Assembly (NCBI RefSeq): GCF_013912375.1
Contig: NZ_JACETV010000001.1
Location: 868,001 to 932,000, forward strand
Direction: 5' to 3'
Source: Emticicia sp. BO119
GTDB lineage: Bacteria; Bacteroidota; Bacteroidia; Cytophagales; Spirosomataceae
DNA: 64,000 bases
A program made the translations under genes and the position numbers. The number at the start of each line of letters is the position of its first letter. Position 1 is the first letter of the stretch. The notes below the pieces were generated by a model. That model was given only the letters and a program-made list of their open reading frames with translations. It ran no database searches and was not told the origin of the DNA. Positions 1 to 64,000 of this stretch are shown here, piece by piece.

Positions 1-32
1 TATATTAAGCAGAATTAAAAACAATATTCAAC

Positions 33-1040
33 ATGAAAAAGAATATCAAAATTTCAATCTTTTTATTAACTGTATTATTGATAAACTGTAAAAATGAAAA
101 GGTAAATACAGACCCAAATGTTGAAAAATGGAAGAATTTGTCTATTAACTTAATAGAAGCTACAATTAAAAATGATACAGTTCCTGAAACCATTGTTAAT
201 ACGTATTCTTCTTTAACCCATGCAATAGCAATTATAAAAGGATGGGATAATAATGAAAGTAAAAAATACTTAAATAAAACGTATGATATAATTGATAGTT
301 TAGGCTATGGATTGGGCTATGAGTGGGATGCATTTCAAGATGGAACTGTTAATAGCAAGTATACTAACTATACCGTAACTATGGCTGACCACGTAGGTTT
401 TACATTTGTTGCAGGTTATAAAGCTGGCATAATTCCAAGAAGAAGGTTGACCCATCTTCTTGAATCTATAAATAAAATTCCTTACGCAGATAATTTAATA
501 AATGGTAAGTGCTTGGCGTACTCAGATAGTAAGAATGATATTATTGGGTGTGTTCATAATGTTAATATAGGAGTTGCTTATATTTTCCAAGAAATGAAAA
601 ATATTGGTTTGGTATCTAATGAGTTAGATGGAAAAATAAAGGATATTATAGATAGAGAAATAGATAGTTATTTAATTGATAAAAACAGCTATTTGTATTG
701 GGATAAATCACCAAATTTAAGTGATCAAAATCATTTAGCTTATCAAGCATGGTGTTTAATACAACTTCCAAATTCGAGAACGAAGCAAATAGGTATATCA
801 TTAATAAATGGAATTAGCGCAGATAAGAAAAAAGACATTAGTTCACTGGTTGGTCAACTTCGTATTCTACCTTATGAAGATTCTGATGCTGAATATTTGT
901 ATTCAATTGTGAAGAAATTATTAGAGAATCAAAAAACTGAATATTCGCCAATAGGTGTATACAACATAAATAACCCTAGAATTTTAGCACAGCTGTCTTT
1001 ATGGGTCGCTAAATACTATGAATATTTAAAAAATAAGTAG
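33..1040 (+). CDS. Unrecognised lipoprotein (island cargo)
   Basis: A 335-residue protein with a short hydrophobic leader and a lipobox-like LLINC, so it is probably lipid-anchored outside the inner membrane. The mature part has no motif I can name. It is rich in aromatic residues, with blocks such as WDAFQDG and YWDKSPNLSDQNH, and is predicted mainly helical. An alpha/alpha-barrel carbohydrate-active fold is possible, but this is only a guess. The gene is more AT-rich than the housekeeping genes to its right. It lies on the integrase side of tRNA-Thr, so it is probably cargo of the island. It starts at the first ATG after the window edge, directly before the signal sequence. Confidence 0.75.
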   Translation: MKKNIKISIFLLTVLLINCKNEKVNTDPNVEKWKNLSINLIEATIKNDTVPETIVNTYSSLTHAIAIIKGWDNNESKKYLNKTYDIIDSLGYGLGYEWDAFQDGTVNSKYTNYTVTMADHVGFTFVAGYKAGIIPRRRLTHLLESINKIPYADNLINGKCLAYSDSKNDIIGCVHNVNIGVAYIFQEMKNIGLVSNELDGKIKDIIDREIDSYLIDKNSYLYWDKSPNLSDQNHLAYQAWCLIQLPNSRTKQIGISLINGISADKKKDISSLVGQLRILPYEDSDAEYLYSIVKKLLENQKTEYSPIGVYNINNPRILAQLSLWVAKYYEYLKNK

Positions 1041-1085
1041 AAAGTAAAATGGGGTTGGGAATGCACAAAATGTTAGTAAAAAAAA

Positions 1086-1129
1086 CACGCCATAAACAAC
1101 ATGCATTGAGTAACGCTATCTATGGCGTG
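1086..1129. repeat. Inverted repeat between converging lipoprotein genes
   Basis: CACGCCATA at 1086-1094 is repeated inverted as TATGGCGTG at 1121-1129. A second dyad, GCTATC/GATAGC, overlaps its right arm. It lies 46 bp after the stop of the gene ending at 1040. No U-tract follows, so it is a weak terminator candidate or a recombination/processing site. Nothing else is visible in 1041-1269. Confidence 0.4.
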
Positions 1130-1269
1130 AAGATAGCTAAGAAATGTGAATGATCTCAGATTAATGCTTTGATAAAATTCACAGTTGATGTGATTGTACC
1201 AGGTGTACAGGCTTAACTAAATTCACAAAAGAAAAGGGTAAATACCTCCTCTGTAATGTTTATACATAA

Positions 1270-1794
1270 TCACGGTTTGACGTATAATCCTTTGACCTGA
1301 CGATCTGAATTAATGAAGTCTTTTGTGTCTTTTGATGATAACATAAGCATTGTTTTATACCCTTCTATTACTTCATAGGGCACATCGTCATAAATAAGTT
1401 TGTTCTCTCCATCAAATATATAAATACCGGAATGTTGCCTGTAAAACATAATTTTCTTCTTATCTAATTCTCCTTCTTCAAATTGAATAGCAATCGTGCC
1501 CTGTTCAGTTGCTTTACAGACTCCTGCAAGTTTTGTTGCTCCTGAACTGAAAGCAATTCTTTCTCTTATGGTTGTGCTGTTCCTTGATAAACTTCCCTGT
1601 TGGAGTTCAGCCGTGTTCTTTTCAGCATACCTTTTTAGAACGATATTTTTTTCTGAATAGAATTGTATTTTTTTTAAGTCAACTCCTTGTTGTTCTAAAT
1701 TTTGTCTTATGTCCTCTGTAAAAGGAATATAAGTAGTTGTAACACATGAAGTAGTAAGAAAAGTAACTAATAAGTAGCAGAATATTTTTTTCAT
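1270..1794 (-). CDS. Unrecognised lipoprotein
   Basis: A 174-residue protein. The leader MKKIFCYLLVTFLTTSC ends in a lipobox Cys, so it should be a lipoprotein. The mature part has no catalytic motif I recognise. It alternates short beta-like stretches (IAIQFEEGELDKKKIMFYR, IYIFDGENKLIYDDV) with Lys/Glu-rich turns, and ends in a charged segment followed by VKGLYVKP. It sits 64 bp downstream of the integrase on the same strand and may share its transcript. That position makes it likely island cargo. Function unknown. Confidence 0.75.
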   Translation of the reverse strand: MKKIFCYLLVTFLTTSCVTTTYIPFTEDIRQNLEQQGVDLKKIQFYSEKNIVLKRYAEKNTAELQQGSLSRNSTTIRERIAFSSGATKLAGVCKATEQGTIAIQFEEGELDKKKIMFYRQHSGIYIFDGENKLIYDDVPYEVIEGYKTMLMLSSKDTKDFINSDRQVKGLYVKP

Positions 1795-1857
1795 ATCACA
1801 GGTTTTAAATTGTTTGTAATTTTTGCAAATGTAAAAATAATAATTTGGTATTGTAAT

Positions 1858-3117
1858 CTACCGTTCTCGTAAATGTTCAGTTTCTCGGATAATCGTTGAA
1901 TCTTCTATAACAATGTATTTTGTTTCAGTAAGACTGTTTAATGTATGGCTCAATTGCGTATGTACCAAGATTTTAGCAGAAGTGGCTTTTATGTCAACGC
2001 CGCTATTGACATAGAAAGAACCCGCTGATTTGCGAATTTGCTTAAGGCTCATTCTCGTATAGTTCTTTACTCCAATCCTGCTACACAGATTCTTATAAAC
2101 CCTGCGAACAGTTTCGTAGGTATATTTAGGAAAATAATCAGGATATTTGATAAATAATATCTCTTGCAGAATATTGTTCATAGGTATAACTGCAAATTCT
2201 GGCTCTTCTGATTTTCTCATTTTAAATCTTGGTTTCTTTATAACCTGAATACCATCAATTTCTACAATATGTTGATGCTGGTCAAAATCTCGTAAATCGC
2301 AGAAATCAAAGGCAGTATAAAACATGAAAGTTGAAATATCAGCTACAAACCTCTCCGTAAGTGTAAGGTTATCTAATCGGTAGATACTTAATTGTTCTTT
2401 TTCTGTAACAATGGTTTTGTTAGATTTTGGATTCTTAACTTTGGGGTCAACTTCCTTTAGTGGGTTTGTTTCTAAATAACCCTTTGAAAAGGCAAATTCC
2501 ATACTTGCTATGAAATACAGTAAATACCTTTTAGCTGAACCTGCTGAAATCTTTTTGCCCTTTCTTTGCGGGTTATCCAGAGATTTTACATACTCGAAAA
2601 ACTGAAACCCTAATAATGGCTGAATTTCATTTAATTCTAAATCATTTCTTGATTTGGTTTTTAGAAAAGATTTTAAATGGTCTTTGGTTTTCTTATACTT
2701 GCTAATAGTCTTTGGTTCTAATCCTGACTCCTCTGCACTTTGTACATATAAATCATAAACTTTGAATAAACTTGGAATAGGTTGTTTTTGAATGCCTTTA
2801 TTCCAGGTTCTTTCAAATTCAATTTTTAAGCTTTTAGCGCTAATTGGTCTCCCAAGACTGGTTAAATGTGTAAAGCAATTGTTAACAGTTGTTGTAATTT
2901 GCAGGAGAATAGCATTTTTAGATTGTGCAAGGTCTTTGAATTCCTCTTTGGTAGGTTCAATATACTGTGCTTTCTGTAGCCATCTTAGACCATCAGTAAT
3001 TTTAATTTGAGTTGAAAATTTTGGTGCTTTTACGCCGTAAAGGCTAATGTAACATTGAAGAATAGGTTTTTGGTTAGATACAGTTCTCGGACGGAACTTA
3101 ATAGAGGGGATACTCAT
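1858..3117 (-). CDS. Tyrosine recombinase (site-specific integrase), variant active site
   Basis: A 419-residue protein with the Bacteroidetes integrase layout: an N-terminal arm-binding region (about 1-90), a SAM-like core-binding domain (about 105-220) and a C-terminal catalytic domain (about 235-410). The box II Arg is R362 in QIRKSAGSF, followed by a His in ILVHTQLSHT and a candidate nucleophile Tyr in ETKYIVI. Two usual residues differ. The box I TGLR motif reads TAFD, putting Asp271 where the first catalytic Arg belongs, and the HxxR His is Lys359. It starts about 210 bp from the 3' end of tRNA-Thr and points away from it, the usual arrangement for an element integrated in a tRNA. Activity is uncertain; the family assignment is firm. 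Confidence 0.88.
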   Translation of the reverse strand: MSIPSIKFRPRTVSNQKPILQCYISLYGVKAPKFSTQIKITDGLRWLQKAQYIEPTKEEFKDLAQSKNAILLQITTTVNNCFTHLTSLGRPISAKSLKIEFERTWNKGIQKQPIPSLFKVYDLYVQSAEESGLEPKTISKYKKTKDHLKSFLKTKSRNDLELNEIQPLLGFQFFEYVKSLDNPQRKGKKISAGSAKRYLLYFIASMEFAFSKGYLETNPLKEVDPKVKNPKSNKTIVTEKEQLSIYRLDNLTLTERFVADISTFMFYTAFDFCDLRDFDQHQHIVEIDGIQVIKKPRFKMRKSEEPEFAVIPMNNILQEILFIKYPDYFPKYTYETVRRVYKNLCSRIGVKNYTRMSLKQIRKSAGSFYVNSGVDIKATSAKILVHTQLSHTLNSLTETKYIVIEDSTIIRETEHLRER

Positions 3118-3271
3118 CTTTTTTTCATGTTATGAACAGCATTTTGGTGAGACCAACGCCATTCAAAAAGTGGGCTACTTTGTTAAAAAATGGGTTCTTT
3201 TTTGAAATACTTTTTTTACGGTTGCTTTTTGAGTTTAGAGGCAGAAAGTGGGATGAGTGTGGCCTAAAAAC

Positions 3272-3300
3272 AGAAAAAGCAAGATTGAGTGTCTTGCTTT
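3272..3300 (-). terminator. Intrinsic terminator downstream of tRNA-Thr
   Basis: AAAGCAAGA (3276-3284) and TCTTGCTTT (3292-3300) form a 9-bp perfect stem with a 7-nt loop. On the minus strand the stem is followed by a T-rich run (TTTTTCTGTTTTT). It lies 30 nt past the tRNA 3' end, so it probably ends the tRNA transcript before the integrase gene. Confidence 0.7.
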
Positions 3301-3329
3301 CGTGTTGTACAGTATATTTTCTGTTTATT

Positions 3330-3371
3330 TGGAGCCCCCAGCCGGGATCAAACCAGCGACCTACTGATTAC
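3330..3371. other. Putative integrative-element attachment site (tRNA-Thr 3' half)
   Basis: The T-arm and acceptor 3' half of tRNA-Thr face a tyrosine recombinase gene 210 bp away, the classic attB geometry for tRNA-targeting elements. The element should extend left, past position 1. I see no second copy of this tRNA segment between 1 and 3300, so the other att site lies outside the window. This is inferred from position only. Confidence 0.4.
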
Positions 3372-3405
3372 AAGTCAGTTGCTCTATCAGCTGAGCTATG
3401 GAGGC
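3330..3405 (-). tRNA. tRNA-Thr (anticodon TGT), CCA encoded
   Basis: On the minus strand the acceptor arms GCCTCCA (from 3405) and TGGGGGC (3340-3334) pair over 7 bp with one wobble. The D-arm reads AGCTCAGCTGATAGAGC. The anticodon stem ACTGA/TCAGT holds the loop CTTGTAA, giving anticodon TGT. The T-arm is GCTGGTTTGATCCCGGC. The discriminator T at 3333 is followed by an encoded CCA (3332-3330). All arms are intact, so an integration in the 3' end has rebuilt a functional tRNA. Confidence 0.97.
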
Positions 3406-3458
3406 ATTTATGTCTGATTTCTTAACGCCGTGTGTTACCTTGTTCTGAAATCGTGGTG

Positions 3459-3489
3459 CAAAATTAATGCTTTCAGCTATACCACGCAA
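3459..3489 (-). promoter_or_regulatory. Bacteroidetes-type promoter of tRNA-Thr
   Basis: On the minus strand, TTG (3489-3487), a 20-bp spacer, and TAATTTTG (3466-3459) match TTG-N(17-23)-TAnnTTTG exactly. The predicted start is near 3452, about 47 nt before the mature tRNA 5' end. Confidence 0.7.
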
Positions 3490-3515
3490 GCGTTTTTTTG
3501 AAATATTTTTTAACA

Positions 3516-3552
3516 ATTTCTTAACTCGCTGACAAGCAACGAGTTAAGAAAT
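3516..3552 (-). terminator. Hairpin terminator of the DUF349 gene
   Basis: ATTTCTTAACTCG (3516-3528) and its perfect complement (3540-3552) form a 13-bp stem with an 11-nt loop, 10 bp after the DUF349 stop codon. The sequence after the stem is AT-rich rather than a clean U-tract. Confidence 0.65.
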
Positions 3553-3561
3553 GAAATATTT

Positions 3562-5880
3562 TTAGTTAGCTGCTACGATGATTTTCAGCTTCTGTTTCAT
3601 CTCTGCCAATTCTTTTTCTGCGCCTTTAATCTTCTCTTCATACTCAGCACGCACCGCAGCGGCATTTTTAGAACGGGCAAAGAACTCGATATTGTTTTCC
3701 CACAAATTGATGTCGTCTTCCAACTTCTTCATCTTGCGGCGAATATCGTTTTCTTTCTTATCCAGTTCTTTTGAGTTGCCTTTGTCGCCTTTCAAGGTTA
3801 CATCTACCTCATTTTGCAACAACATTTTCTCTTTCTCTGAACCACTCACACCTGAACTTGCTTTCACATAAGCATTAATGGCATCAACAAAGCGGCGCTG
3901 GATGTTCTGCATTTCTTTGCGTGGTACAAAACCTATCTCGTTGTAACGAGACTTAAATCCAGCCAGTTTGCTCAAATCTGCTTCACCAGCTTTGGCGGCT
4001 GCTTCTATCTCTTCACAAAGAGCTATTTTTTGTTGTAAATTGGCTTCGTATTCTTTCTCTACCTCATTGCCTTTGGCACGTTTGCCATTAAAGAAGGCAT
4101 CACAGGCTTTTTTGAAACGGTCGTAGATTTTATCCTTAAATTTCTCAGGTACATGGCCAATCGTCTTCCATGTTTTTTGTAATTCTACCACTCTGTCTGT
4201 ATTGGCAGGAGAGAAGTCGCCTGATTCCAGCAATACTTCTACCTGCTCGCACAAAGAAGTTTTGGCTTTCAGGTTGCTTTCTCTTTCAGCTTCCAGTTTA
4301 TTGAAGAAATCTCCTTTATTACGGAAGAAAGTTTTCAACGACGACCAGAACTCACGGCTGATGTCTTTGCCTTTTTCTTTTGGCATGGCACCTTTAATAC
4401 CATTCCATTGGTCCTGAATTGCCAGAATCTCTTTGGTTTTTGCGTTCCACTCGTTGATACTATCGGTGTTGAACTGTATATAAGGTTTCAGGTTCTCAAC
4501 CAACCTGGATTTTGCCTGATAGATTTCTTCCTGCAAAACCCCAGCTTGTGATGATTGCTCCCGGCGTTTGTTATGGATAATATCAAAAGCCGCTTTCAAC
4601 CTCTTCCATAGTTCGTCTTGTGCCTCACGCTGTGCAGGGCCAATATGCTTGTATTCTTCCAATAGATCGTTTGCCTGGCGTAGCGTAGTATTGCTGAGAC
4701 CGCTATCTTCAAGGGTTCCGGCAATGGCTTCAATACGCTCTACTATCTCGGTTTTAGCTGTCAGGTTTTTCTTACGGTCAAGGTCTTTCAACTCGTTCTG
4801 TATATGACGAATACTGAAATATCTGTCTACCAGAGCATTAAAGGCTGACCATAGGGAGGTATTATGTGGAGAGTTTACATTTCCTGCGCTTTTCCAGTCT
4901 TCCTGTAATTTTTTAAATTCCTGCCAGTTGTTTTTCGAACCACCTTGTTCTTCCTGTTCTACTATTTCGCGCAGGCGTTGTAATAGATTGGTTTTGCGTT
5001 CGAAGTAATCTTCTTTCTGGCGTTCTATTTTCTGGAAGAAACTGTTTTTTGCATCACGGATTTGTGCGCTAAGAGATTCAAAACGAACAACATAGTTGTC
5101 GTTTTTAAATTCAAAGCCTTCGTTGCCACCGTTGTCTGCTATATATTTTTTTAATGCTTCCGATTTCTCACGTGCTTTCAGGTCATCAAATATCGGTTTG
5201 ATTTCCTTCATCACATTGTCGGCATTTTTTACGTCTGAAATACTTACACCTTCTGATTTGATAGAAGCTAATAGCTTTTCACCCAGATCTACGAAATCTT
5301 TTTTTGAGAAATTGCTATAATCAACCTCGTCGCCAGTCAGTACCGGAGTTTCATCTTCTATTAAGTCTACTGTTTGAGGCAACTCTTCAGCAACAGCTTC
5401 TTCCGGTTTAACGGGTTTTGGCGATACCTCTACCATAACTGTTGGATCGTTGCTGACTACAATTTCTTCCATTGGACTCTCGTCTTCACCTAAAACTGGT
5501 TTTGAGGTTTCGTCGGTTGCCGCTTCTGGGTTAGTAGTAATAGCAACATTTTCAATAGGAGTATCCACAATATCCAAAGCTGGTGTAGCAGGCTCCTCAA
5601 TAGAAGTATCTATTGCGGAAGTGTCTACTATGGTTGGCTCAGTTGCGGTGGATGCTGGAGTCTCTTGTGGGCTTTCAGCAACGGGTGCTTCATCTTTCAC
5701 CTCTTTTGTGCTGTCTTCAACAGGTTCGTCAGTCGAAGTGTCGATGGAATCTTTCAGTTCGTTCATAATTTCTTTAGAGTCTTGAGTATTGGCCGAAGCC
5801 TCTGCATCTGTCAAAGACGAATCTTTCACTTCGGCAGCATCAGTAACGGGTTCTGCTAAATCCAATTCTTTATGCGTCAT
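3562..5880 (-). CDS. DUF349 domain-containing coiled-coil protein
   Basis: A 772-residue acidic protein without a signal peptide, so probably cytosolic. About residues 1-200 are low-complexity (Glu, Pro, Thr, Val, Ser) and likely disordered. About residues 280-690 carry at least five DUF349-like helical repeats, each with a Trp/Tyr-x-x-(I/A)G core: LQEDWKSAGNV, LLEEYKHIGPA, IQDQWNGIKGA, LQKTWKTIGHV and FKSRYNEIGFV. The C-terminus (about 700-765) is a heptad-rich coiled coil. The biochemical role of DUF349 is not established to my knowledge. The gene stands alone, with its own hairpin terminator and a promoter-like site upstream. Confidence 0.88.
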   Translation of the reverse strand: MTHKELDLAEPVTDAAEVKDSSLTDAEASANTQDSKEIMNELKDSIDTSTDEPVEDSTKEVKDEAPVAESPQETPASTATEPTIVDTSAIDTSIEEPATPALDIVDTPIENVAITTNPEAATDETSKPVLGEDESPMEEIVVSNDPTVMVEVSPKPVKPEEAVAEELPQTVDLIEDETPVLTGDEVDYSNFSKKDFVDLGEKLLASIKSEGVSISDVKNADNVMKEIKPIFDDLKAREKSEALKKYIADNGGNEGFEFKNDNYVVRFESLSAQIRDAKNSFFQKIERQKEDYFERKTNLLQRLREIVEQEEQGGSKNNWQEFKKLQEDWKSAGNVNSPHNTSLWSAFNALVDRYFSIRHIQNELKDLDRKKNLTAKTEIVERIEAIAGTLEDSGLSNTTLRQANDLLEEYKHIGPAQREAQDELWKRLKAAFDIIHNKRREQSSQAGVLQEEIYQAKSRLVENLKPYIQFNTDSINEWNAKTKEILAIQDQWNGIKGAMPKEKGKDISREFWSSLKTFFRNKGDFFNKLEAERESNLKAKTSLCEQVEVLLESGDFSPANTDRVVELQKTWKTIGHVPEKFKDKIYDRFKKACDAFFNGKRAKGNEVEKEYEANLQQKIALCEEIEAAAKAGEADLSKLAGFKSRYNEIGFVPRKEMQNIQRRFVDAINAYVKASSGVSGSEKEKMLLQNEVDVTLKGDKGNSKELDKKENDIRRKMKKLEDDINLWENNIEFFARSKNAAAVRAEYEEKIKGAEKELAEMKQKLKIIVAAN

Positions 5881-5929
5881 TTGTAATTGTTACGATTCGT
5901 AGTATCGTGGAATGTTTTCATTAGATTTG

Positions 5930-5963
5930 CAAATGTAATAAATATAAAAATACTTTTGCCCAA
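5930..5963 (-). promoter_or_regulatory. Candidate promoter of the DUF349 gene
   Basis: On the minus strand TTG (5963-5961) and TACATTTG (5937-5930) are separated by 23 bp, at the long end of the usual Bacteroidetes spacing. The -7 box is a full TAnnTTTG match about 50 bp upstream of the ATG. Confidence 0.45.
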
Positions 5964-6113
5964 CAATCCATGCAGAGTATGTGTAAAAATTATTAATCGG
6001 GAAAAAAGTCTCTTTTTTTTTCTGAATAAACAACATTTATACTAACTCTGTGACTTTTGAAATTATTCCGACTATATTTATATACGTAAAAAAAGCCTAA
6101 AACGTTGCAAAAA

Positions 6114-6755
6114 ATGAATAAAAAAACAGATGTGGCCGCGCTTCGACTTAATTACTTACTCAACGAATTAGTTGAAGAAAATGTTTTAGAAAACCCAATT
6201 AAACAATTTGAAAAATGGTTCAAGGAGGCCATTGATGCTAAGGTTCTTGAGCCCAATGCTATGCACCTGGCTACCATTTCTAACGGTAAACCTCACGGCA
6301 GGATTGTTTTGCTGAAAGGATTTGATGAGAGTGGATTTGTTTTTTTTACGAATTATGAAAGTAATAAAGGTAAGGAAATAGCAGAAGTGCCATTTGCCTC
6401 TTTGACTTTCTTCTGGGGAAGTATGGAACGGCAAGTACGAGTTGAAGGGCAAATTGTGAAAACTTCCGCAACGGAATCAGATGAATATTTTCAGCTAAGG
6501 CCACGTGGTAGCCAGATTGGCGCTTGGGTTTCGCAACAATCAACAGTTGTAAGCAGAGAAGAATTAGAAAATAGACAAAAAGAACTGGAAGCAAAGTATG
6601 GCGATGATTTTATTCCACGTCCACCTTATTGGGGAGGCTATCGTTTGATACCGGAAAGAATTGAATTCTGGCAAGGCCGGCCAAGCCGCTTGCATGACAG
6701 GATATTGTTTACGGATATAGGTGGCAGTTGGAAGATTGAACGTTTGAGTCCGTGA
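6114..6755 (+). CDS. pdxH: Pyridoxamine 5'-phosphate oxidase
   Basis: A 213-residue FMN enzyme that oxidises pyridoxamine/pyridoxine 5'-phosphate to pyridoxal 5'-phosphate, the last step of vitamin B6 synthesis and salvage. Family features in order: AMHLATIS, the FMN-binding [45 protein letters not shown], and the C-terminal [13 protein letters not shown] signature. Length is normal for the family. I start at ATG 6114. A TTG three codons earlier (6105) would add only MQK and is less likely. Downstream, after 116 bp with a small dyad, come the GMC oxidoreductase and a methyltransferase on the same strand. Confidence 0.96.
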
Positions 6756-6760
6756 TTTTG

Positions 6761-6797
6761 CCTCACCCTAATGCCTCTTATTGAATAGGGAGAGGTG
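6761..6797. repeat. Short intergenic dyad (CACC...CCTCT/AGAGG...GGTG)
   Basis: Between pdxH and the oxidoreductase, CACC...CCTCT (6764-6778) is mirrored by AGAGGTG (6791-6797). It resembles the small CTCACCC.../GAGAGGTG palindromic repeats common between genes in many bacteria. No clear U-tract follows. Confidence 0.4.
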
Positions 6798-6871
6798 CGA
6801 AAGACCGTTCTATGACCTTTTTGAAAATAGACTATGTTTTTTATAAAACTAACCTGCATATATTCAACCCT

Positions 6872-8473
6872 ATGATCTACGATTATATTATTATTGGTGC
6901 TGGCTCGGCTGGGTGCGTACTGGCGAATCGTCTTTCAGAAAACCCGGCTCATAAAGTGTTATTGATTGAAGCAGGAGGGCCGGATAAAAAGATGGAAATT
7001 CATATTCCGGCAGGATATGCCAAGCTTCATCGGAGTGAGGTAGACTGGGGATACTGGACGGAGCCACAAGCGCATGTACTAAACCGCAGATTGTATTTGC
7101 CCAGAGGTAAAACTTTAGGTGGTTGCAGCTCTACCAATGCAATGGCCTACGTAAGGGGTAATAAAGAAGATTATAATGATTGGGCTGATATGGGTAATGA
7201 AGGATGGAGTTATGAAGAAATTTTGCCTTATTTCAGGAAATCGGAGCATAATGAGCAAATCAAAAATGTTTTTCATGGGAAGAATGGATTGCTGAATGTA
7301 ACTTTCGCCAAGCATTTCAAAACACCTTTTACTGATGCTTTTGTACAAGGTTGTGTTGAAAATGGTTTTAAAGAAAACGGAGATTATAATGGTTATAAGC
7401 AAGAGGGAGCAGGGTTACTACAATTTACAATTAAAGATGCCAGAAGGCATAGTGCTGCTACAGCATTTCTTAAGCCTGCCATGAGCAGATCAAATCTTAC
7501 TGTATTTACCAATACCATAGTGAAACAAATTCTGATTGAAAATGACAAAGCAGTAGGAGTGGAGGTAATAAGAGGGAAAAACAGTACCGAAAAAATTGAA
7601 GCAAAAAAGGAAGTAATTCTTTCAGCGGGGTCATTTAATTCTCCGCATCTATTAATGCTTTCGGGTATCGGTGATAAAGAAGAACTCAAAAAAGCAGGAA
7701 TTACGTGTAAAAAAGAAATTCAAGGGGTAGGGAAAAACCTGCAAGATCATATATTTATGGGAGTTTCGGCTTTATCCCGTCAGCAGTTAGGTCAAAATCA
7801 TTATTTATCAAAATGGAATCAGGCAAAGGCACTGGCACAATATCTATTTACGAAGAAAGGTATTCTGACCATTGGCCCTTTAGAAGCCGCAGCATTTGGA
7901 ATGACTGATGATAGTCCGGATAGAGTGAATTATCAGTTTCATTATGCTTCGTTGCAGATAGGTCAGGATTATACAGTAGATATGTATGATATTTCAACCT
8001 TTCCACAAAATGATGGTTTTACAATCCTGCCTACTTTATTGAGACCTAAAAGTAGAGGATACCTGAGTTTAAGGAGTAATAACCCATTAGATGCGCCAAT
8101 CATTCAACCAAATTTCTTATCAGAAGAGCAAGACAGAACTACATTAATAAAAGCCACTAAGAAAGCTATTGATGTAATAAACTCCAAAGCATTTGAGCCT
8201 TATAGAGACAGGTTAATTACCCCACCTGATTGTAGTTCAGATGATGCTATTCTACTTCATATTCAGAAGCAATTAGAAACTGTGTATCATCCTGTTGGCA
8301 CTTGCAAAATGGGAAATGATGAAATGGCAGTAGTGGATAATGAACTCCGAGTGAAAGATATTGAGGGATTGCGGGTAATTGATGCGTCTATTATGCCTAC
8401 TATTGTATCTGGTAATACTAATGCACCTGTGTATATGATAGCCGAGAAGGGTGCGGATCTGGTGTTGAAATAG
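6872..8473 (+). CDS. GMC-family FAD oxidoreductase (choline dehydrogenase-like)
   Basis: A 533-residue flavoprotein of the glucose-methanol-choline family. The Rossmann motif GAGSAG is at residues 9-14. GMC signature 1 is seen at PRGKTLGGCSSTNAMAYVRG and signature 2 at SAGSFNSPHLLMLSGIG. The C-terminal catalytic His and Asn lie in YHPVGTCKMG and SGNTNAPVYM. Substrate cannot be told from sequence; close relatives act on choline or other alcohols. No betaine-aldehyde dehydrogenase gene is adjacent, so a betaine role is not supported. I start at ATG 6872, directly before the FAD motif. An upstream in-frame ATG at 6812 would add 20 non-conserved residues. The methyltransferase follows after 23 bp. 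Confidence 0.93.
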   Translation: MIYDYIIIGAGSAGCVLANRLSENPAHKVLLIEAGGPDKKMEIHIPAGYAKLHRSEVDWGYWTEPQAHVLNRRLYLPRGKTLGGCSSTNAMAYVRGNKEDYNDWADMGNEGWSYEEILPYFRKSEHNEQIKNVFHGKNGLLNVTFAKHFKTPFTDAFVQGCVENGFKENGDYNGYKQEGAGLLQFTIKDARRHSAATAFLKPAMSRSNLTVFTNTIVKQILIENDKAVGVEVIRGKNSTEKIEAKKEVILSAGSFNSPHLLMLSGIGDKEELKKAGITCKKEIQGVGKNLQDHIFMGVSALSRQQLGQNHYLSKWNQAKALAQYLFTKKGILTIGPLEAAAFGMTDDSPDRVNYQFHYASLQIGQDYTVDMYDISTFPQNDGFTILPTLLRPKSRGYLSLRSNNPLDAPIIQPNFLSEEQDRTTLIKATKKAIDVINSKAFEPYRDRLITPPDCSSDDAILLHIQKQLETVYHPVGTCKMGNDEMAVVDNELRVKDIEGLRVIDASIMPTIVSGNTNAPVYMIAEKGADLVLK

Positions 8474-8496
8474 ATGTCTAATTATAACTGACGAAA

Positions 8497-9117
8497 ATGA
8501 ATAAAGACCTGAAAGCACACTGGGAAGAAGTGTATCAGAATAAAAGTTTTGAAGAAGTAAGTTGGTTTCAGGAAAATCCTGAAACTTCTATACAATTTTT
8601 TGAAAAACTGAATCTGCCTAAAAATGCCAGTATTATTGATATGGGTGCAGGAGAGAGCCATTTTGTTGATTACTTACTTGAGAAGGGCTATGAGAATATT
8701 ACTCTGGTAGATATTTCGGAAGAAGCTCTTAAAAAGACTCAGAATAGACTTGGTGATAGAGGTAAGTCTGTAAAATATATTGTAGCGGATGCCGGAACAT
8801 TTAAAGCGAAGGAAAAATATGACTTCTGGCATGATAGAGCTACTTTCCATTTCCTGACTGGTATTACTGAAATTGAACACTATACTCAGAATATCTGTCG
8901 GTCACTCAATACCGGAGCTTATTTCCTGATTGGTACTTTTGGCGAAGGTGGTCCTAAAAAGTGTAGCGATTTAGAAGTTTATCAGTATTCGCCTGATGAT
9001 TTAAGTGAGGTATTTGCCCGCTGTTTAACACAGAAAAAATCTTTGAAAACAGAACATAAAACTCCTTCAGGTACTGTACAGAAATTTACTTTCTGCCTGT
9101 TTAAATATGATAGATAG
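8497..9117 (+). CDS. Class I SAM-dependent methyltransferase
   Basis: A 206-residue soluble methyltransferase. Motif I is IIDMGAGESHFVDYL, motif II the acidic end of the next strand (ITLVDIS), and motif III region VADAGTF, followed by KYDFWHDRATFHFL. The N-terminus HWEEVYQNKSFEEVSWFQ resembles thiopurine/tellurite-type methyltransferases, often annotated as TPMT- or TehB-like. The substrate is unknown. The gene is probably cotranscribed with the GMC oxidoreductase 23 bp upstream. Confidence 0.9.
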   Translation: MNKDLKAHWEEVYQNKSFEEVSWFQENPETSIQFFEKLNLPKNASIIDMGAGESHFVDYLLEKGYENITLVDISEEALKKTQNRLGDRGKSVKYIVADAGTFKAKEKYDFWHDRATFHFLTGITEIEHYTQNICRSLNTGAYFLIGTFGEGGPKKCSDLEVYQYSPDDLSEVFARCLTQKKSLKTEHKTPSGTVQKFTFCLFKYDR

Positions 9118-9301
9118 TAGTATGTTTTTTAGCCATAGGCTATATTCCTACGCCAGAATAAGTGATGATTAGACCTGGAGAAAACGCACTGCATTGTCTT
9201 TCCTAATAAGATTGTACACAAACCTTTAGGAATAAGAGAAAAAAGATTTTCTTTGCACAAATCTATAGAATCACGTATGTTAACCCGACTAAATTGCTGA
9301 G

Positions 9302-9805
9302 ATGAAGAAAGTATTCACACTACTGCTTGCCCTTTGTATTTTTTCAAGTTGTCAACAAAAGCTTCTCTATCCTCTAAAAGGTAATTACCCTGGCAATTAT
9401 GCTTTAGTTACTGATAGATCTCCAGACGAAGTATGGAACGATATACTAGCGTATTGCTCGCAAAGTGGAATAGAATTAAAAATAACAGATAGAAAGAGCG
9501 GATTAATAATTTCTAAATGGTATAGATTGAGAACTTATACATTTGAGAACCAGGACGGAACACTTCAGGAAAACGGTGCCGATGTGGTTATAGGCTGTGA
9601 AACGCCCGGAAAATTTATAGGAGATTGCCAAGCACCTAACATTATCTGGACTAATATCATTTTTAAATTAAATGAAAGAAGCAGTAAGACCGCTCTCACA
9701 GTCAGGCTATCAGATTTAATAGCCTGGTATTCACGATGGGAGTATTTAAAAGAAGTTAAATCTACCGGTGTGTTAGAAAAGCAGATTATTGAGAGAATAA
9801 AGTAA
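9302..9805 (+). CDS. Lipoprotein, tandem paralogue 1
   Basis: A 167-residue protein with signal peptide and lipobox (ALCIFSSCQQ). The mature part starts with YPLKGNYPGNY, then a DEVWNDILAYC helix, an ITDRKSGLIIS strand, and ends STGVLEKQIIERIK. It shares all these landmarks with the next gene (YTPLKGNYPSDY, DEVMTNIIEYC, VIDRKNGLIMS, STGFLEKQIIAGIK), so the two arose by duplication. The fold may be a small alpha/beta domain like those of other envelope lipoproteins. No function is recognisable. The next gene starts 36 bp downstream, so they are likely cotranscribed. Confidence 0.82.
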   Translation: MKKVFTLLLALCIFSSCQQKLLYPLKGNYPGNYALVTDRSPDEVWNDILAYCSQSGIELKITDRKSGLIISKWYRLRTYTFENQDGTLQENGADVVIGCETPGKFIGDCQAPNIIWTNIIFKLNERSSKTALTVRLSDLIAWYSRWEYLKEVKSTGVLEKQIIERIK

Positions 9806-9841
9806 ATTTAATTCCCGATTTTAACCAAATCATAGGCTGTA

Positions 9842-10360
9842 ATGAAAAAAGCACTAAGCTTTCTGACGGTAGCATTTTTAATGTCTGCCTGTCATTCAAT
9901 AGTATATACTCCCTTAAAAGGTAATTACCCAAGTGATTATACAATAGTCTTCAATAAACCTGCTGATGAGGTAATGACTAATATTATTGAGTATTGTTTA
10001 AAAAATAACATTTCCTTAAAGGTAATAGACAGAAAAAACGGACTAATCATGTCCGAACCTTATAAAATCAATTCCTTCACATTTGAAAGCCCTGTTGGAA
10101 TCCCTGAGGATAGTAGTGCTCGTGTAATTGTTGGCCGCGAAAAATTAAAGAATTATTCCTATGGAGCTGAACTTGTCCTGACTGATATTGTTTTTCAGGT
10201 AAAGGAAGAAGAAAATAGAACCTCGATGACCGTAATGTTAGCTAATATGGTGGGCTATATTTATCAAAAGGCGGCTTATACTCATATGAGGGGAATGTGT
10301 TTAAAAGAGGTCAGGTCTACAGGTTTTTTAGAGAAACAGATTATTGCGGGTATAAAGTAA
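9842..10360 (+). CDS. Lipoprotein, tandem paralogue 2
   Basis: A 172-residue lipoprotein (leader ALSFLTVAFLMSAC) paralogous to its upstream neighbour across the whole length. The conserved core is PLKGNYP, then DEV...I.YC, then I.DRK.GLI, and a C-terminal LKEV(R/K)STG.LEKQII. A segment specific to this copy (YIYQKAAYTHMRGMC) lies before the conserved end. The pair has diverged strongly, so it is an old duplication. No function is recognisable. Confidence 0.82.
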   Translation: MKKALSFLTVAFLMSACHSIVYTPLKGNYPSDYTIVFNKPADEVMTNIIEYCLKNNISLKVIDRKNGLIMSEPYKINSFTFESPVGIPEDSSARVIVGREKLKNYSYGAELVLTDIVFQVKEEENRTSMTVMLANMVGYIYQKAAYTHMRGMCLKEVRSTGFLEKQIIAGIK

Positions 10361-10469
10361 CCAAGGGTTAGTCTAAACCAAGAGATAAGTTATTGTTTCA
10401 TAGTTGATTCATCTATACTCCGGAATAAATGTTTTCGGTGAAGGCCAACGGCTAAGCTATTTTGGTTAA

Positions 10470-10505
10470 AAAATAGAAAAGAGACAAGGTGGTGCCGTTG
10501 TCTCT
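10470..10505 (-). terminator. Intrinsic terminator of the minus-strand cluster
   Basis: AGAGACAA (10480-10487) pairs with TTGTCTCT (10498-10505). On the minus strand the stem is followed by TTTTCTATTTTTT. It would end transcripts coming from the minus-strand genes at 10542-12474. Confidence 0.65.
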
Positions 10506-10541
10506 AAATAATAATTTTCATTCTATTACCATACCTCTACG

Positions 10542-10805
10542 CTATTTCATAGCTACTATAATAAAACCAACAATCAGAATTCCTACTAAATGATAAGTTC
10601 TACTATAATACTATACAAGATGCGTGGTGGAATATTCGGATTGATAGCAATGTTTGAGGTATTGGCAATCAGGAAACCAATACCAATCAATAAAGAAAAT
10701 TCTACGACCTCTCCAAAAGGATAAATAAATATTGAGAATGTAGCAATAAAAAATAGAGGCAATGATTAGCATGCCAGCATTACCACGGTCTCTATTATAT
10801 AGTTT
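10542..10805 (-). pseudogene. Frameshifted small membrane-protein gene
   Basis: Reading the minus strand, coding-like hydrophobic sequence continues through three frames. First NRDRGNAGMLIIASIF; then, after a T6 run, IATFSIFIYPFGEVVEF and SLLIGIGFLIANTSN up to SIIV; then RTYHLVGILIVGFIIVAMK with a stop at 10542. Two single-base shifts would restore one reading frame of about 85 residues with three hydrophobic segments. It lies 24 bp downstream of the next gene on the same strand and before the shared terminator. Decay is the likely explanation; sequencing error in the homopolymer is possible for the first shift. Confidence 0.55.
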
Positions 10806-10828
10806 ACTCTTATTTCAGATTTTCAGAA

Positions 10829-11455
10829 TCAATTAGATACTATGATAATAAAGATAGTAGAAATTGCTGTTCCGATAGCCCAGTTTTTCCATACTTTCTT
10901 CGCTTTGGTTTTCTTTGCCTGTGCTATATAACCTCTGGCATACTCAGGGTTTTTCTGGTAAGCCTCAACATTTGGAATACCCATATTATGTAGTTTAGGT
11001 GTTGTAACACTACAAGCTACTGCAGGTATTAAACCAAATAAGCCATTTAATAACAAAGAAGTAACTAATACACCGCCTTTGCCGCTATTCTGGCCTGTAT
11101 AATAGATTTGGGCATCAGCCATTCCTTTTTCATAAGTGTATTCAACAGTTTTTTTGCTTAATGGATTTACTTCAAAAGAGCTGGTTTCTATAAAAGCCTC
11201 ATTGGTTACAGGTTTATCGGTAGAAAAAATGTCCTTCTGGCCATTCTCATATTTAACCATCAGAATTGTCGACTTCAGAATACTGTAGGTAGGGCCGTCC
11301 AGATTTTCAAATTTCAGATAGGTGATTTCCTGGTCTTTTACTTCTTTTACTTTGGCTTTGATTTCGTCACCGTTTTTGAGAAAAATAATGTCTTGTGCAT
11401 AAAGGTTAATTGTTAGTACGCAGCAAAGAATAGTAGTGATAATGGTTGGTTTCAT
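10829..11455 (-). CDS. Secreted/membrane protein of unknown function
   Basis: A 208-residue protein. The N-terminal signal peptide is TIITTILCCVLTINLYAQ. It is followed by a beta-rich domain, DIIFLKNGDEIKAKVKEV and ITYLKFENLDGPTYSI, typical of Bacteroidetes proteins that begin with a small OB/SH3-like barrel. Two hydrophobic segments lie in the C-terminal half (GGVLVTSLLLNGLFGLIPAV and AIGTAISTIFIIIVSN). I start at ATG 11455, directly before the signal peptide. An in-frame ATG at 11551 overlaps the stop of the upstream gene (TAATG) and would put 32 residues before the signal, which is less likely. Probably in one transcript with the isomerase-like gene. Confidence 0.75.
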   Translation of the reverse strand: MKPTIITTILCCVLTINLYAQDIIFLKNGDEIKAKVKEVKDQEITYLKFENLDGPTYSILKSTILMVKYENGQKDIFSTDKPVTNEAFIETSSFEVNPLSKKTVEYTYEKGMADAQIYYTGQNSGKGGVLVTSLLLNGLFGLIPAVACSVTTPKLHNMGIPNVEAYQKNPEYARGYIAQAKKTKAKKVWKNWAIGTAISTIFIIIVSN

Positions 11456-11550
11456 AAAAAATGTTTGAACGAGATTTGTTTTAATTAAAATTGAAATCAG
11501 AACCAAAATCGTACCAGTTCGGGACTTTTTTTTGAAAATAAACCTGCCCA

Positions 11551-12474
11551 TTATGCTTTCATATACCGATTTCGCAATAGGTCTTTCATATAGACGTTAA
11601 TTCCCCATTGGTCAGCTAAGGGTTGGTTGGTGTAGGGGAGGGTAGGTAAGTAATTAGGTGGGCCGAACTCTGTGAGTATTGTTAAGGTATCGCCTGATTT
11701 GGCTTTATATTCTACTACTTTATCCCACCATGCCAGATGAGCCTTTACAACGCTTTCCCATTCAGGGGCCCTTGGATCGTTTACCTGAGGACCTTCCTGA
11801 TGCCCGATTCTTGAATGAATATGGTCAACTCTTGCCAAAGCAGCCTGAACTGCTTCTGTCTGGTCTTCCAGCAAAGATTCATGCACATTGCACCAGTGAG
11901 ATATATCTAAGGTAAGACGTAAAGCGGGGTTTTTCTCAATGAAATTATGAGCTATATGTGCAGCAAAAAGCATACGTCCGCGATGTGTTTCGTGTAATAT
12001 CTTTATGCCGCTTTTCTGATTGGCTTCTGCTGTATGGTCTATAAAAAGTTTGTTCTGTTCGTAAGTAAAATAATCCCGTCCGCTATGGCAGTTAATATAT
12101 AAGGGTCTCTTTGGTGACAGTGTTGCCGCATTGATAGCTTTTTTGAAAGTCTCCAAATGTTCTTTAGCGTCTTTCTGATAACCTCCACATAGAAACCCAA
12201 CTTCTAACTGATATTTATCTAAGGCCGTAAACAATTCCTGTTGGTCTTTTTTTTCAGTAGGCCACCAGACTTCAATGCCATCATAGTTTTCTTTTTTTAC
12301 CGCTGCGCAAAAGGCCTCTGTATTCCCGGGGAAGCCCCAGTTAGTGGCCAGGATCTTTAATTTTAAAGCTGCATTGTAAAGGCGTTGGTATTGAGTTTGT
12401 TCAGCAACCGTCTGAATAGAGTGAAGTATCATTCCTCCTCCGGTGCTTGTGCCTAAAAAATCTCTACGGTTCAT
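11551..12474 (-). CDS. Secreted sugar phosphate isomerase/epimerase-like (xylose isomerase-type TIM barrel)
   Basis: A 307-residue protein with a Tat-like leader (MNRRDFLGTSTGGG), so probably exported folded. The rest fits the AP endonuclease 2/xylose isomerase-like TIM barrel: YDGIEVWWP, YINCHSGRDYF, KILHETHRGRML, LTLDISHWCNVHE, DHIHSRIGHQEGPQV and LTILTEFGPPNYLP. These supply the Glu, His and Asp ligands expected for a divalent metal site. The substrate is unknown; secreted Bacteroidetes members are usually linked to carbohydrate metabolism. The gene diverges from a 64-aa secreted protein across a 500-bp intergenic region holding the phased repeat array. Confidence 0.85.
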   Translation of the reverse strand: MNRRDFLGTSTGGGMILHSIQTVAEQTQYQRLYNAALKLKILATNWGFPGNTEAFCAAVKKENYDGIEVWWPTEKKDQQELFTALDKYQLEVGFLCGGYQKDAKEHLETFKKAINAATLSPKRPLYINCHSGRDYFTYEQNKLFIDHTAEANQKSGIKILHETHRGRMLFAAHIAHNFIEKNPALRLTLDISHWCNVHESLLEDQTEAVQAALARVDHIHSRIGHQEGPQVNDPRAPEWESVVKAHLAWWDKVVEYKAKSGDTLTILTEFGPPNYLPTLPYTNQPLADQWGINVYMKDLLRNRYMKA

Positions 12475-12640
12475 AATAATACAGGAAGTTTTAAATGGGT
12501 TTGGTTCGTGAAAAGACAGGTAAAACAGAATTATACTTTCATTTGTAAAATTATCAATCTATTGATTAATATATGCCTATATTTTAAGTTTTCTAAAAAT
12601 GCAGGAGTGGCTTAAAAAAAGTTCTGTCTTTATTTTTCTT

Positions 12641-12875
12641 CCAGTTTCTTGTAATAAAATACCACTTATCAGTGAACAGAACCAATTACCGGAAATAAAC
12701 TACCATTTACCGGAAGTATCTTCCAATTAACCTCTATTTTCTGCCATTCAACGAAAGTTCCTGCCAATTTTCCGCTGTTTCCTGCCACTTGTCGATGTAA
12801 TCTACCAGTTATCGCCTTTATGTTACCAAACGTCGCCGTTTAATACCGATTATCTTGGAAATGTCTCCAAAAAAA
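12641..12875. repeat. Helically phased degenerate repeat array, 12 units of 20/21 bp
   Basis: Units start at 12641, 12662, 12682, 12703, 12723, 12744, 12764, 12785, 12805, 12826, 12846 and 12867. The spacing alternates 21, 20, 21, 20 without exception. Each unit begins with a core near CCAnTTAtC (for example CCACTTATC, CCAATTACC, CCAGTTATC, CCGATTATC) followed by 11-12 bp of unconserved, mostly AT-rich spacer. The last unit keeps only CCA. Base 4 of the core is a purine in every 21-bp unit and mostly a pyrimidine in the 20-bp units, so the basic period is probably a 41-bp dimer. Mean spacing 20.5 bp is about two turns of B-DNA. It lies between divergent genes. No reading frame spans it, because 41 is not a multiple of 3. 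Confidence 0.85.
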
Positions 12876-12886
12876 GTTTAAATTTG
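12855..12886 (+). promoter_or_regulatory. Promoter at the end of the repeat array
   Basis: TTG (12855-12857), a 21-bp spacer, and TAAATTTG (12879-12886) match the Bacteroidetes consensus fully. The -33 box lies inside the eleventh repeat unit. The predicted transcript starts near 12893 and has an 89-nt leader before the small secreted protein. A second TAAATTTG at 12929-12936 lacks a TTG at the right distance. Confidence 0.65.
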
Positions 12887-12981
12887 TCACTTCATCGAAA
12901 ACAGTCCCAAAAACCGCTTTGAATGGTGTAAATTTGAATCATCAAACAAAAAGGGAAAATAATATAAAACTATTGAGTAAC

Positions 12982-13176
12982 ATGAAAAAGATTTTTACAA
13001 TTGCTATTGTTACAATTTTAACTTCAACTGCGGCTTTTGCTAACGACGATACTAACAAACAAACTTCTAAGGAAGAAACTTCTAAAGTGGTTATTACTAA
13101 GGAAACAATGAAGTTAATAAAGAAAGAGAGAAAAAAAACAAGCAAGGTTTTCAGAGAAAAAAATCTTGTTTGCTAA
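12982..13176 (+). CDS. Small secreted Lys/Thr-rich protein
   Basis: A 64-residue protein. The signal peptide KKIFTIAIVTILTSTAAFA is followed by a short basic tail rich in Lys, Thr, Glu and Ser (NDDTNKQTSKEETSK..., KKERKKTSKVFREK), ending in a lone Cys. No family is recognised. I start at ATG 12982, which opens the signal peptide; an in-frame ATG at 12919 would add 21 residues with no export logic and overlap the second -7 box. It is the only gene driven from the promoter at the end of the phased repeat array, which makes it the best candidate target of whatever that array binds. Confidence 0.7.
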   Translation: MKKIFTIAIVTILTSTAAFANDDTNKQTSKEETSKVVITKETMKLIKKERKKTSKVFREKNLVC

Positions 13177-13305
13177 TAGATAAAGTATAGAACTGAACAC
13201 GGGAAGCAAAACAACTAAAGCTGAAACATAAAGAAGGAAATAGAACAGAAAATAGTCAGGACGAGGAGGAAGGGAAAAAACAATTAGAAATAGTTACTCA
13301 TACAA

Positions 13306-13340
13306 TAAAAAAAGCGAAGCATCTTCAAAGACGCCTCGCT
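13306..13340 (-). terminator. Intrinsic terminator of the WG-repeat gene
   Basis: On the minus strand AGCGAGGCGTCTT pairs with AAGATGCTTCGCT (13340-13313) through a long stem containing two G-U wobbles, followed by TTTTTTTATTG. Because the mismatches are wobbles only in the minus-strand RNA, it serves that strand. It starts 27 bp after the stop codon. Confidence 0.8.
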
Positions 13341-13366
13341 GATTTAAACAAAAACCTAAACTCAAT

Positions 13367-14539
13367 TTAATCAGTTACACTGGAAATCACACCTTTTGAC
13401 AATTGATTATCAGGAAAGACTTCACGTCCGTTTTTATTAATGAATCCACTTCTACCGAAAAGACTAATTCTTGCCATACCTTCTGAAAAGTTATAAGCGT
13501 CGTCATAAATCAACGGAATAATTTCTTGTCCGGTTTTATCAATGTATCCATATTTTCCATTATTAATAGCTCTTGCATATCCATCTGAATAGCCCCAAAG
13601 GTTATCATACTTTAAAGGCACAATTTCTTTTCCGGTTTTATCAATTACCCCGAATTTTTTGTTGGCATATACGATAATCATCCCTTCTGAAACTCCTTGA
13701 ATAAAATCGTAAGTGCTTGCCACCAAGTCACTACCGGTTTTGTCAATTACTTTCCATTTATCGTTGTTACGAACAACCGCCAGGCCTTCGGCATAATTAT
13801 CTACTTCATCATATTTAGCCGGTATCACAAGGTTATTGTTGGCATCGATAAAACCCCATTTTTTAGCTTCATTTTTTACAGCTGCTCTGCCTTCGATAAA
13901 ACTTTTGGCTCCTTTATGTACCATCGGAATCACCTGATTTCCTTTGGCATCAATAAAACCGTATTTTCCGGCTACTGCTACCATAGCCAAGCCTTCAGAG
14001 AAACTTTCAACTTTATCGAACTGAGGTTTAACTACAAAATGATTTTTTGTATCAATCACTCCCCATTTTCCTGCTTGTTTAACAAAAGCAAGGTTTTCTT
14101 TAAAGCTCAATACTTTATCGTAGTCGAAAGCAACTTTTACTTTCCCCTTTTTATCTACAAACCCCCATTTGTCGCCTAATTTAACTGCGGCTAATGAATT
14201 GGAGAAATTCTGTACTTCTTCGTATTCAAAAGGTATTACTTCTTTCCCTGTTTTATTCATGAATCCCCATTTGCTGTCTTTACGAATTGCGGCCATGTCT
14301 TCGGTCATGTCGTAAGCACTTTCGTATTTTACAGGAGCAACTTCTTTTCCTTGTTTATCAAGAAAACCAACTTTGTCGTTTTTCTCGATACGTACAACAC
14401 CAGATTGAAAATCGGTAAAATTTACGTTTGCAGGAAGCTGAGTTTTTTCAGTTGATTGTGCGAATGCAGTTTGCGCAGCTAATAGTGATAAGCCTAAGAT
14501 TAGACCTTTACCTTTTATTATGTTCGTTCTCAAAGCCAT
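13367..14539 (-). CDS. Secreted WG-repeat protein
   Basis: A 390-residue exported protein. The signal peptide is GKGLILGLSLLAAQTAFAQ. The mature part is almost wholly made of ten WG (KWG) repeats of about 33-36 residues, each with an aromatic-Gly-(F/V/Y)-(I/M/V)-(D/N)-K-x-G core: GFLDKQG, WGFMNKTG, WGFVDKKG, WGVIDTK, YGFIDAKG, WGFIDANN, WKVIDKTG, FGVIDKTG, YGYIDKTG, GFINKNG. WG-repeat proteins are common in Bacteroidetes and probably form a beta-propeller-like scaffold for binding. The ligand is unknown. The gene stands alone, with a strong terminator. Confidence 0.92.
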   Translation of the reverse strand: MALRTNIIKGKGLILGLSLLAAQTAFAQSTEKTQLPANVNFTDFQSGVVRIEKNDKVGFLDKQGKEVAPVKYESAYDMTEDMAAIRKDSKWGFMNKTGKEVIPFEYEEVQNFSNSLAAVKLGDKWGFVDKKGKVKVAFDYDKVLSFKENLAFVKQAGKWGVIDTKNHFVVKPQFDKVESFSEGLAMVAVAGKYGFIDAKGNQVIPMVHKGAKSFIEGRAAVKNEAKKWGFIDANNNLVIPAKYDEVDNYAEGLAVVRNNDKWKVIDKTGSDLVASTYDFIQGVSEGMIIVYANKKFGVIDKTGKEIVPLKYDNLWGYSDGYARAINNGKYGYIDKTGQEIIPLIYDDAYNFSEGMARISLFGRSGFINKNGREVFPDNQLSKGVISSVTD

Positions 14540-15126
14540 TGTTTTTTATAGAGTTAAGCTCTTTATTCACTTAATATATAATGAAAATACTATTGCCAAA
14601 CTTATGCCAATGCATATAAATCGGCTTTAATCTTAGCAAGCGGATACATTTTTTTTGTTTAGCTGATAAAACAATAGAAAAGAATTTGGAAAATGTGCAA
14701 ACACAATACACATTATGATTGCTTGCAAACGCAATGCCAAGATTTTGATCTTAACTATAATATTATTGAGTGGGTACAAAATAGTTTTTCGCTGATTTTC
14801 AATTTGCTATATTACAATTAAGATTCAGATTCAATTTGATTATAATTTGGTGCGAAGGAGAAAAATTGAAAACTTTTATAGCTCAATGGAGGGGGATTCA
14901 GAAAGACATACAATAATTATATACGTAAGGCTTTTTTATACTTGCTTACACACTATATAAACCTAAATAACTATCTTTGCGAAAATTCCGGGCTGAGAGT
15001 AATTAGATAAAACTAATTGAAAAGTAATAGTGTATAATCGCAGATGGTGAATACTGAATCAATCATTAAATCGCGCAATCACACATTCGCTCAATTACAT
15101 CCCATTTCACTACAATTATTGTTTGC
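14540..15126. other. Long intergenic region upstream of pheT
   Basis: No gene is visible in these 587 bases between divergent genes. The DNA is AT-rich. The only signal I can point to is a -7-like TATCTTTG (14972-14979). The stretch between it and pheT (about 150 nt) has no T-box specifier, leader peptide or terminator that I could recognise. Confidence 0.5.
14972..14979 (+). promoter_or_regulatory. Candidate -7 box for pheT
   Basis: TATCTTTG fits TAnnTTTG. The nearest upstream TTG (14942-14944) is 27 bp away, longer than usual, so the promoter is only a candidate. It would give a leader of about 140 nt. Confidence 0.4.
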
Positions 15127-17559
15127 ATGAAAATTTCGTATAATTGGTTAAAAAGTCTGATAGAGATTAAAGAATTACCGGAGGAAATCGGGAAATTATT
15201 GACAGGCACAGGCTTAGAAGTAGAAGGAATAGAAGAGATAGAATCAGTAAAAGGTGGGTTAAAGGGCTTTGTGGTAGGAGAGGTGCTTACCTGTGAGCCT
15301 TTTATGGTAAAAGAGAAACAATTAAGCCTGACAACTGTTGATATTGGTGCTGAAACACCTTCAACTATCGTGTGTGGTGCTTCTAATGTACGTGCAGGGC
15401 AAAAAGTAATTGTAGCGACTTTGGGTACGACTATTTATTTTGCAGATGGTAAATCGTTTACGATAGAAAAACGCAAAGTTTACGGATACCCTTCGGAAGG
15501 GATGATTTGTGCGGAAGATGAAATCGGTATTGGTACATCTCATGAAGGTATTTTAGTTTTAGATACTGATTTGCCTAACGGCACTCCTGCTGCCAGATAT
15601 TTTTTGTTAGAGCCTGATTTTCAGATTGAAATTGGTTTAACCCCTAACCGTGCTGATGCGGCTTCACACTTTGGTGTTGCCCGTGATTTGAAAGCAGTAT
15701 TGGGCAGAGAAATCAAATTACCATCAATTGAAAAATTTGCTACTGCCGAACAGAAAACAGACTTTCAAGTAATTCTTGAAAATACGGAGGCTTGTCCTCG
15801 GTTCTGTGGTCTGGAAATTCAGGGGATTACAGTCAAAGAATCACCAGAATGGTTGAAGAAATCCTTACAAGCCATCGGGTTGAACCCCATCAGTAATATA
15901 GTTGATATTACCAACTATATATGCCATACTTTAGGGCAGCCGATGCATGCTTTTGATGCTGATGAAGTAAAAGGTAAAAACATTGTGGTACGTGTGCCAG
16001 AAAAAGGAACAAAATTTGTTACGCTTGATGGTGTAGAAAGAACGCTTTCGGGGTATGACCTGATGGTTTGTAATGCAGAAGAGCCAATGGCTATTGCAGG
16101 GGTATTTGGCGGCCAAAAATCTGGTATTAAATCAACTACCAAAAATATATTTTTAGAGGTCGCTTATTTTAGTCCTGTATGGGTACGTCGTACTGCTACT
16201 TTTCATGGACTAAAAACGGATGCTTCATTCAGATATGAGCGTGGTACAGACCCGAATATGCCACCTTTTGCAATCAGATTGGCGGCTTTGTTGGTACAGG
16301 AATTAGCAGGAGGAAAGATTCTGGATAGTGTGATAGATAATTATCCTACTCCCATCGAAAACCTGACTATCACGGTCAAACACAAAAATATCAACCGCCT
16401 GATTGGAAAAAATCTGGAAGACGAATTGATTCATCGGATTCTTGAAAGTCTTGATATTAAAGTTTTAAGCGATGATGCGTATGAAATGACCGTGAGTGTA
16501 CCGCCCTATAGAGTAGATGTAACGAGAGAGGCCGATGTAATTGAAGAAATATTGCGCATTTATGGTTTTGATAATATTGAGCTTTCGGAAAATCTGCAAG
16601 CTGATTATCTATCAAGTTTCCCCGATAAGGATGCGGATAAATTACAGATGCGCTTGATAGAATTATTAGCGGCTAATGGTTTTAATGAGATTCAAACATT
16701 ATCTATTACAAAGCCTGCTTACAATGAAGCTGTTCAAAGCATTGCAAAGGGTGGACAGGTAACCTTGCTGAATCCATTAAGTGAGGAATTATCGGTAATG
16801 CGCCAAAGCCTGTTATTGACTGGTATGGAGTCGGTGGCTTATAATATTAACCGCCGCCAGAAAGACCTGAAACTGTTTGAGTTTGGTCGCTCATATTTTA
16901 CAAAACAGGATGAAGGGCAAGAGAAAAAATATAAAGAGAGTAAGCATTTAGGTTTGTGGCTTACAGGTAACCAACAAAATGAAACGTGGTTATCAGCCAA
17001 TACACCTGTTGCCTTCCACGATTTGGCTCTGGCAGTGCAAAAGGTATTGAAGAGCATGAAAGTAAACAAGTTTGACACACAGGAAGCTAATGCAGGTATT
17101 TTTCAGTACGGGCTTACTTATTTAATCAACAAAAAACCTGTGGTGAGTTTAGGTCTGGTAAAGTCTTCTATTGCTAAATTGGCTGAGGTAAAACAAGCTG
17201 TTTTCTATGCAGATTTCGACTGGGATTTCTTATTGAAGCAATATTCTGAAAAAGTAGCGTATGTGGAAATACCAAAATTTCCGGAAGTACGCCGTGACTT
17301 ATCTTTGGTAATTGATACCATAACTACTTTTGAGCAGGTATCAGCTATTGCCTACAAAGTTGAAAGAAACCTGTTGAAAGCCGTGAATGTATTTGATATT
17401 TATGAAGGAGAGAAATTAGGAGAAGGCAAAAAATCATATTCAGTGAGCTTTACGCTTTTAGATAAAGAGAAGACATTGACCGACGATAGCATTGATAAGA
17501 CGATGCAACGTCTGATAGCTGCTTATGAGAAAGAGTTGGGGGCTATTATCAGGAAGTAA
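15127..17559 (+). CDS. pheT: Phenylalanyl-tRNA synthetase beta subunit
   Basis: An 810-residue cytosolic subunit of the alpha2-beta2 synthetase that charges tRNA-Phe. It opens with MKISYNWLKSLIEI, the usual start. Domains in order: N-terminal OB tRNA-binding region (about 40-150), the B3/B4 editing region (about 210-390, with GLNPISNIVDITNYICHTLG and QPMHAFDADEVKG), the B5 domain (about 405-475), the synthetase core (about 490-690) and the C-terminal anticodon-binding FDX-ACB domain (about 715-808, starting at KFPEVRRDLSLVID). Length is typical for Bacteroidetes. The alpha-subunit gene pheS is not next to it, as is common in this phylum. Confidence 0.97.
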   Translation: MKISYNWLKSLIEIKELPEEIGKLLTGTGLEVEGIEEIESVKGGLKGFVVGEVLTCEPFMVKEKQLSLTTVDIGAETPSTIVCGASNVRAGQKVIVATLGTTIYFADGKSFTIEKRKVYGYPSEGMICAEDEIGIGTSHEGILVLDTDLPNGTPAARYFLLEPDFQIEIGLTPNRADAASHFGVARDLKAVLGREIKLPSIEKFATAEQKTDFQVILENTEACPRFCGLEIQGITVKESPEWLKKSLQAIGLNPISNIVDITNYICHTLGQPMHAFDADEVKGKNIVVRVPEKGTKFVTLDGVERTLSGYDLMVCNAEEPMAIAGVFGGQKSGIKSTTKNIFLEVAYFSPVWVRRTATFHGLKTDASFRYERGTDPNMPPFAIRLAALLVQELAGGKILDSVIDNYPTPIENLTITVKHKNINRLIGKNLEDELIHRILESLDIKVLSDDAYEMTVSVPPYRVDVTREADVIEEILRIYGFDNIELSENLQADYLSSFPDKDADKLQMRLIELLAANGFNEIQTLSITKPAYNEAVQSIAKGGQVTLLNPLSEELSVMRQSLLLTGMESVAYNINRRQKDLKLFEFGRSYFTKQDEGQEKKYKESKHLGLWLTGNQQNETWLSANTPVAFHDLALAVQKVLKSMKVNKFDTQEANAGIFQYGLTYLINKKPVVSLGLVKSSIAKLAEVKQAVFYADFDWDFLLKQYSEKVAYVEIPKFPEVRRDLSLVIDTITTFEQVSAIAYKVERNLLKAVNVFDIYEGEKLGEGKKSYSVSFTLLDKEKTLTDDSIDKTMQRLIAAYEKELGAIIRK

Positions 17560-17578
17560 AGCTTTAAACTTTAATATG

Positions 17579-17612
17579 AACCACAGAGGCACAAAGAACT
17601 CTGTGGTTTTTT
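17579..17612. terminator. Bidirectional terminator between pheT and the epimerase gene
   Basis: AACCACAGAG (17579-17588) and CTCTGTGGTT (17599-17608) form a 10-bp perfect stem with a 10-nt loop, followed on the plus strand by TTTTTT. It lies between converging genes. The U-tract serves pheT best. Confidence 0.8.
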
Positions 17613-17614
17613 AT

Positions 17615-18022
17615 TTATTCCTTTCGTTCCTGGCACAACTCTACCAGGACACCATTACTGCTCTTAGGATGTAAAAAACACACTAGTTTATTATCCGCCC
17701 CTAATTTGGGTTCAGTATTCAACAAAATAAAACCTTCACTTTCCAATCTCTTCATTTCGGTCTGAATATCATCTACCTCAAAAGCGATATGATGAATACC
17801 TTCACCTTTTTTCTCTATAAATTTGGCAATAGCACTTTCGGGATTGCTTGCTTCTAATAATTCAATTTTTGTTTCATTGACCTTGAAAAATGAAGTCATC
17901 ACTCCTTCACTTTCTACAGATTCTGATTTATAGGGTGCAATATTCAAAAGTTTTGTAAATAAGGTATTTGAAGTAGCAATATCTTTCACGGCTATTCCGA
18001 TATGTTCAACGTTTGTAAGCAT
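17615..18022 (-). CDS. mce: Methylmalonyl-CoA epimerase
   Basis: A 135-residue VOC-superfamily enzyme that interconverts the (R) and (S) forms of methylmalonyl-CoA in propionate metabolism. Features: NVEHIGIAVKDI at the N-terminus (metal-ligand His), then KIELLEAS, GEGIHHIAFEVDDI with the second His, and a C-terminal HPKSSNGVLVELCQ with the conserved Glu. Length and motif order match the family. No methylmalonyl-CoA mutase gene is present in the window. Confidence 0.93.
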   Translation of the reverse strand: MLTNVEHIGIAVKDIATSNTLFTKLLNIAPYKSESVESEGVMTSFFKVNETKIELLEASNPESAIAKFIEKKGEGIHHIAFEVDDIQTEMKRLESEGFILLNTEPKLGADNKLVCFLHPKSSNGVLVELCQERKE

Positions 18023-18109
18023 AAGATGTAATTTATTTGAGGCAAATTATAGATTTTTTGTCTAATAAACTCACTTATTACATAAATTAGAGTTTTAAAG
18101 CTATTACTT

Positions 18110-18919
18110 ATGTTACTTTCAAAAAAACAACTCAGGTATCACCTTCTGGCATGGGGTATGTTCCTGCTTTTGGTTTTTATTAAAGCCAAAGCCATTGATA
18201 CAAATTTCATTATTAGAAACCTCATTTCTTTTATTACGCTTCTTTTTGTGTTTTATATGCATCTATTTATAGTATTTCCTATGATTGGATTAAAAAATAG
18301 TTTGCCTAAGGTATTATCAGGCAGTGTGTCCGTCATTTTTCTGGGAATTATGTTCAGACAAGGTGTTGGCGGTATTTTTCTTCCTGACTCATTCTCACAG
18401 GAGGTATTCTGGGTACAATTCAGGTTAAATCTCTTATTTACTGTCATTAGCCTTGCCTATTGGTTTATTGTCAAAAACAATGACTATAAAAAAATGCAAT
18501 TGCAGAGCAGTATGATTGAGTCAGAATGGCAATTACTTAATCCACAGGACAATCCGCCCCCATTTACTGAATTGCCTGGTAAAATAAGTGAAAGAAATCA
18601 TTTTTTTGTAAAGACAGGAGTCAGAAATAAACTGGTTAAAATTGATTTTTCTCAAATACAATACATTGAAAGCCAGAGTAATTATGTTATTTTCCATCTC
18701 GATTCTGATAAGATAAAAACCTTGGCAAGTTTAAAAAATATTGAGGCAGAAATGCCATCTGATCAATTTATTCGCATTCATAGTTCCTTTATAATCGCCA
18801 AGAGCATTATTACGGGTATAGAAGGAAATATGATGAATACAATTAATAAAAACTTACCTATAGGAGCTAAATATAAGAAAACAGTGCTTTATTATATTGA
18901 ACAAAATACATTACAATAA
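18110..18919 (+). CDS. Membrane-anchored LytTR transcription regulator
   Basis: A 269-residue protein. The N-terminal half (about 1-122) has four hydrophobic segments. A linker (about 125-160) follows, then a C-terminal LytTR DNA-binding domain (about 163-265) with KLVKIDFSQIQYIESQSNYV, FIRIHSSFIIAK and NLPIGAKYKKTV. The linker MQLQSSMIESEWQLLNPQDN is very like the H-box entry of LytS-type kinases (ESExxxLKAQINPHFLFN), but stops at the point where the catalytic His would be. The gene may therefore descend from a fusion between the membrane part of a LytS-type kinase and the effector of its LytR partner. Targets unknown. The serine hydrolase gene begins 129 bp downstream on the same strand. 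Confidence 0.85.
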   Translation: MLLSKKQLRYHLLAWGMFLLLVFIKAKAIDTNFIIRNLISFITLLFVFYMHLFIVFPMIGLKNSLPKVLSGSVSVIFLGIMFRQGVGGIFLPDSFSQEVFWVQFRLNLLFTVISLAYWFIVKNNDYKKMQLQSSMIESEWQLLNPQDNPPPFTELPGKISERNHFFVKTGVRNKLVKIDFSQIQYIESQSNYVIFHLDSDKIKTLASLKNIEAEMPSDQFIRIHSSFIIAKSIITGIEGNMMNTINKNLPIGAKYKKTVLYYIEQNTLQ

Positions 18920-19048
18920 TTCTGTAAATATGTCTACATAACCTATCAAAGAGTTTATCCTTTGTAAATAGCAATTTGCATAAGCTATTATTTTGCTATT
19001 AACAGACTTCTTAGCTTGCTTGCCTATTTTCAATTAAATCAGTAGTAT

Positions 19049-20230
19049 ATGTCTGTTATTTATTCCGCTATTTTAAAGAGAAGCTTAGTCTTATATTTAA
19101 TTGTTGTTTTTTTGTCAGCGAATTGTCAGAAATATGATAATTCTAAAAGTATCAATAAAGATGCTTCTTCGGTTGGTTTATCTTTGAACATTGATTCTGG
19201 CAGGGTTGATAAATATATTCTGGCTCGCATGGCACAATCAAAGATTCCTGCCATATCAATAGGTATTGTATATAAAGGCGATTTGATTTATGCAAACGCT
19301 TATGGGAAAGCAAATCTGGAACATAATATTGCTTTAAAGCCCGAGAGCCCTTTCAAACTCGCCTCACTTACCAAACCATTTACGGCTTTTGCAATTCTGC
19401 AATTATTCGAAAAAGGGAAAATCAAATTAGACGAAAAGGCAAGCTTTTATCTGAAAAACTTACCTATCAAATGGGAGACAATTACCGTACGACAATTGCT
19501 GAGTCATACTTCCGGTCTGGCTGATTATTTTCAATCGCCTGACTGGTCATGGCAAAATTCATGGCGATTAGATTTGAGCCATAAAGAATTTATTGCCATG
19601 AACGAGAAATCGCCAATAATATTCAGCCCTGGTGAAAGAATGCAATACTGTAATACCAACTATTATTTATTGGGAATGATTATAGAGGTGATTACCGGTA
19701 AAAGTTATAACCAATATCTGAAAGAAGAAATATTTGAGCCTTTGGGTATGAGCCATACCCAAATAGATAAGTCGGAAATGTTGATTTCTGATAGGGTAAA
19801 TGGATATACATTGTCTGATAAAAAACTGCTTAATGCGGAATATACAAGCAATACATGGGCCTATTCAGAAGGCGGACTCATATCTACTGTTGAGGATTTG
19901 GCGAAGTTTGATAAAGCCTTATATAGTGAAGCATTGCTAAGAAAAGAAACAATTAAAGAAATGTGGTCTCCCTCAAAACTTAAAAACGGAAAGGAAGGAG
20001 TGATAGGTGATAACGGAGCAGGTAATCCCAATCATTATGGACTTGGTTGGTTTTTGAGTGATTATAAAGGACATAAATTGACATTAGCAGGTGGAAATAA
20101 ACCCGGCTTTACCTGCACTTATTTCCATTTTGAAGATAAGAGTCTTTCAATTATTATTTTATCAAACCTTTCTTCAAGTCCATTGTACCCAATGGCTGGT
20201 GAGATTGCTGAAATGTATTTGAATTGGTGA
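19049..20230 (+). CDS. Serine hydrolase, class C beta-lactamase/penicillin-binding family
   Basis: A 393-residue protein with an N-terminal hydrophobic segment and lipobox-like FLSANC, so probably lipid-anchored in the periplasm. Motifs: nucleophile S106 in SLTK (S-x-x-K), Y-x-N at MQYCNTNYY, and a C-terminal LAGGNKPGF in the position of the KTG motif. Such proteins are usually D-alanyl-D-alanine peptidases or esterases; true beta-lactamase activity cannot be assumed. It lies in the same orientation as the LytTR gene. Confidence 0.9.
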   Translation: MSVIYSAILKRSLVLYLIVVFLSANCQKYDNSKSINKDASSVGLSLNIDSGRVDKYILARMAQSKIPAISIGIVYKGDLIYANAYGKANLEHNIALKPESPFKLASLTKPFTAFAILQLFEKGKIKLDEKASFYLKNLPIKWETITVRQLLSHTSGLADYFQSPDWSWQNSWRLDLSHKEFIAMNEKSPIIFSPGERMQYCNTNYYLLGMIIEVITGKSYNQYLKEEIFEPLGMSHTQIDKSEMLISDRVNGYTLSDKKLLNAEYTSNTWAYSEGGLISTVEDLAKFDKALYSEALLRKETIKEMWSPSKLKNGKEGVIGDNGAGNPNHYGLGWFLSDYKGHKLTLAGGNKPGFTCTYFHFEDKSLSIIILSNLSSSPLYPMAGEIAEMYLNW

Positions 20231-20257
20231 GTAATTTGGAAGTTCATCAAACTCAAA

Positions 20258-20653
20258 CTACCAAACCTCTGGATAAGGATGAAAAATCTTATAGATTCTC
20301 CAGAGAATGGCGAGAATCCCAAAGCAAAACAGGGCAGTCGTTTGCCATTTAAAGAAGCTCCGGGCGTCTACCTTCTCTATAATAGTTTCGGGTAACATAT
20401 AATATCTTCTGATCAGCCAATACAAAAAAGTAAGGAACAACCCAAAGGCCAGGCTAATGCCAATGTTTATGCTGATTCTGCTCAGAATATAGTTTTCTGG
20501 GGAGCCGGTATATAATTCAAATAGCGCATCCGGCGAGATAAGGACTTCAGCAGATATAAAGGCAGTGTTTAATAATAAAACAATAAAGCCCCAGACTGCG
20601 ATTTGACAATAGCCGAAACAAGTAAATAAGATAATGCCTAAAACTGGTTTCAT
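20258..20653 (-). CDS. Small integral membrane protein, unknown function
   Basis: A 131-residue protein with about four hydrophobic segments: PVLGIILFTCFGYCQIAVWGF, a second around VLLLNTAF, ISINIGISLAFGLFLTFLYWL and TTALFCFGILAILWRIYKI. No family recognised. I start at ATG 20653, next to the first membrane segment. An ATG nine codons earlier (20680) would place the start 3 bp after the upstream TPR gene and is equally possible. Either way the two genes look like an operon. Confidence 0.65.
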   Translation of the reverse strand: MKPVLGIILFTCFGYCQIAVWGFIVLLLNTAFISAEVLISPDALFELYTGSPENYILSRISINIGISLAFGLFLTFLYWLIRRYYMLPETIIEKVDARSFFKWQTTALFCFGILAILWRIYKIFHPYPEVW

Positions 20654-20683
20654 TTTGTTTGCACGTATTTCAATAAACAATAC

Positions 20684-21322
20684 TTAATTTGTTTTCTTAT
20701 TCAATTTCCGATGAGCTTCTTTCAATCCATTCTTAGCCTCATTAAAATTGGGGTCAATAATAAGGGCGGTTTTAAAATCGGCATTTGCTTCATTATACTT
20801 CTTTAAATGATTTAAAGTGTTCCCACGATTCGAATAGTATTCGGCCTTTCTTGGAGTCATCTCAATTGCTCTACTAAAGTCTTGCAAGGCTTCATCATAA
20901 CGACCAATATTATCTAAACAGATACCTCTATAATTGTAGGTCCGCGAATTAGTACTATTGAGAGTAATGGCCTTGTCGAAATCTATGATGGCTTCGGTGT
21001 ATTTGGTGAAGTTTTTATAGCTTGTTCCTCTGTTATGATATGCATCGACGGCTTTGTCTCCTTCAATTTCAATAATTTTTGTGTAGGTACCAATAGCTTC
21101 ATCATAATGACCTAAGGCATCCAGACTTAAGCCTTTGCTATTATAAGCTCTTGTATTATTCGGATTCATTTGAATCGCTTTATTAAAGTAAGTGATAGCT
21201 TCTTCATAAGCACCTTTAGCATATTTTTGTTCTCCGGCTTTTAGATAGTCTTCAGCATTTTGGGCTTGTAAACCAATAAAAATAAAGAGAAAAAATATCA
21301 GAAGAATGACACGGCGTTTCAT
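20684..21322 (-). CDS. Secreted TPR-repeat protein
   Basis: A 212-residue exported protein. The signal peptide (RVILLIFFLFIFIGLQAQ) is followed by about five tetratricopeptide repeats filling the mature part. Cores include AEDYLKAGEQKYAKGAYEEA, YNSKGLSLDALGHYDEA, YHNRGTSYKNFTKYTEA, YNYRGICLDNIGRYDEA and YSNRGNTLNHLKKYNEA. These make a superhelical protein-binding scaffold in the periplasm. The partner is unknown. A small membrane protein follows directly, so the two may work together. Confidence 0.9.
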   Translation of the reverse strand: MKRRVILLIFFLFIFIGLQAQNAEDYLKAGEQKYAKGAYEEAITYFNKAIQMNPNNTRAYNSKGLSLDALGHYDEAIGTYTKIIEIEGDKAVDAYHNRGTSYKNFTKYTEAIIDFDKAITLNSTNSRTYNYRGICLDNIGRYDEALQDFSRAIEMTPRKAEYYSNRGNTLNHLKKYNEANADFKTALIIDPNFNEAKNGLKEAHRKLNKKTN

Positions 21323-22028
21323 TAAAGTGTTTTTTAAATTTCAGGAGTCTAATTAAAAAAATTAATTTTTTTTTAATTATCGGTAGTATAATTATTCTTT
21401 ATGGATAAACTAAGTATTTATACCTGGAAGTAATAAATAAAAATACGTGTGTAATTTTATTAAAAAAACTATATACATAAGAAATTGTATCAAAGAAAAA
21501 ATTTCTACCGTTTAATCAGAAAAAACGGTATAGTATTTGTCCTATTAGTAGCATACAAGTACGAAGAAAGACGGAAAAACGGAGCTTTTTCCGGGTTTTT
21601 AAGGAAAGTAGAATTAATACACGATGAATTTACCCGATTGACATTCAGGCCTTAAGTCAGGAATATTAATGACAAAGACCATGCCAATCATAAAAGCACC
21701 CACAGCTATTCATAAAGAGTGATTATCTATAAGAAATTATTGTACCTGTTTATTCTTACTAAAACTAAAAAGTCTTGTGTTTGAGGCAACTTAAACACAG
21801 GTTATTATTTTTTATTCTGATAGATTTGGTATTAAGCGCAGTAATCTGCTTATCACCCTCACTCCGTACTGAATTTTTTGAAAACGGCCATCCAGATAGA
21901 ACTAAGGTAAAAAAAAACACCAACCCATTGAGTAAAAAGTGCTTTCATTATAGAAGTAATAATAGTGCTTGTGCGCTACTATTCTTGTTTTGTCATAATT
22001 ATAATCAAAATCTTTATTGCTAAAGAGT
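21323..22028. other. 700-bp intergenic region between divergent genes
   Basis: No convincing gene. It holds an AT-rich palindromic stretch near 21356-21380, a small dyad ACCGTT/AACGGT near 21508-21530, a GGAAAA/TTTTCC hairpin near 21572-21590, and an AATAGT/ACTATT dyad near 21960-21982 ahead of the hybrid kinase gene. An 82-codon frame here has no coding character and overlaps the kinase start. Confidence 0.45.
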
Positions 22029-23558
22029 ATGAAAAACGTTATGGATGCCGAAAATTACCATCTATTGCTGGCTGAATTGATTAATGAACATTTACCCAAA
22101 AACCATTCAAGATATAAATTCATGGACGGTTTCTTAAAGTCGGTAAACGACCTGTGTTTCAGGTTTGAACATGAAAAAGAGCAGCTTAAAGCATTAGTAC
22201 GCCCGAGTGAAAGAAAGTATGCTGAGATCAATCGTAAGTTGCAGGAAGAAATTGAACAGAGACGAGAATCTGTTCAGAAACTTTCGGAAGGTATCAGTAA
22301 ACTGGATTTACCCAAACATTACAAATTGCCTGATTTTGATGGCGAAAACCTGTTTGAACTGGCTGTATTTATCAAAAAACTGTTGATTTATCAACAAGGC
22401 ATTGAAATTCAGTTAAGAAAGGCTAAAGAAGATGCCGACAAGGCCTCTGATGCTAAGACTGAGTTTTTATCAATGATGAGCCATGAGCTCAGAACACCTC
22501 TCAATGGAATTGTTGCTATGACCTACCTGATGCAACAGGAAAATCATAGTAACGAAATGCTTGAGAATCTTAAAATTTTACAGTTTTCTGCCGAAAACCT
22601 GAATGTGCTTATCAACGATATTCTTGATTTCAGTAAAATTGAGGCAGGAAAGGTTGAACTCGAAAGTATCGACTTCAATATTAAAGACCTGATCAGTAAT
22701 ATCAAGAAATCAATTGAGGTGCATGCGGCTTCAAAAGAGGTAGAAATTGAATTAGATTATGATGATAATATTCCTGAACACCTTATCGGAGATCCGCTTC
22801 GCCTGAGTCAGATAATGAATAATCTGGTAAATAATGCAGTGAAATTCACAGATCACGGACAAATTACGATGAAAGTCCGATTGAATCATTTTACAGATGA
22901 TTCGGTATGTATTGATGTTTCGGTTAAGGATACAGGGATAGGAATTGCTCAGGAAAATTTGTCGAGAATTTTTGAAAAGTTTGCCCAGGCTGATAAGCAG
23001 ATTACCCGGCGTTTCGGAGGAACTGGATTAGGCTTGGGAATTACTAAAAAGTTATTGGAACTGCACGGTAGCAAAATTCATGTAGAAAGCGAAGTCGGTA
23101 AAGGCTCAGACTTCTTTTTTGCCATTAATCTGAAAACGGCCGTTCAACCGAATAAGATTATAAGAAAGGAGGAAATCTTAGACCAGCAAATTCTGAAAGG
23201 TACTAAAGTACTATTAGTAGAAGACTATCCGATTAATGTAAAAATTGCTACAAGATTTTTAGAAAAATGGGGGATGAACTACGATACAGCCGCTAACGGA
23301 CGAATTGCCGTTGAGAAACTGTCTAAAAATGATTATCAGATTGTTTTAATGGACCTTTTAATGCCTGAAATGGATGGTTATACCGCTACAGAAAATATAA
23401 GAAAATTCGACAAAAGAACTCCGATTATCGCTCTTACTGCTTCGGTTCTTAATACACAAGACAGAGTTTATGAAGTAGGTATGAATGGTTTTGTTACGAA
23501 GCCTTTCAACCCAAAAGAGTTATTTCAAAAAATCAACAAGTATGCTTTACGAGCTTAA
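22029..23558 (+). CDS. Cytosolic hybrid sensor histidine kinase/response regulator
   Basis: A 509-residue protein without membrane segments. The N-terminal region (about 1-135) is helical and partly coiled coil and shows no known sensor domain. HisKA follows, with the phospho-His in FLSMMSHELRTPLNGIV, then HATPase_c with an N-box (NNLVNNAVKFTDHG), G1 (DTGIGI), F (IFEKFAQAD) and G2 (GGTGLGLGI). A C-terminal receiver domain has its phospho-Asp in IVLMDLLMPEMDG and Lys in VTKPFN. There is no DNA-binding output, so the signal passes by phosphorelay or by protein contact. I start at ATG 22029; a TTG four codons earlier is less likely. A terminator follows. Confidence 0.93.
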   Translation: MKNVMDAENYHLLLAELINEHLPKNHSRYKFMDGFLKSVNDLCFRFEHEKEQLKALVRPSERKYAEINRKLQEEIEQRRESVQKLSEGISKLDLPKHYKLPDFDGENLFELAVFIKKLLIYQQGIEIQLRKAKEDADKASDAKTEFLSMMSHELRTPLNGIVAMTYLMQQENHSNEMLENLKILQFSAENLNVLINDILDFSKIEAGKVELESIDFNIKDLISNIKKSIEVHAASKEVEIELDYDDNIPEHLIGDPLRLSQIMNNLVNNAVKFTDHGQITMKVRLNHFTDDSVCIDVSVKDTGIGIAQENLSRIFEKFAQADKQITRRFGGTGLGLGITKKLLELHGSKIHVESEVGKGSDFFFAINLKTAVQPNKIIRKEEILDQQILKGTKVLLVEDYPINVKIATRFLEKWGMNYDTAANGRIAVEKLSKNDYQIVLMDLLMPEMDGYTATENIRKFDKRTPIIALTASVLNTQDRVYEVGMNGFVTKPFNPKELFQKINKYALRA

Positions 23559-23615
23559 CAAAAGTTTTAGTAAAGTTATTTAACCCCCTTAGTAGTAAAA
23601 GAAATTTACCCTTTT

Positions 23616-23655
23616 AAAGCCTCATTCTCTTAGAGAGTTGAGGCTTTTGAGTTTT
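23616..23655 (+). terminator. Intrinsic terminator of the hybrid kinase gene
   Basis: AAAGCCTCA (23616-23624) pairs with TGAGGCTTT (23639-23647), with a nested CTCT/AGAG stem inside, followed by TTGAGTTTTAT. It lies 58 bp after the stop codon. Confidence 0.7.
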
Positions 23656-23755
23656 ATAACAAAGGGTCATACCTGATGCCAATTTACGGATTCAATGTAG
23701 CTTCACAGATTAAAAATGTGTAAATTTGTAATTTAGGAAATAAAATAAGTATAAA

Positions 23756-26383
23756 GTGGCACGTCCGTCTAAAGAAGAATTAATAAAGCAAGCTAAAGAG
23801 ACCCCTCTCAACCGACAATACAATCAAATTAAGTCAAAGTACCCTGGAGCAATGCTTTTGTTTCGTGTGGGTGATTTTTATGAAACATTCGGAGAGGATG
23901 CCATCAGGGCATCTAAAATATTAGGTATAGTACTCACCCGCCGTAATAATGGAGGAGCACAGGAAGAATTAGCAGGGTTTCCGCACCATTCTTTAGACAC
24001 CTATTTGCCTAAATTAGTAAAGGCAGGGCAACGTGTAGCTATTTGTGATCAATTGGAAGACCCAAGTACAGCCAAAGGCATAGTAAGGAGAGGGGTCACT
24101 GAATTGGTTACTCCGGGCGTTTCTTTCAACGATAACGTACTCAATACGAAGCAGAACAATTATCTGGCATCAATCCATTTTGCAAGATCCGATTATTTTG
24201 GCGTGGCTTTTTTGGATGTATCAACCGGTGAGTTTCTCACTACCGAGGGTAATACGGCTTATATAGATAAATTATTACAGAGTTTTGCGCCGTCAGAAGT
24301 GTTGTATTGTAAAAAACACCGCCACGATTTTCAGGGTACTTTTGGAGATAAATTCAATGAATTCTGTTTTGAAGATTGGGCTTATAAATATGATTTTGCC
24401 TATAATTTGCTCATTAATCATTTCAAAACTTCATCGCTGAAAGGTTTTGGTGTTGAAAACCTGACTGAGGGGATTGTAGCAGCCGGGGTTATTCTCCGCT
24501 ACTTGTCTGATACTGAACATAAAGAGATGGGGCATATTTCCCGCCTGACGCGTCTGGATGAAGACAAGTATGTGTGGCTTGACAGGTTCACTATCCGTAA
24601 CCTTGAACTGGTTTTTGCCCAGAATGAGGGAGGGGTACCATTAATTCAGGTTTTAGACCAGACAATCACACCGATGGGTGCAAGGTTACTGCGCAAATGG
24701 TTGGTATTACCTTTGAAAGATAAAAGTCTGATTCAGGAGCGATTAGATACTGTTGATTTTTTTGTGAATAATGATGAAATGGCAGAAAATCTGTCTCTTT
24801 TGCTAAAGCCTATTGGTGATTTGGAGAGATTAATTTCTAAGGTGGCGGTTCGTCGTATCAATCCACGTGAAATGGTGCAATTGAAACGAGCCTTGTCGCA
24901 GGTATTACCTATCAAAAAACTGCTTGAAGTTGGTGGTAAAGAATTTTCTGTTTTACAGAAATATGTGAATCAACTAACTGATTGCCAATATCTGGTTGAT
25001 AAAATCGAAAGGGAGTTGCGTGACGAGCCACCTGTGGTTACTAATCAGGGCAATATGATTAAAACCGGAGTTGACAGCGATTTAGACGAACTCCATACAA
25101 TAGCTTTTTCGGGTAAGGATTTTCTGATTGAGATTCAGAATCGTGAAGCGCAACGCACAGGTATCCCCTCTTTGAAAATATCCTATAATAAGGTTTTCGG
25201 ATACTATCTTGAAGTGTCTAACGCACATAAAAGCAAAGTTCCGACTGATTGGATACGCAAGCAGACATTGGTAAATGCAGAAAGGTATATTACGGAAGAA
25301 CTGAAAATTTATGAAGAAAAAATTCTGACTGCCGAATCGAAGATTTTTGACATTGAAAACAGATTATTTAATGACTTGATTCTGGCAGCCGGTGAGTTTG
25401 TTGGGCAGATTCAACAGAATGCACGCATTGTTTCGGTACTTGATGCATTGTCTTCTTTTGCCAAAGTGGCACGTAAAAACAATTACTGCAAGCCTCAGAT
25501 TTCAGATGGTAAGGTTATCAATATTAAGGAAGGGCGCCATGCTGTTATTGAGCAACAATTGCCTTTGGGTGAAAGCTATGTGCCAAATGATTTGTTTCTG
25601 GATGACGAAACACAGCAAATTATTATTATTACCGGCCCGAATATGGCCGGGAAATCAGCTCTGCTAAGGCAAACTGCTATAATTGTACTTATGGCGCAGG
25701 TGGGTAGCTTTGTGCCTGCCTTAAACGCTGAATTAGGTTTGGTTGATAAAATATTTACAAGGGTAGGAGCAAGTGATAATCTATCAAGGGGAGAGTCAAC
25801 ATTTATGGTTGAAATGACCGAGACAGCAAGCATTCTGAATAATCTGAGTGACCGGAGTTTGATAATTATGGATGAGATTGGCCGTGGTACAAGCACATAC
25901 GATGGTGTAAGTATTGCCTGGAGTATTGCAGAGTATCTACACAATCATCCTAAAAGTAAGCCTTGGACACTCTTTGCCACACATTATCATGAATTGAATC
26001 AATTGACCGAGGATTTTGCAAGAATAAAGAATTTTAATGTGTCGGTCAGAGAAGTGGATAACAAGATGGTATTTTTACGGAAACTGAAAGAGGGGGGAAG
26101 TGAGCATAGTTTTGGGATTCACGTGGCACAAATGGCCGGAATGCCACAATCAGTCGTATTGAGAGCTAACGAAATATTACATCATCTGGAGCAAGATCAT
26201 ATTAAGGAAGATAATAAAGAAAAAATACAGCAGGCACCCAAAAATAATATTCAACTAAGTTTTTTTGAGCCGCAAGATCCAAAGATAGATGAGCTTAAAA
26301 ATAAGCTCAAGGCAATTGATGTCAATACTTTATCGCCAATTGAAGCTTTACTGAAATTGAATGAATTAGTAAAATTAGTGTAG
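23756..26383 (+). CDS. mutS: DNA mismatch repair protein MutS
   Basis: An 875-residue mismatch-recognition ATPase. The mismatch-binding Phe-x-Glu is F41-Y42-E43 in FRVGDFYETFGEDA. Connector, core and clamp domains follow. The ATPase has Walker A GPNMAGKS at 627-634, the STFMVEM signature, Walker B LIIMDEIGRGTSTYDG and the ATHYHEL His switch. The protein ends with a long tail of family type. The start is GTG (23756), since no in-frame ATG lies upstream and MARPSKEEL precedes the conserved region by the normal distance. A TAAATTTG (23721-23728) upstream may be the -7 box. The mutL gene is not adjacent. Confidence 0.97.
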   Translation: MARPSKEELIKQAKETPLNRQYNQIKSKYPGAMLLFRVGDFYETFGEDAIRASKILGIVLTRRNNGGAQEELAGFPHHSLDTYLPKLVKAGQRVAICDQLEDPSTAKGIVRRGVTELVTPGVSFNDNVLNTKQNNYLASIHFARSDYFGVAFLDVSTGEFLTTEGNTAYIDKLLQSFAPSEVLYCKKHRHDFQGTFGDKFNEFCFEDWAYKYDFAYNLLINHFKTSSLKGFGVENLTEGIVAAGVILRYLSDTEHKEMGHISRLTRLDEDKYVWLDRFTIRNLELVFAQNEGGVPLIQVLDQTITPMGARLLRKWLVLPLKDKSLIQERLDTVDFFVNNDEMAENLSLLLKPIGDLERLISKVAVRRINPREMVQLKRALSQVLPIKKLLEVGGKEFSVLQKYVNQLTDCQYLVDKIERELRDEPPVVTNQGNMIKTGVDSDLDELHTIAFSGKDFLIEIQNREAQRTGIPSLKISYNKVFGYYLEVSNAHKSKVPTDWIRKQTLVNAERYITEELKIYEEKILTAESKIFDIENRLFNDLILAAGEFVGQIQQNARIVSVLDALSSFAKVARKNNYCKPQISDGKVINIKEGRHAVIEQQLPLGESYVPNDLFLDDETQQIIIITGPNMAGKSALLRQTAIIVLMAQVGSFVPALNAELGLVDKIFTRVGASDNLSRGESTFMVEMTETASILNNLSDRSLIIMDEIGRGTSTYDGVSIAWSIAEYLHNHPKSKPWTLFATHYHELNQLTEDFARIKNFNVSVREVDNKMVFLRKLKEGGSEHSFGIHVAQMAGMPQSVVLRANEILHHLEQDHIKEDNKEKIQQAPKNNIQLSFFEPQDPKIDELKNKLKAIDVNTLSPIEALLKLNELVKLV

Positions 26384-26622
26384 AAAAATAGTAAAACTTT
26401 TATAGTTGACTATCTGCTTTTCAGGTGCTGGCAGAAAAGCGTATAGGCAGGGTAGAATTATATAACTGAGCCTTATCAGCAAGAAATTTGATTCTGATGT
26501 AAGGTTGTCAGACTACTTTTCCTTATATTTAATGAAAATTATAAAAATCCTGATGCGGAACACTACTCGGCATTTTGGGGTTTTATATATATAGCAATTA
26601 ATAAATCCACAAACTTTTAGCA

Positions 26623-26636
26623 TCCGCAGTAGCGGA
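26623..26636. promoter_or_regulatory. Small perfect dyad upstream of a hypothetical gene
   Basis: TCCGC-AGTA-GCGGA (26623-26636) stands out as GC-rich in an AT-rich leader, 28 bp before the next start codon. It could be an operator or an RNA hairpin in the leader. No other signal is clear in the 281 bp between mutS and this gene. Confidence 0.35.
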
Positions 26637-26664
26637 CTATTTTCAATTTTAAACTCTAACAACT

Positions 26665-26943
26665 ATGGCATCATCATTTAACATTGATTTCCCAGGTACA
26701 TCCAATCAGTTTATTTTAACCGCCAATAGTGCCATTACTGAAAAAGGTGGTATTTTTAATGGAGACAGCAATAAAGGTATTTTTAGCCTTGATACACCTA
26801 TTGGTGATATAAAAGGCAGCTATCTGGTGCTTTCAGAGCCCAATAGTTCTGAAACACGTATAGAAGTAACAATTACTGATAAACCTTTTCTGGTACCTAT
26901 GCGAAAAATAGAAAGTACAATTGCAGGCTTTCTTATGAAATAA
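26665..26943 (+). CDS. Small conserved-looking cytosolic protein, unknown function
   Basis: A 92-residue protein with no signal peptide or membrane segment. It looks all-beta, with strands such as FNIDFPGTSNQFILTAN, GIFSLDTPIGDIKGSYLVL and TRIEVTITDKPFLVPMRKI. The regular strand pattern and an uninterrupted frame with its own terminator argue for a real gene. No family recognised. Confidence 0.75.
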   Translation: MASSFNIDFPGTSNQFILTANSAITEKGGIFNGDSNKGIFSLDTPIGDIKGSYLVLSEPNSSETRIEVTITDKPFLVPMRKIESTIAGFLMK

Positions 26944-26988
26944 ATAAGTTTTGAAATATGTAGATTATTAGAATACTAACTCGTTTTA

Positions 26989-27032
26989 AAAGCCTCAGAA
27001 AGCTGTAATATGCAAATTGAGGCTTTGTTTTT
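26989..27032 (+). terminator. Intrinsic terminator
   Basis: AAAGCCTCA (26989-26997) and TGAGGCTTT (27018-27026) pair over 9 bp, followed by GTTTTT. The stem is identical to that of the terminator at 23616-23647. Confidence 0.7.
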
Positions 27033-27082
27033 AAGATAATAAGCATTTTTTCTTTTTGGCAGAAGTCGAATTTTATAGCTTA

Positions 27083-28750
27083 CTATTCAGTACCATCACT
27101 TTGTTTTATCTCACTTTCATTCTTTTTGATTTCTGCAAGTCTGTCATTCCTAACAAAAATTCGTTGCTGGTCAATTTCTGTAAGAAACTGGTATTTTTCA
27201 TTAACTAATTTTTTAAGCTCAGGCACGGTTTCGTATCCACAGTCTTTGCGTAATATAAACGACCCTTCATTTGCGTGTGTATCTATAAAGACAGGTGCAA
27301 GCTTGCTTTGAAATTCTTTTATATACTCTTTCCTGAAAAGCTTTTGTAGTGAATCGCTGTACATTCCCCAATAGGTATGACTCCATCTGACGCCCTGCAT
27401 TCTTTTAGTTTCTAAATAGTGTTTCCCTGATTCGCCCCAGACTATAAGTGGCTCGTCTGGTAGTGTGTACTTCAGTATTTCTTTTCCTATCGGAGAAACA
27501 CTCATAGTTCTTTTTGTAGTTGTAATATATTCGTTTTTTAAAGGAATTATAAGTGTAGAGGATACCGTTATTAAAATTACCGTTGCTATACCTGTATTTT
27601 TTATATAGGTATTTGAGAGGCCTAAGAAGATATAAATGAAATAGCCTAAAAGAAAAGTTGTAGGAAATACTAATAATAAAAGATAATGATGAAACATAAA
27701 ACCTGGTTTAAAGACGGCAAAAATACTGCTACTAATAAATACTACAATAAATAGTGTAATTGCTGTAGGTTTAAATAATTTTTTATAGATAATCTGGAAG
27801 GTTATTATCAGGATTGTTAGTACAACAATAATTTTTGTGAAAATATTTGAAGGGTCATTAAAAGATTCAAGTAAACCACTTATGATTGAAGCATCACTTC
27901 CATATCCTAAATTATGCTGTATATAATAGACCCATATCTCCTTCGAAAAACCAAAATAGATACCTGAGGCAAATAATAAACAAGGCACGCATAAACCTCC
28001 TAATGTTAGCATATTGAAATAAGATAGTAATTGTTTTCTCTTTTTCCGGTAAATAAACCAATAGGTAAGACCCACAATAGAAGCTGCTATGGGTGCAGCT
28101 TGAAGTTTTGTGAACAACACCATTCCTGCAACAAACCCAAGCCAGAAAAGATGGCTTTTCTGAAGTTTAGAGCTTTGTATTATTTGGGCATATAAAAAAC
28201 TCATAATGCTTAAAAGGAAAACCGGAAGGTGCTCACTTCCAAAATGTACAAAATCAGGATGTCTGGTTGTACCAAGAAATGCTACCACGCAAAAAATGCT
28301 TGTGGTAGCGACTGCTATGGAGAAAAACTTGCGGAGCGTAAAAAAATTCAGGAGCAGATTACTAACCATCAGAAACAAGCCCATAATCCGGGCAGAAATA
28401 TAATCATAGGGTTGTCTGAGAAACTCGCAAAAAGCGGTAATAGCATAAAAACTAAATGGTCCACTTGTACAACCATCAACTGACTCCCAATAGATAGGGT
28501 TTTCAGCGAGTGTCATTGCTCCAACAATGAACATACTTTCATCAGGGTTAAGAGCAACGTTATAAACAATAACCGGCAAGCGAAAGGCAGTAAATGTTAT
28601 TGTAAAGGTAGCGAGTAATAAGTAAGTAAATATTTTTAGCTTTTCGGCAGGAGTTTTTAACAATGGATATAAACTTAAAAATGCTGCTACAACGAGTAAT
28701 AAGTTGCAAATTGCCAAATACAATCTGGGCTCAGAGTCAAAGTTTATCAT
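27083..28750 (-). CDS. Polytopic glycosyltransferase (GT39/ArnT-like superfamily)
   Basis: A 555-residue membrane protein with about eleven hydrophobic helices over residues 1-410 and a soluble C-terminal domain. The first external loop contains NPDESMFIVGAMTLAENPIYW, matching the acidic loop of C-type glycosyltransferases that use polyprenyl-phosphate sugars (protein mannosyltransferase/ArnT superfamily). The donor and acceptor are unknown. It is likely to transfer sugar on the periplasmic face of the inner membrane. No other envelope-glycan genes are next to it. Confidence 0.78.
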   Translation of the reverse strand: MINFDSEPRLYLAICNLLLVVAAFLSLYPLLKTPAEKLKIFTYLLLATFTITFTAFRLPVIVYNVALNPDESMFIVGAMTLAENPIYWESVDGCTSGPFSFYAITAFCEFLRQPYDYISARIMGLFLMVSNLLLNFFTLRKFFSIAVATTSIFCVVAFLGTTRHPDFVHFGSEHLPVFLLSIMSFLYAQIIQSSKLQKSHLFWLGFVAGMVLFTKLQAAPIAASIVGLTYWFIYRKKRKQLLSYFNMLTLGGLCVPCLLFASGIYFGFSKEIWVYYIQHNLGYGSDASIISGLLESFNDPSNIFTKIIVVLTILIITFQIIYKKLFKPTAITLFIVVFISSSIFAVFKPGFMFHHYLLLLVFPTTFLLGYFIYIFLGLSNTYIKNTGIATVILITVSSTLIIPLKNEYITTTKRTMSVSPIGKEILKYTLPDEPLIVWGESGKHYLETKRMQGVRWSHTYWGMYSDSLQKLFRKEYIKEFQSKLAPVFIDTHANEGSFILRKDCGYETVPELKKLVNEKYQFLTEIDQQRIFVRNDRLAEIKKNESEIKQSDGTE

Positions 28751-29166
28751 GGTGCAGTTTCAGTAAGAATGATGAAAGGGATTGCTGAAATTTAAAAAAA
28801 AATGGAATAATGAACAATGTTTTTTTATACTTCCATTGTTTTTTTTTATCGAGTGATCTTGGTATTTGGATGGATTTGTAAAAAGTTTCAAGAAGAACTT
28901 TTAGGATAAATAATTGCTGGGAGATAGATATTACGGAAGGGCTAATTGACAAAAAATATCGTTCGACTATTCAGAAAATCATTTCGGAGGTAAGGGGAAG
29001 ACTATATGACATTTTGATGGTTAAGATAAAGTTTTTGATTGGCCAATGATATGCTTTGAAGCTCCAGTTTTATAAGCACTCGAGCTTGTTGCAAGTTTTT
29101 TTAATTCTGATAGAGGGTAATAAAATGATTTTTTTGTGTTCCGATAGAAGAAGTTAGCGAATGAAC
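28751..29166. other. Intergenic region with no identified gene
   Basis: About 415 bases between two minus-strand genes. I see AT-rich sequence, no conserved frame and no strong dyad. The promoter of the glycosyltransferase gene must lie here, but I found no full TTG/TAnnTTTG pair on the minus strand. Confidence 0.4.
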
Positions 29167-29199
29167 AAAAAAAGCACCCGATTACTCAGGTGCTTTTTT
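29167..29199 (-). terminator. Terminator of the lytic transglycosylase gene
   Basis: AAAGCACC (29171-29178) and GGTGCTTT (29189-29196) pair over 8 bp with T-runs on both sides. It lies 17 bp after the stop codon of the minus-strand gene. Confidence 0.8.
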
Positions 29200-29215
29200 C
29201 TATATTTTTGTAATC

Positions 29216-30763
29216 TTAAGAGCTTATTTTTAATTTTTGACCAGCTTTCACACTGTTTGAACGCAGACCATTCATTTTTTTGATTTTTTCTATTGATATA
29301 CCTCCATAGCGTTGAGAAATCTTCCATAAGGTATCACCTCTTTGTACTACGTGGTATTTAGGTTTAGTTTTCTCTATTTCTTTTTTCGTTTTTCTTTCGG
29401 CTTTTATTGTGCGTTCTACTTCAGCTACTTCTTCATTGTCGTCATCAAGTATCACCAGTTTCTGACCACTCATGATTTTTGATGATTTTAATTTATTCCA
29501 TACTTTAATATCGTACACATCAACATCAAATTTATCAGCAATTTTATTGAGTACATCTCCTCTTTTAACTACATAAACTCTCCGTTTTACTTTACGTATT
29601 TTCTTAACTTCATCCTCGGTTTTTAAGGGTTTTACATTTGCCTCCACTTCATCTCCTTCTCCGTCATCTGCACTTGCTACAGGATATTTATTATTCCCAC
29701 CAATGATAATGACTCCGTCTTCGCCCTGATTCTTATTTGTTGCAAGCATAGTTGTGCCGTGGTCTTTTGAAGCCGAATCAAGAATCATCTGTCGGTTCTC
29801 CTCAAAATAAGCATAGCTCTCAACTGGTAGCCTTAGTTCAAGTCCACGGTTCCATGTGGGTACGAAGCCTTTAAGTAATTGCGGATTTAACAACTGAATA
29901 TCATCTAAACTGATACCGCTGGCATTGCAAAAAGTTTCTACATCTACGTACCCGTCAATAGTTACAGTCTGATATTCCCTTGGACTCATTTTCAGAGAGT
30001 CTTCAGCAACAATTCCATATTCATCCGCGTGGTGCATCATATACATAATAGCGGTAAATTGTGGAACATAAGTACGCGTATCTCTGTGAAGATAAGGATG
30101 GAGCTGCCAGTAGTTAGTGATATTTCCAGCCCGACGGATGGCTCTTCTTAAATTGCCAGGACCGGTATTATAAGAGGCTAATACTAACTCCCAGTCACCA
30201 AATATTCGATATAATTGTCTGAAATATCTGCAAGCAGCGTCTGTTGCTTTTTCGATATCCATTCTTTCATCTACGTATTCATCAATTCTTAATCCATGTT
30301 CACGGCCTGTGGGTTTCATGAACTGCCATAATCCTACGGCCTTAGCTCTTGAAATTGCCTTCGGATTAAGCCCTGACTCAATCAATGACAAATACTTGAG
30401 TTCGTCGGGCATCTCATACTTGGCAAGATATTTCTCGAAAATGGGGAAATAAAAGTCTTTCCTTTCAAGCATGCGTTTCGTAAAGCTCGGTTTTTTGTAA
30501 ATAAAATAATCTACAAAGCTGTGAACAGTAGAGTTGTACTCTAAAGGAATGGTCTTTTGCATTTTCTGAAAGCCTTCACGAACGGTTCTTACATCAGCAG
30601 ATGGAATGAAGGCTTCAACGGTAGAAGCAGAAACTTGTTCAGTGAGAGTGTCTTCTGAAGAAACTGTGATAGCTTCCTGAGGGATTACAGACTGGGCTTG
30701 CGACGCAAAGCTGGCACAGCCAACAAGGCTCGTTAAAACGAGAAACTTCTTGATTAATGTCAT
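29216..30763 (-). CDS. mltD: Membrane-bound lytic murein transglycosylase, MltD-like, with two LysM domains
   Basis: A 515-residue periplasmic enzyme that cleaves peptidoglycan glycan strands to 1,6-anhydro products. It has a signal peptide (LVGCASFASQAQ) and an SLT domain at about 105-245 with the catalytic Glu in LSLIESGLNP, followed by AVGLWQFMKPTG and VLASYNTGPGNL. A linker follows, then two C-terminal LysM domains (about 385-430, YVVKRGDVLNKIADKF, and about 465-513, YHVVQRGDTLWKISQRY). Domain order and length match MltD of Bacteroidetes. A strong promoter is seen upstream and a terminator downstream, so it is a single-gene unit. Confidence 0.94.
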   Translation of the reverse strand: MTLIKKFLVLTSLVGCASFASQAQSVIPQEAITVSSEDTLTEQVSASTVEAFIPSADVRTVREGFQKMQKTIPLEYNSTVHSFVDYFIYKKPSFTKRMLERKDFYFPIFEKYLAKYEMPDELKYLSLIESGLNPKAISRAKAVGLWQFMKPTGREHGLRIDEYVDERMDIEKATDAACRYFRQLYRIFGDWELVLASYNTGPGNLRRAIRRAGNITNYWQLHPYLHRDTRTYVPQFTAIMYMMHHADEYGIVAEDSLKMSPREYQTVTIDGYVDVETFCNASGISLDDIQLLNPQLLKGFVPTWNRGLELRLPVESYAYFEENRQMILDSASKDHGTTMLATNKNQGEDGVIIIGGNNKYPVASADDGEGDEVEANVKPLKTEDEVKKIRKVKRRVYVVKRGDVLNKIADKFDVDVYDIKVWNKLKSSKIMSGQKLVILDDDNEEVAEVERTIKAERKTKKEIEKTKPKYHVVQRGDTLWKISQRYGGISIEKIKKMNGLRSNSVKAGQKLKISS

Positions 30764-30827
30764 AATTTCAATCTCTTTTACTAAGGAACCTTAGTATTTG
30801 TTATGGATATAGGAAAGCAAACTTTTC

Positions 30828-30858
30828 CAAAAGTAAACCATAACCTCTTGTTTGTCAA
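30828..30858 (-). promoter_or_regulatory. Promoter of the lytic transglycosylase gene
   Basis: On the minus strand TTG (30858-30856), a 20-bp spacer, and TACTTTTG (30835-30828) match the Bacteroidetes consensus. It lies about 65 bp upstream of the start codon. Confidence 0.65.
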
Positions 30859-30896
30859 GTAATTGATAAGTTTTTTTTGATATTTTCAATTTTTTC

Positions 30897-30929
30897 TGAA
30901 AAAATAATAAGCTATTATGGCTTATTATT
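30897..30929 (-). terminator. Terminator overlapping the gatA stop codon
   Basis: AATAATAAGC (30903-30912) and GCTTATTATT (30920-30929) form a 10-bp perfect stem with a 7-nt loop, followed on the minus strand by TTTTTTCAG. The stem includes the gatA stop codon. Confidence 0.75.
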
Positions 30930-32349
30930 ACTGCAAAAATTTAGCAAATGCGAGCATTTCACTTTCTTCAAAATTTCTGCCAAGCACCTGTATTCCGATG
31001 GGCAATCCCTCGGCATTCTGGCCGTTTGGTATCGAAATACACGGATTTCCAATCACGTTCGCTTGTACTGTAAAAATATCAGCTAAGAACATTTGCAACT
31101 GATCCTCCGATTTTTCTCCAATTTTAAAAGGGGGTGTGGGAGTAGTAGGCGAAATCAAAAAATCGTATGACAACAAGATTTTATCTGTTGATTCTTTTAT
31201 TAAACGACGAACCCGCTGTGCTTTGGTATAATAGGCATCATAATAATCTGCACTTAATACAAAAGTGCCTAAAATAATGCGCCTGCGCACCTCGGCTCCG
31301 AATCCTTCAGTCCGGGTTTTTTTATACAGATTCTCCAGGTTTTTTATCTTATCTGCATTTGCCCGATAGCCATATTTTACGCCATCGAAACGAGACAGAT
31401 TTGAACTGGCCTCAGCGGTTGTGAGTATATAATAAGTAGGAAGTAGATATTTCAGCAATGGGTAGTCGACAGCCTCCACCACATGCCCTTGGTCTCTTAA
31501 CCAATTTATTTTCTCAAAAGTTCGTTGCTTCACATCTTCATCAAGTCCTTCACTTTCAAGGGCTTCACGCATATAGGCAATGCGATATTGTTTTTTTGGA
31601 GCAAGATTCATTGAATAGGCGGGAACTTCTTTTGTTGAAACAGTGGTATCATATTCATCGGCACCTGCCATAATCTCTAATAGAAGTGCTGCATCGTCAA
31701 TATCTCTTGTAATAGGGCCTATACAATCAAAAGAAGATGCATAGGCGATTAGTCCCCATCTCGATACTCTCGAATAAGTAGGTTTTACACCAATTACTCC
31801 ACAAAAAGCCGCAGGCTGACGTACCGACCCGCCGGTGTCTGAACCCAAAGAAGCAAGGCACATATCTGCTTGAACCGCTACTGCAGATGCGCCCGAAGAA
31901 CCGCCAGGAACACGGGATGTGTCGGCATAGTTGCGCACCACTCCAAAAGCAGAATTCTCATTTGATGAACCCATTGCAAATTCATCACAATTCTGGCGAC
32001 CGATGATAATCACGTCTTCGTCAATTACCCGCTGTACTGCTGTTGCTGTAAACTGCGATTCGAATTTATCCAGTATTTTACTGGCTGCCTGCAAACCATG
32101 GTTTTCGTGCGCCAATACATCTTTTACACCAATCACCATTCCGGCGAGACGTCCGGCTGTACCGTTTTTAATTTTATGATCAACCTCCTCGGCGTGCTTT
32201 AAAGCCTCGTCGGCATATACTTCTAAAAAAACATTAAGATTTTTATTTTCTTCAATCCGTTGCAGATAATATTTTACCAATTCGACACAGGAAGTCTCTT
32301 GTTGACTGATAGCCACCTGAATTTCTTTGAATGAATTGTATTTCGCCAT
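30928..32349 (-). CDS. gatA: Asp-tRNA(Asn)/Glu-tRNA(Gln) amidotransferase subunit A
   Basis: A 473-residue amidase-signature enzyme. It hydrolyses glutamine and supplies ammonia to GatB for making Gln-tRNA(Gln) or Asn-tRNA(Asn). The catalytic Lys is in MVIGVKDVLA. The Ser-cisSer pair and Gly-rich signature are in VPGGSSGASAVAVQADM and LASLGSDTGGSVRQPA, followed by GVIGVKPTYSRVSRWGLIAYA. Length is normal. The gatB and gatC genes are not adjacent. The gene carries its own terminator. Confidence 0.96.
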   Translation of the reverse strand: MAKYNSFKEIQVAISQQETSCVELVKYYLQRIEENKNLNVFLEVYADEALKHAEEVDHKIKNGTAGRLAGMVIGVKDVLAHENHGLQAASKILDKFESQFTATAVQRVIDEDVIIIGRQNCDEFAMGSSNENSAFGVVRNYADTSRVPGGSSGASAVAVQADMCLASLGSDTGGSVRQPAAFCGVIGVKPTYSRVSRWGLIAYASSFDCIGPITRDIDDAALLLEIMAGADEYDTTVSTKEVPAYSMNLAPKKQYRIAYMREALESEGLDEDVKQRTFEKINWLRDQGHVVEAVDYPLLKYLLPTYYILTTAEASSNLSRFDGVKYGYRANADKIKNLENLYKKTRTEGFGAEVRRRIILGTFVLSADYYDAYYTKAQRVRRLIKESTDKILLSYDFLISPTTPTPPFKIGEKSEDQLQMFLADIFTVQANVIGNPCISIPNGQNAEGLPIGIQVLGRNFEESEMLAFAKFLQ

Positions 32350-32571
32350 TTTGTCGGTTTTTTTCGCTTTTTCTATAGAAAAAATAGTCTATTTGCCACA
32401 AAATCGGCTTACTGAAAGCACGTTTAAGTGGAGTATTTCTGGTTCAGAAAGTCATTTGGAAATGCAATTTCTTAAAAAACTTTCAATAAGAAAAGAAGAA
32501 AGAAGAATGGAGCAAGGAAAAAGGAGGCTGAAAACACCCAATTGTGGTGCGAATGTCCCGTTCGCAGTAGG

Positions 32572-32613
32572 CACTAAAAAAAGAATAAATAACCTACTAA
32601 GGTACTATTCTTT
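32572..32613 (-). terminator. Terminator of the AraC-type regulator gene
   Basis: AAAGAATA (32580-32587) pairs with TATTCTTT (32606-32613), with a nested ACCT/AGGT stem, and is followed on the minus strand by a run of seven T. It abuts the regulator's stop codon. Confidence 0.7.
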
Positions 32614-33590
32614 CAATTAAAAGACTGCCTGAATTCTAAAGGAGAAAAATTAGTTTTAGTCTTGAATAATTTACTGAAAGATTGCGGGTGTTCAAAGCCC
32701 AGATCATAGGCTATTTCGCTGACTGATAAATTGGTAGTAGATAGTTTCTCCTTGGCTTTATCAATCAGTTTATCGTGAATATGCTGTTGGGTGCTTTGCC
32801 CGGTTAGTACTTTCAGTAAACCCCGCAGGTAATTTGGCGATATATTGAGTGTTTTGGAAATAAACTGAACAGTAGGCAGACCGTTTTTTAATAAATCTTC
32901 ACTATTGAAATAATCAGTCAATAGTTTTTCTAAACGATCGAGCACCTGATGATTGGCTTTTTGACGGGTAATGAACTGACGATGGTAAAATCTTTCAGAA
33001 TAATTGAGCAAGGTTTCAATCTGTGAAATGATAATCTGTTGGCTAAACTTATCAATATTAGAATGATATTCATGCTGAATATTCTGGATAATATTAAGCA
33101 TAATTCCCTCCTCTTTCTCAGAAAGAAATAGCGCTTCATTGACACCATAGCCAAAATATTCATAATTTTTAATGGTTTTGGCTAACGAAGTATTCCATAA
33201 GAAATCGGGATGAATCAAGAGCATCCACCCCGAATGTGTCGATGGAACAGACATATCGACAATAACACCAAATACTTGTCCGGGTGCTATAAAGAACATC
33301 ACGCCCTCATCAAAATCGTATTCCTGTTGCCCATATCTTATTTTAGCAACCGAATTACGTTTTAAAGAAATTGAATAAAAATCCAGCACACAATGGTGTT
33401 CATTATGCTCAGCCGTATGCTTTATACGGCTATAATCCACCACACTAATCAGTGGATGATCAGGTTTCTGCAAACCACGTATCTGGTGAAATTCGCTGAT
33501 GGTTTTTATCCGGTAAGTTTTGGTAGTAGCCAATGCCTGAAATAATTTATTGTTGACGGTAAACTGCTGCAAACTGTTTCGCAAAATCAA
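32613..33590 (-). CDS. AraC-family transcription regulator
   Basis: A 325-residue protein. The N-terminal cupin-like sensor (about 35-170) is followed by a two-helix-turn-helix AraC domain (about 220-325), with LPTVQFISKTLNISPNYLRGLLK and NLSVSEIAYDLGFEHPQSFSKLFKTKTNFSPLEFRQ. The annotated start overlaps the 3' end of the upstream SDR gene by 44 bp. The first residues (to about 25) show no family pattern, so a start inside the gene is possible. The two genes are probably cotranscribed, and the regulator may control the SDR gene. The effector is unknown. Confidence 0.9.
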   Translation of the reverse strand: MILRNSLQQFTVNNKLFQALATTKTYRIKTISEFHQIRGLQKPDHPLISVVDYSRIKHTAEHNEHHCVLDFYSISLKRNSVAKIRYGQQEYDFDEGVMFFIAPGQVFGVIVDMSVPSTHSGWMLLIHPDFLWNTSLAKTIKNYEYFGYGVNEALFLSEKEEGIMLNIIQNIQHEYHSNIDKFSQQIIISQIETLLNYSERFYHRQFITRQKANHQVLDRLEKLLTDYFNSEDLLKNGLPTVQFISKTLNISPNYLRGLLKVLTGQSTQQHIHDKLIDKAKEKLSTTNLSVSEIAYDLGFEHPQSFSKLFKTKTNFSPLEFRQSFN

Positions 33591-34449
33591 CTAATCTGGT
33601 TTTGCTGAGTGTTGGTTTATTACGCGCATAATCTTCATATAAAACACCACCACGTCTGCTGCCGTTCATTTCCATAAACCCCCTGGCGGTTTGAGGATTC
33701 ATGCCAATCGCTATTAAATTGTTCTTGAATTGTTCGTCAGGAATCGCCAACCATTTCAAATCAGCTTGTCCGATTGCTTCACCCAAAGTTTGGGCTACTT
33801 CGTTTGGAGATACCTCATCACTTGCAATATAGCGGATTTCTCTACCATTGAATGGCTTTTCTATTTCTTCGGCAATAACTTCAGCAATATCGAGTGGCGA
33901 AACCCAGGGTTCTTTCTCATCGCCACCATAATTAGAGATAATGGCATTTTGCGATTTTATGGTCGGGATGAATGCAAACATATTATAATAAAAACCAACC
34001 GGCCGCATAAACTTGATAGAAACATCTTCCGGCAATTGATTCAATGTTTGCTCAATTCTATAATGAAAGGCAAGCATTCCGTTTCCTTTCTTCATATGAG
34101 CGCCGATACTACTCAGATGAATTACTCGCTTAATACCTGATTCCTGAATGGCTTGTTTATAATTGTTGCCTATTTGAGATAAAACGGCTACAACGTCAAT
34201 ATCCTTATCAAAATCACTATCCGAATTGAGTGTTACCATGGTGTACACTATGTCGTTTCCTTTAAAAGTTTCGGTTAAGAAATGAGCATCTTCCATTGTG
34301 CCGATGGCGGCTATTGCCCCCAAAGCTTCTATTTCAGCTTGTCGTTCAGCCTTGCTGCTGATAACTGTAACGGAATGTCCTTTTTGCACCAATGCTTGTG
34401 TCAATGGTTTACCGATATGTCCTAACGAACCTGTTACTACTATTTTCAT
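33547..34449 (-). CDS. NAD(P)-binding SDR/NmrA-type oxidoreductase
   Basis: A 300-residue atypical short-chain dehydrogenase. It starts with a Rossmann motif IVVTGSLGHIGKPLTQALVQ (GxxGxxG), then VISSKAERQAEIEALG and a VIHLSSIGAH segment. The usual YxxxK is replaced by a region around LAFHYRIEQTLNQL. This fits NmrA/QOR2-like proteins, which sense NAD(P) or reduce quinones. It is cotranscribed with the AraC regulator whose start overlaps its 3' end, a common pairing in Bacteroidetes. Confidence 0.88.
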   Translation of the reverse strand: MKIVVTGSLGHIGKPLTQALVQKGHSVTVISSKAERQAEIEALGAIAAIGTMEDAHFLTETFKGNDIVYTMVTLNSDSDFDKDIDVVAVLSQIGNNYKQAIQESGIKRVIHLSSIGAHMKKGNGMLAFHYRIEQTLNQLPEDVSIKFMRPVGFYYNMFAFIPTIKSQNAIISNYGGDEKEPWVSPLDIAEVIAEEIEKPFNGREIRYIASDEVSPNEVAQTLGEAIGQADLKWLAIPDEQFKNNLIAIGMNPQTARGFMEMNGSRRGGVLYEDYARNKPTLSKTRLVDFAKQFAAVYRQQ

Positions 34450-34720
34450 TTTTTTCTGTTATTTTGTTGATGCAAAATTCAATAATAGCCCGAAGACGGA
34501 TGTAGCCGAATCGCCTTTTGTTGTAGTCAAAAATGAAAGGGAGAGTTTTAGGATACTATTTCTGCTGATTTCGGATAATATAATCAGGAAACTTTAGTAA
34601 ACGAATTCGGTGTTATCTCATAAATTAAACTAACTTGCCACCAGATATAAATGTCGGTCGAGGTAAGTATTAATGATTTAGTAGATAGTTTTAACCAACG
34701 CATTAGAACAAAATAAATAT

Positions 34721-35143
34721 ATGAAAGTTGAATTAGTCAGAATAGATGATGCTTTTCATTTTGAAGCGAAAGGAACATCAGGTGTTGGAGTACATTTAGA
34801 TGCCAATGTAGATATAGGTGGACACAATCTTGGTGCAAGACCTATGGAACTATTATTAATGGGTTTGGGAGGTTGCACTGCGATTGATGTGATATTGGTA
34901 CTGAAAAAACAACGACAGGTAATTGAAGATCTAAAAATTTCGGTTGAAGGTGAACGTGTACAGATTGAAGGTACAGAAATGAAACCTTTCAGAAAAATTA
35001 ATGTCCATTTTGCTTTTAAAGGAACTATAGACTCTGAAAAGATTGAAAGAGCTATTAAACTTTCTATGGAGAAGTATTGTTCGGCTACTGCTCAGTTATC
35101 AGCATCGGCAGAAATTACTCATTCATATTCTTTAAATGAGTAA
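34721..35143 (+). CDS. OsmC/YhfA-family protein
   Basis: A 140-residue cytosolic OsmC-fold protein. The two family cysteines are present, in MGLGGCTAIDVILVLKKQ and in the later MEKYCSATAQLSASAEI. OsmC-type proteins reduce organic hydroperoxides through this Cys pair; the YhfA subgroup, which this resembles by the GARPMELLLMGLGGCT motif, is less well defined. It stands alone between the SDR operon and a small Cys-rich protein. Confidence 0.92.
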   Translation: MKVELVRIDDAFHFEAKGTSGVGVHLDANVDIGGHNLGARPMELLLMGLGGCTAIDVILVLKKQRQVIEDLKISVEGERVQIEGTEMKPFRKINVHFAFKGTIDSEKIERAIKLSMEKYCSATAQLSASAEITHSYSLNE

Positions 35144-35276
35144 AGCATATAAAAGGATTTTGGGACCAGTATCAAAAGGTTGGCTAAAGAGAGGATTAAC
35201 CCACTATTTGTATTTGGCATAGTGTTTGTGAAGACATGACCATACGTGTTTTTCAACTATAAACGTTATCATTATT

Positions 35277-35495
35277 ATGAAAACCTCATTATCTTGCCGT
35301 GTCCTGAGTATGGTATTTTTTAGTTTTTTTGTTGGTGTTTCTGCTTATGCTTTTGATTTGGGGAAAAGCAAAAAAAAGAGAGAAAAACAAGAAATGAAAT
35401 GTTGTAATAAGGCTATGGAAAAAGAATGTGCCAAAGAAATGAAAGAAGCCAGCAAAAAAGAATGTAAAACCAGTTGCGAAAAAAAGGCACGATAA
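35277..35495 (+). CDS. Small secreted Cys/Lys/Glu-rich protein
   Basis: A 72-residue protein with a signal peptide (LSMVFFSFFVGVSAYAF). The mature part of about 45 residues is highly charged and carries six cysteines: KCCNKAMEKECAKEMKEA and ECKTSCEKKAR. The C-x(8)-C and C-x(3)-C spacing on a Lys/Glu-rich helix suggests either a disulphide-linked helical hairpin or a metal-binding peptide in the periplasm. No family recognised. It is followed by a very strong terminator, evidence that it is a discrete expressed unit. Confidence 0.72.
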   Translation: MKTSLSCRVLSMVFFSFFVGVSAYAFDLGKSKKKREKQEMKCCNKAMEKECAKEMKEASKKECKTSCEKKAR

Positions 35496-35562
35496 TCTAA
35501 AGCGTTTTTAACTTACATTACCTGTTATATAAAATTTTTCTGTTTTTGATTATTAAGAAATG

Positions 35563-35591
35563 GTCCCCGAAGCGTTCGGGGACTTTTTTTT
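35563..35591 (+). terminator. Strong intrinsic terminator
   Basis: GTCCCCGAA-GCG-TTCGGGGAC (35563-35583) is a 9-bp GC-rich perfect stem with a 3-nt loop followed by eight T. It ends the Cys-rich protein gene. Confidence 0.9.
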
Positions 35592-35769
35592 GTATATATT
35601 TTTAACCATTGTTTAAACGATTAAAATGATAAGTTAACCTTAAGAAAAGAGCCATATGTTTCAGCATTGAGGTTCTCTCTAATAATAAATCATAATATTC
35701 ACATATTCTCAATTCGTAATTTGCTATTCATTCGTTATCTTTATCTATCTAAATTATAACAATACTCCA

Positions 35770-36126
35770 ATGCCCTACAGCGAAAATTTTCTAAACCGCA
35801 TAAGAGAAATATTAATAGAGAAGCAGGTAGAATTTTCAGAGAAGAAAATGTTTAGTGGTGTGTGTATCATGGTTGATGATAAAATGTGTTGCGGAACACA
35901 TATTGATAAAAAAACTGGCGAAGACCTAATGCTTTGCAGAATTGGAGATGATGCCTACGAAATGGCCCTTGAAAGCAGCAACTGTATTCCGATGGAGTTT
36001 ACAGGTAAAGCCATGAAAGGCTATGTTTATGTAACCGGAAATGGTTTCAGAACCCAAAAGGACTTAACCTATTGGATACAATTATGTCTTGATTTTAATC
36101 CTTTTGCTAAAAAATCGAAGAAATGA
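35770..36126 (+). CDS. TfoX/Sxy N-terminal domain protein
   Basis: A 118-residue protein spanning one TfoX N-terminal domain: FLNRIREILIE, the KKMFSGVCIMVDDKMCCGTH region and DLMLCRIGDDAYEMAL. It lacks the C-terminal TfoX domain of the competence regulator Sxy. Short single-domain relatives are widespread and their role is unknown. Its stop overlaps the next gene's start (ATGA at 36123-36126), so the two are translationally coupled. Confidence 0.88.
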   Translation: MPYSENFLNRIREILIEKQVEFSEKKMFSGVCIMVDDKMCCGTHIDKKTGEDLMLCRIGDDAYEMALESSNCIPMEFTGKAMKGYVYVTGNGFRTQKDLTYWIQLCLDFNPFAKKSKK

Positions 36127-36602
36127 TGGACAAACCTTTAGTGGATGATGAATTCCTGCTCCAAAAAATTGAAGGCAAAGGAGGGTGGACCTTTGCTGAA
36201 ATTCCGAAGATAATACAAGATAAGCATGGGCCTTTTGGCTTACTCAGTGTCAGAGGCACCATTGATGACTTTGAGATTAAGAATTTTAATCTGTGGTCAA
36301 TGAAAAATGGAATGCTTTTTATGCCTGTAAAACTGGAAATCAGGAAAAAAATAAAAAAACAGGCAGGTGATAAAGTAAGGATAAAACTATTTGCCGACAA
36401 TTTACCTATTGAAATTCCTGAGGAATTAATAGAATGCCTTCAAAACGAATCAGGACTTTATGAAAAATTCCTTAATTATTCAGATGGAGAGAAAAAGGCT
36501 TTTATTAATTGGATTTATTCTGCCAAAACCGATGAAACCAAAACAGAGAGAATCGTTAAAACTTTAGAAAGAATAGAAAAAGGACAGAAATTTTATAAAT
36601 AA
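36123..36602 (+). CDS. DUF1905/YdeI (OmdA-like) domain protein
   Basis: A 159-residue cytosolic protein. An N-terminal DUF1905 beta-barrel (GGWTFAEIPKIIQDKHGPFG, then VRGTIDDFEIKNFNLWSMKN) is followed by a YdeI/OmpD-associated helical region (IPEELIECLQNESGLYEKFLNYSDGEKKAFINWIYSA..., RIVKTLERIEKGQKFYK). The family is sometimes called bacteriocin-protection, but its function is not settled. It overlaps the TfoX-like gene by four bases and must be cotranscribed with it. A second ATG one codon on (36126) is an equivalent start. Confidence 0.88.
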   Translation: MMDKPLVDDEFLLQKIEGKGGWTFAEIPKIIQDKHGPFGLLSVRGTIDDFEIKNFNLWSMKNGMLFMPVKLEIRKKIKKQAGDKVRIKLFADNLPIEIPEELIECLQNESGLYEKFLNYSDGEKKAFINWIYSAKTDETKTERIVKTLERIEKGQKFYK

Positions 36603-36729
36603 AATACCCGATTTCGACGCTGTCATTGTTTTTATATTATCTTCTTGTGGTCAATCTTCACAATTCACTTTTCAGGATTCACAATTAATTCTCTATCTTT
36701 ACTTTTATCTTAAAACACAACAGAACCAA

Positions 36730-38991
36730 ATGGAGAACACAAAACTTAAGGCCTTTCTTCCGCTTTTTTATATAGTCTGGTCTGACGACCTCTTAACCCA
36801 GAAAGAGTTAAAGACACTAAAGGATTTTATTGATAATCAAAGCTGGCTGAGTCAGAATGAACAGGGGGAATTGATGAGAATGGTTGACATTTCTGCTCCT
36901 CCTTCAAGAAAACAATTATTTCAATGGAAAACAGAAATTGAAGAAGGATTGAAGGCTTTGCCAGAAGCCAAAGATATATTTGATTTATCGGTCTGGTTGT
37001 CAAAAAACGACAAGACTATTTTAGATCTTGAACCTGTTTTTAATAACCTTGAATCTAACCTGGGAATTGCAGGAGAAGAGGCTATAAGTATTTTCAAAAC
37101 CTTTGAGAATACTTATACTTCCATCCACCAGACTGTCAGTAGTTTTGATACTCAAAAACTGACCGATCTGCTTGACGGAGATTATGCCCACGTAATTAAA
37201 AAAGTAAAAGGAATTATAAGCAGACCGGAATTTATTTATGAAACTTCGACTGACATAAATGTTTATCGTGAAAAAGTGTTGCAATGGTGTAAAATACTGG
37301 CCGATGAGAAATTGGGCAATGTAGCATACCCAAAAGAATATGGAGGAGGAGATAATATTGCTGATTACTTTGCCATCATGGAGACATTGAGCTATCATGA
37401 CCTTAGCTTAGTGATTAAATTTGGAGTTCAATTCGGGTTATGGGGTATGAGTGTATTATTTTTAGGAACGGAAAAACACTACAAAAAATACCTGAAATCT
37501 ATTGGAACATTAGAATTACCCGGCTGTTTTGCTATGACAGAAACCAATCATGGGTCAAATGTTAAAGGGATAGAAACTACTGCTACCTATGACCATGATA
37601 GTCAGACATTTATTATAAACACCCCCCATGATAAAGCTCAGAAAGAATATATTGGTAATGCCGCCAAGCACGGACAAATGGCTACGGTTTTTGCCAAATT
37701 AATTATTGAGGGCAAAGACTATGGGGTGAATGCCTTCGTAGTACCATTACGAGATAAAAAGGGGAATTTATCAAAAGGTATCACTATTGGAGACTGTGGA
37801 CACAAAATGGGTTTGAACGGAGTGGATAATGGAACTATCAGTTTCGAGAATGTAGTGATTCCTAAAGAAGATATGCTTGATCGTTTTGCTTCCGTAAATG
37901 ACTACGGTGAGTTTGAAAGCCCGATACCGAGCGATAACCGACGCTTCTTTACAATGCTGGGGACTTTAGTAGGCGGTAGGATAGGAATCCCTCGGTCGGC
38001 ACTTTCGGCAGCAAAATCAGGTTTAACTATTGCCATTAAATATGGCGACCAACGCCGACAATTCGGCCCGGAAGGTGGCTCAGAAGTGCCGATTTTAAAT
38101 TATCGGATGCACCAACGCCGATTGATACCTCTGTTAGCTAAAACCTATGCCATGCACTTTGGCTTACAATATCTGACCAATCGGTTTTTGCAAAAATCAG
38201 AAACTGAAATGCAGGAAATTGAAGCCATTGCTGCTGGAATGAAGTCTTATGTAACCTGGGGTACAAGAGATATTTTGCAGGAGTGCCGTGAGGCTTGCGG
38301 TGGGAAAGGGTATATGTCTGAAAACCGGATTGATGCATTGAAAAATGATACTGAAATTTATACTACTTTTGAGGGCGATAATACGGTTTTGATGCAATTG
38401 GTTGCTAAAAGTCGATTAGCTGAATTCAGGAAGTCGTTTGAAAATATGGATAAAATGGGAATGCTGAATTATATATATGAACAGACCCGGACTGCAATTA
38501 TGCAGAAAAACCCGATGGCTACCCGCAAAACAGACGAAGCTCATTTATTAGATGATACTTTTCATAAAAATGCTTTTGAATACCGTGAAAAGGTAATTTT
38601 GGCATCTGCAGCTAAACGCTTGAAAAAACTGATTGATAGTGGATTAGAATCTTATGATGCCTTTAATGTAGCACAACACCAGATGATAGATGTCGCAAAT
38701 GCCTATCTTGACCGCCTGATTCTTGAGCAGGTTCAATTAGCAATAAGTAACGTTAACGATGAAGGGACGAAAATCATACTCACCAAATTGAAACAATTGT
38801 TTGCTTTATCACAGATAGAGAAAAATAAAGGGTGGTATCTGGAAGAAGGTTATATGGAAGCCCCAAAAACCAAGGCAATAAGAAAACTCGTTAATCAATT
38901 ATGTTGGGAAATAAGAACCGATGCTGTCCCTTTGGTTGAGGCATTCGATATTCCTGATTCTTGTCTGGCTGCGCCTATTGCGTTTTTGTAG
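36730..38991 (+). CDS. Large acyl-CoA dehydrogenase
   Basis: A 753-residue FAD enzyme that introduces the 2,3-double bond into acyl-CoA in beta-oxidation. It is longer than classic family members (about 380 residues) and resembles acyl-CoA oxidases in layout: an extra N-terminal helical region (about 1-150), then the dehydrogenase core with CFAMTETNHGSNVKGIETTA, GVNAFVVPLRD, KMGLNGVDNGTISFENVVIP, RRQFGP, QECREACGGKGYM and TTFEGDNTVLMQ, and a C-terminal helical extension (about 600-753). It stands alone. No electron-transfer flavoprotein gene is nearby. Confidence 0.92.
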   Translation: MENTKLKAFLPLFYIVWSDDLLTQKELKTLKDFIDNQSWLSQNEQGELMRMVDISAPPSRKQLFQWKTEIEEGLKALPEAKDIFDLSVWLSKNDKTILDLEPVFNNLESNLGIAGEEAISIFKTFENTYTSIHQTVSSFDTQKLTDLLDGDYAHVIKKVKGIISRPEFIYETSTDINVYREKVLQWCKILADEKLGNVAYPKEYGGGDNIADYFAIMETLSYHDLSLVIKFGVQFGLWGMSVLFLGTEKHYKKYLKSIGTLELPGCFAMTETNHGSNVKGIETTATYDHDSQTFIINTPHDKAQKEYIGNAAKHGQMATVFAKLIIEGKDYGVNAFVVPLRDKKGNLSKGITIGDCGHKMGLNGVDNGTISFENVVIPKEDMLDRFASVNDYGEFESPIPSDNRRFFTMLGTLVGGRIGIPRSALSAAKSGLTIAIKYGDQRRQFGPEGGSEVPILNYRMHQRRLIPLLAKTYAMHFGLQYLTNRFLQKSETEMQEIEAIAAGMKSYVTWGTRDILQECREACGGKGYMSENRIDALKNDTEIYTTFEGDNTVLMQLVAKSRLAEFRKSFENMDKMGMLNYIYEQTRTAIMQKNPMATRKTDEAHLLDDTFHKNAFEYREKVILASAAKRLKKLIDSGLESYDAFNVAQHQMIDVANAYLDRLILEQVQLAISNVNDEGTKIILTKLKQLFALSQIEKNKGWYLEEGYMEAPKTKAIRKLVNQLCWEIRTDAVPLVEAFDIPDSCLAAPIAFL

Positions 38992-39063
38992 CAGCCTTTA
39001 AGTCAAGATTTCATAAATCGCTTCAACCAGGTAAAAAGCGAAAAATTTTCAATAAAAATGTTG

Positions 39064-39086
39064 GAGACAGGGCATTGTCCTGTCTC
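39064..39086 (+). terminator. Hairpin after the acyl-CoA dehydrogenase gene
   Basis: GAGACAGG (39064-39071) and CCTGTCTC (39079-39086) pair over 8 bp with a 7-nt loop. The following bases are not a clear U-tract, so termination may be weak. Confidence 0.5.
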
Positions 39087-39104
39087 TGCCATCTATATTT
39101 TCGC

Positions 39105-39112
39105 TACCTTTG
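39105..39112 (+). promoter_or_regulatory. Candidate -7 box for thyA
   Basis: TACCTTTG matches TAnnTTTG, 30 bp before the thyA start codon. The nearest TTG upstream is 27 bp away, so the -33 element is poor. Confidence 0.45.
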
Positions 39113-39141
39113 CAAAATAAATATTACAGTCAGAATCTCCC

Positions 39142-39936
39142 ATGAAACAATACCAGGACTTATTACGTCATATTTTAGAAAACGGAACAAAAAAAACAGA
39201 CCGCACTGGCACAGGTACAATCAGTGTTTTTGGGTATCAGATGCGGTTCAATCTACAAGAGGGTTTTCCGCTGGTTACTACCAAAAAAGTACATACCAAA
39301 TCTATCATACATGAATTATTATGGTTTATCAAAGGGGAAACCAATACCGCTTATCTGAAAGACAATAATGTGTCTATCTGGGACGAATGGGCAGATGCTG
39401 AGGGCAATCTTGGGCCGGTTTACGGTAAACAATGGCGGAGTTGGGAAACGTCTGATGGCCGTAGTATAGACCAACTGACAGAAGTATTAAAGCAACTGAA
39501 AAACTCTCCTGATTCCCGTCGGATTATTGTATCAGCCTGGAATGTTGGTGAACTTTCACAAATGGCCTTAATGCCTTGCCATGCGCTATTTCAGTTTTAT
39601 GTGGCCGATAACAAACTTTCCTGCCAGTTGTATCAACGTAGTGCCGATGTATTTTTAGGCGTACCTTTTAATATAGCCTCTTATGCATTGCTAACTATGA
39701 TGGTAGCACAGGAATGTGGTTTGGAGCCTTATGAGTTTATCTGGACAGGTGGAGATACTCATATTTATTCAAATCACTTAGAGCAGGTAGAATTACAGTT
39801 ATCAAGAGAGCCAAGAAAACTACCAAAGATGTGGATGAACCCTGAAGTAAAAAGTATTTTTGATTTTAAATACGAAGATTTTAAATTAGAAGAGTACGAC
39901 CCATACCCGGCCATTAAAGCTCCGGTTGCGGTTTAA
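39142..39936 (+). CDS. thyA: Thymidylate synthase
   Basis: A 264-residue enzyme converting dUMP to dTMP with methylene-tetrahydrofolate. The catalytic Cys146 is in [12 protein letters not shown], the same number as in E. coli. Other family segments: [80 protein letters not shown] and [13 protein letters not shown]. Length is exact for the family. The dihydrofolate reductase gene, often next to thyA, does not follow here. Confidence 0.98.
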
Positions 39937-39950
39937 TCGTATAAATTAGT

Positions 39951-39981
39951 ATAAGGGTAAATCACATAAATTTACCCTTAT
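39951..39981. terminator. Bidirectional hairpin between thyA and the DUF2141 gene
   Basis: ATAAGGGTAAAT (39951-39962) and ATTTACCCTTAT (39970-39981) are perfect complements with a 7-nt loop, between converging genes. The U-tracts are weak on both strands. The right arm overlaps the last codon of the DUF2141 gene. Confidence 0.65.
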
Positions 39982-40370
39982 TTCAAAACAATCTCCAAGG
40001 CTTTGTCTTCTTTCAACCAGAACAAGCTCTCTTTAAAATCAGGAGGCCCCATAATTGCCTTTACATTATTAGACATTCCCCAGGCTTCTTTCGGAATCCC
40101 AAACATACCTGTATCTAATTTTCTATTGTCATTTTCATCATGAAATACTCTTACTGAATATTGTCCTGAGGATAAATCTTGTATTTCTACCATTACCTGC
40201 CTGTTTTCAATAGTCTGGATTAAGCGTTTTAGCGATTTTTTTTTTGCGTCAAGTACCTCAAGCATTAGCTTGCCCTTATTGTTTTCAAAGCCTTTGATGT
40301 GCACCTTTAATTTTGGGTTTTGCGCCAGAGTTACGGCGGAAATTAGCATAAAAAACAGTATCTTTTTCAT
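39978..40370 (-). CDS. DUF2141 secreted protein
   Basis: A 130-residue protein with a signal peptide (ILFFMLISAVTLAQ) and one DUF2141 domain: LKVHIKGFENNKGKLMLEVLD, SSGQYSVRVFHDENDNRKLD and GMFGIPKEAWGMSNN. The domain is common in Bacteroidetes and Proteobacteria and is a small beta-sandwich of unknown role. It diverges from the PolX-like gene. Confidence 0.9.
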   Translation of the reverse strand: MKKILFFMLISAVTLAQNPKLKVHIKGFENNKGKLMLEVLDAKKKSLKRLIQTIENRQVMVEIQDLSSGQYSVRVFHDENDNRKLDTGMFGIPKEAWGMSNNVKAIMGPPDFKESLFWLKEDKALEIVLK

Positions 40371-40431
40371 AAATTATTAGTTAATTTGAGTTTTGATTTT
40401 AAGTGCTTACTTTTCAAATAAACATACATAC

Positions 40432-42141
40432 ATGGTTACTAATTCCTATATCGTAGAAACGCTCGAAATTACTGCAAAATTAATGGAATTGCATGATGCC
40501 GACGAATTTAGAGTCAGAGCCTACACTAATGCAGTTTTTTATATAGATAAATATACCGGAGATTTAGCTACTCTGGATTTCTCGCAACTGACACAGATTC
40601 AGGGAGTAGGGAAGATGATGGCGGGTAAAATTGTAGAAATTGTCAGCTCAGGTACGTTAAAGGAATTACAGGAATTACTTGCCAATACACCGGAGGGAGT
40701 AATTGATATGTTTAAAATAAAGGGAATTGGTGTAAAAAAGATAAAGGTTCTCTGGAAGGAAGTTGGAATAGACAATATAAACGACTTGCAAATTGCCTGC
40801 GAGAACGGCAGCCTTGCCAAGGTAAAAGGTTTCGGAGGTAAAACTCAGGAATCAATCCTGGAGTCAATTGCTTTTTTAAATAGCCAGACGGGCAAGTTAC
40901 GTATGGATAAAGCACAGGCATTAGCAGAGGTAATTCAGGACGAACTCAAAAAATACTTTGCAAAGGTTGACATCTCAGGAGATGTAAGACGTAAAAATGA
41001 AATAGTTGAATCATTGTTATTTTTAGTGAGTAATACTGATGCACACGCGGGAGGGTTTTTTACCAATTTACCTGAAAGTTTTGTTGAAGACCCGAAAGCC
41101 TCCTCGCCATTTACCTGGAGAGGTCGCTACCTTGATAATAAAATCAATCTGGAAATCAAATGGGTGGCTACCAATCAGTTTTTACACAAACAATTTGTGT
41201 ATTCGGCTGATGCTAATCATCTGAAACGTAAGAATGAAAAAGGATTAACCCTGTTAAAGCTTAGCAAAGCTGACGGACTCACGAAAGAAGAAGAAATTTA
41301 TGAAAAATATGGGATTCCCTATATTATTCCCGAAATGCGTGGCGGAGATTTTGAATTTGACTGGATACAAAATCGCAAAAACGAGGATTTGGTAACCTGG
41401 GAAAGCCTGAAAGGAATTATGCACAACCACTCAACCTATTCCGACGGGCGTCATTCTTTGGAGCAAATGGCAAGCTACTGCCAGGAATTAGGTTTTGAGT
41501 ATTTAGGTATCGCTGACCACTCTCAATCTGCCCAATATGCCTCCGGCTTACTGATTACCAAAGTACAACAGCAACATGCTGAAATAGAACAATTGAATAA
41601 AAAACTGAATATGTCCGGTGGTAAGCCATTCAAAGTATTGAAGGGAATAGAATCGGATATTTTAGGGGATGGTTCATTAGATTATCCAGATGAAATATTA
41701 GCCAGTTTTGACTATATCGTGGCTTCGGTTCACTCAAATCTGAATATGACTGAGGCGAGGGCTAACGAGCGTCTTGTCAGAGCCATTGAAAATCCTTACA
41801 CCACCATTTTAGGGCATCCGACGGGTCGATTGCTCTTGTCAAGACAGGGGTATCCGATTGATTATCAATTGATAATTGATGCCTGTGCTGCCAATGGTGT
41901 GGTAATAGAAATTAATGCAAGTCCGTATCGTCTTGATCTGGATTGGAGATGGATTCAGTATGCCCTGGAAAAAGGAGTGATGCTAAGCATTAACCCTGAT
42001 GCGCACGAAATGGAAGGTTACCATGATATGCACTATGGTGTAGCAGTAGCCCGCAAAGGTGGGTTAACTACAGATATGACATTCAATGCTTTAAGTCTTA
42101 TAGAGATGGAGGATTATCTGGCGAAGAAGAGGGGAAGGTGA
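40432..42141 (+). CDS. PolX-like protein: HhH and PHP domains with degenerate polymerase site
   Basis: A 569-residue protein with the layout of bacterial PolX. The N-terminal helix-hairpin-helix part has FSQLTQIQGVGKMMAGKIVE and MFKIKGIGVKKIKVLWKEVG. A palm-like region (about 175-300) precedes a C-terminal PHP domain (about 320-569). The PHP metal ligands look complete: MHNHSTYSDGRHSL, IADHS, GIESDIL, SVHSN, LGHPTGRL and NPDAHE. In the palm, the GSxRRGxExxGDxDxL motif reads GDVRRKNEIVESLLFL (183-198), so both metal Asp are replaced (S194, L196), and the third Asp position is N239. Polymerase activity is therefore unlikely; PHP nuclease/phosphoesterase activity is likely kept. I start at ATG 40432; a TTG at 40393 is less likely. 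Confidence 0.9.
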   Translation: MVTNSYIVETLEITAKLMELHDADEFRVRAYTNAVFYIDKYTGDLATLDFSQLTQIQGVGKMMAGKIVEIVSSGTLKELQELLANTPEGVIDMFKIKGIGVKKIKVLWKEVGIDNINDLQIACENGSLAKVKGFGGKTQESILESIAFLNSQTGKLRMDKAQALAEVIQDELKKYFAKVDISGDVRRKNEIVESLLFLVSNTDAHAGGFFTNLPESFVEDPKASSPFTWRGRYLDNKINLEIKWVATNQFLHKQFVYSADANHLKRKNEKGLTLLKLSKADGLTKEEEIYEKYGIPYIIPEMRGGDFEFDWIQNRKNEDLVTWESLKGIMHNHSTYSDGRHSLEQMASYCQELGFEYLGIADHSQSAQYASGLLITKVQQQHAEIEQLNKKLNMSGGKPFKVLKGIESDILGDGSLDYPDEILASFDYIVASVHSNLNMTEARANERLVRAIENPYTTILGHPTGRLLLSRQGYPIDYQLIIDACAANGVVIEINASPYRLDLDWRWIQYALEKGVMLSINPDAHEMEGYHDMHYGVAVARKGGLTTDMTFNALSLIEMEDYLAKKRGR

Positions 42142-42150
42142 AAAAGTTTT

Positions 42151-42198
42151 TTATAGTATTGGTAGAGATATATTTGTTGTTGTATATCTCTGCTATAA
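42151..42198. promoter_or_regulatory. Two-part dyad upstream of the Crp-type regulator
   Basis: AGAGATATA (42164-42172) and TATATCTCT (42183-42191) are perfect complements, flanked by an outer TTATAG (42151-42156)/CTATAA (42193-42198) pair. There is no U-tract after it. It lies 22 bp before the regulator's start, so an operator, possibly for autoregulation, is as likely as a terminator of the PolX-like gene. Confidence 0.45.
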
Positions 42199-42219
42199 AC
42201 CTTTTGTAGTGACTAATTC

Positions 42220-42783
42220 ATGCAAGTCCAACAAATTATCAACCAAATCTACACTCTTCCAGAAGCATCATTTGCACAACTGAAAAGCTGTATTAAAGAA
42301 GTAAGTTTCCCTAAAAAGTATTTGCTTTTAAGAGCTGATACCATCGAACGAAAGATATACTTTATCAAAACAGGGATTGTAAGGGCTTATGCTTATCAGA
42401 ACGAGAATGAAATCACATTCTGGTTTGGTAAGGAAGGTGAAACGATTATTTCGATGAAAAGCTACATAATGAACCAACCCGGTTATGAAAATATCGAACT
42501 CCTGGAAACCTGTGAATTATATGAACTAAAAACTGATAAACTACAAGAACTCTTCAAACAGGATATTCATATAGCAAATTGGGGTAGGAAATTTGCCGAA
42601 CAGGAATTAATAAAGACCGAAGAACGATTGATTGCCAGACAATTCAGCACTACGGCAGAGAGGTATTCAGCTTTACTAAAAAATCACCCTGATTTATTGC
42701 AAAGAATATCACTTGGTTATATAGCTTCCTATTTAGGTGTTACTCAGGTAAGTTTAAGTAGAATAAGGGCAGAAATAAAATAA
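42220..42783 (+). CDS. Crp/Fnr-family transcription regulator
   Basis: A 187-residue protein with a cyclic-nucleotide-binding-like beta-roll (about 20-115: IYFIKTGIVRAYAYQNENEI, GKEGETIISMKSY) and a C-terminal winged helix reduced to a short DNA-binding helix (LGYIASYLGVTQVSLSRIRAEI). No Cys motif for an Fe-S cluster and no canonical cAMP-site Arg/Ser pair are seen, so the ligand is unknown, as for most Bacteroidetes members. It lies 100 bp before a Gdx/SugE exporter on the same strand and may regulate it. Confidence 0.9.
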   Translation: MQVQQIINQIYTLPEASFAQLKSCIKEVSFPKKYLLLRADTIERKIYFIKTGIVRAYAYQNENEITFWFGKEGETIISMKSYIMNQPGYENIELLETCELYELKTDKLQELFKQDIHIANWGRKFAEQELIKTEERLIARQFSTTAERYSALLKNHPDLLQRISLGYIASYLGVTQVSLSRIRAEIK

Positions 42784-42883
42784 TACTTTTCATTTTTTAA
42801 CATTTGTAAAAGGATTCACTCGCCAATAGCCGGAATTTTGTAGCAGGTTTTGAGTACAACAAAACATGAGATACAAAAAGGAT

Positions 42884-43210
42884 ATGAATTGGATAGTGTT
42901 AATCATCGCAGGATTATTTGAGGTTGCTTTCGCTGCCTGTTTAGGTAAAGCAAGAACAAGCACTGGTAGTGAGGCTTATTGGTGGTATTCGGGCTTTTTG
43001 GTTTCTTTGGTAAGCAGTATGTTATTGCTTATGAAAGCCCTGCAAAACCTACCTATTGGCACAGCCTATACCATCTGGACAGCCATAGGGGCCATCGGGA
43101 CAGTATTAATCGGTATATTTGTATTCAAAGAGCCCACCAATTTCTGGAGAATTTTCTTTTTATTGACTCTGGTTGGGTCTGTGATTGGTTTGAAGTTGAT
43201 TTCACATTAA
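42884..43210 (+). CDS. Small multidrug resistance family exporter, Gdx/SugE type
   Basis: A 108-residue inner-membrane protein with four helices. The essential Glu is E13 in IAGLFEVAFA when started at ATG 42884, the same position as in Gdx. The TM3 motif reads GTAYTIWTAIGAIGTVLIG, which fits the guanidinium-exporter (Gdx/SugE) subgroup, not EmrE. It should work as a dual-topology dimer in proton antiport. An ATG six codons earlier (42866) is possible. No guanidine riboswitch is visible upstream. The Crp-type regulator precedes it. Confidence 0.9.
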   Translation: MNWIVLIIAGLFEVAFAACLGKARTSTGSEAYWWYSGFLVSLVSSMLLLMKALQNLPIGTAYTIWTAIGAIGTVLIGIFVFKEPTNFWRIFFLLTLVGSVIGLKLISH

Positions 43211-43232
43211 TAACTACTAGTGTTTTAATGCT

Positions 43233-43838
43233 ATGGTGATATTTAAGTATTTTGATAAGCCTGAAGTTTTTACGGGATTAAAAGATACAGCAAGCCCTTG
43301 TGATACTTGTGGTGAAGTGAAAATGTGCTTTGATGCTGAATTATTTTATGGTTGGGAAGAATTATCTTCGATTTGTCCGGATTGTCTGGCGAGTGGAAAG
43401 CTTTATGATAAGAATGTTTTTACCTGTCAGGGAGATATTGAAGAACTGAAAGGCCAATTGAAATGGATGAATCCATCACTAGATAATGAGGAAATTCATA
43501 GAGTTGCCATACAAAAAACATTTGAATTAGAAAAAACTACTCCTCATTTAATAAAGTGGCAGGACTGGAACTGGCCCTGTGCGGATGGAGATTATTGTAA
43601 GTTTATCGGGTATGGTTCTAAACCATTATATGAGGAATTAGCTCAGGGAGCTTCAGCTAAAGATTTTTTTAGAAACTCATTTTATAGTATTGAAGAATAT
43701 TTCGACCATTTATGGGATGGGGTTTTGTCTGATAAAAGAATTTCCAATTTTGAAGATAGCAATAAGTTTGTTTCTGTATTTTATGTTTTCAGAAGTCTTC
43801 ATTCGGATAGAATCATTACCATATGGGATTGTAGTTAA
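43233..43838 (+). CDS. CbrC/UPF0167-family protein
   Basis: A 201-residue cytosolic protein of the CbrC (UPF0167) family. It opens with FKYFDKPEVFTG and has two Cys pairs that may bind zinc, PCDTCGEV near residue 25 and ICPDCLASGK near 50. A conserved WQDWNWPCADGDYCKFIGYGS follows, with two more Cys. The name comes from an E. coli colicin E2 tolerance locus; the biochemical role is unknown. It lies 22 bp downstream of the exporter and may share its transcript. Confidence 0.88.
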   Translation: MVIFKYFDKPEVFTGLKDTASPCDTCGEVKMCFDAELFYGWEELSSICPDCLASGKLYDKNVFTCQGDIEELKGQLKWMNPSLDNEEIHRVAIQKTFELEKTTPHLIKWQDWNWPCADGDYCKFIGYGSKPLYEELAQGASAKDFFRNSFYSIEEYFDHLWDGVLSDKRISNFEDSNKFVSVFYVFRSLHSDRIITIWDCS

Positions 43839-43968
43839 AAGTGGGTTATTCCAGGTTTTGAGAGGTTTAAAGAATAATAGTTACTTTGAAGATTTAGAAA
43901 ATAAGGATAATATTTTTAATCTAAAAATAATTGACAATACTGATTATCCAAGTTAAACCAACCTTGCA

Positions 43969-44928
43969 ATGACTGAAATACCTGATAACAAACTGCTTTT
44001 AGACCATACCTATAAAAAGTATATTCCGATTGTCACAACCATTTGCTGTGCTATAAGTGTAATTCTGTTTATAGGAATTAATCTTGAAGAAAAAGCAGAT
44101 GATTGGTCTGTTTACAAAAGATGGGGCTCTCCACCTATGACAGATATTTTTAGTGGTAGCTATTGGGGGTTGATTACAAGTAATTTTTTACATGTAGACT
44201 TATGGCATATTGCATTTAACTTATATGGTTTCTGGATTTTAGGGAAAAAGATAGAGTTTGAAACAAATATACCCTATTATTTACTTTTCATTTTAACCGC
44301 TTCTTTGATTAGTTCTTTATCACAACTCGCCTTTAGCGAATCTACAGGAATAGGTATTTCTGGAGTTATATATGCTTTTTTTGGCTTTATATTGTTGAAA
44401 AGCAAAACAGAAAAAGCGTATAAAGAAGTATTAGATAAAAAAACTATCAGGCAAATAATAGGTTGGACTGCCCTGTGTGTTATTCTTACTTATTTTAAGA
44501 TTTGGAATGTCGGCAATGCGGCTCACATTGCCGGATTTGTTTGGGGCGTCTTATTAGCTTATATATCAGGGTTTAATCTTCCAAAACAATTGAGTATCGG
44601 GTCAGCATTTCTTGTAGTATTAGCCTCTTCGATTTTCTGGACGCCTTTTTCAAATTCGTGGCTGTCGTATCAGGCCTATCAATTACACTTAACCAAACAC
44701 TACGACGAAGCTATAGCGGCATATAAGAAAATTTTAGACAGAGAGGCGACAAATGAATGGGCAAGAGAAAATCGGACGCGGCTTGAAGTACATAAGCTTC
44801 AACAAAAAATCAATGCACTCATTGAAAACCATCAATATAAGGAAATCTTACCGCTACTTAATAGAATCAATGAGTTAGATCCAAATAATGAATGGGCGAA
44901 AGAGACTAAAAAAAGGAGTGTCTGGTGA
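43969..44928 (+). CDS. Rhomboid intramembrane serine protease with C-terminal TPR-like tail
   Basis: A 319-residue membrane protein. Six to seven helices cover about residues 20-245. The rhomboid landmarks are FLHVDLWHIAFNLYGFW, the catalytic Ser131 in GIGISGVIYAFFG, and the catalytic His186 in NAAHIAGFVWG. The last 75 residues are soluble and helical, with a TPR-like unit (AYQLHLTKHYDEAIAAYKKI, LDREATNEWARE) and a second similar one ending ELDPNNEWAKE. The tail may recruit substrates or partners. Substrates are unknown. Confidence 0.9.
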   Translation: MTEIPDNKLLLDHTYKKYIPIVTTICCAISVILFIGINLEEKADDWSVYKRWGSPPMTDIFSGSYWGLITSNFLHVDLWHIAFNLYGFWILGKKIEFETNIPYYLLFILTASLISSLSQLAFSESTGIGISGVIYAFFGFILLKSKTEKAYKEVLDKKTIRQIIGWTALCVILTYFKIWNVGNAAHIAGFVWGVLLAYISGFNLPKQLSIGSAFLVVLASSIFWTPFSNSWLSYQAYQLHLTKHYDEAIAAYKKILDREATNEWARENRTRLEVHKLQQKINALIENHQYKEILPLLNRINELDPNNEWAKETKKRSVW

Positions 44929-45065
44929 ATTGTTTATGACTCTACTAATTTAAAATTATTTTCTATTTTCATATTCAACAGCATATTTTAGACTTGCTTA
45001 ATTTTATGAAGCAGAAATATAGATGCCGAACTTTTAAAGATATCAAAGAGAATTTTAAGGTATAG

Positions 45066-45938
45066 ATGAAACCAATATTTTCAATACTATTATTGGGCTT
45101 AATACTTTTTATAGGGTCATGTGCTCAGGAAAAAAGTAATGATAATGCCATGACAGTAAAAATAGATAGCGTTTTACCTGGTAGGGGATATGCCAAGCCA
45201 CTAAATGATGTAAACTTAAAGCAAGAAGACGAAGAAATAAGTGATAGCTTACACTTGAACAATATATTACAAAAAGCATTGAGCATTGCACAAAAAAATA
45301 GTAGTCAAATAAACTTTACCGGAGAATTCGAGACAAAATCAGATACTTTCGGTTTAGTCAGAACCCGTTTATCTATTGGGTATTTTTTCTCAAAAAGATA
45401 TAAGCATTTAATTGTTAATAGAGAAAATCCTGGAGGAGACCGAATAAATATATATCATCTCAATAGTAAAAAAGTCCAAACTGTTTTGTTTTACATACAG
45501 TCGGAAAGGAGTTATGTGAAAGACATACTTCAAGACGTGAATGGAGATGGCTATAAAGATTTTGTGGTAGACTTGTATGGCAAGACAGGATGCTGTCTGA
45601 AAACTTTTAATGAAGTTTATCTCTATCTACCTGAAACCGGCAGGTTTTCAGGTAGATTCGAATTTATTAATCCAACTTATTCTCCAAAAGAGAAAGTTAT
45701 CAGAGGTGTAGGCTACGGTCAACCGGGTGAAACCGAAATGTATAAATATAAATGGAATGGCTTAAAAATAGATACTATTGAATTCATTTATCCGGATGAA
45801 AAGCATAAAGGCTATTATATAAAATCTAATACTTTACCTGAAGATAAAAAGCGCACGAAAATAATCAGGCTTAAAAAGGTGCCAAAAGAATACATCCGTA
45901 TTTATGGTTATGATTGGTTTATGTATCCCAAAGATTGA
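45066..45938 (+). CDS. Unrecognised lipoprotein
   Basis: A 290-residue protein with a clear lipoprotein signal (LLGLILFIGSC). The mature part is beta-rich. A DVNGDGYKDFVVDLYG segment resembles one calcium-binding FG-GAP/VCBS-type blade, but only one such repeat is present. GDRINIYHLN and ETEMYKYKWNGLKIDTIEF look like beta-hairpins. Function unknown. It converges on the esterase gene with a 16-bp gap and no room for a separate terminator. Confidence 0.75.
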   Translation: MKPIFSILLLGLILFIGSCAQEKSNDNAMTVKIDSVLPGRGYAKPLNDVNLKQEDEEISDSLHLNNILQKALSIAQKNSSQINFTGEFETKSDTFGLVRTRLSIGYFFSKRYKHLIVNRENPGGDRINIYHLNSKKVQTVLFYIQSERSYVKDILQDVNGDGYKDFVVDLYGKTGCCLKTFNEVYLYLPETGRFSGRFEFINPTYSPKEKVIRGVGYGQPGETEMYKYKWNGLKIDTIEFIYPDEKHKGYYIKSNTLPEDKKRTKIIRLKKVPKEYIRIYGYDWFMYPKD

Positions 45939-45954
45939 TAATCAACAAATCAAG

Positions 45955-46674
45955 CTACCTCCTCTTCCACTGCAACAACCACTCATAAATCTCATCGTTT
46001 TCATACAAATGCTGTATGCTATGGCCCTCGTTTTCTAAACGGGTGAACTTGATACTGGCCTTACATTCTTCTAATGTCTTTACAACCCTTTCGGTTTCGC
46101 TGATAGAGATAACATTATCCTCAGTGCCATGAAATGTCCATATCGGTATATTTTTCAGGCTTGGGCAAAGTCTTGGTATATCACCATTGCTAATCCAACC
46201 ACATAGAGGTACTAATGCTGCGAGTTTATCAGAATGATCCATTCCTACTACAAATGTACCCTGACCACCCAGACTTATGCCTGTAAGATACACTCTATCC
46301 TTGTCAATTCTATATTTGGTTGTTAGCTCTGTGTACAACGAGTCAAACCAGTTTTCTGTACTCCAGAATTTACCATCAGGGCATTGGGGTGATGCGATAA
46401 TAAAGTTGAATTCTTTGCCTTTGTCAATTACATAAGGTAGGCCATAGCCTTTCAATTTATTCAAATCATTCCCTCGATGTGAGCTTCCATGTAAATAAAT
46501 AATCAAGGGGTATGGCATAGTTTTTTTGCCATAATCCTTAGGTAAGTACAACAAATAATTATACCTGGCCTTTGATTTACTGGTAATTTGAGCGTAGGTG
46601 CAACTAAGACAAGCGATTGAAAAAAGGAAAGAAATTGCAAGGAGGCGATAAAAACAGAGGTTAAAAAGGTACAT
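45955..46674 (-). CDS. Secreted alpha/beta hydrolase (feruloyl esterase/PHB depolymerase-like)
   Basis: A 239-residue exported esterase. A signal peptide (LLAISFLFSIACLSCTYAQ) is followed by an alpha/beta-hydrolase domain: YNYLLYLPKDYGKK, LIIYLHGSSHRGNDL (oxyanion region), nucleophile Ser in TGISLGGQGTF, acid in WTFHGTEDNVIS, and catalytic His in LENEGHSIQHLY. It resembles the phospholipase/carboxylesterase and LpqC-type esterases of Bacteroidetes. The substrate is unknown; plant polysaccharide esters or short acyl esters are typical. Confidence 0.88.
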   Translation of the reverse strand: MYLFNLCFYRLLAISFLFSIACLSCTYAQITSKSKARYNYLLYLPKDYGKKTMPYPLIIYLHGSSHRGNDLNKLKGYGLPYVIDKGKEFNFIIASPQCPDGKFWSTENWFDSLYTELTTKYRIDKDRVYLTGISLGGQGTFVVGMDHSDKLAALVPLCGWISNGDIPRLCPSLKNIPIWTFHGTEDNVISISETERVVKTLEECKASIKFTRLENEGHSIQHLYENDEIYEWLLQWKRR

Positions 46675-46858
46675 AAGGGTTTTAGTGGAAGTGGTTGATT
46701 TTCAGGTATTTATGTGTTAGGTGATCTTGGCGATTAGCAGAAAATGTAATCAGAATAATTACTGTGCAATTTTACAAATATTAAATGGGGTTTTAAAAAA
46801 AAGCAAAATTTAATTTTAGGCTATCTATGGAAAAGTATTAGATTAATACAATAAAAAA

Positions 46859-46932
46859 GTGTAGATAATCGACCGTTTTGATGTGTTTTATCTACACAAG
46901 GCGTATATTGGTCGCCTAATGTATATACGCGA
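46859..46932. promoter_or_regulatory. Clustered inverted repeats upstream of the outer-membrane protein gene
   Basis: GTGTAGATAA (46859-46868) is repeated inverted as TTATCTACAC (46888-46897). A second dyad, GCGTATAT (46901-46908)/ATATACGC (46923-46930), follows at once, with an overlapping GTCGC/GCGAC pair (46911-46915, 46928-46932). The cluster ends 52 bp before the start codon and looks like an operator region. The remaining 310-bp gap shows nothing else. Confidence 0.55.
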
Positions 46933-46984
46933 CTAAACTTTAGATAGTTTTATTATTCTAAGAGGTGTTAACTAATTACTAACA

Positions 46985-49810
46985 ATGAAGAAGCATCTAT
47001 TTATATTATCGCTCACACTTTTAGTTTCTGCTAAAGTTTTTGCTCAAGGAGTAGAAGTAACAGGAACGGTACAAGAGGCAAAAACCAAAATAGCAGTGGT
47101 TGGAGCCAGTGTATTATTAATTAACCAACAAGATAGCACACAACGAAAAGGCGTACAAGCTGACACCATAGGTTTTTTTAGATTTTCGGGTGTTCAGCCG
47201 GGAAATTATCGGCTACTTATTACTTCTATCGGTTATGATAATCATGAGACCAAAGTTACTATTGGAACTACTACCAAAAACTTAGGTGTAATTGTTATGG
47301 GCGAAAATGCCAGACAATTGAGTGAGGTTGTAGTGCGTGAAAAACAGATTCGTGTAGAACAAAAAGGAGATACTGTGCAGTATAATGCCAGTGCTTATAA
47401 AACCAATCCTGATGCTTCGGCAGAAGACCTTGTGAAGAAAATGCCAGGTGTAACCATTGAAAACGGCGTAGTGAAAGCTCAGGGTGAAGATGTAAAAAAA
47501 GTAACTGTTGACGGGCAGGAGTTTTTTGGTGATGATGCTACTTTGGCCTTGAAAAACTTACCTGCCGAAATCATTGATAAGGTACAGGTTTTTGACCGAT
47601 TGAGCGAGCAAGCCCAGTTTACAGGCTTTGATGATGGAAACTCTGTCAAGACTATCAATATTACTACTATACAAGGTAAAAATAACGGACAATTTGGTAA
47701 AGTGTATGCTGGATATGGCGAAAATGACCGTTATCAATCTGGAGTAAGTATGAACTTTTTTAAGAAAGACCAGCGTCTGACTATCATTGGTTTATCAAAT
47801 AATATTAATCAGCAGAACTTTTCTAACGATGATATATTAGGGGTTCTTGGTTCATCCGGTGGCGGCGGCTTTGGTGGTGGCGGATTCGGCGGTGGAGGTG
47901 GAGGCCGTGGCGGCGGTGGGGGTGGCCGTCCTGGTGGATTTGGTGGCGGTGGTGCAAATGCAGGAGATTTTATGGTTGGTCAACAACCAGGTATTGCTCA
48001 TACAACTTCAATCGGGCTTAATTATAGCGATAATTTAGGTAAAAAAGTAAAACTAAATACGAGTTATTTCTTTAATTCGGCCAATAATGGAAATGTTAGC
48101 AGTTCGCACCGCGAATATCTTGGAACACTTCCGCAAACTTACGATGCCCTGAATACGACTGATAATGATAATATGAACCATCGTATGAACATCCGGCTCG
48201 AGTATAATATAAATAAAGATAATTCGATCATATTTACGCCACGTATCAGTTGGCAGGATAATAATGCACTTTCAACTTTAGATGCAAGTACTATATTAAA
48301 CGGCGCTTTACAGAATACAACACAAACCTCAAGAAATTCGAATAATAAAGGATTTAACTTATCTGGTGAATTGCTTTACAGACATAGATTTACAAAAGAG
48401 GGACGTACATTCTCGATTAGCATACAGGATAATGTAAATGACCGAACTGGTTTAACCAATCAATATTCAACGAACCGTTATTTTTCACCAAATGATACTA
48501 CACAGATTATTAATCAGCAAACCAAGTCGCTGACCAATAGTAACCGTATGTCGGCCAATGTAAATTATACAGAGCCTTTAAGTAAAACTTCACAATTGCA
48601 ATTCGAACACAATATTTCATATACATTGAGTTCGTCAGACAGAAGAGTGAATGCATTTGATGAAAAAACTGATTCATATTCATTATTAAACCAATCATTG
48701 AGTAGTGTATTTGATAATGATTATATGACTAATCGTACTGGTGTTAGTTACCGTGTACGCAAGCAGCAATCATTTTTTGTAGTAGGAGCTTCTTATCAGA
48801 ACGCACAATTGGCAAGTGAGCAGACCTATCCGTTTGCTCAGAATGTAAAATACTCTTTTAATAGTTTCCTGCCCAATGCAATGCTCAATTTTCGGTTTGA
48901 GAACAAATCTAATTTGCGTATATTTTATCGTTCCAGAACTAATGCACCTTCAGTTAATCAATTGCAAGATGTAATTGATAATAGCAATCCGACGCAGTTA
49001 TCAACAGGTAACCCTGATTTGAAACAGGATTATTCTCATAATATTTCGATACGTTTTGGTTCAACTCAGTCTAAAACGGCCCAAAGCCTCAATGTATTCG
49101 GGAATTTTAGTTATACCAATAATGCAATTGTGCAATCAACTTTCATTGCAGACCAGGATTATGAGTTGGCAAATGGTATTGTCCTTTTCAAAGGGTCACA
49201 GTTGACCAAGCCTGTAAATATGGATGGTATGTTGAGTGTACGTTCCTTTGTAAGTTATGGTTTGCCGGTATCAAAAATCAAATCGAACCTTAACTTTAAT
49301 GCAGGGTTCTCTTATGCTAAAAATCCTAACCTGATTAATAATGCTACAAGTTTTACCAATAACTATGGGATTAACGGTGGAGTAGTAGTTAGCAGTAGTG
49401 CGAGTGAAAAACTTGATTTTACACTTTCGTTTTCGCCAAGTTATAATATCGTTCGTAATAGTTTACAAACTAATCTTAATAGTAATTACTTTTCTCAAAG
49501 TAGTAACTTCAAATTGAACTGGTTGTTTGGTAAAGGATTCGTATTTCAGACAGAAGTGGTTAACCAGTCATATTCTGGACTGGGGGCAGGTTATAACAGA
49601 AGCTTTACTCTCTGGAATGGTGGTTTAGGTTACAAATTCCTGAAAAAACAAGCAGGTGAGTTACGATTCAATGTTTTTGATATTCTGAAACAGAATAATA
49701 GCATCAGCCGCAATGTGTCAACAGCTTATGTTGAAGACGTGAGAAATATGGTATTGGGCCGCTATTATATGCTGACATTTACCTACAGCTTACGTAATTT
49801 CAGATTATAA
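46985..49810 (+). CDS. Outer-membrane beta-barrel protein with CarboxypepD_reg-like domain (TonB-receptor-like)
   Basis: A 941-residue outer-membrane protein. Order: signal peptide (LSLTLLVSAKVFAQ), an N-terminal carboxypeptidase-regulatory-like domain (about 22-112), a plug-like domain (about 120-225, KMPGVTIENGVVKAQGEDVK and DGQEFFGDDATLALKNLP), then a large beta-barrel to the C-terminal aromatic strand (YMLTFTYSLRNFRL). This is the OMP_b-brl_3 type, not SusC; no SusD partner follows. Residues 292-323 are an almost pure Gly tract with Phe and Arg, encoded by a GC-rich patch, probably in an early barrel loop. The substrate is unknown. Clustered inverted repeats precede the gene. Confidence 0.92.
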   Translation: MKKHLFILSLTLLVSAKVFAQGVEVTGTVQEAKTKIAVVGASVLLINQQDSTQRKGVQADTIGFFRFSGVQPGNYRLLITSIGYDNHETKVTIGTTTKNLGVIVMGENARQLSEVVVREKQIRVEQKGDTVQYNASAYKTNPDASAEDLVKKMPGVTIENGVVKAQGEDVKKVTVDGQEFFGDDATLALKNLPAEIIDKVQVFDRLSEQAQFTGFDDGNSVKTINITTIQGKNNGQFGKVYAGYGENDRYQSGVSMNFFKKDQRLTIIGLSNNINQQNFSNDDILGVLGSSGGGGFGGGGFGGGGGGRGGGGGGRPGGFGGGGANAGDFMVGQQPGIAHTTSIGLNYSDNLGKKVKLNTSYFFNSANNGNVSSSHREYLGTLPQTYDALNTTDNDNMNHRMNIRLEYNINKDNSIIFTPRISWQDNNALSTLDASTILNGALQNTTQTSRNSNNKGFNLSGELLYRHRFTKEGRTFSISIQDNVNDRTGLTNQYSTNRYFSPNDTTQIINQQTKSLTNSNRMSANVNYTEPLSKTSQLQFEHNISYTLSSSDRRVNAFDEKTDSYSLLNQSLSSVFDNDYMTNRTGVSYRVRKQQSFFVVGASYQNAQLASEQTYPFAQNVKYSFNSFLPNAMLNFRFENKSNLRIFYRSRTNAPSVNQLQDVIDNSNPTQLSTGNPDLKQDYSHNISIRFGSTQSKTAQSLNVFGNFSYTNNAIVQSTFIADQDYELANGIVLFKGSQLTKPVNMDGMLSVRSFVSYGLPVSKIKSNLNFNAGFSYAKNPNLINNATSFTNNYGINGGVVVSSSASEKLDFTLSFSPSYNIVRNSLQTNLNSNYFSQSSNFKLNWLFGKGFVFQTEVVNQSYSGLGAGYNRSFTLWNGGLGYKFLKKQAGELRFNVFDILKQNNSISRNVSTAYVEDVRNMVLGRYYMLTFTYSLRNFRL

Positions 49811-49836
49811 GCTTTTTAAAGTTTAATATATTTGCC

Positions 49837-49871
49837 AACGCCTTGTTATGTATGATAGCAGGGCGTTTTTC
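49837..49871 (+). terminator. Terminator of the outer-membrane protein gene
   Basis: AACGCCTTG (49837-49845) pairs with CAGGGCGTT (49859-49867) with one wobble, followed by TTTTTC. It lies 26 bp after the stop codon. Confidence 0.75.
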
Positions 49872-50338
49872 TGTTATACAATCAGTTGTTCGGATTCTAA
49901 CTTAACATCTCGAATAGAGGATAAATATTATATCCTATTCCCAATTTTTCAAACTGTGCATTCTGTACCCCATATAAGATTAAATAGATTGCTTTGGGTT
50001 AAATACTGGTAACTGCTTTCAATGTCTTGCAATTTTTTATATCTAATGCTCGGTTAGACGAATAGAATCGATTATTTAGTTGAAAAACTTTAGTTGTTTT
50101 CATTTGTCCAGAAGGTTTCAAAACCCAGACAAACTTTATATAGCACTAATTGGAACAATATTACCAGATTTAAATTACCGCATAATAAATATCTCGCTAA
50201 TTTCTTCTTCTACATTTTTACAACTATTTTTTTTTCGAGCATATTGCATTTTGTTTGCCTGACTTGTTTTCACTCTGTTTGAATTTAGAATCACACTTGG
50301 CAATTGCTGTTTGAATCATACAACAAAATCTACAATTT
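49872..50338. other. Intergenic region with no identified gene
   Basis: About 470 AT-rich bases between two plus-strand genes. Short frames exist in it but none has coding character. I saw no strong dyad and no full TTG/TAnnTTTG promoter, although the SGNH gene must be transcribed from here. Confidence 0.4.
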
Positions 50339-51508
50339 ATGTCCTCACTTTTAATAAAAAGATTAAGATTCTTCTTAATTCAACTTTTATTGCTTATCTG
50401 TGTAGTCGAATTATTCTCTTTTATTGCTATCAGATGGCTGCATTTTGGATTACCTCCAAAAGTTTATTCCAATCAGTTTTTGCCTTTTTTTGTTGATAAC
50501 AATAAAGCATTTGGTGCATGGCATTATGCTAATGCCTCAACACGACACATTGGCCCCTGCTGGAATGTTGAGTATCAGTTTAACAGCTATGGAGCAAGAG
50601 ATGATGAGAAAAAGAAAGTATCAGAGAGAAAACGTATTGTTTTTTTAGGTGACTCTTTTATTGAAGGCTATGGTATTGAAAAAGAAAAAAGATTATCGAA
50701 TCTATTAGAAAAACGTACTACTATTGAATGCCTGAATTTTGGCACTTCGGGTTCATTCGGCACAACTCAAATGCGCCTTCTTTATGAAACTAAGGCGAAA
50801 GATTTTTCACACAATGCAGTGGTGCTTTCATTCTTTCCTTTTAATGATTTATTAGATGATAATTATGAATTCGGTAAGTCGTTTTTTTATACACAACGTC
50901 GGTACCGTCCTTATCTTGTCAAAGATTCAAGCCAGAATTATCAACTGATTTATCATGTTGATGCTCTGGAGAAATCACAAGCTTATCCTGACAGTATTCC
51001 GAAAAGAACAACTGCCGATTTGTTCAAGGATATTTATTATGGCAAACAAAGGTTTGTGAACAAAATTAGGTCATTGATAACTGATTTTACCTATACAGGA
51101 GCTATGGCTGATTTTATAGCTAATAGAGTCAGATTCAGGCAATCAGGTACTGAAAGTTCATATAAAAGTGAGGTATTTAGTCAGAGTAATAGAGAAGGTA
51201 TGGATTTATTCTGTCATAACATTGAAAAAATCAAAAATCTGGCTGGTGAAAAGCCACTTATTCTGCTTTTAATTCCTCATCCGCTTGATTTAATAGAGTA
51301 TAAAAAAACGGGTAAAAGTATATTGCGTGATACTTTGAATCAATATTGCCAGAATAAGAATATTCATATGATTGATTTATTAGAGGAGTTTGCCAAATTA
51401 GACTCAGTAGCTGATTATTTTTTACCTTGTGATGGCCATTGGTCAGAAAAAGGTAATGAATTTGTGACAGAATTATTGACAAAGAAGATAGGGCAGATAA
51501 ATTTTTAA
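50339..51508 (+). CDS. Membrane-anchored SGNH/GDSL hydrolase-like protein
   Basis: A 389-residue protein. One N-terminal membrane helix (FFLIQLLLLICVVELFSFIA) anchors an SGNH domain outside the membrane. Block I is IVFLGDSFIEGYGI with the nucleophile Ser. The oxyanion Gly/Asn region is LNFGTSGSFGTTQM. Block V is LPCDGHWSEKGNE, with catalytic Asp and His. The FNSYGARDDEKK segment before block I is typical of SGNH proteins linked to extracellular polysaccharide or cell-wall acetylation, but the substrate is unknown. It has its own terminator. Confidence 0.85.
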   Translation: MSSLLIKRLRFFLIQLLLLICVVELFSFIAIRWLHFGLPPKVYSNQFLPFFVDNNKAFGAWHYANASTRHIGPCWNVEYQFNSYGARDDEKKKVSERKRIVFLGDSFIEGYGIEKEKRLSNLLEKRTTIECLNFGTSGSFGTTQMRLLYETKAKDFSHNAVVLSFFPFNDLLDDNYEFGKSFFYTQRRYRPYLVKDSSQNYQLIYHVDALEKSQAYPDSIPKRTTADLFKDIYYGKQRFVNKIRSLITDFTYTGAMADFIANRVRFRQSGTESSYKSEVFSQSNREGMDLFCHNIEKIKNLAGEKPLILLLIPHPLDLIEYKKTGKSILRDTLNQYCQNKNIHMIDLLEEFAKLDSVADYFLPCDGHWSEKGNEFVTELLTKKIGQINF

Positions 51509-51542
51509 TATGCAATTAAAATGTCTGATTGAAAATTGTAAC

Positions 51543-51574
51543 AAAAAAGGTAGCCCAAGCGGACTACCTTTTTA
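51543..51574. terminator. Bidirectional terminator between converging genes
   Basis: AAAGGTAG and CTACCTTT, extended inward by CC/GG with one bulge, form a stem at about 51546-51570 with A- and T-runs on either side. It can serve both the SGNH gene and the small secreted protein gene. Confidence 0.75.
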
Positions 51575-51595
51575 TCTATTGAACTTGATTCACTA

Positions 51596-51961
51596 CTATT
51601 TCAAAACCAAATCTTCTCGTTCAATTTCCTGTGCTCGTTTGGTGGCTTCTTTGTGGCCGTTCGACGTTAGCAGATTCTTTTGTTTATAATTTCTGTGTCT
51701 GTTTCCTAAAGCCACATCAAAAACTATTGTTGCAGGTTGAGGGGCATTAACATGTGCTTTATAATTGCGGTGATTTTCCAACGGGTTTGTTGAGTAATCA
51801 TTCGAAATCGCGATTTGTGACTGTTGAACCCCCTGATTTTTTTTAGCTAAAAGCAGATTTTGCTGCTTATAATTTGCCGGAGGAGAAGTTTTGCTTTGCG
51901 CAAAAGCAGTAGTTGTTACTGCAAATGCAGATAACACCACTAAAGTGTGTATAAGTTTCAT
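51596..51961 (-). CDS. Small secreted protein with repeated NYKQxNLL motif
   Basis: A 121-residue protein with a clear signal peptide (LVVLSAFAVTTTAFAQ). The mature part contains an imperfect internal repeat: NYKQQNLLLAKKN near the start, HRNYKAHVN in the middle and HRNYKQKNLLTSN near the end. The rest is rich in Asn, Gln and Lys and probably disordered. No family recognised. It is a single-gene unit with a shared terminator. Confidence 0.7.
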   Translation of the reverse strand: MKLIHTLVVLSAFAVTTTAFAQSKTSPPANYKQQNLLLAKKNQGVQQSQIAISNDYSTNPLENHRNYKAHVNAPQPATIVFDVALGNRHRNYKQKNLLTSNGHKEATKRAQEIEREDLVLK

Positions 51962-52262
51962 TTTTTTTCGAATAATTTTTGTTGTACTGCTTATAAAACG
52001 TACGGCCTGTTTTAAAAGTTGCGGGATTAATAATTATTAATTTTTTTTTAAGTTTCAGGTGCAAAAGATATGATAATGAGATATTTTATGCCTGTTATAG
52101 CGGAAAATGATATTGCCTCTGCACAAAGAATACTTAATTTTCTATCAATAAATTATGAGTATTTTTAACTACTAAAAGTAAATATAGAAATGAATTCTTA
52201 GAAAGCCGCAGTTTTTGAAAAGAATTATGCCTGATGAAATAACATTAATAGAAACTGTTTGC
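51962..52262. other. Intergenic region with no identified gene
   Basis: About 300 AT-rich bases between divergent genes. Apart from the -7-like box just to its right, I see no dyad, repeat or small gene. Confidence 0.4.
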
Positions 52263-52270
52263 TAATTTTG
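52263..52270 (+). promoter_or_regulatory. Candidate -7 box for the sugar kinase operon
   Basis: TAATTTTG fits TAnnTTTG, 23 bp before the kinase start codon. No TTG lies at the usual distance upstream, so an activator may be needed. Confidence 0.4.
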
Positions 52271-52293
52271 AGCCGAAAACACAAGATTATTCA

Positions 52294-53661
52294 ATGACTG
52301 AAAAGAAAACTTCTACCCCTGTTTGTGCCGTTTTTGATATTGGTAAAACAAATAAAAAATTATTGGTATTTGATGAGAATTACAAGGTATTAAAAGAAGA
52401 ACAAGTGCAACTGGAAGAGAGTTTAGATGATGATGGCTATCCTTCTGACGACCTGCTTCAACTCACAAACTGGATTAAAAATAGTTTTCAGACACTTTCT
52501 CAGAACAATGATTTTACGATAAAAGGATTGAATTGCTCTGCATACGGAGCAAGTCTGGTGCATTTGGATGGTAATAAAAAGCCAGTTGGTGCTTTGTATA
52601 ATTATCTGAAGAACTTTCCGAAATCATTACATAAAGGGTTTTTGGAGAAATACGGCAGTAGTATTTTCAGAGAAACGGCATCTCCTGATCTCGGAATGCT
52701 TAATTCAAGCTTACAACTCTATTGGCTCAAGTATGAAAAACCCTCGCTTTTTCATCAGATACGTTATTCGTTACACTTGCCTCAATATTGTAGTTTTTTA
52801 TTTACTAATGAGGCTGTATCGGAAATCACAGGCGTAGGATGCCATACTTTATTATGGGATTTTGAAAAGAATGATTATCACTCGTGGGTAGAGGCTGAGC
52901 ACCTGCATTCAATTCATCAAGAACCATTGCTCAGTAATAATGTATTTACTGACGCCTCAAAAAATATAGCTGTAGGTATTGGCATCCACGACAGCTCATC
53001 AGCATTGGTTCCTTATCTGAAAACATTCGATGAGAATTTTATCTTGCTTTCTACTGGTACCTGGGCGATCAGTCTGAATCCTTTTAATGAAGAACCACTT
53101 ACTGCCGACCAGTTAGCAAAAGATTGTTTGTGTTTTCTGAATTATGAGGGTAAGCCAGTAAAGGCTTCAAGGATATTTGCCGGAAATGAACATGAGAGAC
53201 AAACCAAACATTTAGCAGACTATTTCAATGTTAAAGTTGACTATTTCAAGCAGGTAAAGTTTGATAGAGACCTAATTGTGTTTTTACGTAATAAATTCAA
53301 ACAGGCTACCCCAGATACCGCTGATGTATTGTTGGATTGTCCGTTTGTAGAGCGTAATATTAATTTGTTTAAATCTTATGAAGAAGCCTACCACCAGTTT
53401 ATGCTTGATCTGGTTGCGCAGCAGATAGCTTCTTTAAAATTGGCCATTGGTCGCACTGACGTAAAAAAAATATTCGTAGACGGCGGATTCTCAAAGAACG
53501 AGATTTATATGAACCTGATGGCAGATGCTTTTTTTAACAAGCAGGTTTTTGCTTCTGAGATTGCGCAGGCATCTGCATTAGGAGCAGCATTGGTGATTCA
53601 TGAGCATTGGAATACACAACCTGTTCCTGATCAGATTATCAGCTTAAAAAGGTATTATTAG
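52294..53661 (+). CDS. FGGY-family carbohydrate kinase
   Basis: A 455-residue cytosolic kinase with two RNase H-like lobes. The N-terminal phosphate-1 motif is VCAVFDIGKTNKKLLVFDE; the middle has LLSTGTWAISLNPF; the C-terminal adenosine/phosphate-2 part is KIFVDGGFSKNEIYMNLMAD. It is closest in feel to rhamnulokinase/L-fuculokinase-type FGGY proteins, but the sugar cannot be set from sequence. A zinc-dependent dehydrogenase starts 41 bp downstream, so a two-gene deoxy-sugar or polyol pathway is likely. No isomerase or aldolase gene is in the window. Confidence 0.88.
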   Translation: MTEKKTSTPVCAVFDIGKTNKKLLVFDENYKVLKEEQVQLEESLDDDGYPSDDLLQLTNWIKNSFQTLSQNNDFTIKGLNCSAYGASLVHLDGNKKPVGALYNYLKNFPKSLHKGFLEKYGSSIFRETASPDLGMLNSSLQLYWLKYEKPSLFHQIRYSLHLPQYCSFLFTNEAVSEITGVGCHTLLWDFEKNDYHSWVEAEHLHSIHQEPLLSNNVFTDASKNIAVGIGIHDSSSALVPYLKTFDENFILLSTGTWAISLNPFNEEPLTADQLAKDCLCFLNYEGKPVKASRIFAGNEHERQTKHLADYFNVKVDYFKQVKFDRDLIVFLRNKFKQATPDTADVLLDCPFVERNINLFKSYEEAYHQFMLDLVAQQIASLKLAIGRTDVKKIFVDGGFSKNEIYMNLMADAFFNKQVFASEIAQASALGAALVIHEHWNTQPVPDQIISLKRYY

Positions 53662-53702
53662 CAGGTTGCTTCTATTTTCTTTTACTAATTTTAGCCATAT
53701 TA

Positions 53703-54719
53703 ATGAAAGCTTTATCTCTGCAAGAAACAGGAAAACTGATTTATCAAATAATAGACGAACCAGCTTTGTTAGAGCCACATGAAGCTCTTGTGAAGGTTCA
53801 TCGTATTGGGATTTGCGGTACAGATTACCATGCTTATCGTGGGCGGCAACCATTTTTTTCTTATCCTCGTATTTTGGGGCATGAATTGGGAGTAGAAGTA
53901 TTAGCTATAGGAAATAAAGTAACTAATATACTGCCAGGAGACAAATGTGCTGTTGAACCCTACCTTAATTGTGATAAATGCCAGCCTTGTAGGAATGGTA
54001 GAACCAATTGTTGCGAAAATTTAAAAGTGCTGGGTGTTCATACCGACGGAGGAATGACTGAATTTATGAAACTTCCAGCCAATAAACTATATCCTTCGGC
54101 CCAATTGAGCTTTGAGCAACTGGCATTAGTTGAGACACTTGGGATTGGTTGCCATGCGGTAAACAGGTCGGGTATAACAGACGCTGACAAGGTATTAGTA
54201 GTAGGGGCAGGTCCGATTGGACTGGCGTGTTTGCAGTTTGCTAAAAATAAAGGGGCAAAAGTAGTAATGCTCGATGTGAACGAATCACGGTTAGCTTTTG
54301 CGAAGAATGTGATGCAGGCGGATGCTACAGTGGTAGTTTCGGTTAAAAGTTCAGAAGCTATTAAAGCACATTTCGATGGGGATATGCCAACAGCTATTTT
54401 TGATGCTACTGGTAACCCAAGCTCAATGATGTCAGCGTTTGAATTGGTAGCCTTTGGTGGTAAAATTATTTTTGTAGGGCTTTTTCAGGGAGATATGACA
54501 TTTTTTGACCCTCTTTTTCATCGTCGGGAACTCACAATACTTGCCAGCCGTAATGCTTTGCCTGAAGATTTTAATTATATAATTGGCTTAATGGAAGCAG
54601 GGGAAATAAACACTAATTCTTGGATAACCCACCGTATAGCATTTAGCGATGCTGCAGATAATTTTGAGACCCTTCTTAAATCAGGAAACGAGTTGGTTAA
54701 GGCTATAATAGTTGTTTAG
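53703..54719 (+). CDS. Zinc-dependent medium-chain alcohol dehydrogenase
   Basis: A 338-residue MDR-family dehydrogenase. The catalytic zinc ligands are the Cys in RIGICGTDYHAYRG and His-Glu in ILGHELGVEV. The structural zinc is held by four Cys in LNCDKCQPCRNGRTNCCENL. The NAD(P) Rossmann motif is VLVVGAGPIGLACLQFAK. It is most like polyol/threonine/L-fucose-type dehydrogenases. The substrate is probably that of the linked FGGY kinase pathway, oxidising a sugar or polyol at carbon 1 or 2. Confidence 0.92.
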   Translation: MKALSLQETGKLIYQIIDEPALLEPHEALVKVHRIGICGTDYHAYRGRQPFFSYPRILGHELGVEVLAIGNKVTNILPGDKCAVEPYLNCDKCQPCRNGRTNCCENLKVLGVHTDGGMTEFMKLPANKLYPSAQLSFEQLALVETLGIGCHAVNRSGITDADKVLVVGAGPIGLACLQFAKNKGAKVVMLDVNESRLAFAKNVMQADATVVVSVKSSEAIKAHFDGDMPTAIFDATGNPSSMMSAFELVAFGGKIIFVGLFQGDMTFFDPLFHRRELTILASRNALPEDFNYIIGLMEAGEINTNSWITHRIAFSDAADNFETLLKSGNELVKAIIVV

Positions 54720-54849
54720 AACAATTTTTTAAAATAAAAAGTGCATCAAGGGTAATAATTTTTTCAGAAAAGCGTATTAAAATTATATCGTTCCAAGAAA
54801 AAATGGTAGATTGTCAAAAATTACGATCCTAACCTATCGATACCCTTTA

Positions 54850-55941
54850 ATGAAACCCTCAAAATACGCAAGAGTAAAATTCCTGAATAAGGATAAATCT
54901 ATCTTTTTCTCTGTACTGCGCCACAATGTAGATGCTTACTTTCATGATAATCAAATATCCAAGACAGGTGGACAAACAATCCTAATTAAGGCGGCTTGTA
55001 TGCTGACTTTATATATTGGTTCTTTTTTGTTGATACTGACGGATCAGTTTTCGGACTTGCAGATGTTAGGTTTAACCGTTCTGATGGGGATTGGGGTAGC
55101 CGGTGTGGGTATGTCGGTAATGCATGATGCTATTCATGGGTCATTTTCAGAATATACATGGATTAATAAACTATTCGGGGCTTCTTTGTACCTTTTAGGA
55201 GGTAATGTATATAACTGGGAGATACAGCATAATCGTTTGCATCATACTTATACGAACATTCATGATGTTGATGAAGATATTACGGGTAAGTTTCTCTTAA
55301 GACTTTCCTGTGGTGACAAATTGAAGGCTATCCATCGGTTTCAGCATATATATGCCTTTTTCTTATATAGTTTAATGACTATTTCTTTTTTATGGAAAGA
55401 TTTTAAAGAGATTTCACTCTATAACCAAATGTCAAAAACTGGATTAGTGAAATCATTTCCAAGAAAAGAAATTATTTTCTTAATTGTCGGGAAGTTTGCT
55501 TACATATTATTTATAGCTGTTTTGCCTATTTATCTGCTCGAATTGAGCTTTGGACAATGGATAGTCGGCTTCCTGACGATGCACTGCGTAGCAGGGCTTA
55601 TTTTAAGTACCATTTTTCAATTAGCACATGTAGTAGAGGGGGCAAGCCAACCCTCGCCAGATGAAAAAGGTACTATTGAAAATACCTGGGCTATTCACCA
55701 ATTGAATACTACCTCAAATTTTGCCAGTAGAAATTATGCTCTTTCATGGTATATTGGTGGGCTTGACTATCAGATTGAACATCATCTTTTTCCTCATATT
55801 TCACATATTCATTACCGTGCCATTTCACCAATTGTAAGAAGCACCGCTCTGGAATTCAACATTCCATATAATGATAAAGCATCTTTTGCAAACGGGCTTG
55901 ATTCACACATCAGAATGTTAAAATACTTAGGCAATAATTAA
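54850..55941 (+). CDS. Acyl-lipid/acyl-CoA fatty acid desaturase (front-end type)
   Basis: A 363-residue membrane di-iron desaturase. Four hydrophobic helices flank the three His boxes: HDAIHGSF, HNRLHHTY, and the QxxHH box in YQIEHHLFPHISHIHY. The third box starting with Gln is typical of delta-5/delta-6 front-end desaturases, but the N-terminal cytochrome b5 domain of eukaryotic forms is absent. The electron donor must be a separate protein. I start at ATG 54850; a TTG at 54811 would add 13 residues. It stands alone. Confidence 0.9.
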   Translation: MKPSKYARVKFLNKDKSIFFSVLRHNVDAYFHDNQISKTGGQTILIKAACMLTLYIGSFLLILTDQFSDLQMLGLTVLMGIGVAGVGMSVMHDAIHGSFSEYTWINKLFGASLYLLGGNVYNWEIQHNRLHHTYTNIHDVDEDITGKFLLRLSCGDKLKAIHRFQHIYAFFLYSLMTISFLWKDFKEISLYNQMSKTGLVKSFPRKEIIFLIVGKFAYILFIAVLPIYLLELSFGQWIVGFLTMHCVAGLILSTIFQLAHVVEGASQPSPDEKGTIENTWAIHQLNTTSNFASRNYALSWYIGGLDYQIEHHLFPHISHIHYRAISPIVRSTALEFNIPYNDKASFANGLDSHIRMLKYLGNN

Positions 55942-56015
55942 AGTGATTATTTAATTTCTGTTACCTTTATTACGAGCAGTTTGAAAATTGCAGGCCAATT
56001 CTGGTTCTCTGCCAA

Positions 56016-56690
56016 TTATAGTAGTGCAGAAGGGTCAAGCAAGTTATTTTTTATGGCAAATACTACCAGGCCTGCAGTATTTCTTACACCTGTTTTTTCT
56101 AAGAGATTGTTGCGGTGGCCATCAACTGTACGAGTACTGATAAATAATTTTTCCGCAATTTCTTGTGCAGTGTATTGTCGGCAAATCAGATCTAATACCT
56201 CTAATTCACGTTGAGTAAGTGTTGACGGGATATTGTCCTGAATCAACAAACGTGGTTTTTTGCCAAGCATTCGGTTTTTCATGGCTTTAAGAAATACTTC
56301 ATTAAAATAAAATCCTTTTTCAACTACAGCTAAAATAGCCCGTTCAACCTCGGAAGGTTCAACATTTTTAAAGAGATAAGCATTGATACCTAACTCCATC
56401 AGATGTGCAACAAATCGCTCGTCGCTATGTACCGACAAGATGATAATTTTGATGTCTGGGTAATCACTATGAAGTATTTTAGTAGTTTCTACACCGTTAA
56501 GTTCTGGCATGGATAGGTCAAGTAAAACTATATCCGGTTTTGTTTCACTGCTTTCAATTGCTTCAAGTAGGGTTCTGCCGTTGTCAGCCTCGATAGTTAT
56601 CTGTGTATCGTCAAGGCTATTAATAATAGCAGTCATTCCTTTACGAAACAGAATCTGGTCGTCTGCAATAGCTACATTAATTTTTTTCAT
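56016..56690 (-). CDS. NarL/FixJ-type response regulator
   Basis: A 224-residue regulator: an N-terminal receiver domain (about 1-120) with acidic pocket IADDQ, phospho-Asp in DIVLLDLSMPELNG and Lys at LFKNVEPSE, and a C-terminal LuxR helix-turn-helix (LTQRELEVLDLICRQYTAQEI and KLFISTRTVDGHRNNLLEKT). It is the last gene of a three-gene unit with a membrane protein and the histidine kinase, so it should be that kinase's partner. Dimeric LuxR-type regulators bind inverted repeats, and two strong dyads lie in the nearby upstream regions. Confidence 0.94.
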   Translation of the reverse strand: MKKINVAIADDQILFRKGMTAIINSLDDTQITIEADNGRTLLEAIESSETKPDIVLLDLSMPELNGVETTKILHSDYPDIKIIILSVHSDERFVAHLMELGINAYLFKNVEPSEVERAILAVVEKGFYFNEVFLKAMKNRMLGKKPRLLIQDNIPSTLTQRELEVLDLICRQYTAQEIAEKLFISTRTVDGHRNNLLEKTGVRNTAGLVVFAIKNNLLDPSALL

Positions 56691-56875
56691 AAATATGAAT
56701 AATCAATATCGTTTATTGATTGGTAAATTTCGTTAAAATTCAGTCAGCAGCAGAGCAAGGTAAGTTCAGTGTACTTTGCGTTGGTCCTCAAAGAAAACCT
56801 GGCAAAAAGGATACTTCACCAAGAATAACATTCTTCGAGGCAATGTTTTTAGGTAAGTAAATAGGTGTTTGGTAG

Positions 56876-57679
56876 TTAATGTATAAGTGGAATTTCAATT
56901 CTCACTTTTAATCCAGCATTTGGTTGCGTTTCAAATGTGGCAGTACCTTTCAGTACCTTGGTTCGGGTTTCGATATTTTTCAGACCGAGACTTTTTTTCT
57001 TATATGCCTGTTCAAAATCAAACCCTTTCCCATTATCTGCATAATCAATTTTCAATATCGAGCTCTCTTTACTCATACGTATCTCTATTAATGTAGCACC
57101 CGAATGTTTTACCGCATTATTAAGCAATTCCTGTAATATGCGGTAAGAAGCCAGATTAATAATATTACCGAGATTAGTTACATTCGTATCAATATTTAAG
57201 GCGATATCTAAATCTGATATACTTAGTATTTTTTCACACAAACTTTCAATAGCAAATGCTAACCCGGCTTCTTCTAAGCCCTGAGGAAGTAAGTCGTTCG
57301 AAATTCGTCTTACATTATCAATGGTGCTGTCAATCAATTGCTTGTATTGTGTATTCGTTTCTTGTATCTCGGGTACTTTAGTAGTTGGCATCTGGCCTAC
57401 AAGTAAACGCATGAGACCTAAAGATGCACCAACTTCATCGTGCAAGTCACGAGCAACTCGTATGCGCTCATCTTCAATTGCTTCCAGAGTACTATAAAAT
57501 AACTCCTGTTGATGCTTGGTTTCGGCTATCTGCACACTCATTTTATGCTCAAGCATTCTTCTTTGATACATTACCATAAAGATGATAATGCCGCTGGCTA
57601 ATAAAAAAAGCATTATGGTGCCACCGATAATCATCACATACATATCAACCGATGCACCTACTTGCGAGGACTGTGCCAT
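56876..57679 (-). CDS. Sensor histidine kinase (HisKA_3 type)
   Basis: A 267-residue kinase with one N-terminal membrane helix (VMIIGGTIMLFLLASGIIIF), a short coiled coil, a HisKA_3 dimerisation domain with phospho-His in RVARDLHDEVGASLGL, and HATPase_c with N-box LLNNAVKHSGAT and G-box DYADNGKGFDF. It has no recognisable sensor domain; the sensor may be the membrane protein encoded just upstream, whose 3' end it overlaps by 22 bp. I start at ATG 57679, before the membrane helix; an upstream in-frame ATG at 57736 lies inside the neighbour. Confidence 0.9.
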   Translation of the reverse strand: MAQSSQVGASVDMYVMIIGGTIMLFLLASGIIIFMVMYQRRMLEHKMSVQIAETKHQQELFYSTLEAIEDERIRVARDLHDEVGASLGLMRLLVGQMPTTKVPEIQETNTQYKQLIDSTIDNVRRISNDLLPQGLEEAGLAFAIESLCEKILSISDLDIALNIDTNVTNLGNIINLASYRILQELLNNAVKHSGATLIEIRMSKESSILKIDYADNGKGFDFEQAYKKKSLGLKNIETRTKVLKGTATFETQPNAGLKVRIEIPLIH

Positions 57680-58305
57680 AGACCAATTCCGATAAAAATA
57701 TACATTAAGCCTAACACACAGGCATGAATGGCCCATGATAATAAACTTAGCTGTATGTCTTGGGTTAAGATTAAATTGCCGAGAACAAATAAAAAGAGAC
57801 TACCTGCAAAGTAAAACAGAAATCCGGCATTAATCCAAAACAAAGGCGATTTTTCTATTGAAATTATTTCTAAAGATTTAAGTGTTTTATAATAGGCCGT
57901 AATGGCATAAAATACTACAAGGAGACATTCTAAGCCGCGGGGATAAGCGTTTTGCTCAAAAATTGATTGAATAACAAATGCGTATAGAATTGCAAATGTG
58001 GTAAACATAATGAAAATACCATAAATGATTTTTTTATTTAGAAAGTCGCCAAGGTATTCTTTATAAAACCATGAAATCAAGCCGAATTCCGCAATTGTGT
58101 AAACATGCAGAAATGGTGAATTATTCTTAACAAATCTAACTGAAACGATAGCTATCAATTGGAAAAACAGAGCAAAAAGCAGATAATAAAAGATAGGTTT
58201 TAGCTCTCCTTTTAAGTACTTTCGTCGGTAAATCGCAATTGCCAGCGGAAAAAACAGGAGGACAGTTACGTAGGTTACCAAAAAATCACCAATTGTTCTA
58301 AGCAT
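57658..58305 (-). CDS. Polytopic membrane protein linked to a two-component system
   Basis: A 215-residue protein with seven hydrophobic segments and very short loops. It starts MLRTIGDFLVTYVTVLLFFP and ends GLMYIFIGIGLWHSPRK. No family is named with confidence; the 7TM layout resembles sensor-like membrane domains found in Cytophagales. Its 3' end overlaps the histidine kinase start, and a response regulator follows. I infer that it acts as the membrane sensor or as a partner of the kinase. Its promoter region contains a strong palindrome. Confidence 0.75.
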   Translation of the reverse strand: MLRTIGDFLVTYVTVLLFFPLAIAIYRRKYLKGELKPIFYYLLFALFFQLIAIVSVRFVKNNSPFLHVYTIAEFGLISWFYKEYLGDFLNKKIIYGIFIMFTTFAILYAFVIQSIFEQNAYPRGLECLLVVFYAITAYYKTLKSLEIISIEKSPLFWINAGFLFYFAGSLFLFVLGNLILTQDIQLSLLSWAIHACVLGLMYIFIGIGLWHSPRK

Positions 58306-58329
58306 TTTGGGTAGGTTTATCAGATAAAT

Positions 58330-58365
58330 TTTAGCTCTACAAATATACAGATTTGTAGAGCTAAA
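58330..58365. promoter_or_regulatory. Perfect 15-bp palindrome over a -7 box of the two-component operon
   Basis: TTTAGCTCTACAAAT (58330-58344) and its exact complement (58351-58365) are separated by 6 bp. On the minus strand TATATTTG (58347-58340), a full TAnnTTTG match, sits across the centre, and a start near 58333 would give a 28-nt leader for the operon at 58305. An operator is therefore likely. A terminator for the gene ending at 58564 is the alternative. No -33 TTG is present. The 198 bases to the right hold nothing else visible. Confidence 0.55.
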
Positions 58366-58563
58366 TTTTAATAACAGGCAGCAAAGGTCGTTTTGAGTGC
58401 ATCGAGGACATTTTCAGCATTCATCAATAAATTAACAAAGCGTAATTGCGACTGAATCAACTAAAAACTCAGGAAACATTTTCGGACAAATACCTCTTTT
58501 ACCAGGGTTAAAGGTTAATATAAGGCATCATGAACCGACATTACGCTTGTTATTCTGCAATTG

Positions 58564-59004
58564 TCAATTGTTTAAGTCACTATCTGGGTCACAGTATGGT
58601 GGGCAAACTTTTGAGAAATCATTTACGTACTGGTCTTGCAAAGTTTCCGGATCATAGTTAATAAGATCTTTTATTTTCAGACGAGTAACTGCACTTACAT
58701 TCTCAGGCCCTATAGCATTTACCATCAATAAATGTGGCTGGTAAATACCAGTATCAAGCAATTCTAAACCAATATACATTCGTATCCAGTTAGCATCAGG
58801 GGCAAGATCAGATAAATCCTGTATATCTTGCTTTCTGATTGCAAAAGCTTTCATTTCATTTGGTTGAATCTTGGCTTTTTGCAAATCGAACTCCAACCAG
58901 TTGTTTATCCATTCCTTGGCGGTTTTTAAAGGGATTTTGTAAGGATCTGGATTTGCTGTTGGCCCGTTTACCGGAGCGTTTGTGTTTTTTACATCTAAGT
59001 TCAT
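58564..59004 (-). CDS. Conserved-looking cytosolic protein, unknown function
   Basis: A 146-residue soluble protein with no signal peptide. It begins with a Pro/Asn-rich stretch (NTNAPVNGPTANPDPYKIP), then a helical and beta segment (TAKEWINNWLEFDLQKAKI, MKAFAIRKQDIQDLSDLA, WIRMYIGLELL), and ends in an acidic tail with two Cys (KVCPPYCDPDSDLNN). No family recognised. The upstream region has a -7 box and, in place of a -33 box, one arm of a perfect 22-bp inverted repeat, so its expression is probably tightly controlled. Confidence 0.75.
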   Translation of the reverse strand: MNLDVKNTNAPVNGPTANPDPYKIPLKTAKEWINNWLEFDLQKAKIQPNEMKAFAIRKQDIQDLSDLAPDANWIRMYIGLELLDTGIYQPHLLMVNAIGPENVSAVTRLKIKDLINYDPETLQDQYVNDFSKVCPPYCDPDSDLNN

Positions 59005-59021
59005 TTTGTTTGATGGTTAAG

Positions 59022-59029
59022 CAAAATTA
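59022..59029 (-). promoter_or_regulatory. -7 box without -33 box
   Basis: On the minus strand TAATTTTG (59029-59022) fits the consensus, 18 bp before the start codon. No TTG occurs 17-23 bp upstream; instead the proximal arm of the large inverted repeat begins 21 bp away. This suggests an activator-dependent promoter. Confidence 0.5.
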
Positions 59030-59050
59030 GGTGCTTTTATAACCGCTGAT

Positions 59051-59176
59051 ATGCGTAAAAATACCTGTTTTTGCAGAGGTGAAAAATTACCTAAATCCAT
59101 ATTCAAAAAGCAAGCCAAATAAAAAAGAGTATTTCTTTAAAAGAAGGCAAAATTAAAAACAGGTATTTTTACGCAT
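59051..59176. repeat. Perfect 22-bp inverted repeat, 82-bp spacing
   Basis: The 22 bases at 59051-59072 (beginning ATGCGTAAAAATACC) are repeated exactly, in inverted orientation, at 59155-59176 (ending ATTTTTACGCAT). The 82 bp between the arms contain no gene. Each arm includes GTA-N4-TAC, itself a small dyad like those bound by LuxR-type regulators. The proximal arm overlaps the -33 region of the gene at 58564-59004. Confidence 0.85.
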
Positions 59177-59594
59177 TTACAGTTTTGTTTTTCTTCTCAA
59201 TTTTGGGTATTGATTTTTAGCACGATAAAGAGCTATAATTTTTATAAAATTGATACACCTAACCACTATCAATATTATAAAAACGAATGTAGTGAAGCTA
59301 TACTATTATTTTTAATAACGTTTGCTTAACTATCGGAAAGGATTCCACTCAGCAAAAGATTTTAGTAAGAATAAAATAGGGTTTGGCCTAAACAACACCA
59401 GCAAATGCTTACTTAATTTAGTAAAACATTTCTTTCTCTTTTATTCTTTTCACAATGTTTCTTATTCTCAAGATTGTTTTCTCAAAGTTGCTCAATTACA
59501 AATCCGGCAAATGCTTTTATGTCGCTGGTTTAATATTTACCTTCTCATATCAGAATAACTGTTACTTACTTGATTCGTTATAAAATCCTTGGTG
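59177..59594. other. Intergenic region with no identified gene
   Basis: About 420 AT-rich bases after the inverted repeat. A 78-codon frame is present but has no coding character. I see no further dyads until the pyrE terminator. Confidence 0.4.
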
Positions 59595-59639
59595 AATAAA
59601 AATAATAAAGGTGGAACCTGCAAACAGATTCCACCTTTA
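59595..59639 (-). terminator. Terminator of pyrE
   Basis: TAAAGGTGGAA (59606-59616) and TTCCACCTTTA (59629-59639) form an 11-bp perfect stem, extended inside by CTG/CAG across one mismatch. On the minus strand it is followed by TTATTTTTATTC. It lies 17 bp after the pyrE stop. Confidence 0.8.
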
Positions 59640-59656
59640 CAAGAATTGTATTCTTA

Positions 59657-60283
59657 TTAACCCCATGTTTCGGGCTTTCTGCGCCATTTTTTAAGAGATA
59701 CCAGAGATTCGGCAGAGATATAATTTTGTTTAATTGCCTCATCAATTAAAGCATTATAATTGCTCAATGTTACCAAAGGTACATTCTTGTCGGCAAAATT
59801 CTTATCGGCTATTTTAAAACCATAAGTAAAAATAGCCACCATGCCTACTACCTCTATTCCGGCTTCTCTTAACGCATCTACCGCTTTAAGTGAACTTCCG
59901 CCTGTAGAAATCAGGTCCTCAATTACTACAACTTTCTGACCTTTTTCAATACGCCCCTCAATCTGGTTACCCATACCATGTTCTTTTGGTTTCGGACGAA
60001 CATAAGCAAAAGGTAAACCTAATGTTTCTGCTACCAAAGCACCTTGTGGAATGCCAGCAGTCGCTACACCTGCTATTAATTCGGCATCAGGGAAATGTTT
60101 TTTTATTGCTTTTGCAAGGGATTTTTTAATAAATGTTCTTGCTTCAGGATAAGATAATGTTACACGATTATCGCAATAGATAGGAGAATTCCACCCAGAA
60201 CTCCATTTAAACGGTTGTCCAGGGTTCAATTTTACTGCTTTGGTTGATAACAAATAAGAAGCAATTTTGTGGGAAGTATTCAT
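59657..60283 (-). CDS. pyrE: Orotate phosphoribosyltransferase
   Basis: A 208-residue enzyme of pyrimidine synthesis, joining orotate and PRPP to give OMP. Features: FKWSSGWNSPIYCDNRVTLS at the N-terminus, AGVATAGIPQGALVAETLGL, PKEHGMGNQIEG (catalytic loop), and the PRPP-binding motif VVVIEDLISTGGSSLKAV. Length is normal. It is a single-gene unit with its own terminator, about 130 bp downstream of the CorC/HlyC-type gene on the same strand. Confidence 0.96.
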   Translation of the reverse strand: MNTSHKIASYLLSTKAVKLNPGQPFKWSSGWNSPIYCDNRVTLSYPEARTFIKKSLAKAIKKHFPDAELIAGVATAGIPQGALVAETLGLPFAYVRPKPKEHGMGNQIEGRIEKGQKVVVIEDLISTGGSSLKAVDALREAGIEVVGMVAIFTYGFKIADKNFADKNVPLVTLSNYNALIDEAIKQNYISAESLVSLKKWRRKPETWG

Positions 60284-60412
60284 TTAAAATAAAATATGTT
60301 ATGAAGGCTTAGTTTAAAATATTGAGTGAATGTATGATTGAGTTATTATCAGATTTCTAACTAATTTAAAGGGTAAATTAAAAATGAGTGATTAAATTAA
60401 TCAATTGATCAC

Positions 60413-61699
60413 TCATTCTTCTTTTGGAATTTTCATGACTAAAATTTTATCAATACGGTTTTTGTCCATATCGATAATCTCAAATTCATAATCTCCCCAT
60501 TCAAATTTATCCCCAGTATCGGGTATTTCTTTCAGGATATTCAAAGCAAAACCACCAAGGGTATCAAAACCTGTATATTCTTTGCGATTATTAATTGTGA
60601 TTTCAAAATGGTTAAGGAAATCGTCAAAAGGTAAGGAGGCATCAACCAGAAAGCTACCATCTTCACGCTCATGAATTTCGTACTCAAACTCGTCGTCTAC
60701 TGAAATGTCTCCTACTAAGGCATCTAAAATATCATTAAGTGTAATGATACCTAATACACTTCCATACTCATCAACAATAATACCCATATGGATACGTTCT
60801 TCACGGAATTTCTCCAATGCCTGATAAGCATGATTATTTTCAGGAATAAACAATGGTTCTTTTAGATTTGATTCTAAATTCTGAAGCTCTGTATCTAAAT
60901 CCTTTCCTAATAAATTCTTTATGTAGAGTAAGCCTATAATGTTATCTATTCCATCTTTGCATACAGGATAAACAGAATGTTTGTATTCAATAACTTTATC
61001 TCTGTTTTCTTCAAGAGAATCATCAATATCAAGAAGTGTTATTTCATTCCGGCTGGTCATCAGGGTTGTGATTTTTCTATCTCCAAGATGAAAAACATTC
61101 TGCACTATTTCCTGTTCAATTTCATCAATTGCTCCTCCGGTAGCACCTTCCTGAATCATTGATTTGATTTCTTCTTCTGTTACTGAGTTTTCGGTTTGCT
61201 GAATGCCCAAAATCTTGAAAATAAGATCGCTACAGATGGTAAGTAACCAAATAAACGGAGAAGTGATTTTTGAAAGGATATTCATGGGAGCTGCCATTAC
61301 TTTGGCAATGGCCTCTGGATTTGCCATACCAATGCGTTTCGGCACCAGTTCGCCTAAAACCAATTGAACAAAACCAATGATTAACACTACTAAACCTACA
61401 GCGATTTCATCGGCATATTGTTGTGCTAAACCCCAACTCATTAAAGTGGTTTTTAGCTCTTTTGTCAGGCTATCACCAGAAAAGATACCTGTTAAGATGC
61501 TAATAAGGGTAATACCGATTTGAACGGTCGATAAGAAACGGTTGGGTGAATTTGCAAGATCGAGCGCGGCCTGAGCTCTTTTATCGCCATTTTTACTTAA
61601 TATTTCGAGTTTTGTTTTGCGGGAGGATACCAAGGCAATCTCAGACATCGAGAAAATTCCGTTAAGTATCACTAAAAAAAGGATAATTAAAATTTCCAT
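60413..61699 (-). CDS. CNNM/CorC-HlyC family membrane protein (hemolysin-family)
   Basis: A 428-residue inner-membrane protein. An N-terminal DUF21/CNNM domain with three to four helices (about 1-185: MSEIALVSSRKTKLEILSK, LVLGELVPKRIGMANP) is followed by a pair of CBS domains (about 205-325) and a C-terminal CorC_HlyC domain (about 345-425: FEYEIHEREDGSFLVDAS, TGFDTLGGFALNILKEIPD). Members take part in magnesium/cobalt transport; hemolysin is a historical name and no toxin function is implied. Confidence 0.94.
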   Translation of the reverse strand: MEILIILFLVILNGIFSMSEIALVSSRKTKLEILSKNGDKRAQAALDLANSPNRFLSTVQIGITLISILTGIFSGDSLTKELKTTLMSWGLAQQYADEIAVGLVVLIIGFVQLVLGELVPKRIGMANPEAIAKVMAAPMNILSKITSPFIWLLTICSDLIFKILGIQQTENSVTEEEIKSMIQEGATGGAIDEIEQEIVQNVFHLGDRKITTLMTSRNEITLLDIDDSLEENRDKVIEYKHSVYPVCKDGIDNIIGLLYIKNLLGKDLDTELQNLESNLKEPLFIPENNHAYQALEKFREERIHMGIIVDEYGSVLGIITLNDILDALVGDISVDDEFEYEIHEREDGSFLVDASLPFDDFLNHFEITINNRKEYTGFDTLGGFALNILKEIPDTGDKFEWGDYEFEIIDMDKNRIDKILVMKIPKEE

Positions 61700-61871
61700 T
61701 TAAATGGTTTTGGCTTTACAATTTGCAAGCCAGATGGTGATTAAAATGCAAAATAATACCTTTTACAGATATTGTAAACGAAAAGCGTATTATAATTTTT
61801 TTATGACTTCTATTACTTCCAAAAAAATTACGAACTTTGTTGTCTGAATCAAATCTGCCTGAACAAAACAA

Positions 61872-62558
61872 ATGGTTATCTTCATTGACGACAAACCTGT
61901 AAAAATTATTAGTAAAAAAAAGTTTCAACACCTGCATGGGAGTGATTTTGATACTATCATAGATGCCCGATTAGAGCAGTTAAATGAAAAGAAACTTAAA
62001 GGCCATGTAATTGTATTAAATACCTCGGCGGCCACCATTGAAAAATTCTTCCGTTTGTTAGGAGCAGCAAAAGATTTTGAGTATCAATCAATAGTGTTCA
62101 TAGTAGACGATAAGGAGGCTATTGAAGAGCAGATTAAGAGCTATTACAGAGTAGTAAAAGCAGCCGGTGGCGTGGTATTTAACCATGAAAACAAAATTCT
62201 GATGATGCACCGTCTTGGCAAATGGGATCTGCCTAAAGGTAAACGCGATGACGATGAGAAGTCGAAAGATACAGCGGTAAGAGAGGTAGCCGAAGAATGT
62301 AACATTACTGTGGTTTTGGGTGAAAAAATTTGCACTACCTGGCATACTTATGCTATGGGAGGCAGCAGAATACTTAAACGCACCAAATGGTATAGAATGA
62401 ATTGCATAGATGACTCTGAAATGAGACCTCAATTAGAAGAAGATATTGAAGAGCTACAATGGATGGATGATAAGCAGATTCAAAAGGCTTTGCTTAATTC
62501 TTATAGTTCTATTCGTTTTGTTTTTGATGAGTTGAGGAAACGGGAAAAAGAGCTTTGA
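61872..62558 (+). CDS. NUDIX hydrolase
   Basis: A 228-residue cytosolic protein. The NUDIX box reads GKRDDDEKSKDTAVREVAEECNI, matching Gx5Ex7REUxEExGU except that Cys replaces the last Gly. The NUDIX domain covers about 95-225 and begins AAGGVVFNHENKILMMHR. An extra N-terminal domain of about 90 residues (MVIFIDDKPVKIISKKKF, IDARLEQLNEKK) is not one I can name. The KWDLPKGKRDDDE context resembles Ap4A/ADP-ribose-type NUDIX enzymes of Bacteroidetes. The substrate is unknown. Confidence 0.92.
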   Translation: MVIFIDDKPVKIISKKKFQHLHGSDFDTIIDARLEQLNEKKLKGHVIVLNTSAATIEKFFRLLGAAKDFEYQSIVFIVDDKEAIEEQIKSYYRVVKAAGGVVFNHENKILMMHRLGKWDLPKGKRDDDEKSKDTAVREVAEECNITVVLGEKICTTWHTYAMGGSRILKRTKWYRMNCIDDSEMRPQLEEDIEELQWMDDKQIQKALLNSYSSIRFVFDELRKREKEL

Positions 62559-62678
62559 TTTTTTTGCATATATATCAACAGATCAGAGTTGAAGTCGAAT
62601 CTATTAAATGAACTATGTTTATTATAAATCTTTTGAATGATAACCCACAACAAAATAATAAAATTGAATATTAATCAA

Positions 62679-64000
62679 ATGGGCAAGTCTATCCATTTGA
62701 TTAATAGTTTATTGTTTTTTGCTATTTTACAAAGCGTCAATGCCCAATCCTGCAATCCCTCTGATTTTCAATTAAGCCCAAGTACACAAAACAAAACCAT
62801 AGAATGGCAGAAATTTCCGGAATTTAATCTTCCTTTTCAGGTAATTTATGGAGGGCCAAGATTTAATGATACTCAAAGGCAGCCACTCAAACATGGCTTT
62901 AGTCATTTGGCTACTTTTGAAGGCGCCGACGATAATTTGCCTAAGAACCAAAGAGCATTAGTATGGTATGGTGTAGCTTATACAGGTACAAATCAACCTT
63001 GGGAGAGTGTCAGAAGCCCCTGGAATAATAATCTTGAAGGCTATAAGGCCAAATGGCACCATGAACTCGCCACCATGCCAGAGGTTGATTTGTTAGTTCC
63101 TGATATTGAGCGCCAAATCAAATCAAATGATTCTATTCTTGTGCTGAAAAACCATTCGGCTACTCCGTTAGCTTATCAGAATCTGGATAATAACTCTTTT
63201 ATAACTCAGTATAAACAAGATTTGCAAAACCTTTATGCTGAAGCTTTTGGTTTTACAAAGAGTAATAAATCGGCCCGGATAGCTGGGTATTCAGATTCCC
63301 CGATTCTAAATACTTACATTAATATTCCGGGCAATTCCTGGCAAAAATGGATAACTGATCCAAGTTTATTGAATTACCTGTTTTATGATTTTTCAGGCAA
63401 TAAAATAGGGGGGAAGGTTTTTGACCGACAGGATTTTTTCAGCCCATCAGCGTATTATTACTATGATTATCCTAACCCATTAGCGCCTGATTATCTGGCT
63501 TATCTTTTGTTTCAGATTGAAGTAAACAAGGCCTGGGCACCAGATAAATCTATCATTCCTTTTGTATGGTTAAGATATAGTTATGTAACAGATGCGGCCA
63601 GAAAATTCATTAAGCCTTTTATGGCAGAGGCTACTGCGATTTTCCCTTTTTTCTCAGGTGCCAATGGGTTATGGTTATGGGATGACCCGGCTTTGTTTGC
63701 CAATAATGAAAATTTTGCCACTTACGAGTATTTTATTAATGGACTCTATCGTCTGTCAAAATATAAAGATATGTTTGCAGGAGATTATCGACTGGTAATT
63801 CCGCAACCTGCTCACAACTATATTGATAAACGAAAACCTATCTGGAGAGGTATTGCCAAAGGAACAGATTTTTTAGTAGTGGCGCATAATCCATATGCAA
63901 AAGATGAAAATGAAATTGTGATTGTTGAAGCTACTTACAATAACTGGAAAGTAAATATAACTCTTAAAGGGTATGAGGTTTTTCTTTGTAAATTTGATAT
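62679..64000 (+). CDS. Secreted protein of unknown function, partial (runs off the right edge)
   Basis: An open frame of at least 440 codons without a stop before the window end. The signal peptide is INSLLFFAILQSVNAQ. The mature part is rich in aromatic residues, with WQKFPEFNLPFQVIYGGPRF, HHELATMPEVDLLVPDIE, FSPSAYYYYDYPNP and FPFFSGANGLWLWDDP. Conserved-looking acidic residues after beta strands (LLVPDIE, LWLWDDP) would suit a secreted TIM-barrel glycoside hydrolase, but I cannot assign a family. An in-frame ATG at 62637 would add 14 residues before the signal and is less likely. Confidence 0.8.
   Translation, partial: MGKSIHLINSLLFFAILQSVNAQSCNPSDFQLSPSTQNKTIEWQKFPEFNLPFQVIYGGPRFNDTQRQPLKHGFSHLATFEGADDNLPKNQRALVWYGVAYTGTNQPWESVRSPWNNNLEGYKAKWHHELATMPEVDLLVPDIERQIKSNDSILVLKNHSATPLAYQNLDNNSFITQYKQDLQNLYAEAFGFTKSNKSARIAGYSDSPILNTYINIPGNSWQKWITDPSLLNYLFYDFSGNKIGGKVFDRQDFFSPSAYYYYDYPNPLAPDYLAYLLFQIEVNKAWAPDKSIIPFVWLRYSYVTDAARKFIKPFMAEATAIFPFFSGANGLWLWDDPALFANNENFATYEYFINGLYRLSKYKDMFAGDYRLVIPQPAHNYIDKRKPIWRGIAKGTDFLVVAHNPYAKDENEIVIVEATYNNWKVNITLKGYEVFLCKFD

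Follow-up and report, generated by a model that had tools for sequence, protein, structure and literature searches.

An array of twelve to thirteen phased LytTR-type half-sites upstream of a small-protein gene in Emticicia: a predicted extended operator

We found an array of 9-bp direct repeats in Emticicia sp. BO119 (genome G000) that is probably an extended operator of 12–13 half-sites for a single LytTR-domain transcription factor, and the best candidate for this factor is a 156-aa protein encoded at C23. The array occupies positions 12641–12875 (plus strand) of the window, which is the whole 64,000-nucleotide stretch of DNA analysed here. It sits on a 1.65-Mb contig and is flanked by a divergent gene for a TIM-barrel-domain protein (11551–12474, minus strand) and a 64-aa ORF (12982–13176, plus strand). 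Read directly, the twelve half-sites of 9 bp each have the consensus CCANTTAtC, and the array is kept in two relatives, E. agri (G008) and Emticicia sp. C21 (G001). The cores start at 12641, 12662, 12682, 12703, 12723, 12744, 12764, 12785, 12805, 12826, 12846 and 12867, with intervals of 21, 20, ..., 21 bp throughout and spacers that alternate between 12 and 11 bp. The first-pass annotation of this DNA had described twelve cores in just this strict alternation, and all twelve were recovered: CC is present in 12/12, A at the third base in 11/12 and C at the last base in 10/12, with poor core matches in units 1, 10 and 12. The array, however, extends beyond these twelve. A thirteenth, degenerate half-site on the promoter-proximal side, TCACTTCATC (12887–12896, plus strand), adds one in-phase step of 20 bp from unit 12, has GAAAA after it and abuts a promoter-like region. 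In each of the two relatives, and likewise at a second array locus, the final full unit is succeeded by a similar element. Chance, which the annotation had raised as an alternative source of the spacing, did not reproduce it: the longest alternating CC chain had 3 (41 runs) or 4 (19 runs) members in 60 simulated 64-kb sequences (first-order Markov, both strands, dinucleotide frequencies of the window and not shuffled intergenic DNA of the whole genome). The longest CC chain on the minus strand of the window is 3, and among the matches listed for the plus strand the chain search returned only the array and its sub-chains.

The anatomy of the array is that of a LytTR-domain operator. In the accessible parts of the literature, LytTR operators appear as pairs of 9-bp direct repeats spaced by 10–13 bp (PMC11347149), as repeats of 9–11 nt with spacers of 11–13 nt and no common consensus (PMC4847170), and in LytTR regulatory systems (LRS) with a spacer of mostly 12 bp (PMC6193735). 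Like the operators of AgrA, VirR and YpdB, and of HdrR and BrsR of LRS, the array consists of 9-bp direct repeats with spacers of 11–12 bp and lies upstream of a candidate promoter. A strict core-pair pattern with either spacer occurs at 9 places in the own genome versus 1 for a reversed control. This array accounts for three of these places and the second array for one, and a further one falls between two LytTR genes on contig C23. The gene 3′ of the C23 pair (G000:C23:422571–423038) encodes the 156-aa protein, in which Pfam finds LytTR only (E = 1.3e–18), and the genes 5′ of it encode a 250-aa LytTR response regulator (receiver and LytTR) and a histidine kinase. Orthologues of the short LytTR gene (E ≤ 1e–20) are present in 21/222 family genomes belonging to 5 genera. 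The best core pair upstream of it is CCACTTATC-like, matches at 13–14 of 14 positions and is spaced by exactly 21 bp in 21/21 orthologues (330 bp upstream of the match were searched, spacings of 12–39 were allowed and ties were broken towards 20.5 bp). A repeat of the search in a named collection, comprising largely the same genomes, gave the pair in 16/16 loci without ties, whereas 0 of 80 control regions taken from these loci reached a score of 13. Since the array has 9-bp repeats with LytTR-type spacers and the same core pair stands before a LytTR gene, we read the array as a LytTR operator, in place of the earlier view that no described family matched it.

The simplest reading of these sequences is that the short LytTR protein would bind its upstream pair and control its own gene. 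In LRS, as far as the accessible portions of two papers describe them (PMC6193735, PMC4847170), a pair of repeats precedes the gene for a LytTR regulator that lacks a receiver, and such a pair is found here. Unlike in LRS, among the ORFs of at least 90 aa in G000 no membrane-inhibitor-like one comes after the regulator gene or was found beside it; the next same-strand ORF of at least 90 aa on the 3′ side encodes 693 aa and has, judged by eye, the look of a soluble enzyme. The short LytTR regulator is present in 10/11 genomes of the genus (G000–G010, among them Emticicia sp. 21SJ11W-3, G002; E. aquatilis, G003; and E. aquatica, G007), and strong array hits in only 3.

The own genome contains 72 LytTR domains, and the array could instead be an operator for another of these LytTR proteins, most likely the 250-aa response regulator beside the short gene. 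A second LytTR gene does lie within the fetched flank (about 1.5 kb) of the short one in 12/21 loci, the G000 core pair is located between both LytTR genes, and family f19 has a four-unit array followed by a kinase-like gene and then by a LytTR gene whose N-terminus looks, by eye, like a receiver. We nevertheless regard this assignment as unlikely: the pair persists in the 9/21 loci that have no second LytTR gene in the flank, and this speaks for binding by the short protein. A search of 30 of the own genome's 72 LytTR loci for CC[AG].TTA.C pairs within 70 bp gave two counts, each at 21 bp, and both are explained by one place, C23:423114, held in two overlapping loci. When up to 2 mismatches were allowed, the loosened pair occurred 45 times in the own genome versus 30 for the reversed control, which is hardly in excess. 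The window itself has a gene for a 269-aa LytTR protein without a detected receiver domain (18110–18919, plus strand), 5 kb from the array. As a candidate regulator this nearest gene was rejected, for no LytTR gene is found in the stretches around the arrays of E. agri (12.9 kb) and Emticicia sp. C21 (16 kb), which were searched with our own LytTR HMM at E 1e–5 in frames of at least 60 aa.

A second array is located at C24:217.9k in the own genome and has counterparts in Emticicia sp. C21 and E. agri. By a lenient chain finder it comprises 7, 7 and 8 units in G000, G001 and G008, the outer units being weak, and its spacings are 21,20,21,21,21,21 bp in G000 and G001 and 20,20,21,21,21,20,20 bp in G008. 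The second array thus lacks strict alternation, and the strict 21/20 alternation is special to the window locus. The promoter layout is the same at both: each of the three species has TAAATTTG at a distance of 41 bp from the second array's last half-site. We searched for further arrays with a model (R2) built from the arrays of the three species and the second locus of the own genome. It matches 38 of 222 family genomes at E ≤ 0.01 and reaches at least 39 bits only in G000, G001 and G008; the training rows match by construction, but they do not include the arrays at the second locus in G001 and G008, which score 48.8 and 39.1 bits. A LytTR gene is found at 6/27 new R2 loci (L089–L115) versus 0/30 own-genome loci taken from another pattern; five of these six genes are the short LytTR gene, so the association is not independent of the result for the 21 orthologues. 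Emticicia belongs to the Cytophagales. R2 matches 5/390 genomes of the order at E ≤ 1e–4 and 1/395 of the phylum, the latter being the own genome (under strict filters, by which weak matches are lost). Two of the five order hits, both from family f19, are four-unit arrays with steps of 20, 20 and 21 bp and cores such as CCAGTTATC and TCATTCATC (L202:2376–2445 and L203:2381–2450). They stand before the kinase-like and LytTR genes mentioned above; the f19 proteins were named by eye, except for the LytTR domain, which was found with our own HMM. Two weak R2 places in the own genome, C12:874990 and C12:725439, show no convincing core chain. The last half-site, CANTTCATCGAAAA, is not enriched genome-wide when up to 2 mismatches are allowed (466 versus 438 for the reversed control), and its four exact matches are the two arrays and two places in apparent coding sequences.

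At the window locus the array is in phase and gap-free in the two congeneric species, three with the own one, with the same gene start upstream and the same small gene downstream. In contrast, the upstream flank of the array has diverged, with many gaps. Positions identical in all three species make up 92/108 of the core versus 79/139 of the spacers (Fisher test, P = 1.7e–6), or 87/99 versus 77/127 without unit 1, and the per-position conservation peaks over the 9-bp core. The first-pass annotation had proposed selection for a phased protein-binding array or else a structural DNA element. Conservation of phase at the same locus, examined in both relatives, favours the first of these, as phase and cores are kept there with no indel. 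A structural element, that is, curved or phased DNA upstream of the promoter that acts without a dedicated protein, would agree with the mean period of 20.5 bp, close to two helical turns, and with the AT-rich surroundings. We consider it very improbable, given that conservation centres on the cores rather than on the spacers and that in five genera the same core stands as just one pair ahead of a LytTR gene, two copies being hardly enough to phase DNA.

We also asked whether the LytTR-type array is built of larger units. At core base 4 a purine is present in 6/6 odd (21-bp) units and a pyrimidine in 4/6 even units, a split that gives P = 0.06 in the window alone and P = 0.0006 (Fisher test) for the three species pooled, which are related and not independent. 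The first-pass annotation had taken this split as a sign of a 41-bp dimer; the even units follow it only in part, and the spacers lend the dimer moderate further support. For the three species, the mean number of bases shared by spacers two units apart is 4.8, 3.9 and 4.7 out of 11, versus 3.1, 3.0 and 2.95 in shuffles (sd ∼0.46); spacers of adjacent units share 4.1, 2.9 and 3.5, and higher even lags are uneven. Tandem Repeats Finder (TRF) also reports a 41-bp period at 12703–12787. Overall, a 41-bp repeat unit in the array is moderately supported. Spacers at this distance resemble each other more than shuffled ones do, so the array may be the product of 41-bp duplications that retained its phase. 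The same spacer likeness and TRF period could be the remains of a decaying 41-bp tandem duplication without any current function, which is extremely unlikely in view of the gap-free array and preserved cores in three species next to so diverged a flank.

The predicted target of the array is the gene for the 64-aa protein (12982–13176, plus strand), whose N-terminus looks by eye like a signal peptide and whose body is rich in lysine; the protein is probably secreted and belongs to no Pfam family. In a search of 58 genomes (the own one and relatives) four matched: the own genome, E. agri (92%), Emticicia sp. C21 (83%) and, weakly, G014 (45%). The orthologue lies 3′ of the array in both E. agri and Emticicia sp. 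C21. Most of the C-terminal half is common to the three small-protein sequences and a three-codon indel separates them, as would be expected of a gene that is truly coding. Near the weak homologue in G014, the best core pair matches at 12 of 14 positions (spacings listed, 16–32) and none is strong. The consensus of the –7 box in Bacteroidetes promoters is TAnnTTTG, and a candidate box of this type, TAAATTTG, is located at 12929–12936 (plus strand), starting 41 bp from the CA of the thirteenth core. Such a box starts 40–41 bp 3′ of the last half-site's CA in 6/8 loci examined. An alternative –7-like box, again TAAATTTG (12879–12886, plus strand), lies directly 5′ of the thirteenth half-site; it is present in both relatives at this locus and absent at the second array locus. 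With two such boxes, transcription may start after either of them. The array promoter shows no clear –33 box. Plasmid-origin iterons are direct repeats of about 20 bp, and the repeats resemble them in size, but that the array consists of iterons or other replication or recombination repeats standing before the gene by chance is scarcely credible on a 1.65-Mb contig, with the same flanking genes in three species, no replication initiator among the 10 window proteins around the array (Pfam) and the last unit 40–41 bp from a –7 box. Beside the small gene, the window encodes a WG beta repeat protein with 8 stretches (13367–14539, minus strand), whose position is kept in E. agri.

If the array is a LytTR operator, each 41-bp module would comprise one 21-bp LytTR pair site and a 20-bp step to the next, and each 21-bp pair would hold two LytTR domains. 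The 20-bp steps would set neighbouring pairs on about one face of the DNA, where head-to-tail contacts could form, and by cooperative loading an extended complex of protein and DNA might then form in front of a weak promoter. Such a complex would switch the gene for the 64-aa protein steeply, by activation, and the short LytTR protein may also regulate its own gene via the single 21-bp pair. In the accessible part of the source on LRS, the repeats of S. mutans LRS operons lie 4–11 bp 5′ of the –35 element, with a bias for 10 bp elsewhere (PMC6193735). If the position of a –33 element is derived from that of the –7 box, the thirteenth core would lie at about this repeat-to-–35 distance from it. 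More tentatively, and with some doubt on our part, it is possible that on this one promoter the LytTR regulator assembles cooperatively into a phased filament, about 13 domains long and spanning six or seven 41-bp modules, with its affinity spread over many weak sites. Two sites might then drive its own gene, five to seven a non-coding region with a repeated motif and a covarying structured RNA, and the number of sites might encode the order or the steepness of the response. Apparently serving one regulator, loci with two half-sites, with five to seven and with about thirteen form a natural series that would allow direct measurement of how site number and phase relate to affinity, cooperativity and promoter response. 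In turn, the core pair provides a motif with which the regulator's targets can be sought in Emticicia and its relatives; the own genome alone contains 72 LytTR domains.

Several known systems share features with the array. Unlike the LytTR operators named above, which have two half-sites, it has 12–13, in strict 21/20 alternation. ArcA has a helix-turn-helix domain and not LytTR, and unlike it the array has another core and spacing; the paper behind the statement on this protein cited next reportedly concerns, by its title, the architecture of repressor binding sites. In the accessible text of a study of BldC, a response regulator written AcrA is said to bind multiple tandem repeats (PMC5859096), and the reference list suggests that ArcA is meant. 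BldC of Streptomyces is itself a model for how the array may work, with head-to-tail cooperative binding, a variable number of direct repeats and DNA distortion in the part of the paper available (PMC5859096). BldC, however, is a MerR-like wHTH protein that places one subunit on each 9-bp repeat, with the repeats abutting, whereas the array proceeds in steps of 20/21 bp. Among LytTR-type proteins, RcoM-1 and CoxC, which regulate the cox genes of CO oxidation, have operators with more than two direct repeats, namely three (spacers of 12–13 bp for RcoM-1), in the accessible portion of PMC11347149. Their cores, TTCNNGCA and TTNNNGCN, differ from that of the array, which has about four times as many repeats. 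LRS-like operons of Bacteroides, from the same phylum, likewise have direct repeats of 11 bp, separated by 11 bp, 5′ of the operon promoter in the available text of PMC6193735, but they have one pair, and their regulators contain transmembrane segments. No longer LytTR array is named in the open-access titles and abstract openings examined, which is not proof of absence. As far as the accessible parts of these sources go, LytTR operators of two or three repeats are known, as is cooperative binding to many repeats in other families, and 12–13 LytTR-type half-sites would be new.

No clear ORF lies 3′ of the second array, where a conserved hairpin of ∼135 nt is present instead (L083:3654–4400, G000:C24:217.15–217.9k, minus strand, model R3). 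R3 finds it in 15/222 family genomes from 5 genera. Changes on both sides occur in 7/14 predicted pairs of the 15 sequences, and none of the 9 hairpin loci scanned has an Rfam family at the gathering score. The hairpin is hence a candidate new structured RNA. General LytTR control of this RNA is not supported: across the 15 RNA loci, upstream core pairs are strong in G000, G001 and G008, partial in G002 and G007, and not seen in the other 10 (one with a short flank). By a hand tally 14/15 RNA-bearing genomes also carry the short LytTR gene, which may reflect common ancestry only. A ACAATTGCTATTGAG-like motif occurs in several copies between array and hairpin in the three species (L083, L116 and L117) and in one or more copies next to the hairpin in another six genomes of the genus. 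In the window (12968 and 13001), ACAATTGCTATTG is also found at the start of the small gene and CTATTGAGT in its leader. Pairing of the second-locus transcript with the small-gene mRNA was rejected, being no stronger than for shuffled sequences (–68.9 versus a mean of –63.8 and a minimum of –82.0 in 100 shuffles). Lastly, an exact 21-bp core pair at G000:C1:491328–491357 (L031) lies 5′ of an aminotransferase-like gene, a possible further target, and a similar pair in Emticicia sp. 21SJ11W-3 (L123) lies 5′ of a gene with a similar N-terminus.
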